Shown piece after piece: positions 1 through 22,618 of a stretch of DNA of 22,618 bases. The notes beneath the pieces are model-generated. The model had not been told where the DNA came from, made no database searches, and was given only the letters and a program-made list of their open reading frames with translations. Location: IMG/VR virus record IMGVR_UViG_3300023174_000673, positions 1 to 22,618 of that record. One strand, written 5' to 3'. Positions within the stretch are counted from its first letter, which is position 1; every line of letters starts with the position of its first letter. This DNA comes from a virus. Made by a program: the position numbers and the translations under genes.

Positions 1-282
1 GAAGAAATGCAGAAAAGACTTTTTAAAGAAATGATGTATGTCCCTTTCTATGATAAAGAACAAAGAAAGGGACATTTGAATTTAATGAAAGAATTTCTAG
101 AAAAACAAAAAGTTTTTATTTTTAGGCTTTCATTTTCTGATGACCCAGAAGCAGTAGAGATGAAAGAGCGTATGCTTGATTCTGCTGAACTTCTTGGATT
201 TGATAAAAGTCAAGGATTTGATGCTTTTTTCGAAATGCTCGAAGGAACTATCAAAGGACTTGAAAAAACACTTGACGATTAA
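1..282 (+). CDS. C-terminal part of a small protein upstream of gp32 (DUF1825-like; gp33 position)
   Basis: The reading frame is open from the first base, so the gene probably starts before the window; the first internal ATG is at 7. The visible part is charged and helical, with a stretch around residues 25-60 (LEKQKV..RLSFSDDPEA.EMKERM) that resembles, from memory, small cyanobacterial and cyanophage proteins of the DUF1825 type. In T4-like phages the late-transcription co-activator gp33 often lies just upstream of gp32, so this could be the cyanophage counterpart of gp33, but I see no similarity to T4 gp33 itself. The gp32 promoter begins inside its last codons (-35 at 272-277). Function is therefore open: the family resemblance is moderate, the gp33 role is inferred from position only. 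Confidence 0.5.
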   Translation, partial: EEMQKRLFKEMMYVPFYDKEQRKGHLNLMKEFLEKQKVFIFRLSFSDDPEAVEMKERMLDSAELLGFDKSQGFDAFFEMLEGTIKGLEKTLDD

Positions 283-300
283 AGGTGTATCTGCTATAAT
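272..300 (+). promoter_or_regulatory. Sigma70-type promoter of gp32
   Basis: TTGACG at 272-277 and TATAAT at 295-300 are separated by exactly 17 bases, and TGC directly before the -10 box makes it an extended -10. Transcription would start near 307, giving an AU-rich leader of about 38 bases before the gp32 ATG at 345. The -35 box lies in the end of the preceding gene. A host-sigma70 promoter fits early or middle expression of a DNA replication protein. The same layout recurs at 22501-22529. Confidence 0.8.
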
Positions 301-344
301 AAGTAGGTCCAATACAATCCAATATTAAAATACGGAGAATATGA

Positions 345-625
345 ATGTCTTTTGCTGATTTAAAGAAGCAATCAAAGATGGGTTCCTTGACTGAGAAACT
401 CATTAAACAAGTTGAGAAACTCAACGAAACTGGTTCCAAGGATGATAATCGTTTTTGGAAACCTGCGATGGATAAAGGTGGAACTGGTTCTGCTGTAATC
501 CGTTTTCTTCCTGCTGCTGCTGGTTGCGAACTACCTTGGGCACAGGTTTGGTCTCACGCATTTCAAGGACCTGGTGGTTGGTTGATTGATAACTGCCTAA
601 CTACTAATAAAGGGCAATGTCCCGT
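345..625 (+). CDS. gp32: Single-stranded DNA binding protein gp32, exon 1 (join 345-625, 1809-1956, 3116-3592)
   Basis: T4-like gp32 coats single-stranded DNA during replication, recombination and repair, and recruits other replisome proteins. The three exons join in frame to 301 residues, the same length as T4 gp32 as I recall it. Exon 1 encodes residues 1-94: the basic N-terminal cooperativity segment (MSFADLKKQSK), the start of the OB fold (GSAVIRFLP) and most of the zinc subdomain. Zinc ligands are H71, C84, C92 and C95, spaced H-X12-C-X7-C-X2-C; T4 has a similar H-C-C-C set. Codon 94 (Val) is split: GT at 624-625 plus T at 1809. The Shine-Dalgarno-like CGGAGA at 333-338 selects the ATG at 345, not the one at 341. 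Without splicing, translation would stop at 632 after 95 residues, lacking C95. Confidence 0.93.
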
Positions 626-702
626 CAAATAACACAGGCGGCTTTATAAGGTAACTTATAACGAAAAACTCTGTTAATTGCTGGAAACCCTAAACGAAAA
701 TA

Positions 703-710
703 GATAAATA
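703..710 (+). promoter_or_regulatory. T4-type late promoter inside intron 1
   Basis: GATAAATA matches the T4 late promoter core TATAAATA at seven of eight positions. It lies 23 bases before the endonuclease start at 734. The spacing is nearly identical at the other late-type motifs of this window (21-24 bases at 2073, 6836 and 7587). T4 intron endonucleases are known to be expressed from late promoters inside the intron. Confidence 0.65.
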
Positions 711-733
711 GTTTGTAAACTAAACGAACTATT
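707..733 (+). promoter_or_regulatory. Hairpin covering the translation start of the intron 1 endonuclease
   Basis: AATAGTTTG (707-715) can pair with CGAACTATT (725-733), a 9-bp stem with one G-U pair. The 3' arm ends directly before the GTG start at 734. In a long transcript from the gp32 promoter the start would be occluded. A transcript starting from the late promoter (expected near 716) would lack the 5' arm. Intron 2 has the same layout. Role inferred by analogy with T4 I-TevI. Confidence 0.55.
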
Positions 734-1678
734 GTGGAAAATAAAATTTCATTGATTTCTAAAGATGGTTTTTATTGTGAACTGAATAAAAAATATTATT
801 CAACCTTGCGGGGTATGTTAAATTATCTTCGTACTCATAATATGAGTTCTGAGGATTATTATATAAAATATCTTGGAGATGTTGGTAAATGTTTAAAATG
901 CAATAAAGATACACATTTTATTAGAATTACGGAAGGATATAGAACATATTGTTCTGTGACTTGTTTATGTAAAAGTAAGGAGCACAGATTATCCATAAGT
1001 AAACGATTTGAAGGTCAAGATGAAAAAAGAAAACAGGCAATAGATAAATGTAGAGATACAAAATCTAAATGGTCTGATGAGTTTAAAAATCAATTGACCG
1101 AAAAAAGATTGAATACTTTAATTGGAAAATATGGCGAAAACTATTTCTCCGAAAAGACCAAGAAACAATGGGAACGAAGAAGTGAGGATCAAATTAAAAT
1201 TTTAGTTGATAAATCAAATCAAACTAAAATTAAAAATGGAACATATAGTCCAAATCCTTACAAAAACACATTTAGAGATTTTAAATGTGGTGAGTTTAAT
1301 TTTAGAGTTCAAGGTTATGAAGATATTACTATAGGTCTTTTATCTAAACTTATAGATTTGTCTGAGTTAAAAACTGGTAATAACGTTCCGAGAATATTTC
1401 TTACAGAACATAAAAATTATTATCCAGACATCCTTTATCGTAATCTATTAATAGAAGTAAAAAGTGAATATACTTATTATCATTTTTTGGATGAAAATAA
1501 TGCAAAACACTTATCTTCTATTGCACAAGGTTTCGGTCATATCTTTTTTATAATACATTCAAAGGATGTATTGAAAAATAGAACTTTAAAAAATGAAGAA
1601 ACTTATTTATCTATTTTACGCAAGGCAATCAGCAGCCAAGCCTCATTTGGTGAGGAAGGTTCAACGACCATCCCGTGA
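734..1678 (+). CDS. Homing endonuclease of gp32 intron 1 (zinc motif plus PD-(D/E)XK nuclease)
   Basis: A 314-residue protein inside the ribozyme, with a likely role of cutting intronless gp32 alleles so that repair copies the intron in. The N-terminal part has C53-X2-C56 and C73-X3-C77, a zinc-binding module common in phage homing endonucleases. A lysine-rich linker (about 85-170) probably contacts DNA. The nuclease motif follows: P231-D232, then E241-V242-K243-S244, the PD-X8-E-X-K arrangement of PD-(D/E)XK enzymes. It is a clear paralogue of the intron 2 protein with identical D-to-E spacing. The start is GTG, since no in-frame ATG precedes residue 28; no clear Shine-Dalgarno is visible. 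The last ~17 residues are encoded by intron core helices P4', P6 and P7, so they are probably not a functional domain. No GIY-YIG or LAGLIDADG motif is seen. Confidence 0.82.
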   Translation: MENKISLISKDGFYCELNKKYYSTLRGMLNYLRTHNMSSEDYYIKYLGDVGKCLKCNKDTHFIRITEGYRTYCSVTCLCKSKEHRLSISKRFEGQDEKRKQAIDKCRDTKSKWSDEFKNQLTEKRLNTLIGKYGENYFSEKTKKQWERRSEDQIKILVDKSNQTKIKNGTYSPNPYKNTFRDFKCGEFNFRVQGYEDITIGLLSKLIDLSELKTGNNVPRIFLTEHKNYYPDILYRNLLIEVKSEYTYYHFLDENNAKHLSSIAQGFGHIFFIIHSKDVLKNRTLKNEETYLSILRKAISSQASFGEEGSTTIP

Positions 1679-1808
1679 CTGGGAGTAGGGGAAAGTTCCC
1701 CGAAATGCAGAGACACCCAAGTGGTGTGTGATATGGTCTACTCTTATATGAAAATATAAGCAGGGAAATGTCCCGATTAGTGATTAACGATCACTAATGA
1801 ATATAAGG

Positions 1809-1956
1809 TTGTGAAGCAAATCGTGAACTATGGAATACTGGAAGTAAAGATAATCAGAATATTGTTCGTGATCGTAAGCGTAAACTTTCTTATTACGCAA
1901 ACATTTATGTAGTGAAAGATCCTGCTGCTCCTGAAAATGAAGGACGAGTGTTCCTT
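1809..1956 (+). CDS. gp32: gp32, exon 2
   Basis: The exon starts with the third base of the split Val94 codon and encodes residues 95-143, opening with C95, the fourth zinc ligand. It contains the conserved gp32 block [18 protein letters not shown], part of the DNA-binding OB fold, and [12 protein letters not shown], which in T4 gp32 reads almost the same. The exon ends with a complete Leu codon (CTT, 1954-1956). Read alone the frame would stop at the TAA just inside intron 2 (1957-1959). Confidence 0.92.
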
Positions 1957-2064
1957 TAACTTAAATTAGAGGCATATAGTAGTAATATTATATGAAAACC
2001 GAGTGAATTGCTGGAAACTCTTGTTAGGTAAACTAACTAAAACAGATTCAATGTGAAAGAAAAC

Positions 2065-2101
2065 TTTTCTTTTATAAATAGTTTTATATTATAAAAGAAA
2101 A
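2065..2101 (+). promoter_or_regulatory. Perfect 13-bp hairpin before the intron 2 endonuclease start
   Basis: TTTTCTTTTATAA (2065-2077) is the exact reverse complement of TTATAAAAGAAAA (2089-2101), leaving an 11-base loop. The 3' arm contains the purine-rich AAAAGAAAA that would serve as the weak ribosome site for the ATG at 2105. The late promoter TATAAATA (2073-2080) lies in the 5' arm and loop, so a late transcript starting near 2086 would lack the 5' arm and leave the start open. Confidence 0.7.
2073..2080 (+). promoter_or_regulatory. T4-type late promoter inside intron 2
   Basis: TATAAATA is an exact match to the T4 late promoter core. It lies 24 bases before the endonuclease ATG at 2105, inside the intron, and within the 5' arm of the 2065-2101 inverted repeat. 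Confidence 0.75.
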
Positions 2102-2104
2102 CAT

Positions 2105-3025
2105 ATGACTGAAAAATTGTATTGCGATTTAGATAAAAAATACTATTCTAAAATGGGAATAGTTAGAATAATCAAAAAATTTGGAATAGATCCAAAAGAT
2201 TATTATGATGAACATTTTAAGTCAGATACCGAAGGCATTTGTCTTAATTGTGAAAAATCTACAAAATTTACAAAATTTTCATACTATAAATTTTGTAATT
2301 GCAAATGTTCATCTCAGTATAATAAAAATACTGAAAAATTATGGAAAAATTCTTCAGAGGATCAAAAGAAAACTTATATTAATAAGATGTTAAACTCTAG
2401 ATATTTAAATACTTCTAAAGAAGATATTGAAAAAAAGAGAGTAAATACTTTACTTAAAAATACTGGTTTTGGTTCTTATTCTGAATTTGTATCAAACCAT
2501 AAGAAGGAGTGGTACAAAACATTAACTGAAGATCAGCATAATGAACTATTTGATAGAATAACTAAATCAAGAAATCAATACAAATATCATATGTATACAC
2601 TAAATGGTATACAAGTTAGAACTCAGGGATATGAAAAATATGTTCTTGATATTCTAATTAAGTATTTTGATAATACAAAAATTGAAGTTGATAGTAAAAA
2701 ATCAATAAGATACAAGGATGAAAACGGAAAAATTAGACGTTATTATCCAGATATTATAATTGATAATTTATTATTTGAAGTAAAATCTCTTTATACTTTA
2801 AAACTTCATAAAAATAATGTATTGTTAAAAATGGAAGCATCCAAAAATGCTGGATACATACCATTTTTAGTTGTATGGGAACCTAAAGAATCTGAAATGT
2901 GTGAAAATAGTTTAATAGAGACAATCAGCAGCCAAGACCTATCACATAAGGTAAGGTTCAACGACTATCCGTTTATCGGAGTAGGTTATAAGCAAATGAT
3001 AACCGAAGTGCTCGGAATCCATTAA
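2105..3025 (+). CDS. Homing endonuclease of gp32 intron 2 (zinc motif plus PD-(D/E)XK nuclease)
   Basis: A 306-residue protein, paralogous to the intron 1 endonuclease and with the same domain order. It begins LYCDLDKKYYSK, matching FYCELNKKYYST in the partner. Zinc ligands C46-X2-C49 and C64-X3-C68 follow (C66 is an extra Cys). A basic helical linker leads to the conserved RTQGYE segment and the nuclease motif P215-D216 with E225-V226-K227-S228, same spacing as in the partner. A downstream K..ASKNAGY segment also suits this nuclease type. The ATG at 2105 is chosen because it aligns with the partner N-terminus and follows the late promoter. The last ~33 residues are read from the intron core (P4' through P3'), which explains their odd composition. 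Its expected target is the intronless gp32 junction near VFL-YKF. Cleavage activity is inferred, not visible. Confidence 0.82.
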   Translation: MTEKLYCDLDKKYYSKMGIVRIIKKFGIDPKDYYDEHFKSDTEGICLNCEKSTKFTKFSYYKFCNCKCSSQYNKNTEKLWKNSSEDQKKTYINKMLNSRYLNTSKEDIEKKRVNTLLKNTGFGSYSEFVSNHKKEWYKTLTEDQHNELFDRITKSRNQYKYHMYTLNGIQVRTQGYEKYVLDILIKYFDNTKIEVDSKKSIRYKDENGKIRRYYPDIIIDNLLFEVKSLYTLKLHKNNVLLKMEASKNAGYIPFLVVWEPKESEMCENSLIETISSQDLSHKVRFNDYPFIGVGYKQMITEVLGIH

Positions 3026-3115
3026 AAATGGATTATGATATAGTCTGTTCTACTTTGAGAGGAGTAGCCGAATAAGATTCGGGATTGGTATTTGCGAACC
3101 AATCCGAACATAAAG

Positions 3116-3592
3116 TATAAGTTTGGTAAGAAAGTTTTTGATAAGATTATGGCTGCGATGCAACCAGAGTTTGATGATGAAAAACCCATTAATGCTTTTG
3201 ATTTCTGGGAAGGTGCAAACTTCAAGTTGAAGCTTCGTAAGGTAGAAGGATACTGGAACTATGATAAGTCAGAGTTTTCTGAACCTGGTCCTCTCTTGAA
3301 TGATGATGATGCTCTTGAGGAAATCTATAAGTCCATTCACGATTTGAATGAATTTACAGATGAAAAGAACTTTAAATCTTATGAAGATTTGAAGAAGCGT
3401 TTGGGATATGTTCTTGGAAATAAGAGTGCGTCTAAGCGTCAAGATCAAGAAACACTTGATGAGGAAGAAGAGTTTGTGCCAACAACAAAGAGTGAATCTA
3501 CATTCACTTCGTCCTCAAAATCTAGTTCTTCTGTTGACGAAGATGAAGACGATGATACTCTTTCTTATTTTCAAAAGTTAGCTGAAAGTTGA
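3116..3592 (+). CDS. gp32: gp32, exon 3
   Basis: Encodes residues 144-301 in frame after exon 2, opening with YKFGKKVFDKIMAAMQPEF, the conserved end of the DNA-binding core, followed by INAFDFWEGANFKLK. The C-terminal ~45 residues are a Ser-rich linker plus a strongly acidic tail (VDEDEDDDTLSYFQKLAES), the domain by which gp32 contacts replication partners and controls its own DNA binding. A TTG upstream at 3092 is in frame but lies in intron sequence, so it is not the start. The gene ends 30 bases before a terminator hairpin. Confidence 0.93.
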   Translation, partial: YKFGKKVFDKIMAAMQPEFDDEKPINAFDFWEGANFKLKLRKVEGYWNYDKSEFSEPGPLLNDDDALEEIYKSIHDLNEFTDEKNFKSYEDLKKRLGYVLGNKSASKRQDQETLDEEEEFVPTTKSESTFTSSSKSSSSVDEDEDDDTLSYFQKLAES

Positions 3593-3621
3593 TTTTCAAA
3601 ATCGACTTTTGATTACCTTTT

Positions 3622-3651
3622 CCCCCGAGAAAAATTTCGGGGGATTTTTTT
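3622..3651 (+). terminator. Rho-independent terminator of gp32
   Basis: CCCCCGA (3622-3628) pairs with TCGGGGG (3637-3643) in a seven-pair GC-rich stem with an 8-base loop, followed by A and a run of seven T. The T-run is only on the plus-strand side, so it ends the gp32 transcript and is not an obvious terminator for the converging minus-strand operon. Confidence 0.88.
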
Positions 3652-3664
3652 GTCTGTAGGGTTT

Positions 3665-4324
3665 TTATACCCCAGTAAGTCTTGGGTTATATGTTGATTT
3701 ATTTGTTTGATTAATATAATCAGATGAAGATCCATATTTCATAGAATTTTTCAAGTCACTAATAATTACTGATAGATAATCTGGTTTCAATACTCTAATT
3801 TTTCTCTTATCTTCATTTAAACTTGTTTCATATTCATAATTGGTCACTTGTTTGGTTGGATTTAATGTGACTCTACTGTAATCAGTTTTTGAATATGTAA
3901 TTGTAAAGTTTGAATCAACTTTGAGTCCAGCAGGAATTACAACTCTATTATAATTATCTAAAACTTCAGTAGTTTCGTGGTGATGTATATTTGATATATT
4001 TTCATCAGAACCATACTTTTCTAGCATGTAGTTATATAAATCATAATTACTCAATGGCCATTGTTGTCTTATGTTTGTGATGTTATTTGTATGTAAAATG
4101 ACCCAATCCAATTCTGAATTGTTATAAACTTTATTTGCAATTTGTTCTGGTCTTTCGTTGTCTAAAATTTCATAATAAACAAAAGCAGTAATGACATTAA
4201 TAATATCATTTCTAATTGCTGCTCTTTTAAATATATTTTTGACAGTAATATAGTTTTCGTTTGAATCTGAATCTGGTAAACGAGAAAGATATTGTAAATT
4301 TGGTAATTCTTTGAAATATCCCAT
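3665..4324 (-). CDS. gp53: Baseplate wedge subunit gp53
   Basis: About 219 residues against 196 in T4. gp53 joins wedge subunits around the hub and is required for baseplate completion. The diagnostic segment is in the N-terminal half: YYEILDNERPEQIANKVYNN followed by LDWVILHTNNI, matching the T4 gp53 pattern RPEELANAIYGNPQLYWVLL. The C-terminal half (about 115-219) is polar and less conserved, ending in a segment (KPDYLSVIISDLKNSM) like T4 IKIIAKSDINSFMNDL. I choose the ATG at 4324 (MGYFKELPN), which matches the family style; a TTG two codons earlier at 4330 would overlap the gp48 stop. It is the last gene of the minus-strand operon. Confidence 0.83.
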   Translation of the reverse strand: MGYFKELPNLQYLSRLPDSDSNENYITVKNIFKRAAIRNDIINVITAFVYYEILDNERPEQIANKVYNNSELDWVILHTNNITNIRQQWPLSNYDLYNYMLEKYGSDENISNIHHHETTEVLDNYNRVVIPAGLKVDSNFTITYSKTDYSRVTLNPTKQVTNYEYETSLNEDKRKIRVLKPDYLSVIISDLKNSMKYGSSSDYINQTNKSTYNPRLTGV

Positions 4325-4326
4325 TT

Positions 4327-5832
4327 TCAATAACCTACATCGTCGTTTTGTACTTGATCCAAATCACCAAGATCTCCAGATCTTGTACTAAAGATAGATG
4401 TCTGATAGTCAGTGTTATAAATTGGTTCAAGTTCTGCAAATTGCATCGTAATAGTTACAGATACTGGTTGCCCTTCGTCATAAGCAGCCCAAGTTCCTTC
4501 TGGTGCATAATTTACACTAAAATTAGTCAATGCACAGACTTTGAATTTATTCAATCCAGAAATGGGATTATTTTTTCCAGTTTTATATCTTAATTTAAAA
4601 ACATTTGGAGTTCCAAGAAAAAATGAACTTTGTCCTGCTTGTCCAGTTTGTTTTCTTGGGGACATACCTTGCTTGAAAAAACGAATAATTCTTTTTACAT
4701 TTCTTGCTTCTTTTGTACTTCTTGGACTCAAACGATAAGCAAATGTAAATTGACGAAGTTCTGGACTATTAAATAAAAGTTCCAAGTTTGAGTTTGGAAC
4801 AATTCCAAAACCTCTTGCTAAAATACTTTCCGGTGATACTTCAAATTGTGCCATTTTAAGTATTTGTGAAGAAAAAGCAGCGGAAAAAGCTCCTAGAGAT
4901 TTTGGAGAACCAACTGCAGCACCAACGACATCCTTATATATTGATAATGCTGCTCCTCCTTTTGCTGCTTGTAATATACCTAAAGGACTTTGCCCTTTTG
5001 TTAATAATTGGCCAAATCCTGCAATACCTCCTGCAACACCTCCAGCACCTAAATGTTCTGACATTTTATTTAATGCAGTTCCAGTTGCACCTGCTGTCAT
5101 TGCATTCATTTGATCAGAACCCCAAGAAACATTATTGCTGTCTGATATTCCATTTGGAATTGGAAGAATAGCTAATCCAATCAGTTCAGATAGTGCAGTA
5201 TTTCTTTGTATGTTATTTTGAATTACACTTGTTGGATTTGTAAAAATACTTTCTGCTCCTGTTGGTTGGTATCTATATTGTGATATTTCTAGTCTATCTT
5301 GTTCTGATGTAATCATATCAATTGGATATGTAAGTAATTTTGTGTCATTGAATAGTGCTTTTTCATTTGTATTTGCAAAAGCACTACCAGAAACATTAAA
5401 AGGAGTTAGTGACGGAATAGGATTCGTAATAGCTCCAAAAATAGCACCAACTTGTTGTATAATTCCTTGTGGTCCAGTTGGTGATGTTCCTCCTCCAATT
5501 TGTGTATCTTGAGATCCGGCTTTATTTTTTATAAATCCAGGAAGAACACCAGTTCCTGATGTTCCTCTTGCTTTTGTGATACTATTGGTTACATTTTCGT
5601 GAACTGTTATTCTTTCTTTTGGATCTGATATTACACCAAGGCCATTATTATTCCATACGCCATTTTCATATATTGCTACTTTTGCTGTTTGGACGCCACC
5701 AACAGTGACTATCTCATAAAGCTTTGTATTTCCATTATCTGGATCATAAGTAAGCTGAATTTTTCTTTCCCCTACTTGTAGTGGTTGTGGGGATAGTTTG
5801 TAGAAATCGTTATTTACTGGTTTTTCAGCCAT
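4327..5832 (-). CDS. gp48: Baseplate tail tube cap protein gp48
   Basis: A 501-residue protein, longer than T4 gp48 (about 364). gp48 sits on top of the hub and starts tail tube growth. The C-terminal ~170 residues carry the tube-like domain: SNLELLFNSPELRQFTFAYR, SPRSTKEARNVKRIIRFFKQ, FLGTPNVFKLRY and NFSVNYAPEGTWAAYDEGQP, then VSVTITMQFAELEPIY. This pattern is typical of T4-like gp48/gp54 and tube relatives. The middle part (about 110-330) is Gly/Ala-rich with weakly hydrophobic stretches. The ATG at 5832 directly abuts the stop of the upstream gene and the stop lies just before the gp53 ATG, so the genes are co-translated. Assignment to gp48 instead of gp54 is based on neighbourhood and length. 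Confidence 0.78.
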   Translation of the reverse strand: MAEKPVNNDFYKLSPQPLQVGERKIQLTYDPDNGNTKLYEIVTVGGVQTAKVAIYENGVWNNNGLGVISDPKERITVHENVTNSITKARGTSGTGVLPGFIKNKAGSQDTQIGGGTSPTGPQGIIQQVGAIFGAITNPIPSLTPFNVSGSAFANTNEKALFNDTKLLTYPIDMITSEQDRLEISQYRYQPTGAESIFTNPTSVIQNNIQRNTALSELIGLAILPIPNGISDSNNVSWGSDQMNAMTAGATGTALNKMSEHLGAGGVAGGIAGFGQLLTKGQSPLGILQAAKGGAALSIYKDVVGAAVGSPKSLGAFSAAFSSQILKMAQFEVSPESILARGFGIVPNSNLELLFNSPELRQFTFAYRLSPRSTKEARNVKRIIRFFKQGMSPRKQTGQAGQSSFFLGTPNVFKLRYKTGKNNPISGLNKFKVCALTNFSVNYAPEGTWAAYDEGQPVSVTITMQFAELEPIYNTDYQTSIFSTRSGDLGDLDQVQNDDVGY

Positions 5833-6348
5833 TTATGGTGCCGATTGGTTATCTGGATAATCCCAAACTCTGGATTTGAATACTGGTTGTCCTCGTTTAT
5901 CAACAAATCTTTCGGTTGGAAGTAAAGATACTTCTCTCCATTCACTTTCTGGGACCTTGAAAAAATGACTACCTACACCAGAAAAAAGATAACTATGTAA
6001 AGTTTTTCTTGGTGCATTCACATTTCCTGATTTATTTATGTACGAAGCAGCAACTCCCCCACGGTACTGTGGATTTAGATAATGAAGGTTAGAACCAAAG
6101 AATGATCCTTTTCTTGGATTGACTTCAATAATATATGTTAGTGGTTGTCTGTCCCAAAATTGATACTTTTGTGGATATTTTGCGGAGTACATAAAAAATA
6201 CTAAATCACCAGGAGTAATAAAGTGTGTATCAATTTCACTTATATCTTCATCTTGATAGTTTGATAACTCATTCATCAATCGATTTGTGTACCAATCAGT
6301 AGAACGATATTTTTTTCCTGCTTCTTTAAGTATTTTATCGGCAATCAT
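5833..6348 (-). CDS. Conserved-looking phage protein of unknown function between gp4 and gp48
   Basis: 171 residues; I cannot assign it. The N-terminal helix-rich part (MIADKILKEAGKKY...WYTNRLMNELSNYQ) precedes a beta-rich part with TPGDLVFFMYSAKYP, PLTYIIEVNPRKG and FFGSNLHYLNPQYRGG, ending near the middle with ArgLys-rich APRKTLHSYLF. The pattern 'GDLVFF..Y...PLTYIIEV...FFGSNLHYL' recalls a small beta-barrel family seen in other tailed phages, sometimes placed with head or tail completion proteins. In T4 the DNA end-protector gene 2 is next to gene 4, but I see no sequence support for calling this gp2. It overlaps the gp4 stop by ATGA (6345-6348) and abuts gp48, so a structural or assembly role is likely. 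Confidence 0.7.
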   Translation of the reverse strand: MIADKILKEAGKKYRSTDWYTNRLMNELSNYQDEDISEIDTHFITPGDLVFFMYSAKYPQKYQFWDRQPLTYIIEVNPRKGSFFGSNLHYLNPQYRGGVAASYINKSGNVNAPRKTLHSYLFSGVGSHFFKVPESEWREVSLLPTERFVDKRGQPVFKSRVWDYPDNQSAP

Positions 6349-6806
6349 ATCTGAATTCCCAAATCACGTTCAGTAAAAATACGGAATTCCCAGTTTCTAT
6401 CTTTGCAATATTCACGACAAGCTTCCCATTTTGCTTGATTTACTACCCAAGTTTTAACTGAATATGCCCAAGATTTTGTTCGTTTTGGTGGATTTGTGGG
6501 TGGTTCTTTTAGATCTTTTGCTGGTTTGATTTCTACGACTACTATTCTTATATTTGCATCTTTATCTTTATATTTAAGTTTCATATCTGGAAAATATCTA
6601 TGAACTTTATTATCTATTGGTGATACATAAGGAACCCAAAACTCTTCACTTTGATATGAGATGACATTTTCTGTTAAATCACAATATTGAAACATCTTTA
6701 ATTCATAAGAAGATCTATAAATAATATTTGTTGGATCTCCGTTATATTTCTGTGGATTTTTTGGTTTGAACTTTCCTTGTTTATAGTTTTTGCTCTGACC
6801 AGACAT
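6345..6806 (-). CDS. gp4: Head completion protein gp4 (nuclease-fold)
   Basis: 153 residues, close to T4 gp4 (150). gp4 acts at the portal end of filled heads before tail joining. Visible family features: KFKPKNPQKYNGDPTNIIYRSSYELKMF at the N-terminus, VPYVSPIDNKVHRYFPDMKL in the middle and VVVEIKPAK after it. The order E (in SSYELK), D (in FPDMKL) and E-X-K (VEIKP) resembles a TnsA/PD-(D/E)XK nuclease core, as proposed for this family. It is the first gene of the minus-strand operon, with a late-type promoter 22 bases upstream of its ATG (6829-6836 minus). Its stop overlaps the next start. Confidence 0.88.
   Translation of the reverse strand: MSGQSKNYKQGKFKPKNPQKYNGDPTNIIYRSSYELKMFQYCDLTENVISYQSEEFWVPYVSPIDNKVHRYFPDMKLKYKDKDANIRIVVVEIKPAKDLKEPPTNPPKRTKSWAYSVKTWVVNQAKWEACREYCKDRNWEFRIFTERDLGIQI
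6716..6723 (+). promoter_or_regulatory. Possible late promoter for the plus-strand tail operon
   Basis: TATAAATA, an exact late core match on the plus strand, 115 bases before the gene at 6839 but inside gp4 coding (antisense). The short divergent gap (6807-6838) shows no plus-strand match, so this could drive the tail operon. The distance is unlike the 12-24 bases seen elsewhere, so chance is a real alternative. Confidence 0.3.
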
Positions 6807-6828
6807 ACATAGTATAAGGAATTATACA

Positions 6829-6836
6829 TATTTATC
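6829..6836 (-). promoter_or_regulatory. Late promoter of the gp4-gp48-gp53 operon
   Basis: On the minus strand this reads GATAAATA, seven of eight T4 late core bases, in the 32-base gap between divergent genes. Its distance to the gp4 ATG is 22 bases, matching the other late-type motifs in the window. Confidence 0.68.
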
Positions 6837-6838
6837 AA

Positions 6839-7588
6839 ATGTCTCCAGCTCCTAATAGGGGAAAGCCAAATATAGGACCTTTATATGTTAGGATGACTAC
6901 TCCATCTCCAGGAGGAGTGCTTCCTGGAGCAAGAGATATATTTGGAAAACTTTCAGTTACGAGTCAATTTAAAGTATCTCTTCAGCTTAATAATGCAGAT
7001 AGAGAACTGATGGGTTGGTTGAGAACATGTGAATTGACTAATGATGTGAGAGTTGCAAATACATTTGATTTCTTTTGTTCCGAAACTGCACTTCCTGGTG
7101 CAACATTTGATATGGCAGAAGAAAGTGGAAGTCGTCAAGGAATTATAGAAAGATTTCCAACAAGAAGAATATATCCAGATTTTACAATGACTTTCTATGT
7201 TGATTATGATTATAAATTGATTCGTTTATTTGAAGAATGGATGAATTATATTAATCCAATTTATGATTCATCGGGAATAGTTCCTCCAGATGCAAGAGGA
7301 CAAGGAAATGCAAAAGATAGTCCAAACTTTTTTAGATTTAAGTATCCCGATAGTTATAAAAGAATTATTTCGGTTACTAAGTTTGAAAGAGATTTTTTAG
7401 AAAATCCAAATAAAAAAGGTGGAATAACTTTATCTCCTCCTTCATTGACTTATAGGATGATTGATTCATTTCCTACAAATATTACTGCAATTCCAGTTAC
7501 TTATGAAGGAAGTACGATTACAAAAACAACAGTATCTTTTAATTACACAAGATATGTGATTGAAAAACATAATGGGTCCAGGACATAA
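6839..7588 (+). CDS. Tail-tube-fold baseplate protein (gp54/tube initiator-like)
   Basis: 249 residues, with a pattern typical of phage tail tube and tube-initiator proteins: FDFFCSETALPGATFDMAE, IIERFPTRRIYPDFTMTFYV, LIRLFEEWMNYI with NPIYD, and near the end FPTNITAIPVTYEGSTITKT followed by VSFNYTRYVI. The LPG (position ~84) and 'DFTMTFYVD' strand are the repeated signature of this fold. In T4 the equivalent step is gp54, which with gp48 templates tube assembly on the baseplate. I cannot exclude a different tube-like hub component. First gene of the plus-strand operon, divergent from gp4. Confidence 0.62.
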   Translation: MSPAPNRGKPNIGPLYVRMTTPSPGGVLPGARDIFGKLSVTSQFKVSLQLNNADRELMGWLRTCELTNDVRVANTFDFFCSETALPGATFDMAEESGSRQGIIERFPTRRIYPDFTMTFYVDYDYKLIRLFEEWMNYINPIYDSSGIVPPDARGQGNAKDSPNFFRFKYPDSYKRIISVTKFERDFLENPNKKGGITLSPPSLTYRMIDSFPTNITAIPVTYEGSTITKTTVSFNYTRYVIEKHNGSRT

Positions 7589-7594
7589 TAAATA
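7587..7594 (+). promoter_or_regulatory. Late promoter before gp26
   Basis: AATAAATA overlaps the end of the preceding gene and lies 21 bases before the gp26 ATG at 7616. It fits the NATAAATA form and the spacing of the window's other late motifs. Confidence 0.6.
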
Positions 7595-7615
7595 ACATTA
7601 CTGTAATTGTATAAC

Positions 7616-8344
7616 ATGACTTTACCAAAAATACCTACACCGACTTTTGAGTTGGAATTGCCATCAACAGGAAAAACAATTAAATATCGTCCTTTTTTGG
7701 TCAAAGAGGAAAAGATATTACTTCTTGCACTTGAAAGTCAAGAAACAAAACAGATTACAAATGCAATTAAACAAGTAATAAAAGATTGTATTTTAACTAG
7801 GTCCATTAAAGTAGAAGAACTACCTACCTTTGATATTGAATATATTTTCTTGAATGTTCGTGGAAAATCAGTTGGGGAAAGTGTAGACTTAATTATTGCT
7901 TGTAGTGATGATGGTGAAACTCAAGTTCCGGTAACGATTTATATTGACGAGATAAAAGTCCAAAAAGATGAAACTCATACAACTGATATTCGTCTTGATG
8001 ATAATTTAACTTTGAGAATGAAATATCCTTCACTTGATCAATTTATTAAGTCTAATTTTAATTTTAGTGAAGAAAAAACAATTTCAAATATTGATGAATC
8101 TTTTGATATTATTGCATCTTGTATTGATATGGTTTTTACACAAGAAGATAGTTGGGCTGCAGCAGATTGTACAAAGAAAGAACTAAAGGATTGGATTGAA
8201 ACGATGGACACAAAACAATTTAAAATGATTGAGAATTTCTTTGAGACTATGCCAAAACTTGCTCATACTATTAAAGTTATAAATCCAAAAACTGAGGTTG
8301 AAAATGAAGTAACGTTGGAGGGATTAACAAGTTTTTTCGGCTGA
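7616..8344 (+). CDS. gp26: Baseplate hub assembly protein gp26 (tail assembly chaperone-like)
   Basis: 242 residues against 208 in T4. gp26 is needed for hub assembly but is not clearly a virion component, like a chaperone. Family-type features are the N-terminal LPKIPTPTFELELPSTGK and IKYRPFLVKEEKILLLALES, then central QVIKDCI and IEYIFLNVRGKSVGE, and the C-terminal DWIETMDTKQFKMIENFFET. I use the ATG at 7616 because the TTG at 7607 lies too close to the late promoter. The final codons (SerPhePheGly-stop) lie in the slippery run T-TTT-TTC (8332-8338), from which a -1 shift enters the next ORF without a stop; see the frameshift feature. Expected product pair: short gp26 and an extended form of about 303 residues. 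Confidence 0.83.
   Translation: MTLPKIPTPTFELELPSTGKTIKYRPFLVKEEKILLLALESQETKQITNAIKQVIKDCILTRSIKVEELPTFDIEYIFLNVRGKSVGESVDLIIACSDDGETQVPVTIYIDEIKVQKDETHTTDIRLDDNLTLRMKYPSLDQFIKSNFNFSEEKTISNIDESFDIIASCIDMVFTQEDSWAAADCTKKELKDWIETMDTKQFKMIENFFETMPKLAHTIKVINPKTEVENEVTLEGLTSFFG
8318..8338 (+). promoter_or_regulatory. Candidate programmed -1 ribosomal frameshift site
   Basis: T-TTT-TTC (8332-8338) is a classic X-XXY-YYZ slippery heptamer in the gp26 frame, two codons before its stop (8342-8344). The -1 frame then reads CGG CTG ATT ATG and runs straight into the ORF at 8347-8523. GGAGGG (8318-8323) lies eight bases upstream, the kind of internal Shine-Dalgarno that stimulates -1 shifting in bacterial dnaX. 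No strong downstream hairpin is evident; ATATG/CATAT around 8356-8375 is weak. Confidence 0.68.
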
Positions 8345-8346
8345 TT

Positions 8347-8523
8347 ATGGCTCATATGGAATTGGAGTCATATTTTAGACTTAATTTTGCACTTTTGCAA
8401 TTTCATAAATGGCATTTGAGTGAAGTAGAAAATTTGATGCCCTGGGAAAGGGATATATATGTCGCATTATTACAACAGCATATAGAAGAAGAAAATCTAA
8501 AACAACAACAAAATGGCTCTTAA
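8347..8523 (+). CDS. Short tail assembly chaperone extension downstream of gp26
   Basis: 58 codons from the ATG at 8347, three bases after the gp26 stop, and overlapping the next gene start by 11 bases. The protein (MAHMELESYFRLN...FHKWHLSEVENLMPWERD..) carries the pattern H-W-X-L-S-E-(V/I)-X-X-L-X-P-W-E-R with a Glu-rich end (IEEENLKQ), like the second component of tail assembly chaperone pairs (lambda G/GT type) in many tailed phages. It sits where T4-like phages have gene 51. It may be made as a separate product by reinitiation, as a gp26 fusion by -1 frameshift, or both. No Shine-Dalgarno lies at proper spacing before 8347, which favours coupling or frameshifting. Confidence 0.7.
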   Translation: MAHMELESYFRLNFALLQFHKWHLSEVENLMPWERDIYVALLQQHIEEENLKQQQNGS

Positions 8524-10333
8524 ATCTGTTTTATCTCCGGAAAAAATAACAGGGAAATCTAATAAGGGTGTTTTGTCTGCTCGAAAATTTATTTCTGGTG
8601 GTTCTTCTTTAGGTGGTTCTGTATTTGGTAATGCGGCAAATAAGATTGTTAATTTTCAGAGATCTGGAGTTCAACCATCTCCAGTTGATGTTGGTAGTAT
8701 TATAAAAACTATATCTGCAGGAGTAGTCAATAATTATAACAATCAAGCACAAAGTATTAATAATTCAGTCACTAATATAATCAGTAAAAGTGTAAGTAAT
8801 TTATCAAAAGATTATCAGGATAGAATTAAAAAAGTAGATGAAGCAAAACCAACTGGAGTTCTTCAAAAGATTTTAGGTCTTTATAAAGACGTAATTGGTT
8901 TTATACAATTCTTTGGAAAAAGAAAATTTGTAGATGGATTAAGAGATAACTTAAAGGCACTTCAAAAATCATTTACTGATAGTTTTGAAGTTGCAAAACT
9001 TATTCGTCAGGCAATTATTAAAATTGTAAAACAACTATCCAATCTTCCAAAAGCATCACCATCTGGAGGTGGAGGAATAAATCTTGATGTTGATATTCCT
9101 GGTGGTGGATTGAAGAAATCTGCCCCAAGAGGTCTTGGAAGAATGATGAGAAGAGTTGGTGGTAAGGGTAGAATGCTTGCTCTTGGTGCTGGTGCTCTTG
9201 GATTGGGTGCTGCTGGTGGTGCAGCAGTAAATGCTCTTTCAGGAAGTGATGCAATACAACCTGGTGGTGCTGCTCCTGAAATACCTGGAAATATAGTTGA
9301 TAGTTTAAGTAGTATTATTGATAGATTTGCACGAGCAATTGATAGTTTAGTCAAAGGTGGTTCTGGTAAGACTTCAGGATCTTCTTCTGGTAGCAGTAGT
9401 GGAAGTGCAGCAAAACCAGCGGAAAAGGGTGCTCCTGGTGATACTTCTGGTGCTCCTGGTGCTCCTGATAATAATATTCAAGCTTCTCCTGGGGGAGCAA
9501 AAACAGCAGAAGAACTGGCATTAATACAAACAGTAATGCAACGAGAAGGTGCGGATTATACAACTGTTTATGGTGGAAAAAAAGTTCCACAATTAACAGA
9601 AATGACATTGGGGGAATTGTACCAAGCATCAAAATTAGGAGGAACAGATCGACTTCCTTCCAGGTTAGGTGGTGGAGTTATTCCTTATGCAAAAGATCAA
9701 TATAATTCTAGTGCTACTGGTGCCCCACAACTAATGCCAGATACTCTTAAAGGATTACTTAACTCTGGAAAATTCAAAGAAAATCAAAAATTTACTAAAG
9801 AAGTACAAAATGAAATAATTCTTCAACTTGCGAGACAGAAAAATGTAGATCCGACAAAAAAATTAACTGAGAGTGATATGTCGAAGCTTGGCGGCACATG
9901 GGCCAGTTTTACTCCCCAATACGGACAGTCTAAAAATACAGCTTCATCTACACTTAATGTGTATCAAAAAAATCTAGAAAGAATTAAAAAAGAAGGATTT
10001 GTACCACAAGCAGCACCACAAGTACAAGCAGCACCACAAGTACAAGCACAAGCAGCACCACAAGTACAAGCACAAGCAGCACCAGGAACACAAGCACAAG
10101 TAGCACAAAGAGTATCAACTGTCTCTCAACCAGCACAAACACAACCACAAGTAAATTATCTTCCTATTAATATGGGTGGAGGACAGCAGCCGCAACAATC
10201 AGGAGGCGGCGGTCTTTCGGTCCCATCACCAGTACAGCAATCTGGACCTACAGTACCATCTCTTTCTGCTACAAATCCAGATAATTTCTTGGTTCTTTAT
10301 TCAAGAATGGTTTATAATATTGTGGACGGATAA
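8513..10333 (+). CDS. Large tail protein with lambda R-like lytic transglycosylase domain (tape measure candidate)
   Basis: 606 residues. The N-terminal ~180 are helical and polar (VVNNYNNQAQSINNS, DYQDRIKKVDEA), followed by a Gly/Ala hydrophobic segment (about 222-242) and a Ser/Gly/Pro-rich linker. Residues ~333-485 resemble lambda endolysin R (GH104 transglycosylase): E345 in VMQREGADYTTVYGGK matches the catalytic Glu segment SEGTD..; SATGAPQLMPDTL (400-412) matches STGAGRYQLL; TWASFTPQYGQSK (462-474) matches IWASLPGAGYGQ. So it probably opens peptidoglycan on injection. A Gln-Ala-Pro repeat linker (about 498-530) follows. Size, helical N-terminus, hydrophobic segment and place before gp27 also suit a tape measure protein (T4 gp29 is 590), but that is inference. 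The ATG overlaps the previous ORF. Confidence 0.7.
   Translation: MALKSVLSPEKITGKSNKGVLSARKFISGGSSLGGSVFGNAANKIVNFQRSGVQPSPVDVGSIIKTISAGVVNNYNNQAQSINNSVTNIISKSVSNLSKDYQDRIKKVDEAKPTGVLQKILGLYKDVIGFIQFFGKRKFVDGLRDNLKALQKSFTDSFEVAKLIRQAIIKIVKQLSNLPKASPSGGGGINLDVDIPGGGLKKSAPRGLGRMMRRVGGKGRMLALGAGALGLGAAGGAAVNALSGSDAIQPGGAAPEIPGNIVDSLSSIIDRFARAIDSLVKGGSGKTSGSSSGSSSGSAAKPAEKGAPGDTSGAPGAPDNNIQASPGGAKTAEELALIQTVMQREGADYTTVYGGKKVPQLTEMTLGELYQASKLGGTDRLPSRLGGGVIPYAKDQYNSSATGAPQLMPDTLKGLLNSGKFKENQKFTKEVQNEIILQLARQKNVDPTKKLTESDMSKLGGTWASFTPQYGQSKNTASSTLNVYQKNLERIKKEGFVPQAAPQVQAAPQVQAQAAPQVQAQAAPGTQAQVAQRVSTVSQPAQTQPQVNYLPINMGGGQQPQQSGGGGLSVPSPVQQSGPTVPSLSATNPDNFLVLYSRMVYNIVDG
10006..10105 (+). repeat. 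In-frame Gln-Ala-Pro tandem repeat
   Basis: Imperfect copies of CAAGCAGCACCACAAGTA, giving PQVQAAPQVQAQAAPQV and variants. Encodes a low-complexity, probably flexible linker behind the transglycosylase domain. Codons are nearly identical between copies, so recent expansion is likely. Confidence 0.8.
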
Positions 10334-12393
10334 TGGCTAAACTTCTTTCTTCTCCAATTGTTTCTGCTTCAAATAATATTGTTCTTTTTGCGAAGGGAAC
10401 AAAAAATCTTCCCAAAGTGCAGAAGGGATTAGTTCAATTTAATCAGTTTTTACAAATCAAAACTGTTGAACTTGAAAGAACTAAACTTCCAGATAAGAAA
10501 AAAATTAAAGAACTTGCAAATCTGAATGTTGTATCTACGTTTGGTTCTGCTGGTGGATTGTTGGGTAGATTGGCAAGTGGTGCTCTTGATGTTGCTGGTT
10601 TCTTGGGAAATTTCTTTCCATCGAGAGGAAAACTTGGAAAACCAAAACCCGTAAAGGGAATAAAACCACCCAAACCAGTAGTTAGAGGACCGAAATTAAA
10701 ACTTGGCGGAATAAGAGCACTTGGTGTTGTAAATGCTTTATTTGCTGGAGTTGATTTTGCGACTGGACTTCAAGAAGGAGAAAGTGTAGGAAAAGCAGCA
10801 GCAGGTGCTGGTGGTTCTCTTGCTGGAAGTTTGCTTGGTGGAGCAATCGGTCAAGCATTAATTCCTATTCCTGGAGTTGGATTTGTTCTTGGTAGTATGG
10901 CTGGTGGATTTTTGGGTGGTTATGCTTCTGATAGAGTATATGAAGGCGGAAGTTTACTTAAAGAAAAACTAACCGGAAGATTAAAAAAACAACAAGAAAA
11001 ACAAAAAGTACTTACAGGAGATAAAAATAGTTTTTCCGATGTAATTAGTAAGTTTAGTGGTGCTGTGAGTAAATTTGAAAGAGGAGTTGCTTCTGGTTTA
11101 TTTGGTTCTGTTTCTAATGCTGGTATGGGTTCCTCTCAAGAAGGTACGACAGAATATGGAGAATATGGAAATCGTAATGAAATTCCAAGTCAAACTCCAG
11201 GAGAAATGCAAGATTTAAATGCAACTGGAGGTACTACTCCAAGTTCTAATCCAATTACAGGAAAATATGGAGAACAAAGAAGCGGACATATACATGCTGG
11301 AGTGGATTATGCTCCACCAGCAGGAACACCAATTAGTGTAATACAACCGGGAAGTGTTTCAAGTGCAGAGTTTAGAGACAATGGATATGGAAATCAAGTT
11401 AAAGTAGATCATCCAGGTGGAGTGAGTAGTTTTTATGCACATTTGAGTTCAATTTCAGTTAAAGTTGGGCAACAAGTATCCCCAGGAACTGTCATCGGAA
11501 AGGTTGGCAGCACAGGACATTCTACAGGACCACATTTGCATTTTGAGGTTGATGTGAATGGAAAAAGAACAAATCCAACATCATACGCCGATAAACTTTT
11601 TAGATTTGGTGGAAATGTGAAAGTTGCACCAAAAGCATCACCACAATCTTCAATGGTTCCTGGTAGTCAAGGAATAAAACAAGGAAAGGAAAATGTAGTA
11701 ATTGGTGATAGTATTGCAAAGGGTCAAATGGATGCGACTGGAAAAAAAGGAAAGGCAGTTGTTGGTGCTTCTCCAGATAAAGTGATGGGTTATATTAATG
11801 AAATGAATCAAAATGGAAGAATAAAAGGAAATACGGTTGAGTTGTCTTCTGGACTTGCAAATAATGTAAAAGATATTGGAAATGTTCAAAAGCAACTTGA
11901 ATCATTGAAGTCTATGGGTGCTGCTTCTGTTTTGTTATCAGGAACTGCTAAATCTGGAAATAGAAAAGACCAAATACAAGCAAATAATGAACTTGCTGCA
12001 TTAGCAGCAAAATATCCTGGATTTGTAAAGTTTGGTGGTGGATTTACTCCAGGAGCAGATAATGTACATCCTGCTGATGCTGCGGCATATAATAAGCAAT
12101 TAACTGCTATGCAAGCAATAGTACAACCAGCACCACAAGCACAGGTTGTTCCTGCTGCTGCTCCATCAGTACCTCAAGTACAAACTTATCCAACATACAA
12201 TCAACCACAATCAAGTGTAACTGTAATGCCTATAATGATGAGAAGTCAGGGTGGTGGAGGACAACAAAAACCAATGATTATTCCTGGTGGCGGAGGAGGT
12301 GGAGGAACTGTCATTCTTCCTGGTCCGAGTGAAGGTGAATTGGTAAATAGTCTTATGAAAACTATATTACTTACTAATCTTTCGGCAACCTAA
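10333..12393 (+). CDS. Large tail protein with M23 peptidase and SGNH hydrolase domains
   Basis: 686 residues. N-terminal ~270: helical segment, then KPxKxxKPPKPVVRGPKLK linker, then long Gly/Ala hydrophobic stretches (about 155-205, e.g. GSLAGSLLGGAIGQALIPIP), like tape measure membrane segments. Residues ~312-425 are an M23 (LytM-type) metallopeptidase: H321-X3-D325, H370 (FYAHLSS) and H401-X-H403, the full zinc and catalytic set. Residues ~450-600 fit an SGNH hydrolase: G458-D459-S460 (nucleophile), GLANN (507-511), and D576-X2-H579. So one polypeptide could cut peptide cross-links and remove acyl groups from wall or surface glycans. The tail end is Gln/Pro and Gly rich. The ATG overlaps the previous stop (TAATG). 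It may be a second tape measure-like or hub-associated protein. Confidence 0.75.
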   Translation: MAKLLSSPIVSASNNIVLFAKGTKNLPKVQKGLVQFNQFLQIKTVELERTKLPDKKKIKELANLNVVSTFGSAGGLLGRLASGALDVAGFLGNFFPSRGKLGKPKPVKGIKPPKPVVRGPKLKLGGIRALGVVNALFAGVDFATGLQEGESVGKAAAGAGGSLAGSLLGGAIGQALIPIPGVGFVLGSMAGGFLGGYASDRVYEGGSLLKEKLTGRLKKQQEKQKVLTGDKNSFSDVISKFSGAVSKFERGVASGLFGSVSNAGMGSSQEGTTEYGEYGNRNEIPSQTPGEMQDLNATGGTTPSSNPITGKYGEQRSGHIHAGVDYAPPAGTPISVIQPGSVSSAEFRDNGYGNQVKVDHPGGVSSFYAHLSSISVKVGQQVSPGTVIGKVGSTGHSTGPHLHFEVDVNGKRTNPTSYADKLFRFGGNVKVAPKASPQSSMVPGSQGIKQGKENVVIGDSIAKGQMDATGKKGKAVVGASPDKVMGYINEMNQNGRIKGNTVELSSGLANNVKDIGNVQKQLESLKSMGAASVLLSGTAKSGNRKDQIQANNELAALAAKYPGFVKFGGGFTPGADNVHPADAAAYNKQLTAMQAIVQPAPQAQVVPAAAPSVPQVQTYPTYNQPQSSVTVMPIMMRSQGGGGQQKPMIIPGGGGGGGTVILPGPSEGELVNSLMKTILLTNLSAT

Positions 12394-13709
12394 TGTCTAT
12401 ATCAGTCGGCGCATTTAGACCAAATTATTTTGGTATACAATCATTGGATGGAAAAAATAAAGTTGATGTGACTAATTCATTGTTATCATTTGATTATTTT
12501 GAGGATTTATTGTCTCCTTGTATAACCGCAATTGTACAAATTGTAAATTCATCTTCATTGTTTAATATTCTTCCAATTCGTGGTGGCGAAAAGGTTGCGA
12601 TTAGTATTGATACTGCTTTTGGTGAGTTTTTGCTTGATGGTGATGATGCATTATATGTGACGAAAGTGAATGGATTGGACGCACAAACTACAAATGAAAA
12701 TTTTACATTACATATGGTTTCTAGGGAAGGTCTTGCAAATGAAACAGTAAGATGTGAAAAAAAATATAATAGTGCAACAATTGATGTTCATGTAAAAAGT
12801 ATACTAAAAGATACATTAAAAACAAAAAAATTTAATAGTCAAAATATAGAAATAACATCAAATAATTATTCTTTTATTGGAAATAATAAAAAACCATTTC
12901 ATATTTTAACTTGGTTGGGACCAAAATCAGTTCCGGCAACATCAAGTAGAAGTGGAACTTCTGGTGAAGGTGAATATGCGAACGCAAAAGGAACTGCTGG
13001 ATATTTATTTTATGAAAATAAAGATGGATTTAATTTTAGAAGTATTGATAGTTTAGTTGCAAATACCCAAATACAAAATCAAAGTGCAAATAAAGAAAAA
13101 ATAATAACTTACATCTATACTCAAGTTATAGAAAACAATACACAATCTAATGAACTTAAAATATTAAATTATGAATTTGAAAAAAATATAGATTTGATGA
13201 AATCGTTAAGAGTTGGAATGTATTCAAATAAAAGTTATTTTTATGATCTGTATTCAAATAGTTTGGATATTTACAAATATACGTTAAAGGAAGAAATTGG
13301 AAATAAGTTAGGAAACAAAGATATTGCGGTTTCTGATGAATTTGGTGATAGTATTAGTCGTATTATGGTTCGTGTTTCTGATAGAGGTGCTTTAAATAGT
13401 AATGGTACTGTTTCCGATAAAGAAAGAAGTGGTGCTGATATGGCTAAATCTTATTCTAGATATAATATTCTATTTACTCAAGCACTAAATATGGTTGTGC
13501 CTTGTAATGTATCATTAAAAGTTGGAAGCATTATTAATGTAATATTTCCAAAAATAGACACAAAGGAAAACAAAGAATCTGATGATGAGCAGAGTGGTAA
13601 TTATTTAATTAAAGGTTTGAGGCATCATTTTGAAGGAGGGCAAATGGTTACTAGTCTGAGACTAATACGTGATAGTTATGGACTTTATGGACCCAATAAT
13701 ATTTTCTAA
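12393..13709 (+). CDS. gp27: Baseplate hub protein gp27-like
   Basis: 438 residues (T4 gp27: 391). gp27 trimer forms the central hub ring that carries gp5 and continues the tail tube channel. The N-terminal ~230 residues show tube-like beta-strand patterning: LSFDYFEDLLSPCITAIVQI, LPIRGGEKVAISIDTAFGEF and NFTLHMVSREGLANETVR. The middle has KKPFHILTWLGPKS and GYLFYENKDGFNFRSIDSL, a signature I associate with gp27-type hub proteins across myophages. The C-terminus (KVGSIINVIFPKID..SGNYLIKGLRHHFEGGQMVTSLRL) matches the hub-protein end. It follows the hydrolase protein with TAATG overlap, and precedes gp5 with only a small CP12-like gene between. Confidence 0.8.
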   Translation: MSISVGAFRPNYFGIQSLDGKNKVDVTNSLLSFDYFEDLLSPCITAIVQIVNSSSLFNILPIRGGEKVAISIDTAFGEFLLDGDDALYVTKVNGLDAQTTNENFTLHMVSREGLANETVRCEKKYNSATIDVHVKSILKDTLKTKKFNSQNIEITSNNYSFIGNNKKPFHILTWLGPKSVPATSSRSGTSGEGEYANAKGTAGYLFYENKDGFNFRSIDSLVANTQIQNQSANKEKIITYIYTQVIENNTQSNELKILNYEFEKNIDLMKSLRVGMYSNKSYFYDLYSNSLDIYKYTLKEEIGNKLGNKDIAVSDEFGDSISRIMVRVSDRGALNSNGTVSDKERSGADMAKSYSRYNILFTQALNMVVPCNVSLKVGSIINVIFPKIDTKENKESDDEQSGNYLIKGLRHHFEGGQMVTSLRLIRDSYGLYGPNNIF

Positions 13710-13714
13710 AAACT

Positions 13715-13921
13715 ATGGAATTAAAAGAACTTATTGATGAAATTTGCGAAGAAGTGCATTATTCGCAAAATGAACAAAGAAAAAGATATCTGGAAAGTTA
13801 TCTTCAGGAACTTTTATCTTATCAAAAAAATAATCCAAATGAAGATAAAGTTCCGACTCCGTTGCAATTATATTGCAACGACCACCCAGAAGCATTAGAG
13901 TGTAGATTATACGATGATTGA
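13715..13921 (+). CDS. CP12-like small protein
   Basis: 68 residues. The C-terminal part TPLQLYCNDHPEALECRLYDD (from residue 48) is the CP12 signature: C54-X8-C63 followed by R-(x)-Y-(D/E)-D. CP12 in cyanobacteria binds GAPDH with this C-terminal loop and PRK with an N-terminal Cys pair, shutting down the Calvin cycle; cyanophages carry cp12 as a metabolic gene. Here the N-terminal half (charged helix with C11 only) lacks the second N-terminal Cys and the AWDxVEEL core is degenerate (YLESYLQEL). It could therefore bind GAPDH only. It is inserted between gp27 (5 bases upstream) and gp5 (8-base overlap at 13914). The alternative is a structural small protein with a chance-similar end, but the match is close. 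Confidence 0.72.
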   Translation: MELKELIDEICEEVHYSQNEQRKRYLESYLQELLSYQKNNPNEDKVPTPLQLYCNDHPEALECRLYDD

Positions 13922-16763
13922 AGAAAGTTTATTAAAATCCAATTATATTGGAAAAGATGGTTTTACTTGGTGGATTGGTCAAGTGGCACATTCTTCCGTT
14001 TGGGCAGAAAAATCAGAAATGTCTTTAGAAGGTACTAAAGATGGAGTATGGGGAGCAAGATGTAAAGTTAGAATAGTTGGATATCATTCCTTTGATGGAA
14101 ATATTCTTTCTGATGATGATTTGCCTTGGGCACAAGTAATGCTAGACCCTTCCTTTGGAAGTGCTCAAGGTGGTATTGGAGGAACATTGCATCTAAGAGG
14201 CGGTGAAACTTGTTTTGGATTTTTCTTGGATGGGGATGATGGACAACAACCAGTAATTATTGGATTACTTTACCGTAGTGATGGAACAAAAAACTTACAG
14301 ACAGAAGATGTCGTAACAAAAGAAAAAAGTTCAAAGTTCAAACCTTTTACTGGACATCCTGGAAATCTAATTAAACCATCACAAAAAGATAGCAGAGCGT
14401 CAAAATCTTTTACAGAAGCAGAGACATCACCATTATCTCAAGCATCTGCAACAAATATTGCCTTTAAGTCTGATTTTGGATTTAGCAGTACATCAACAAC
14501 CAATAGTGCAACAATACAACAGTTTGGTGATAAAATTGCAGGAATTAAATCTGGTATTCCTGCTGCATCTACTCTTTCGGTAGAAAAAAAGGCAGATATT
14601 ACTTTAGTTAGACCAAATGGATGTGAAAATAATTTAATCGGACAGATTACACAAGCAATACAAGACTTTATTGCAGTTACAAATGGACTTGATAGATATT
14701 TGCATATTTATATTGATCCAATCTTAAATGAAGTTGTAAATGTTGGAAATTTAGTAAAAAAAACGGCAAGTCAAGTTCTTGGAATTGTAAAATTAATTAT
14801 TAATAATTTAAGAGGTACAATTTTTAAATGTATTGCTTCATTATTTCGTAAGTTAGTTGGATTGGTAGTTCCACCACCACAACAAACAATTGTTTTGGAA
14901 GCAATGAAGAAAATTTTGGATACAATATTTTGTATTCTTGAAAAACTTCCTGCTAGCCTTCTTAATTTTATTGAAAATATGCTTAGTGATTTGATTGCTC
15001 CAATAAATGCACCTGCTTGTGCTATAGAGCAATTAACTGCTGGTATTCTTTCTGAATTGATGAATGCTATTGAAGATACACTTGCAGATATTATGTCTGG
15101 AATTAGTTGGTTGACTAATGGATTGAGTTCAATTACTGGAATTCTAAATCAAGCAAGTTCATTAGCATCACAAATTTTAAGTTTTCTTGAATGTACTGGA
15201 CTTGCTTGTAAGACTCCAAGTGTTTGGGCTGCTAAATTTGGACCAAATGAAAAGGAAGCAGACGATTGGCAAAAAATGGTCTCTAATGTGAATATATTAA
15301 ATGGATTAAGTAAAGATTTGGGTTCTATTGAAGCAGCAATTGGAGAAACACCAATTTATGGTGGAATTAATGGAAGACTCAATTCTTTGTTTAATACTTG
15401 CAATCAAAAAGTAACAAATCCAACAAATCAAAATGATATAATACCATTACCCCCTGGAGTTAGATATCCAAGTTGTATTCCTCCAATTGTAAGAATTGTT
15501 GGTAGTGATGGAATTGGTGCTAATGCAGTTCCGATTGTTGGTGCAAATGGTTCAATTTTTTCAGTAGAAGTAACTAGTGGTGGATATGGATATAACACAA
15601 AACCAACAGTTGTAATTGTGGATAATAGTGGATATGGAACTGGAGCAACGGCAGAGGCAGTCATTGAGAACCAAAAAGTAACTTCGATCTATGTAACGAA
15701 TTATGGTTCTGGGTATTGTGCCGGAAATTATACTGGTATTGGATCTACATCTCCTTCTTCTGGTATTGGATCTACAACTCCTTCTTCTGGTATTGGATCA
15801 ACATCTACTTCTTCAGTCAAACCATCTATAGTTTTAAAATTAACTTCTTCTAAGAAGAATATTATAGAAGGAGATAAATTTGATGTAATTCTTAATACAG
15901 AAAATGTAAATGATGGTACAAAATTTGATTATACGATTACTGGCATTCAAAGAAATGAAATTGATAAAGATTTAAAAGGATCTTTTGTGATTAATAACCG
16001 AACTTCTATCTTATCAATTCAAACAAAAAATAATCTTCTATATGATAAAGAACTTTTTACTTTAAAACTGAATGATTACAATAAATCTATTGACGTTTTA
16101 TTTAATAAAAAACAAGTTACAAATAAAGATACACAGTATATTTTAACTACTTCTTCTGATTTTATTACAGAAGGGGAAAGTTTTGTGATTAAATTGCAAA
16201 CTAAAAATATACCAGACAATACATTAGTTTCTTATTCTATTTCTGGAGTTAATTCAAAAGTATTAAATAATTCCCCTCTAGTCGGTTCATTTCAAGTTAT
16301 ACAAGGAAAAGCAGAGATTTCGATTAAAACAATTAAAGGTGTGATAGATAAAAATTCTATATTTAGATTAATACTTGATAATAAGAAAGCATCAGTTAGT
16401 GTATTAATAAAGGCGATAACAAAATCTACTCCACCACTAGGAATTAGAACTGATGTGAGTGGTTGTATTGAGAAGATAATAGTAATATCTCCTGGATATG
16501 GTTATACGACTGGAGATAGAATTACTGATGGAAAAAATACATATACTCCAATTGTTTCTCCTGGTGGTGGTGCAATTGTAAATATATTACCACTTAATAG
16601 TCCAATTTGTGGTTTTACGGAACCTCCAGATCTCACTATAAATACAAGAACAGGTGTTAGTGCTCAAGTTATTCCACTTATGAAATATTATCCTTCATAC
16701 GATACAATAGAACAACAAAAACTAACATCAATAGGAAGTACTTCGGTTATTGATTGTATATGA
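13914..16763 (+). CDS. gp5: gp5-like baseplate hub protein with OB domain and beta-repeat C-terminus
   Basis: 949 residues (T4 gp5: 575). The N-terminal ~125 residues are an OB-type domain as in T4 gp5: ARCKVRIVGYHSF, DLPWAQVMLDP, LRGGETCFGFFLDGDDGQQP and VIIGLLYR. T4 gp5 has a lysozyme next; here I see none. Instead there is a helical, hydrophobic middle (about 240-440) with several Cys. A Gly-Tyr repeat domain follows (~540-605, SGGYGYNTKPTVVIVD, NYGSGYC), then three GIGSTxPSS repeats (608-634), two beta-sandwich repeats (~636-737 and 739-840, each with an I(I/T)EG(D/E)xF strand, Calx-beta-like), and a second Gly-Tyr domain (SPGYGYTTGD, ~855). Wall cutting is apparently delegated to the two hydrolase proteins upstream. 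Overlaps the next start as ATGA. Confidence 0.78.
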   Translation: MIEESLLKSNYIGKDGFTWWIGQVAHSSVWAEKSEMSLEGTKDGVWGARCKVRIVGYHSFDGNILSDDDLPWAQVMLDPSFGSAQGGIGGTLHLRGGETCFGFFLDGDDGQQPVIIGLLYRSDGTKNLQTEDVVTKEKSSKFKPFTGHPGNLIKPSQKDSRASKSFTEAETSPLSQASATNIAFKSDFGFSSTSTTNSATIQQFGDKIAGIKSGIPAASTLSVEKKADITLVRPNGCENNLIGQITQAIQDFIAVTNGLDRYLHIYIDPILNEVVNVGNLVKKTASQVLGIVKLIINNLRGTIFKCIASLFRKLVGLVVPPPQQTIVLEAMKKILDTIFCILEKLPASLLNFIENMLSDLIAPINAPACAIEQLTAGILSELMNAIEDTLADIMSGISWLTNGLSSITGILNQASSLASQILSFLECTGLACKTPSVWAAKFGPNEKEADDWQKMVSNVNILNGLSKDLGSIEAAIGETPIYGGINGRLNSLFNTCNQKVTNPTNQNDIIPLPPGVRYPSCIPPIVRIVGSDGIGANAVPIVGANGSIFSVEVTSGGYGYNTKPTVVIVDNSGYGTGATAEAVIENQKVTSIYVTNYGSGYCAGNYTGIGSTSPSSGIGSTTPSSGIGSTSTSSVKPSIVLKLTSSKKNIIEGDKFDVILNTENVNDGTKFDYTITGIQRNEIDKDLKGSFVINNRTSILSIQTKNNLLYDKELFTLKLNDYNKSIDVLFNKKQVTNKDTQYILTTSSDFITEGESFVIKLQTKNIPDNTLVSYSISGVNSKVLNNSPLVGSFQVIQGKAEISIKTIKGVIDKNSIFRLILDNKKASVSVLIKAITKSTPPLGIRTDVSGCIEKIIVISPGYGYTTGDRITDGKNTYTPIVSPGGGAIVNILPLNSPICGFTEPPDLTINTRTGVSAQVIPLMKYYPSYDTIEQQKLTSIGSTSVIDCI
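15735..15815 (+). repeat. Three 27-base tandem repeats in the gp5-like gene
   Basis: Three in-frame units starting GGTATTGGATC at 15735, 15762 and 15789, encoding GIGSTSPSS, GIGSTTPSS and GIGSTSTSS. The first two differ by one base. They form a short linker before the beta-sandwich repeats. Confidence 0.9.
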
Positions 16764-17326
16764 ATAAGAGAAACCCATTTGCCAGACAGCTTCCAGGATT
16801 TAGATTTGAAGCAGGCACAGATAGTGCTAAAAACGGAAAAATAGATATTGCTTGTACAACAGATAAGGGACAAGGACTTATTATTTACGAAAATGGAAAT
16901 TCTGATTTTGTTGTAAATAAAACTTCAAAAGAAGTTGTGGGACATAAAATTGCTGATGATAAAACACCAGCAAAAATAATTGATGCTCTAAATGGAGATA
17001 TTCATTTGAGAGCAATCAATGGAACTATTATTCTTGAAGCAAAAAATATTCGTATTATTGGTGTAGATGGTTCGGAAGGTGAAGTAACAATTCAAGGTTC
17101 CAAAATTGTTAAAATGAGTGCACCAAATGTAGAAGTCCAATCAAGTGGCGCTGCAACAGTCGCAGCGGCACAAGGTGTAAATATTGCTGGTGCTTATACT
17201 GACATTCATGCTTCTACACAAACTACACTTTCAAGTGGTGTAGATGCAGATAGTTCTTCGATTTTGGGACAAGTAATAGCAGCGATTAAAAAATTCAAAG
17301 ATTTCTTCAAATCCATATGTAACTAA
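16760..17326 (+). CDS. Beta-helical baseplate spike protein (separate gp5 C-domain equivalent)
   Basis: 188 residues from the ATG at 16760 (ATGA overlap with gp5). Residues ~60-165 are short alternating beta-strands: KIIDALNGDIHLRAINGTII, LEAKNIRI, EVTIQGSKIVKMSAPNVEVQ, ATVAAAQGVNI. This pattern is found in gp5 C-terminal and VgrG-like triple beta-helix spikes that pierce the outer membrane. The N-terminal RNPFARQLPGFRFEAGTDS is typical of spike attachment segments in cyanophages as I recall. The C-terminus (IKKFKDFFKSICN) is helical. In T4 the spike is part of gp5; here it is an independent ORF. Confidence 0.72.
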   Translation: MNKRNPFARQLPGFRFEAGTDSAKNGKIDIACTTDKGQGLIIYENGNSDFVVNKTSKEVVGHKIADDKTPAKIIDALNGDIHLRAINGTIILEAKNIRIIGVDGSEGEVTIQGSKIVKMSAPNVEVQSSGAATVAAAQGVNIAGAYTDIHASTQTTLSSGVDADSSSILGQVIAAIKKFKDFFKSICN

Positions 17327-18114
17327 TGGCTGATTTAACAATTGCGAATGTTGGGGAAAAATTAATTTGCGGGCAAGTTGATACTTCGTTTTTAACTGCA
17401 GGTGCTAAATTAACACCAGGAACTGCTGCATTAAATGGTCCAGTATATATTGGCGGAACATTACAGGCAGGAATAGCAAGAGCTGCTTGTATGATTGGTC
17501 CTCCAATAGGAGTATCAGTTCCTGCATCACTTGAAGTTACAGGCATTTCAAATCTTCTTGGACCGATTACCAATATAACTGGTATTACCAATAATCTTGG
17601 GATTTTTAATTGCTATGGTGCAGCATTTAAAAACGGCATAGATATGTCGAATGGATTAAAAGTAAATAATAGTTCTCATATTACAAATGGAGCAAAGGTA
17701 GTTAATGGTCCTTTAGTTGTAATGGGTATTTGTAATGTGGTGGGTATGTTTAGTGCTCTTGGCGGAGTTGCAGCACCATTTAAGTTATTTGATATTCCGC
17801 ATCCAACAAAGGAAAAACATAGGTTAAGGCACGGTTGTTTGGAAGGACCAGAAAATGGAGTTTATACTCGTGGTAGATTGATAAATTCGAATATAATTAA
17901 TTTGCCTGATTATTGGACTGGATTAGTTGATGAGACATCAATTACAGTTCATTTGACTTCTTATATTTTGCATCAAGAACTTTATGTGCAAAAAATAGAA
18001 AATAATAAAATAAATATATTAAATAACTCCGGTGGAAAAATAGATTGTAGTTATATTGTATATGCAACAAGAAAAGATATTTCAAAATTGATTGTCGAGT
18101 ACGAAGGAGAATAG
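17326..18114 (+). CDS. Tail/fibre structural protein with beta-repeat and IPHPTK domain
   Basis: 262 residues. The first ~145 are short Gly-Asn beta repeats (LEVTGISNLLGPITNITGIT, GLKVNNSSHITNGAKVVNGP), probably a trimeric beta-helix. The C-terminal ~110 carry a motif widespread in phage structural proteins: FDIPHPTKEKHRLRHGCLEG, then PENGVYTRGR, LPDYWTGLVDETSITVHLT and ELYVQKIENNKINI. I know this as a terminal domain of fibre or structural proteins without established function. Starts by TAATG overlap with the spike gene. Position suggests a baseplate spike tip or short fibre part. Confidence 0.62.
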   Translation: MADLTIANVGEKLICGQVDTSFLTAGAKLTPGTAALNGPVYIGGTLQAGIARAACMIGPPIGVSVPASLEVTGISNLLGPITNITGITNNLGIFNCYGAAFKNGIDMSNGLKVNNSSHITNGAKVVNGPLVVMGICNVVGMFSALGGVAAPFKLFDIPHPTKEKHRLRHGCLEGPENGVYTRGRLINSNIINLPDYWTGLVDETSITVHLTSYILHQELYVQKIENNKINILNNSGGKIDCSYIVYATRKDISKLIVEYEGE

Positions 18115-18116
18115 AT

Positions 18117-19094
18117 ATGACGAGAGAAACATTAATTATAAAATATGATGCGGAATTGAGTTTAATACAAAATCAAATTACAACAATTGGAGAGTTGAAG
18201 GAACCACTTCAGTCTTCGATCAATGAACTTGTATCACCAATATCACAGTTGGATGAGAATATAGCGCAAGTTACAGTAAGTATTAATAAAAAAATATATG
18301 ATATTTCAATTCTTTCTGGAATTGCTAATAGTTGTGGTTGTGGTACTACATCTTCTTTTTATTATTACGAACAAGCAAAAGCACATCGTATTAATGCAGA
18401 GAGTACTTCATATTCTGGAACAAATCCATATTCCCCACTTGATGGAACAGATGGATCGACTGCATTTACTTCTGGAATTGGATCTACTTCTGTAGTTGTT
18501 GGTGCAGATAAGAGTTCAATATTAGAATTGATTATCAATACTCCTGGATCTGGATTTATTTCTTCTACTTATTATGGAAAAGTTCTGAATGGTGGAGGAG
18601 GAAATGGAGCAAAGGCAGATGTGACTGTATCTGCTGGTGGAACAGTTTCGAGTGTAATTGTGAATAATGGTGGAAGTGGATATTCGGTAAATGATGTTCT
18701 TACGATTGCTACATTATCTGGAGCATCATTTAAAGTAACTGATGTTGGTTCTCCTATTTTGGGTACTGGAGTTGATACTTATATTGTTGCGAGTGTAGGA
18801 ATTGGATCTACAGAGATTTATGAAATTAGTTCTACTGAAACAAGTTCTTGCCCTATATCTTGTTCTACTTATGCTTCTCAAATAAGTACATTACGATCAG
18901 AGTTGAATACATTAAAATCTCAAAGAGATGGAATTATAGTTGGATCCAATTCTCTCAAAGTTGAAACTAAAAGGTCTTATACGCAAAGATATGGATACAT
19001 ATTTGCAGAAGGCGATTTAAATTCAAGAAAAGGTGAAATAAACAACATAAAATCAGTTCTAAACAACTCAACATATAATCAGTATTTCTCATGA
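18117..19094 (+). CDS. Structural protein with coiled coils flanking a Gly-Tyr repeat domain
   Basis: 325 residues, preceded by a good Shine-Dalgarno (AAGGAGA 18104-18110). N-terminal coiled coil (about 5-65: LIIKYDAELSLIQNQITTIG ...). A beta domain (~100-235) has the same Gly-X-Gly-Tyr pattern as gp5 (SVIVNNGGSGYSVNDVLTI) and two GIGST motifs. A second coiled coil (~250-280: YASQISTLRSELNTLKSQRD) and C-terminal helices follow. Cys cluster NSCGCG near 72 and SSCPISC near 246. No specific function recognised; likely a fibre or baseplate-fibre linker given the position. Confidence 0.6.
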   Translation: MTRETLIIKYDAELSLIQNQITTIGELKEPLQSSINELVSPISQLDENIAQVTVSINKKIYDISILSGIANSCGCGTTSSFYYYEQAKAHRINAESTSYSGTNPYSPLDGTDGSTAFTSGIGSTSVVVGADKSSILELIINTPGSGFISSTYYGKVLNGGGGNGAKADVTVSAGGTVSSVIVNNGGSGYSVNDVLTIATLSGASFKVTDVGSPILGTGVDTYIVASVGIGSTEIYEISSTETSSCPISCSTYASQISTLRSELNTLKSQRDGIIVGSNSLKVETKRSYTQRYGYIFAEGDLNSRKGEINNIKSVLNNSTYNQYFS

Positions 19095-20269
19095 GCATTC
19101 TTCTCCGAGACACTAGAACTGGTATAATTACATCTACAGATCTATTCGGAGATACACTTGGTTTATATCTTCGTGAAAATCCAGATATTGTAAGAGTTGG
19201 TTTAGGGACAACTGCAAATTCTGATTATTATGTTTTGTTGAATTCAAATGATATTGAATCTACACAACCAAATGTAAGTAATAACTTAAAATTTAATCCT
19301 TATACTGGTTCTTTAAGTGGAATTAGTAGTATTTCTGGAACTATTGGATATGCTTCTAGTGCAGGTATAGCAACTTATGCAACCTCAAGTGGTATAGCAA
19401 CTTATGCTTCTAGTGCAGGTATAGCAACTTATGCAACCTCAAGTGGTATAGCAACTTATGCTTCTAGTGCAGGTATAGCAACTTATGTAATCACTAATGC
19501 AAACTTAACTGGTGATATAACTTCTTCTGGTAATGTAACTGCTATTGCTGCTGGAGTAATCGTTGATGCTGATATTAATGCTAGTGCTGGTATTGTTGAT
19601 ACTAAATTAGCAACTATAAGTACCGCAGGTAAAGTATCTAATAGTGCTACGACTGCAACTAATGCTAATACTGCATCTACTATAGTTGCTCGTGATGCTT
19701 CTGGTAACTTTAGTGCTGGTACGATTACAGCAACTTCTTTTAGTGGTAATGGTGCGAATTTAACGGGTATTGATGCAACAAGAATTGTAAATGGAAATTC
19801 AAATATAACTGTAAATAGCAATAATACGATTACAACAACAGCAAATTCTGCAACAATCAATACTGTTTCTTCTACTGGAGTTGCAATGGCTTCTGGCAAA
19901 AGACTTGATATATCTTCTTTTACTGAAACTGTTCAAACTCTTGGATCTTCTGGGTCTGCAATTAGTGGATCAAATGCTTTGGATGTTGGGACATACTCTA
20001 CATTTATTGCTTATGTCGGAACATCTGCAGTTACATTTACTTTAACTGGTGGTGTTAATGGAAGACTTTCTTCTTGGACTTTAATTTTAATTTATACTAA
20101 CTCTGGAACAAGATCTATAACTTTTAGTTTTGGGACATTACGATATCCTGGTGGTTCTTCGTCTATTACTTTATCAAATACTCAAGTTCATGATGTGGTA
20201 TCATTTTTTACTGCAGATAATGCAACAAATACTTATGCCTCAATTATTGGATTGGGATTTGCAACATAA
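19091..20269 (+). CDS. Tail fibre-like protein with tandem repeats
   Basis: 392 residues, ATGA overlap with the previous gene. The N-terminal ~70 residues (GLYLRENPDIVRVGLGTTAN) resemble fibre attachment segments. Residues 88-132 are five 9-residue repeats (ASSAGIATY / ATSSGIATY), followed by NANLTGDITSSGNVTAI and later IVARDASGNFSAGTITATSF with NGANLTGI, typical of phage fibre shafts. The C-terminal ~120 residues (TYSTFIAYVGTSAVTFTLTG, LSSWTLILIYTNSGTRSITF) look like a compact beta knob that may bind the host surface. Confidence 0.72.
   Translation: MSILLRDTRTGIITSTDLFGDTLGLYLRENPDIVRVGLGTTANSDYYVLLNSNDIESTQPNVSNNLKFNPYTGSLSGISSISGTIGYASSAGIATYATSSGIATYASSAGIATYATSSGIATYASSAGIATYVITNANLTGDITSSGNVTAIAAGVIVDADINASAGIVDTKLATISTAGKVSNSATTATNANTASTIVARDASGNFSAGTITATSFSGNGANLTGIDATRIVNGNSNITVNSNNTITTTANSATINTVSSTGVAMASGKRLDISSFTETVQTLGSSGSAISGSNALDVGTYSTFIAYVGTSAVTFTLTGGVNGRLSSWTLILIYTNSGTRSITFSFGTLRYPGGSSSITLSNTQVHDVVSFFTADNATNTYASIIGLGFAT
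19352..19486 (+). repeat. Alternating 27-base tandem repeats (A-B-A-B-A)
   Basis: Unit A GCTTCTAGTGCAGG... (27 bases, at 19352, 19406, 19460) alternates with unit B GCAACCTCAAGTGG... (at 19379, 19433). Both end GGTATAGCAACTTAT. A plus B form a 54-base period repeated without a single change, so amplification is recent. Protein: ASSAGIATY and ATSSGIATY. Confidence 0.95.
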
Positions 20270-22086
20270 TGTTTATATTAAAAAGACTTGCCGGGGCGTT
20301 TGTAAAAATTTATAAACCCACAATCACATCACCAACAGCAAGTCAAATTGTAGGTAGTAGAACACCAACAATTACATCAAGTGCTTTTTCCAAATATGGA
20401 AATATAACTCACGCATCAAGCGACTGGCAAGTTTCTGATGCTTTAGATTTTAATACAATTCGTTGGTCATCAAGTAATGATACATCAAATAAGACATCAA
20501 TCACTTCTAGTGACTTGGCAGGTGGAGATCGTTATGTAAGAGTTAGATATAAATCAAATACTGGAATTTATTCTGATTGGTCTGATGCTGTTCTATTTAC
20601 TTCTCCTTGGGCAACTGGCACTGGTGTTTTGGTAAGTTCTACAGTATTTGAACTTTCTACATCAGCACCTGTAACCATACAATCGGGAACTTATCGCATT
20701 ACTCTTTGGGGTGGCGGCGGCGGCGGTGCAGCAGGTGGAGGAAATGGTCCACGACCAGGTGGAGGTGCTGGGTCTGTATCAAAAGATGTAACATATCCAT
20801 CTCCAACATCAATTTCATTTACCATTGGTACGAAAGGTGGTTATGGAAGTGAAAATATAGGTGGTGGATGGGGTGGTTCCCCAGGTGGAGGAAATGGTGG
20901 AAATGCTGGAGGTTATCAGAAATGGTGTGGTGGAGGCGGCGGCGGATCTTCAAGTGCAATAGGTATGATTGCTGCCGGTGGTGGAGGTTCTGGTGCTGAT
21001 GGTGGTGGCCCTGGTGGTCCTGGTGGATCTGGTAATAGTTCTGGTGGATCTGGCGGCGGTGGTGGAGAAGGGGGACAACCAGGAGATGGTTACGGCGGCG
21101 GCGGTGGTGGATCTAATGGATCTAATCAACCTCAAGGTGGACCAGGAGGCGGCGGTTCTAATGGTGGAAGTTATTCATCTGGGTATAGTTCTCCAGGAAC
21201 TGTAGCAGCAAATCGTTATTATTCTACAAGTAGCTCTTATTATTATGGAGATGCTGATACTAATGGTGGTGCAAGAATTCAAAAAATTGCAGCACAAGTT
21301 ACACCAGTAGTTTCTATTACAAGCAATCTTGCATCAACATCAAGTTCAACTGCCGGAAGTAGTTTATCTTTTAGTATTACTGCTACTGATACTGCAAATA
21401 ATGATAGTACAGTTGCGTATCAGTGGTATGTGAGCACTGATGGTGGAAGCAATTATTCTGCAATTTCTGGGCAAAATGCACAAACATTAACCAGATATCA
21501 ACCATTTTATTATAGTGATAATGGGCATAAAATTAAGTGTAGGGCAACAGTTACTAATTCTGTCGGCAGTAACTATACAGATTCTACTGTTTGTACTTTA
21601 ACAGTTGCACGAAATTATGATTGTAGCGGTGCAACTGTCACAGGAACACTAAACCTTTCTAGCTCAGGTCCAAAACCATCCACTAATGGTAATGGAGATG
21701 ATACCTGGGGAACTTGGTCTCCTGGATATGATGATATTTGTGAAATTAATGGAAGTACAAATAGTTTTAATGTTAAGGGTAGATTTTGTAATTGGCAAGC
21801 AAAATTAGAACTAAGAATTACAAGGTCTACAGACGGAACTCGTCGTCATTGGGGAGATCAAACACGAAGTGGTACTCAAGACAATTATCAAAATTTTCAA
21901 TTAAATGCAAATGGTGGTGGATGGGATCCAGGAAATGATGGTATTCCGACATTTCGTTTGATGATAGTTGATAGTGATACTCAATGTCAAAATGGTAATC
22001 AAGACATTGGTGCAGAGCAAGAAACTACTGTTACATTGAGTTATTCGTATAAAAGAAGAACCTATTACTACGATAGTCGTCCATAA
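20269..22086 (+). CDS. Glycine-rich tail adhesin with FnIII/Ig-like domains
   Basis: 605 residues. Residues ~15-112 look like a fibronectin/Ig-type domain (PTITSPTASQIVGSRTPTIT ... YVRVRYKSNTGIYSDWSDAV). Residues ~140-300 are a glycine-rich domain opening ITLWGGGGGGAAGGG, with runs of Gly broken by Asn, Ser, Pro and a hydrophobic SSAIGMIAAGGGGSG. Such domains pack as polyglycine-II helices in adhesins like phage S16 gp38 and define receptor binding. Residues ~325-432 are another Ig-like domain (SSLSFSITATD..YQWYVSTDGGSNYSAISGQ). The C-terminal ~170 residues (WGTWSPGYDDICEINGSTNS) are unrecognised, with Cys pairs. Likely the host-recognition tip. Start ATG at 20269 overlaps the previous stop (TAATG). 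Confidence 0.75.
   Translation: MFILKRLAGAFVKIYKPTITSPTASQIVGSRTPTITSSAFSKYGNITHASSDWQVSDALDFNTIRWSSSNDTSNKTSITSSDLAGGDRYVRVRYKSNTGIYSDWSDAVLFTSPWATGTGVLVSSTVFELSTSAPVTIQSGTYRITLWGGGGGGAAGGGNGPRPGGGAGSVSKDVTYPSPTSISFTIGTKGGYGSENIGGGWGGSPGGGNGGNAGGYQKWCGGGGGGSSSAIGMIAAGGGGSGADGGGPGGPGGSGNSSGGSGGGGGEGGQPGDGYGGGGGGSNGSNQPQGGPGGGGSNGGSYSSGYSSPGTVAANRYYSTSSSYYYGDADTNGGARIQKIAAQVTPVVSITSNLASTSSSTAGSSLSFSITATDTANNDSTVAYQWYVSTDGGSNYSAISGQNAQTLTRYQPFYYSDNGHKIKCRATVTNSVGSNYTDSTVCTLTVARNYDCSGATVTGTLNLSSSGPKPSTNGNGDDTWGTWSPGYDDICEINGSTNSFNVKGRFCNWQAKLELRITRSTDGTRRHWGDQTRSGTQDNYQNFQLNANGGGWDPGNDGIPTFRLMIVDSDTQCQNGNQDIGAEQETTVTLSYSYKRRTYYYDSRP
20707..21175 (+). repeat. GGN/GGC glycine codon-rich low-complexity tract
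   Basis: Repeated GGTGG, GGCGGCGG and GGTGGA motifs, much richer in G than the surrounding AT-rich genome. Several GGCGGCGGCGG-type runs (20709, 20936, 21093) encode polyglycine. Such tracts recombine and slip easily, which suits a variable adhesin. Confidence 0.85.
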
Positions 22087-22089
22087 ATA
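22082..22089 (+). promoter_or_regulatory. Late promoter before the last gene of the operon
   Basis: CATAAATA (NATAAATA form) overlaps the stop of the adhesin gene and lies 12 bases before the ATG at 22102. The spacing to the start is shorter than at the other sites (21-24), so the leader would be very short. Confidence 0.5.
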
Positions 22090-22101
22090 GTTTAAAAAAA
22101 T

Positions 22102-22485
22102 ATGAACATATCTCATCAAGTTAAAGCAATTACTCCAAGAGTTAAAGATCATAGAGGTTATATTGATATGATTTTTGATTTGTCAGTTTTTATTGACTAT
22201 ACTGATGATGAAACAAACTCAAGTGTTGGGTATCAATTATCTTATAAGTTTGATACCGAAACCGAATATTCGGAAGAAAATCCTTTTATTCCATTTGCTG
22301 AAATTACCGAAGAACAAATCAATTCTTTGATTGAAACTTTAATTGAAGATGAAAGAGTGGGTGGGCAGTTAACCCTTCAAGAATGGGCTGAGAGAAGATT
22401 TACTGAAATTTATGCAGAACCGGTTTCTAAACCATTTATTTTTCAAATACCAGTAGATACCGTTGGTATTGGTACATCTCCATAA
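22102..22485 (+). CDS. Small acidic protein after the adhesin; possible fibre assembly factor
   Basis: 127 residues. I do not recognise a family with certainty. It is acidic, with a beta-rich start (HRGYIDMIFDLSVFIDYTDD), an EFIPFAEIT-like segment followed by helices (EEQINSLIETLIEDERVGGQ, LQEWAERRFTEIY), and a Pro-rich end. Small acidic proteins directly behind an adhesin gene are often fibre assembly chaperones, but this is inference from position. No Shine-Dalgarno is visible. It ends GIGTSP, echoing the GIGST motif of the structural proteins. Confidence 0.6.
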   Translation: MNISHQVKAITPRVKDHRGYIDMIFDLSVFIDYTDDETNSSVGYQLSYKFDTETEYSEENPFIPFAEITEEQINSLIETLIEDERVGGQLTLQEWAERRFTEIYAEPVSKPFIFQIPVDTVGIGTSP

Positions 22486-22500
22486 TTTTCCAAATACCCC

Positions 22501-22529
22501 TTGACAGGACCCCAAATCCGTGCTATGAT
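22501..22529 (+). promoter_or_regulatory. Strong sigma70 promoter with extended -10
   Basis: TTGACA (22501-22506), 17-base spacer, TATGAT (22524-22529), with TGC directly before the -10 box. It has the same architecture as the gp32 promoter at 272-300. Transcription would start near 22536. It marks a switch from the late tail operon to an early-type transcribed gene. Confidence 0.82.
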
Positions 22530-22556
22530 ATACGGGTGATGAACAACGAACCACCT

Positions 22557-22618
22557 ATGATGATTACCCGAAACGCTTTGACCGAACTTCAACAACTGCA
22601 AGAAGATGTAGCAGAACA
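22557..22618 (+). CDS. Start of the next gene (partial, cut by window end)
   Basis: Open frame running off the window. Visible start MMITRNALTELQQLQEDVAE. ATG candidates are 22539 (would be nearly leaderless), 22557 and 22560; no Shine-Dalgarno helps choose. The pattern I-T-x-x-A-L-x-E-L-x-x-L-Q recalls the N-terminus of A-type iron-sulfur carrier (HesB/IscA) proteins, which some cyanophages carry, but twenty residues are far too few to decide. Confidence 0.45.
   Translation, partial: MMITRNALTELQQLQEDVAE

Follow-up and report, generated by a model that had tools for sequence, protein, structure and literature searches.

The window analysed here, 22,618 nt covering positions 1 to 22,618 of IMG/VR record IMGVR_UViG_3300023174_000673, belongs to a T4-like cyanophage whose gene for the single-stranded DNA-binding protein gp32 appears as three broken fragments. 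gp32 belongs to the essential core replication genes of T4-like phages, and the question raised by this locus is whether the gene is truly broken. It is almost certain, in our judgment, that it is instead host to two homologous, self-splicing group I introns of subgroup IA2, probably mobile and each bearing a gene for a DUF7487 protein (HEG) for which a late-promoter and hairpin switch is proposed.

Exons and splice junctions of gp32

Joining of the exons (345-625, 1809-1956, and 3116-3592; Table 1) yields 906 nt encoding a gp32 of 301 residues, in which the sole stop is terminal, confirming the continuous frame that a sequence-only reading had restored from the fragments. Pfam gp32 is matched by both outer fragments, and the joined protein aligns over its full length with T4 gp32 (PDB entry 8gme; E 2e-56), placing the 3′ end of exon 1 within the codons of the C-P-V-C zinc motif (T4 CPVC). 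Exact empty sites for both junctions are found in intronless relatives with 96–98% identical gp32 protein (site 1 is empty in L017–L027), and relatives without intron 1 lack precisely that unit. The uninterrupted exon sequence of these near relatives fixes the splice solution save for a one-base slide; at both sites, the alternative slide would be completed by a base identical to the one that follows the 3′ junction. U625/G1808 and U1956/G3115, the splice points already proposed and now backed by the empty sites, were chosen because group I introns have U before the 5′ site and G at the intron end.

Scans covering relatives of the two introns and the best 80 gp32 loci recovered intron 1 by itself, with its HEG deleted, at the same site in L016; intron 2 by itself in 12 contigs among the matches listed, some of them cut at the contig end; and both introns together in L003, whose introns and HEGs are >99.8% identical to those of the window. 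Contigs L004 and L127 end inside an intron. Sequenced isolates showed no such intron sequences in their gp32 genes, and no report of an intron in gp32 was found in the literature searched, so that this gene is unreported there as a home for an intron pair, while the element type itself is well known. The description of two gp32 introns as unusual holds to that extent, but the arrangement is not a one-off: among the matches listed, 13 further IMG/VR contigs have intron 2 at the identical position in gp32.

Table 1. Features of the gp32 locus; coordinates refer to the window and all features lie on the + strand
Feature	Position	Remarks
gp32 exon 1	345..625	Pfam gp32; codons 1-93 plus two bases
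Intron 1, group I (IA2)	626..1808	1183 nt; terminal omega-G1808; RF00028
Intron 1 P1	622-626 / 637-641	pairing check; U625.G wobble at splice site
Intron 1 P10	633-637 with 3′ exon 1809-1813	CACAG/UUGUG
Intron 1 core, 5′ half	669..691	HEG 1 sits in P5 loop
Intron 1 P3	669-674 / 1707-1712	pairing check; MFE of HEG-less intron
Intron 1 P4	678-683 / 1630-1635	pairing check; MFE of HEG-less intron
Intron 1 P5	689-691 / 1623-1625	3′ strand read from sequence
Late-promoter-like GATAAATA	703..710	upstream of HEG 1
HEG 1 leader hairpin	707-715 / 725-733	abuts GTG start; −8.5 kcal/mol, z −4.3
HEG 1	734..1678	314 aa, GTG start; DUF7487 E 6.9e-10 (Pfam); Cys4 + E..PD..ExK
Intron 1 core, 3′ half	1630..1798	pairing check, RF00028; P4′ to P9.1, including P7.1
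Intron 1 P6a	1641-1645 / 1651-1655	pairing check
Intron 1 P7	1666-1671 / 1733-1738	pairing check
Intron 1 P7.2	1688-1693 / 1696-1701	pairing check
Intron 1 P8	1713-1717 / 1723-1727	pairing check
Intron 1 P9	1743-1749 / 1754-1760	pairing check
Intron 1 P9.1	1776-1784 / 1790-1798	pairing check
gp32 exon 2	1809..1956	first 135 nt 99% identical to intronless L017
Intron 2, group I (IA2)	1957..3115	1159 nt; terminal omega-G3115; RF00028
Intron 2, 5′ half	1953..2021	P1 to P5; HEG 2 sits in P5 loop
Intron 2 P1	1953-1959 / 1966-1972	U1956.G at splice site
Intron 2 P2	1973-1981 / 1986-1994	pairing check, covariation
Intron 2 P3	1999-2003 / 3011-3015	pairing check, covariation
Intron 2 P4	2008-2013 / 2926-2931	pairing check
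Intron 2 P5	2018-2021 / 2917-2920	coordinates read from sequence
HEG 2 leader hairpin	2065-2077 / 2089-2101	fold; arms covary
Late promoter TATAAATA	2073-2080	overlaps 5′ arm of HEG 2 leader hairpin
HEG 2	2105..3025	306 aa; DUF7487 E 6.7e-17 (Pfam); Cys4 + E177..PD216..E225xK227
Intron 2 core, 3′ half	2926..3105	pairing check, covariation; P4′ to P9.1
Intron 2 P6a	2937-2940 / 2949-2952	
Intron 2 P7	2963-2968 / 3040-3045	
Intron 2 P7.1	2969-2971 / 2977-2979	
Intron 2 P7.2	2984-2989 / 2999-3004	
Intron 2 P8	3016-3022 / 3028-3034	
Intron 2 P9	3050-3055 / 3062-3067	
Intron 2 P9.1	3082-3088 / 3099-3105	
gp32 exon 3	3116..3592	Pfam gp32; 98.7% identical to L017; encodes acidic C-terminal tail

Group I cores of the two introns

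Both introns belong to group I, subgroup IA2. The P1, P2, P3, P4, P7, and P8 pairings claimed for them were each located, together with P5, P6a, P7.1, P7.2, P9, and P9.1, and the intron 2 set is supported by covariation. Each has a U.G wobble in P1 and a terminal omega-G (U625.G/G1808 and U1956.G/G3115). Subgroup IA2 is recognized by a G-U-A linker between P7.1 and P7.2 (PMC3428280), and GUA joins these helices in both introns. On removal of the HEG, the cores form in unconstrained folds (MFE for intron 1), with z scores of −3.7 for intron 1 and −4.6 for intron 2. The 3′ strand of P10 in intron 1 was read directly at 1809-1813, the script having picked another TTGTG; P10 of intron 2 is weak.

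Across eight alleles of intron 2, the P1–P9.1 structure, including the P7 pseudoknot, is 97.2% paired (slid controls, 29–44%). Two-sided compensatory changes occur in eight pairs, P4 and P7 are invariant, and the P1 U.G wobble is kept in all eight alleles. These counts are from intron 2 alleles only, since a MAFFT alignment of the two introns was too poor in P7.1–P8. The two cores are approximately 76% identical over 65 nt around P4–P7 and the HEG proteins are 32% identical, in keeping with their designation as paralogous.

A covariance search had been suggested as a check, and Infernal finds RF00028 in intron 1 (49.3 bits, E 1.3e-13, 1539-1760) and intron 2 (43.8 bits, E 5.9e-12, 2853-3067), both just under the gathering cut-off of 50 bits. 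The L005 allele of intron 2 scores 54.6 bits, above the cut-off. In the identical search the three known introns of T4 score 105, 40.3, and 35.7 bits, two of them under the cut-off, and intronless contigs are negative. Rfam cmscan listed neither window intron at gathering or relaxed thresholds, probably because the HEG parts P5 from P5′. Marginal Rfam matches, among them PYLIS_3, snR78, and CRISPR-DR15, all far below their own cut-offs, were set aside as chance. The sequence-only reading of two related group I introns in gp32 at these splice points is supported, with splicing itself predicted: each intron would leave the pre-mRNA through two guanosine-initiated transesterifications, with guanosine attack after U625 and U1956 and ligation after G1808 and G3115, to give a continuous gp32 mRNA.

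Intron-borne DUF7487 proteins and their leaders

The 3′ end of each HEG overlaps the ribozyme core of its intron, extending in HEG 2 over P4′ to P8. The HEGs are stop-bounded and are not in-frame fusions to gp32, which rules out inteins; free-standing HEG insertion is ruled out by the intron core and the exact empty sites. The predicted catalytic residues E177, P215-D216, and E225-x-K227 (HEG 2 numbering) are invariant across HEG 1 and the HEG 2 family. The latter is under purifying selection, HEG 2 having a dN/dS of 0.10–0.20 against relatives. AlphaFold models HEG 2 with modest confidence overall (pLDDT 62; about 80 in the C-terminal domain), and the modelled fold shows weak matches to ERCC4/XPF-type and Can2 nucleases (best E 0.02, PDB). 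Pfam adds weak matches to TnsA-N and PDDEXK_3; a phmmer search of HEG 2 against the PDB gave no match, and searches of the HEGs in NCBIfam and PHROGs yielded no usable result. Pfam gives DUF7487 no function, and no mention of it was found in the literature searched. The DUF7487 proteins most likely act as PD-(D/E)xK-type homing endonucleases. The broader proposal, that DUF7487 is an unrecognised homing-endonuclease family (Cys4 + PD-(D/E)xK) that spreads introns among cyanophage gp32 genes and shares the late-promoter-at-hairpin timing switch of the unrelated T4 endonucleases, appears to us evenly poised.

In both introns, a NATAAATA late promoter lies at a hairpin just upstream of the HEG. 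Five of the 12 NATAAATA matches in the window precede gene starts, against 0.2 expected; only this placement, and not the total count in the window, is above chance. In relatives, the two arms of the HEG 2 hairpin vary in concert (UUUUC/GAAAA versus UGUUC/GAACA). A comparable layout of late promoter and hairpin times I-TevI of T4 (PMC2988022, PMC2984593). By analogy, the hairpin over the HEG leader would silence the HEG on the long gp32 transcript, keeping ribosomes off the folding core, and the late promoter at the hairpin would allow the HEG to be made late.

Probable mobility, rival explanations, and related systems

Third-position identity within the same phages is 68–76% for HEG 2 versus 41–51% for gp32, which indicates that intron 2 moved between gp32 lineages and, by this measure, is of more recent origin than the divergence of its host genes. 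Ten positions at which the window's exons differ from those of L017 fall within the 60 nt immediately 5′ to the two insertion sites, the second patch having long identical stretches on either side, and L016, L012, and L127 keep an intron although most of the HEG is deleted. These patterns indicate recent horizontal spread, co-conversion of exon sequence, and, in some alleles, loss of the HEG. When a phage with an intronless gp32 allele infects the same cell, the DUF7487 protein would cut that allele, and double-strand-break repair would copy the intron and short flanking exon patches into it. The T4 homing pathway itself uses gp32, the product of the gene invaded here.

Could the gene nevertheless be dead? 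Splicing might have been lost from one or both of two real group I introns, leaving a truncated gp32 in a dead-end or minority genome. The RF00028 scores under the cut-off lean this way, but all core helices are intact, L003 repeats the double-intron allele almost unchanged, and the exons of this essential gene remain open, encoding a protein near-identical to that of intronless relatives; we consider such a loss very improbable. Even less credence, indeed hardly any, is due to the breaks being assembly or sequencing artefacts, or intron-free HEG insertions that split gp32. Although the introns are repeats inside which some contigs end, the empty sites are precise, independent contigs share the junctions, and a full group I core flanks each HEG.

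A further alternative accepts splicing and takes the DUF7487 proteins to be mainly maturases or domesticated regulators. Intron-encoded proteins can hold second roles, as I-TevI does in repressing its own promoter (PMC2988022). The conserved PD..ExK nuclease residues, the conversion patches at the flanks, and an intron younger than its host-gene split speak against this, and the persistence of introns after HEG deletion argues against a required maturase. It is unlikely, if somewhat less so than lost splicing, and mobile, self-splicing introns remain the preferred reading.

Among the closest known systems are the introns of T4 td, nrdD, and nrdB (I-TevI, I-TevII, I-TevIII), which share a T4-like phage host, a group I core with P7.1/P7.2, an intron-borne HEG whose 3′ end falls within the core, HEG-truncated derivatives, and a late promoter and leader hairpin ahead of the HEG (PMC2988022, PMC2993671). 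In contrast, the gene here is gp32, two introns occupy one short gene, the P5 loop houses the HEG, and the HEGs are PD-(D/E)xK-like (DUF7487) rather than GIY-YIG or HNH. The psbA introns of S-PM2 and relatives are from the same phage group; S-PM2 gives one RF00028 match (87.8 bits), and other contigs have psbA introns that contain the 5′ core motif of intron 2. There, however, the endonuclease F-CphI is free-standing, encoded outside the intron, and uses an Endo VII motif (PMC6083498, PMC3428280), whereas an HEG lies inside each gp32 intron. The DNA polymerase intron of Pf-WMP3 (I-PfoP3I) is likewise an HEG-bearing IA2 intron in an essential cyanophage replication gene, but is a single intron of a T7-like phage with an HNH nicking enzyme whose ORF starts in P6a (PMC3428280). 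Two or three group I introns per gene are known from DNA polymerase and terminase of Bastillevirinae, which are Bacillus phages with other genes and other HEG families (PMC11878797); the main text of that paper mentions neither gp32 nor single-stranded DNA.

In phages of this sort, annotation pipelines will call gp32 fragmented or missing. Introns have repeatedly targeted this gene, part of the essential replication core of T4, in environmental cyanophages, and the natural series of gp32 alleles (no intron, either alone, both, HEG deleted) makes gain, homing, co-conversion, and HEG loss readable in a single gene. DUF7487 gains a likely, predicted function, and timing by promoter and hairpin, as seen in other phage intron endonucleases, would extend to another nuclease family.

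Structure of the gp32 gene and its two introns

Joining 345-625, 1809-1956 and 3116-3592 restores a continuous 906-nt frame encoding a 301-residue gp32, as the sequence-only reading had proposed. Pfam gp32 is matched by the first and third parts, and full-length T4 gp32 aligns to the joined protein with an E of 2e-56; in this alignment the exon 1/2 junction falls in the CPVC motif and the exon 2/3 junction in ENEG(R/K)VFL|YKFGKK. The nearest isolate gp32 genes are cyanophage genes. By sequence, the window outside gp32 is T4-like, with PHROGs matches to baseplate wedge, tail tube cap, DNA end protector, head closure, tail tube and baseplate hub. Between gp32 and a convergent baseplate gene lies an inverted repeat followed by a T run, which resembles an intrinsic terminator (table).

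IMG/VR was scanned with the joined gp32 protein, and the best 80 gp32 loci were taken; these match in one piece over nearly the whole length, with a top identity of 98%. In the intronless loci placed against the window (L017-L028), the exons abut at both sites without an extra base. The DNA alone permits a one-base slide at both junctions, but the P1 U.G pair and the terminal G fix the splice points at U625/G1808 and U1956/G3115, bearing out those first proposed. Removal of intron 2 at the homologous points gives a complete gp32 of 304-322 residues in four divergent phages.

Positions of features in and beside the gp32 gene
Feature	Position	Remark
HEG 1	734-1678	DUF7487 (Pfam)
HEG 2	2105-3025	DUF7487 (Pfam)
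Group I match, intron 1	1539-1760	RF00028, 49.3 bits, E 1.3e-13
Group I match, intron 2	2853-3067	RF00028, 43.8 bits, E 5.9e-12
Late-promoter motif GATAAATA	703-710	upstream of HEG 1
Late-promoter motif TATAAATA	2073-2080	upstream of HEG 2
Hairpin, HEG 1 leader	707-733	z -4.3
Hairpin, HEG 2 leader	2065-2101	z -2.2
Terminator-like repeat CCCCCGAGAAAAATTTCGGGGG	3623-3651	

The group I assignment was followed up with the Rfam model RF00028, which matches both introns at significant E values but below its cut-off of 50 bits. In the same search the three T4 introns score 105.3, 40.3 and 35.7 bits, S-PM2 has a single match (87.8 bits), and intronless sister contigs have none; the L005 allele of intron 2 reaches 54.6 bits. 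Both matches start within the HEGs (the intron ORFs, putative homing endonucleases), suggesting that RF00028 failed to locate the true 5' half, which would explain why both introns are absent from the cmscan results for the window.

After removal of the HEG, each intron folds unconstrained into P1, P2, P3, P4, P5, P6, P7.1, P7.2, P8, P9 and P9.1 (z -3.7 for intron 1, -4.6 for intron 2). The P7 pseudoknot was found by sequence (GACCAU/AUGGUC in intron 1, GACUAU/AUAGUC in intron 2), the difference being a compensated change, so all pairings originally claimed are present. For the named structure, pairing over eight alleles of intron 2 is 97.2%, compared with 29-44% when partners are slid; two-sided changes occur in eight pairs, in P2, P3, P6, P8, P9 and P9.1, a level reached by 0 of 500 shuffles. 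GUA joins P7.1 to P7.2 in both introns, placing them in subgroup IA2 by a published criterion (PMC3428280). P10 is clear in intron 1 (633-637 with 1809-1813) and weak in intron 2.

The DUF7487 proteins and their expression

HEG 1 and HEG 2 are 32% identical and share four invariant cysteines and E177..P215-D216..E225-x-K227 (HEG 2 numbering); dN/dS between HEG 2 and its relatives is 0.10-0.20. Confidence in the predicted fold is confined to the C-terminal nuclease region, and the nearest solved folds, all weak matches, are nucleases or PD-(D/E)xK-fold relatives (ERCC4/XPF type, Can2). In another phage a DUF7487 relative (L138), annotated 'endonuclease', is free-standing beside the major head gene. 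Another (L137; Dickeya phage JA33, record 128541-131647) is unannotated and lies on the opposite strand between the halves of a helicase gene, two CDS each called putative DNA repair helicase. Such locations would be expected of homing enzymes.

Late-promoter motifs lie 24-25 nt ahead of both HEG starts. The late promoter reported for cyanomyoviruses is NATAAATA (PMC2984593), and further copies at 6829-6835 (-), 7588-7594 and 22083-22089 precede the starts at 6806 (-), 7607 and 22102 by 13-23 nt. Of the window's 12 ATAAATA sites, five stand in the 40 nt ahead of a gene start and on the matching strand, where 0.2 would be expected; other 7-mers with this base composition reach two at most. Each HEG has a hairpin that ends at or shortly before its start, and the motif overlaps or abuts the hairpin's 5' arm; the hairpin is kept in HEG 2 relatives, with both arms changed to match. 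No strong Shine-Dalgarno match precedes either HEG. In T4 the same layout keeps the ribosome site of I-TevI hidden in long early transcripts and accessible in late ones (PMC2988022); by analogy, HEG 1 and HEG 2 may be timed likewise.

Distribution and probable mobility of the introns

At third codon positions, the window shares 68-76% identity with other hosts in HEG 2 and 41-51% in gp32 of the same phages, and dS is 0.5-1.0 for the HEG against 1.4 to saturated for gp32. By these sequence comparisons, copies of intron 2 are therefore younger than the divergence of the genes that carry them. Against the near intronless relative L017, the window differs at four positions in the final 30 nt of exon 1 and at six in the final 30 nt of exon 2, with none in the 88 nt before and 87 nt after the exon 2 patch. 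Such patches just 5' of the insertion sites match what conversion after a nearby cut would leave, while selection on P1 pairing could explain only their last few exon bases.

Natural alleles form a series. Both introns occur together on one contig (L003/L015; >99.8% identity to the window). L016 has intron 1 alone, its HEG mostly deleted; outside the HEG this intron is 100% identical to the window, whereas identity falls to about 72-88% in the phage sequence beyond. Intron 2 occurs alone at the same gp32 site in L004-L014 and L127; of these, L012/L013 and L127 have lost most of its HEG.

Group I introns were also seen elsewhere. The contig of L006 (G005:C1:46744-48009, in L097), a carrier of gp32 intron 2, has a psbA in which RF00028 matches twice more, at 84 and 53 bits; in one case an HNH-like ORF sits between psbA exons. 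In L110 (about 2600-4740, minus strand) and L128, psbA apparently contains three group I cores apiece, whose 5' core has the motif AAAACCRAGTGAATTGCTGGAAA common to gp32 intron 2. L120, L123 and L124, from more GC-rich phages, are short HEG-less group I introns that share this 5' core motif and apparently lie in another gene (CPKCH in the upstream frame).

Introns of T4-like phages are known in td, nrdB, nrdD and gene 43 (PMC2988022, PMC2993671). Cyanophage introns have been described in psbA and in the DNA polymerase gene of a T7-like phage (PMC3428280), and multiple introns within one gene are already known (PMC11878797). The gp32 introns had been called unusual; no report of one was found in the open-licence literature, yet by contig, among the matches listed, 13 contigs other than the window have intron 2 at its gp32 site (the double-intron contig among them) and two have intron 1 at its own. 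T4 homing uses gp32 (PMC2988022), a role that, while it proves nothing, makes gp32 an apt target.

Follow-up and report, generated by a model that had tools for sequence, protein, structure and literature searches.

The 22,618-nucleotide stretch of DNA analysed here (the window) comes from the genome of a marine or aquatic T4-like phage. It holds two introns with nuclease genes in gene 32, and it raises the question of whether a late-promoter motif placed inside a hairpin, directly upstream of such a nuclease gene, could serve as a switch that keeps the gene closed in early RNA and opens it late in infection.

Gene 32, its two introns and the predicted nucleases

In the window, gene 32, which codes for the single-stranded DNA-binding protein, is split in three exons, and joining them gives one full reading frame (Table 1). 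In both intervening segments U precedes the 5ʹ site and G stands at the 3ʹ end, and each contains four core motifs, which we take to be the P, Q, R and S motifs of group I introns. On these sequence features both segments are group I introns, putatively self-splicing. A search of the window against Rfam, at gathering as well as relaxed thresholds, returned no intron match, probably because the ORF interrupts the intron core. The Rfam model RF00028 also gave no match for L014, a relative of intron 1, or for the ORF-holding td intron of T4, and it did match relatives in which most of the ORF is lost: L061 with 54.0 bits and L010 with 48.4 bits, the latter slightly below the gathering score of 50. 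The promoter upstream of gene 32 is the likely source of early read-through RNA, and since this sigma-70-type promoter precedes the gene and a terminator-like hairpin follows it, early RNA across both introns is expected. Altogether 822 phage records matched the window; the 40 listed cover 10–15%, in gene 32 where annotated.

Table 1. Features of the gene 32 region, in window coordinates.
Feature	Position	Strand	Basis or remark
Sigma-70-type promoter of gene 32	272–300	+	TTGACG-17-TATAAT with TG before it; 11/12 consensus positions, consensus match only
Gene 32 exon 1	345–625	+	PF08804; joined exons in frame; 3ʹ end is ..TGTCCCGT
Group I intron 1 (putative), 1183 nt	626–1808	+	U-before/G-at-end rule, gp32 frame, core motifs at 676, 1627, 1659, 1730
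Late-promoter motif of intron 1, GATAAATA	703–710	+	Sequence motif
Intron 1 hairpin, 5ʹ arm	707–716	+	Inverted repeat, one G-T wobble
Intron 1 hairpin, 3ʹ arm	724–733	+	Abuts GTG at 734
Intron 1 ORF, DUF7487 nuclease (predicted), 314 aa, GTG start	734–1678	+	Pfam
Gene 32 exon 2	1809–1956	+	Joined-exon frame
Group I intron 2 (putative), 1159 nt	1957–3115	+	Core motifs at 2006, 2923, 2956, 3037; RF00028 matches in ORF-poor relatives
Exon 2/exon 3 junction-like stretch, candidate operator overlapping the promoter	2054–2077	+	18/24 identity
Intron 2 hairpin, 5ʹ arm, TTTTCTTTTATAA	2065–2077	+	Inverted repeat
T4-type late promoter motif, TATAAATA	2073–2080	+	Sequence motif
Expected late transcript start	2086	+	Inferred from T4 spacing
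Intron 2 hairpin, 3ʹ arm, TTATAAAAGAAAA, with purine-rich leader	2089–2101	+	Inverted repeat
Intron 2 ORF, DUF7487/PD-(D/E)XK nuclease (predicted), 306 aa	2105–3025	+	Pfam, signature, model
Gene 32 exon 3	3116–3592	+	Family match, joined-exon frame
Terminator-like hairpin downstream of gene 32	3621–3644	+	Sequence

For either intron ORF, DUF7487 was the only Pfam family above the cut-off (E-values of 6.9e-10 for the intron 1 ORF and 6.7e-17 for the intron 2 ORF), and no GIY-YIG domain was found. The 3ʹ end of the intron 2 ORF overlaps the core motifs at 2923 and 2956, so that early translation would run into the ribozyme. In all 22 aligned relatives the residues Q174, G175, Y176 and E177, D216, and E225, V226, K227 and S228 are invariant, which we read as a PD...EVKS signature with an upstream QGYE. 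The structure model built from these 22 sequences (pLDDT 81.4) resembled 1cw0 Vsr (Z 8.8, 3.0 Å over 109), 1t0f TnsA (Z 7.9, 2.6 Å over 102) and 3r3p I-Bth0305I (Z 7.5, 3.2 Å over 93), the matches spanning roughly residues 160–305. Since Z values near 8 are about the limit for models without clear relatives, the sequence signature weighs equally. Compared with viral models, the 22-sequence model gave 48 matches at E 0.001, including nucleases and one DUF7487 protein. It replaced a poorer model made from six sequences, which had a pLDDT of 64.8 and for which the PDB held no match at E 0.001. Sequence searches against PHROGs, NCBIfam and the PDB gave nothing credible, tblastn of both window ORFs against named phages gave no match, the same search with the L041 and L111 proteins gave partial relatives only, and a scan with the L041 protein found only L041 itself. 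On the signature and the model, the DUF7487 ORFs are predicted PD-(D/E)XK-like nucleases. The modelled fold is similar to that of Vsr, TnsA and I-Bth0305I, but the signature is PD...EVKS with QGYE rather than EDxHD, the motif of I-Bth0305I.

A late-promoter motif in a hairpin before the nuclease start

In intron 2 the arms TTTTCTTTTATAA and TTATAAAAGAAAA are perfectly complementary over 13 bp, with 12 A-T pairs and one G-C pair, and enclose an 11-nt loop. The motif TATAAATA has its first five bases inside the 5ʹ arm and its last three inside the loop, and the ATG of the ORF is located three bases past the 3ʹ arm. The stem, the position of the motif and the start had been described in an earlier sequence-only reading of this DNA, and all of them were recovered where it had placed them. 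The purine-rich region which it had put in the 3ʹ arm is indeed located there, but makes a weak ribosome site: a consensus Shine-Dalgarno sequence about 8 nt before the AUG is absent in the window, where AAAAGAAAAC is found and no GGAG. The leader contains GGAG in L178 and L179 and GGA in L002. In the passages of PMC2984593 available to us, NATAAATA is given as the late promoter reported for cyanophages.

This repeat is the sole perfect one of at least 13 bp with a loop of 3–20 in the 22,618-base window; a repeat of such size arose in 2 of 40 dinucleotide shuffles of the whole window and in 3 of 1000 of intron 2. The motif TATAAATA taken alone occurs at chance (4 found, 3.66 expected in the window). 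Upstream of gene starts, within 45 nt, ATAAATA was found for 5 of 20 starts, as chosen by the analyst, against 0.24 expected; when the two introns were excluded, three remained against 0.21 expected. The RNA of positions 2055–2125 was predicted to fold with −9.1 kcal/mol, which 16 of 200 shuffles equalled (z −1.65), and for the tighter stretch 2062–2113 the count was 7 of 500. Around the ORF start, the predicted unpaired fraction rose from 0.12 in the long RNA to 0.92 in an RNA beginning at 2086. The earlier reading's suggestion of a late promoter nested in a start-masking hairpin is supported: it agrees with the sequence and its predicted folding, with the sigma-70-type promoter in front of gene 32 and with the relatives described below.

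The same reading had attributed one layout to both window introns, with different arm sequences, and the motif, the hairpin and the start were all found in intron 1 (Table 1), where none of 500 shuffles folded as well. In L014 (about 2400–2700) the ORF is internally deleted, with promoter and hairpin retained. We also noticed that the 3ʹ end of intron 1 (window positions 1756–1803) resembles the exon 1/exon 2 junction, with 2 of 300 shuffles as good and the exon boundary one base off.

Relatives of the intron 2 ORF were found at twelve loci. In ten of them, namely L001, which is identical to the window, and nine others, the motif TATAAATA was unchanged. Seven distinct sequences of this family had 97.7% of 88 stem cells paired, and sliding the partner columns by 1–3 lowered the pairing to 51–68%. 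One stem pair varies on both sides (G-C in four, U-A in two, G-U in one); the covariation score was reached by 34 of 500 shuffles, and covariation within this family alone is modest evidence for the stem. The hairpin loop is shortened in some relatives, and close relatives with an intact ORF start retain both motif and stem. The remaining two loci, L010 and L011, have a single deletion, at about 2500, that removed the promoter together with the 3ʹ arm and the beginning of the ORF, roughly two thirds of it, and left the intron core in place. For L005, RNA from the late start was predicted to remain structured, the unpaired fraction going from 0.27 to 0.24.

Recurrence of the layout in distant gene 32 introns

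A wider sample was obtained by a profile search with the nuclease, which gave 60 loci; 42 were examined, the other 18 being 12 rows from contigs already included and six partial matches. A search with the core motifs gave at least 80 loci, with 86 motif sites among those listed: 49 had no ORF found, 28 were without a 5ʹ motif and nine had an ORF, two of them in the window. Since so few ORFs lie between the core halves in this sample, the wider comparison rests mainly on the nuclease relatives. Loci were counted as introns by their core motifs, some by eye (L210, with two such motifs, was not counted), and gene 32 was identified next to the distant introns by reading the translated flanks by eye. 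The comparison took in 17 distinct introns, each of them in gene 32. Thirteen share the insertion site of intron 1, which follows CCCGT, and W2, L041, L166 and L111 are inserted at a second site (W1 and W2 being the window introns). By eye, window positions 1957–3115, L041, L166 and L111, with their related nucleases, show three insertion positions within 11 bases of one gene 32 segment.

A late motif was present upstream of the start in 16 of the 17 introns, as ATAAATA or, in L185, CTAAATA; the count of 16 does not include L176, which repeats L175, or L005 and L006, both members of the intron 2 family. L041 had been found with a pattern containing TATAAATA, which pre-selected the motif and not the hairpin; the other introns were found otherwise. 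The remaining intron, L111 (the same as L174), has an intact ORF and no late motif between the core and the ATG. On its reverse strand, at 4360–4460, TTATAAATA is found near the intron 5ʹ end instead, and by eye an ATAGCG near this end is complementary to the CGCTAT right before the ATG.

Twelve of the 16 motif-bearing introns folded better than 94% of their shuffles (W1, W2, L041, L108, L061, L177, L178, L179, L180, L184, L185 and L219). Four did no better than shuffles in this test, namely L166 (253/500 as good), L175 (95/500), L183 (295/500) and L203 (185/500), although L183 has a 9-bp stem in the common register. As controls we used nine other ORFs preceded by the motif, three from the window and six from related contigs, and none passed; in three of the six the motif lies only 7–10 nt from the start, with little to fold. 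Free-standing relatives of the nuclease passed in 3 of 12 cases, and the layout is therefore not restricted to introns. In two such relatives, L199 and L201, the 35 nt preceding the ORF include an ATAAATA within a strong leader hairpin. The gain in unpaired fraction at the start, from long to late RNA, was predicted to be large for W2 and small for W1, L041, L108, L179 and L219; with the same script it was also small for T4 td (0.42 to 0.49). Two of these introns, both at the first site, have damaged ORFs. L061 (6480–6640) contains ORF remnants, yet TATAAATA and a 9-bp hairpin over the ATG of a short frame are retained, and in L108 (6294–7373) the nuclease is split over two frames, with promoter motif and hairpin present.

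The arms of the distant introns differ in sequence, and they follow the ORF start and the motif. When cognate arms were compared with permuted ones over the 16 introns summed (L111 was outside this test, as it has no motif), 2 of 20,000 permutations were as good by stem score and 36 of 20,000 by duplex energy. Taken singly, only W1, W2 and L184 ranked their own 3ʹ region first of 16, and in L108, L166, L175 and L203 it fell in the lower half of the ranking. Six introns could be aligned in one register, in which 49 of 54 cells are paired and six pairs out of nine carry compensatory changes; this was equalled by 4 of 720 permutations, with relatedness among the introns uncorrected. These six were chosen out of ten compared in this register, and each of the remaining four has between 4 and 7 of the 9 positions paired. 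The view that homologous introns share the inverted repeat is borne out by 12 of 16 that fold, by the pairing of the arms and by the compensatory changes; against it stand four introns that do not pass the folding test, and L111, which is without the layout. The compensatory arm changes across introns add comparative evidence that the hairpin itself may be under selection.

Proposed control of the nuclease, alternatives and known systems

We consider it highly likely, from sequence and from analogy with T4, that the hairpin masks the start early and that the late promoter inside it frees the start, so that the nuclease is made late. By comparison with T4, gene 32 would be transcribed early from its sigma-70-type promoter. 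The read-through RNA would hold the full hairpin 2065–2101, with the 3ʹ arm serving as the leader before the ATG at 2105, and ribosomes would not load; as in T4, this would keep the nuclease off in early RNA. Ribosomes would also be kept off the 3ʹ intron core overlapped by the ORF, so that the intron could splice, a benefit that we infer from T4. Later, the phage late sigma factor would initiate at TATAAATA (2073–2080), and the resulting RNA, beginning at about 2086, would be without the 5ʹ arm; its leader would be single-stranded and the nuclease would be made late, with start and timing as expected from T4. What is directly seen of this switch are its elements in the sequence, the return of these elements in further gene 32 introns and the covariation of the arms.

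The stretch of intron 2 that overlaps the promoter may have a further property, as it resembles the exon 2/exon 3 junction. In the window this likeness was reached by 18 of 500 shuffles, by none of 700 flank windows and by none of 120 windows taken elsewhere in the intron. Relatives have it in nearly the same register (22/26 in L005, 20/26 in L003 and L004), and flank windows did as well in L003 (1 of 305) and in L004 and L009 (3 of 304 each). L002 and L012 were outside the test, as their contigs end before exon 3, and the members of the family share ancestry and count as one case. No junction-like copy near the promoter was seen in the 15 other introns; since the ungapped test also misses the known operator of T4 td (111 of 500 shuffles as good), this absence is weak evidence. 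When the whole intron was searched with gaps for a homing-site copy, with the exon 1 boundary misplaced by one base, the promoter region did not stand out, and the gapped regional test was weak for both W1 (136/1000) and W2 (64/1000), so that the homing-site likeness comes from the ungapped regional test and from the intron 2 family alone. I-TevI binds a copy of its homing site over its own late promoter and thereby represses itself, the operator agreeing at 15 of 20 positions, according to the available part of PMC2988022.

Such likeness, 18/24 in the window and up to 22/26 in close relatives, together with the I-TevI operator (15/20 to the homing site; PMC2988022, in the part available), would be expected if the 5ʹ arm were constrained mainly as DNA, as a homing-site copy, and the hairpin were a by-product; a relic of endonuclease invasion would give the same likeness as an autorepression operator. 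This explanation leaves the complementary 3ʹ arm and its compensatory change unaccounted for. Moreover, the 15 other introns have no junction likeness, by a test that also misses the T4 td operator, some flank windows of relatives are equal and the gapped versions are weaker, and we regard this explanation as very unlikely. The hairpin could also belong to the group I ribozyme as one of its peripheral structures, with an incidental promoter motif, since it lies in the ORF-carrying loop shortly past the 5ʹ core motif and close relatives have conserved it. However, L010 and L011, which may still splice, retain the intron core without it, and the arms of other introns differ in sequence and track the ORF start and the motif, which makes this role very unlikely. 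Finally, a stem of 12 A-T pairs and one G-C pair, a motif at chance frequency and the z of −1.65 for the 71-nt fold are what could be met in AT-rich DNA by chance; the shuffle, swap, slide and covariation tests all speak against it, and we hold chance to be extremely unlikely.

The start-masking switch preferred here is an arrangement already known from I-TevI, I-TevII and I-TevIII of T4; judged from sequence, what is new is the other host gene and the other nuclease fold. As far as the accessible text of PMC2988022 goes, T4 td/I-TevI (and also I-TevII and I-TevIII) share with the window an ORF in a group I intron, a late motif at the 5ʹ arm, a start hairpin in the read-through RNA only (predicted for the window), an ORF whose 3ʹ end lies in the core and a promoter region with likeness to the homing site (in the window, a candidate operator). 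When T4 td was folded by the script used here, 1 of 500 shuffles equalled it. Removal of the I-TevI hairpin, whose ORF ends in the intron core, harmed or reduced splicing (PMC2988022, PMC3014915, both in part). The host gene is gene 32 here and td, nrdB or nrdD in T4, and the nuclease is PD-(D/E)XK-like DUF7487 here, whereas the T4 I-Tev enzymes are GIY-YIG or HNH. Unlike I-TevI, the window has no strong Shine-Dalgarno sequence, and its arms are placed differently relative to the motif. The start is masked too in the leaders of T4 gene e and soc, in Aeh1 mobE and in T4 segB, and in the case of gene e and the endonucleases, late transcription starts internally and omits the 5ʹ strand, as proposed here, according to the available parts of PMC3014915 and PMC2988022; gene e, soc, mobE and segB lie outside introns, unlike the ORFs of the window.

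The T-even introns are those of td, nrdB and nrdD (PMC2988022, in part), and for T4-related phages a 2010 review (PMC2993671, in part) names intron endonucleases of the T-even introns and, besides these, of gene 43 introns. Among the literature matches listed, which covered open-licence papers, no published description of a gene 32 intron family was seen, and DUF7487 had no match in the open-licence literature.

It is possible, though we put it forward only tentatively, that in gene 32 of marine T4-like phages a PD-(D/E)XK homing endonuclease with no relation to I-TevI has come under the same control in three layers, made of a late promoter, a start-masking hairpin and an operator that mimics the enzyme's homing site and overlaps the other two. 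If true, one stretch of DNA would act simultaneously as promoter, as RNA arm and as autorepressor site. Our analysis would extend the switch known for T4 endonucleases and Aeh1 mobE, as described in the parts of the literature available, to gene 32 introns of aquatic T4-like phages. DUF7487 gains a likely role, a gene 32 intron family is indicated, and the nuclease gene is, by analogy with T4, probably expressed only late in infection.

Follow-up and report, generated by a model that had tools for sequence, protein, structure and literature searches.

Background

CP12 has been described as an inhibitor of the Calvin cycle that cyanophages use (PMC3037559, PMC3906501, PMC9406205 and PMC5082946, in the parts of these papers available to us). 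Its gene, cp12, is often cited for the arrest of host carbon fixation by these phages. According to the available portion of PMC3037559 (2010), cp12 is present in 15 of 16 cyanophages, S-PM2 being the only one named there as lacking CP12, and its location varies among phages, with the psbA region at one extreme and 'near gp5', a site printed as a hot spot, at the other. Besides that paper, none joining cyanophage, cp12 and gp5 was found in the literature searched. Cyanophage CP12 without the N-terminal motifs has already been described (PMC3906501, accessible part), and CP12 proteins devoid of the N-terminal Cys pair can still form the ternary complex in some cases (PMC9406205, accessible part). 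As for timing, the part of PMC5082946 at hand presents the cp12 of phage P-HM2 as a highly expressed middle gene.

Here, we analyzed a cp12 gene located in the window, that is, the whole stretch of 22,618 nucleotides forming positions 1 to 22,618 of the IMG/VR virus record IMGVR_UViG_3300023174_000673. The S-SSM7 gene SSSM7_015 (T4-GC 337) lies in the same gp27-cp12-gp5 order, and its product shares with the window protein a C-terminal Cys-Pro-Cys hook as well as the lack of the N-terminal Cys pair and of the AWD_VEE core. The two proteins are 31% identical: S-SSM7 CP12 has a 5-residue insert right before DHHDP that is missing from the window protein, the residue after the second Cys is Leu in S-SSM7 and Arg in the window, and an N-terminal cysteine, C11, further distinguishes the window protein. 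Canonical CP12 of cyanobacteria and plants (N/C class) possesses both the N-terminal Cys pair and the AWD_VEE core, which the window protein does not; the last 21 residues of the latter align without gaps to the 3zdf CP12 chain and to the end of 6gfo. In P-HM2, cp12 belongs to T4-GC 337 like that of S-SSM7 and is 74.7% identical to the S-SSM7 hub copy, but it adjoins talC at 177 kb of the record, whereas the hub genes lie at 9-18 kb. Finally, a CP12-type hook is shared by the C-terminal extension of plant GAPDH-B (weak match to 2pkq, E 0.26), described in the accessible part of PMC9406205; there the hook is fused to GAPDH, whereas the window CP12 is a free protein. Many related cyanophages likewise have cp12 in the tail operon, which makes it a shared habit and not an oddity.

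A cyanophage cp12 gene in the hub cassette

The features on which the analysis relies are as follows, with their evidence in brackets.

7588..7594, + strand: T4-late-promoter-like ATAAATA, 12 nt before the gp26-like gene, which has a TTG start (position test before gene starts)
7607..8344, + strand: gp26-like baseplate hub protein, whose gene would open the hub transcription unit (phrog_150, E 7.7e-80)
8347..8523, + strand: gp51-like baseplate hub assembly catalyst (phrog_634, E 6.8e-25)
8513-10333: ORF between the gp51-like and M23 genes
10333..12393, + strand: M23-peptidase-domain protein of the hub unit (PF01551, E 8e-31)
12393..13709, + strand: gp27-like tail protein, 438 aa, upstream neighbour (phrog_350, E 1.2e-99)
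13715..13921 including the stop codon, + strand: cp12, 68-aa CP12-domain protein (ORF; PF02672; alignment with phage CP12)
13721..13831, + strand: hairpin predicted at the N-terminus, formed by helices 3-16 and 20-39 (AlphaFold2)
13874..13918, + strand: GAPDH-type C-terminal hook, C54 to D68, CNDHPEALECRLYDD (ORF; hub-copy survey; CP12 chains 3zdf, 6gfo and 3b1j)
13914..13921, + strand: overlap of the cp12 end and gp5 start, 8 nt (ORFs; identical 8-nt overlap in many relatives)
13914..16763, + strand: gp5-like protein of 949 aa encoded downstream of cp12, 'baseplate hub subunit and tail lysozyme' (phrog_1922, E 3.4e-126)

The name gp27 is taken over from the preliminary description of this DNA, the PHROG label for phrog_350 being just 'tail protein'.

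The cp12 ORF extends from an ATG to a TGA codon at exactly 13715-13921 (+), as the preliminary description had it when reporting a CP12-like ORF with an overlapping start. It begins after a 5-nt gap following the gp27-like stop at 13709, and the gp5 ATG at 13914 falls within its final Asp-Asp-stop codons, giving an overlap of 8 nt. The profile search proposed in that description bore out the family assignment: the Pfam CP12 profile, PF02672, matches residues 8-67 with E 1.7e-9 and 38.7 bits against a curated cut-off of 22.7 (E 1.4e-10 and 36.8 bits in the record search). Using phmmer against PDB sequences, seven distinct sequences were retrieved to E 1, all of them CP12 or CP12-domain chains, with 3zdf (E 1.1e-4) and 6gfo (E 1.4e-4) at the top; the 6gfo sequence is also present in 6ghl, a complex of GAPDH with full-length CP12. 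A profile of phage CP12 aligned to 6gfo over its full length (E 7.6e-9), the AWD_VEE part of 6gfo being placed on phage helix-2 residues. The reading frame of cp12 is preserved in relatives. Judged from its sequence, the window gene encodes an ordinary, if diverged, cyanophage CP12.

The gp27-gp5 slot across isolates and environmental loci

In the annotation of 14 isolates, cp12 follows a gp27-like gene in 10 (S-SSM7, S-WAM2, S-RIM8, S-RSM4, P-SSM4, Syn9, S-SM1, DSL-LC02, DSL-LC03 and S-CREM1), although in Syn9, S-RIM8 and S-RSM4 the gene is unnamed and was recognised by sequence. gp5 is the very next gene in S-SSM7, S-WAM2, S-RSM4 and the lake isolates DSL-LC02 and DSL-LC03 (in DSL-LC03 the gp5-like gene is named pre-baseplate central spike protein), while cpeT, tRNAs or other small genes lie between cp12 and gp5 in S-RIM8, P-SSM4, Syn9, S-SM1 and S-CREM1. 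cp12 resides elsewhere in the genome in S-SRM01, S-TIM5 and P-HM2, and gp27 abuts gp5 in P-SSM2 and likewise in P-HM2. The preliminary description had considered the location striking and had proposed a synteny check; the five isolates in which gp27, cp12 and gp5 directly follow one another show it to be ordinary, and it is common in cyanophages, in keeping with the printed 'near gp5' of PMC3037559 (part available to us).

A wider survey used two gp27 alignments and yielded at least 159 IMG/VR loci, from the best 80 per scan. A simple sequence test left 123 distinct loci, of which 13 were dropped for having <1 kb downstream, so that 110 were usable. Among the matches listed, cp12 lies directly after gp27 with gp5 next in 79 of the 110, a frequency that is biased because most of the gp27 seeds were taken from phages with cp12 and only the best 80 per scan entered. 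The remaining 31 loci, again among the matches listed, have no cp12 and carry gp5 directly after gp27, the gp5 profile match beginning between 9 nt before and 10 nt after the gp27 stop. Among these listed matches, none of the 110 loci has a third gene directly after gp27, only cp12 or gp5, and cp12 occurs at no other place in the stretches retrieved.

Packing is tight in the occupied slots. In 77 of 85 hub copies, gp27 and cp12 overlap or lie 0-20 nt apart, so that a promoter would hardly fit between them, and cp12 overlaps gp5 in 64 of the 83 hub copies with a called gp5 start (both among the matches listed); the 8-nt overlap is typical of the subfamily to which the window belongs.

Presence and absence of cp12 follow the gp27 phylogeny. 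In a gp27 tree with 132 rows, the cp12 label requires 9 changes versus 34.6 with shuffled labels, and 0 of 500 shuffles were as low. A single clade that includes P-SSM2 takes in most empty-slot rows (29 empty, 3 unknown); within a large cp12 clade, L141 stands alone as a loss of cp12. The tree has long branches for P-HM2, S-WAM2 and Syn9, and its support values are of the quick kind only. The records of the 31 empty-slot loci (among the matches listed) are mostly short fragments; two contain a CP12 match elsewhere and two others psbA-type genes, so at least some of them are cyanophages. In 12 hub-cp12 contigs picked mainly for size (61-258 kb), exactly one CP12 match was found in each, indicating that the hub copy is the only copy found, and 9 of the 12 carry psbA-type genes. 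When 80 loci were collected through CP12 itself, 61 had gp27 within 400 nt upstream and 16 had cp12 elsewhere; the other 3 are cut upstream yet have gp5 downstream, directly in L072 and L092 and via cpeT in L090. A cyanophage-type cp12 was also present on L095 (WTIV01000171.1), the sole contig from the genome-contig scan; it is labelled as a Euryarchaeota MAG and is perhaps a binning contaminant.

Divergence of cp12 within its slot

The divergences of gp27 and gp5 are correlated with r 0.846 (81 sequences), whereas that of cp12 is related to those of gp27 and gp5 with r 0.25 and 0.38. As a control, 100 blocks of 70 columns per neighbour were drawn, which never fell under 0.68 and 0.61. This exchange test relies on distances and not on trees, and dropping the variants with a long N-terminal part (described below) left the result unchanged.

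At the gp27-cp12 border (window 13668-13743), DNA identity to the window passes from ~70-80% to nearly 100% in L003, L004 and L005. In these loci, cp12 is 97.5-99.5% identical to that of the window, gp27 ~73% and the main matched gp5 stretch 90-92%; on these identities, the border is a recombination joint. On the low cp12 correlations and the sharp joint, the gene is swapped in place: the slot is conserved, and the gene within it is exchanged more readily than its neighbours, which seems to be new.

The hook and the N-terminal half

The hook of the window protein consists of C54, P58, E62 and C63 followed by RLYDD, that is, C54-X3-P-X4-C63-RLYDD; it contains the CxxxPxxxxC feature of the CP12 family C terminus (Cys pair, central Pro), and the claim of an intact C-terminal GAPDH signature was thus confirmed. 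Of the 85 hub copies of the survey, 83 are complete (among the matches listed, as are all counts on hub copies in this paragraph). C-X3-P-X4-C-X2-[YHF] plus one or two residues ends all 83, the residue following the second Cys being R in 36, L in 28 and K in 19. The N-terminal Cys pair is present in 0 of the 83 and AWD in 0 of the 83. Any cysteine in the N part is found in 18 copies; the window protein has a single one, C11, which is typical of its own subfamily, the N-terminus of which is of the type MEL[QK]..I..ICEE.....N.QRKRYL..YL.ELL.YQK. Columns of the C part (47-68) have a mean entropy of 1.07, versus 1.68 for those of the N part.

Over the whole length, the window CP12 is 31-44% identical to six other phage or contig CP12 proteins (alignment A1), with I7, R24, L30, L33 and Y36 as invariant N-part positions. 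Six loci (L145, L146, L149, L150, L153 and L160) have an unrelated-looking N part in the same gp27-gp5 slot together with the same CP12 hook, truncated in L145 where the contig ends; in the two of these that were tested, PF02672 covers only the part from the middle onward or the C-terminal part. The persistence of the hook in such variants and the difference in entropy point to the hook as the main target of selection in the slot, although the contrast in dN between close pairs is small (N part 0.157 versus C part/hook 0.125). The dN/dS ratio of cp12 is ~0.12 (median 0.125; of 243 close pairs, 156 were usable, and these are not independent of one another), so cp12 is selected as a protein, under purifying selection.

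According to the preliminary description, the PRK-binding N-terminal half is not intact. This holds for the canonical motifs, which are absent, but the half aligns over its full length with other phage CP12 and is predicted to form a confident two-helix hairpin. The AlphaFold2 model has a mean pLDDT of 92.8 and a pTM of 0.76, with a C-terminal helix at 49-56; in the last block of residues the pLDDT is 73. Because the hairpin is modelled with confidence, the N-terminal half would be retained as a fold despite the loss of the PRK-side motifs. PRK binding by phage CP12 may thus persist, since some CP12 proteins without the N-terminal pair form the ternary complex. In a Foldseek search with the model, no row had an E value better than 0.001, the top row being the CP12-GAPDH entry 6ghl_F (E 0.076). 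VIA-align rows, mostly to an RNA polymerase helical hairpin (Z up to 5.6), were set aside as a common arrangement.

Other features of the window

The gene for gp32, the ssDNA-binding protein, is in three pieces (window 345-626, 1813-1956 and 3116-3586), covering positions 1-96 and 144-317 of phrog_224, with the middle piece recovered by tblastn. It is split by two inserts of ~1.2 kb, each with a DUF7487 (PF24308) ORF (734-1678 and 2105-3025). Because the pieces, when placed on the Syn9 protein, meet to within one residue or so, we infer that the inserts are two introns with homing-type genes; Rfam gave no intron match at these inserts. ATAAATA late-promoter-like sites at 704-710 and 2074-2080 precede both DUF7487 ORF starts by 23-24 nt. 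These sites resemble the late promoters of T4 intron genes. On the opposite strand, the ORF at 6345-6806 (-) encodes a TnsA-like endonuclease N-terminal domain (PF08722, E 4.7e-23) and, by its position, may be a gp4-like head-closure gene.

Promoters and timing

ATAAATA occurs within 60 nt upstream of 5 of the 22 listed genes, one of these sites being that at 7588 before gp26, versus a mean of 0.88 in dinucleotide shuffles of the same upstream stretches, of which 0 in 1000 reached 5. Over the whole window the motif is no commoner than chance (12 versus 13.2 expected), and whole-window counts of CTAAATA (2 versus 6.8 expected) and TATAAATA (4 versus 3.7) were uninformative; a sigma-70-like scan was set aside as well (48 versus 45.1 by shuffling). 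One CTAAATA site lies inside gp27 at 13485, such sites being fewer than chance overall. In the position test before gene starts in this window, no other upstream ATAAATA was found on the + strand between 7588 and cp12. Because the site at 7588 is the nearest one upstream, a late unit starting at gp26 most likely includes cp12. Late expression with the structural genes, as the preliminary description had proposed, is therefore probable from the position of this late-like motif. Late expression from the hub would differ from what is reported for P-HM2, where cp12 is by talC and is a middle gene, and this contrast seems new.

S-RSM4, which has the tight gp27-cp12-gp5 order and also carries talC, gnd and zwf, bears on this question. 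It is reported to halt host CO2 fixation ~2 h after infection, sooner than S-PM2, which is without cp12 (PMC10452541 and PMC10665884, in the parts available). If hub cp12 is strictly late, such a stop at ~2 h calls for an internal promoter, another early factor or a particle-borne protein.

A probable GAPDH-binding inhibitor and its alternatives

We think it probable that the window gene encodes a GAPDH-binding Calvin-cycle inhibitor, made late with the hub genes, and not a structural part. Family, intact hook, purifying selection, conserved slot and in-place exchange are the observations it builds on. By analogy with characterized CP12, the C-terminal disulphide loop and acidic tail would bind the Calvin-cycle GAPDH of the host at its coenzyme site, which would slow carbon fixation and spare NADPH that the phage can use to make nucleotides; the helical hairpin of the N-terminal half would be kept without the canonical PRK-side motifs. 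The gene would be transcribed from the late-type site before gp26, within the hub unit, and its translation would perhaps be tied to that of gp5 through the 8-nt overlap.

The location between two hub/tail genes, the tight packing and the conserved slot would also suit a product that has become a building block of the baseplate hub or a factor in its assembly, a conversion that the preliminary description had envisaged and that we hold to be very unlikely. Indeed, gp5 comes directly after gp27 in P-SSM2, in P-HM2 and in 31 of the 110 loci (among the matches listed), and CP12 is not required between the two in T4-like cyanophages. The most conserved part of the protein is its hook, its divergence tracks that of gp27 and gp5 poorly (r 0.25 and 0.38), unlike that of a co-adapted hub part, and the P-HM2 copy beside talC remains 74.7% identical to the S-SSM7 hub copy. 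Moreover, the GenBank remark 'similar to Synechococcus phage S-SM1 protein' stands on T4-GC15 and gp5 but not on CP12; we infer that such remarks mark the S-SM1 virion proteins, which number 41 in the text of PMC3037559 (part available). CP12 made late could alternatively enter the particle together with gp27 and gp5, inside or on the hub, and be injected, blocking GAPDH at once in the next cell. This would reconcile a late operon with the early loss of CO2 fixation in S-RSM4, and the conserved gp27-cp12-gp5 slot would in that case serve to package a metabolic inhibitor for delivery. It is nonetheless highly improbable, as no report of CP12 in virions was found in the searched literature, in the portions of the papers at hand, and the relocated P-HM2 copy is expressed mid-infection (PMC5082946, in part).

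Could the main reason for keeping cp12 in this place be that its translation controls how much gp5 is made, via the overlapping stop and start? The overlap in 64 of 83 hub copies (among the matches listed), of 8 nt in the window subfamily, agrees with this, but where cp12 is missing gp27 itself lies at or over the gp5 start, genes or tRNAs part cp12 from gp5 in S-RIM8, P-SSM4, Syn9, S-SM1 and S-CREM1, and the conserved hook is left unexplained, which makes this explanation unlikely. Lastly, the gp27-gp5 joint might simply tolerate recombination, cp12 being a loosely kept passenger without function in this phage. The sharp gp27-cp12 joint (cp12 97.5-99.5% versus gp27 ~73% DNA identity) and the printed hot spot near gp5 (PMC3037559, available portion) are in line with this, but purifying selection, the hook in 83 of 83 copies and the occurrence of only cp12 or gp5 directly after gp27 in 110 loci (both among the matches listed) make a passenger quite unlikely.

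Conclusions

At this slot, lineages exchange a metabolic gene at a fixed position inside a structural cassette. If hub cp12 is strictly late, the CO2-fixation stop in S-RSM4 may not be the doing of cp12, or an internal promoter exists; and if cp12 is part of a late hub unit in many T4-like cyanophages, these may depart from the mid-infection picture, which comes from P-HM2 with its cp12 outside the hub.
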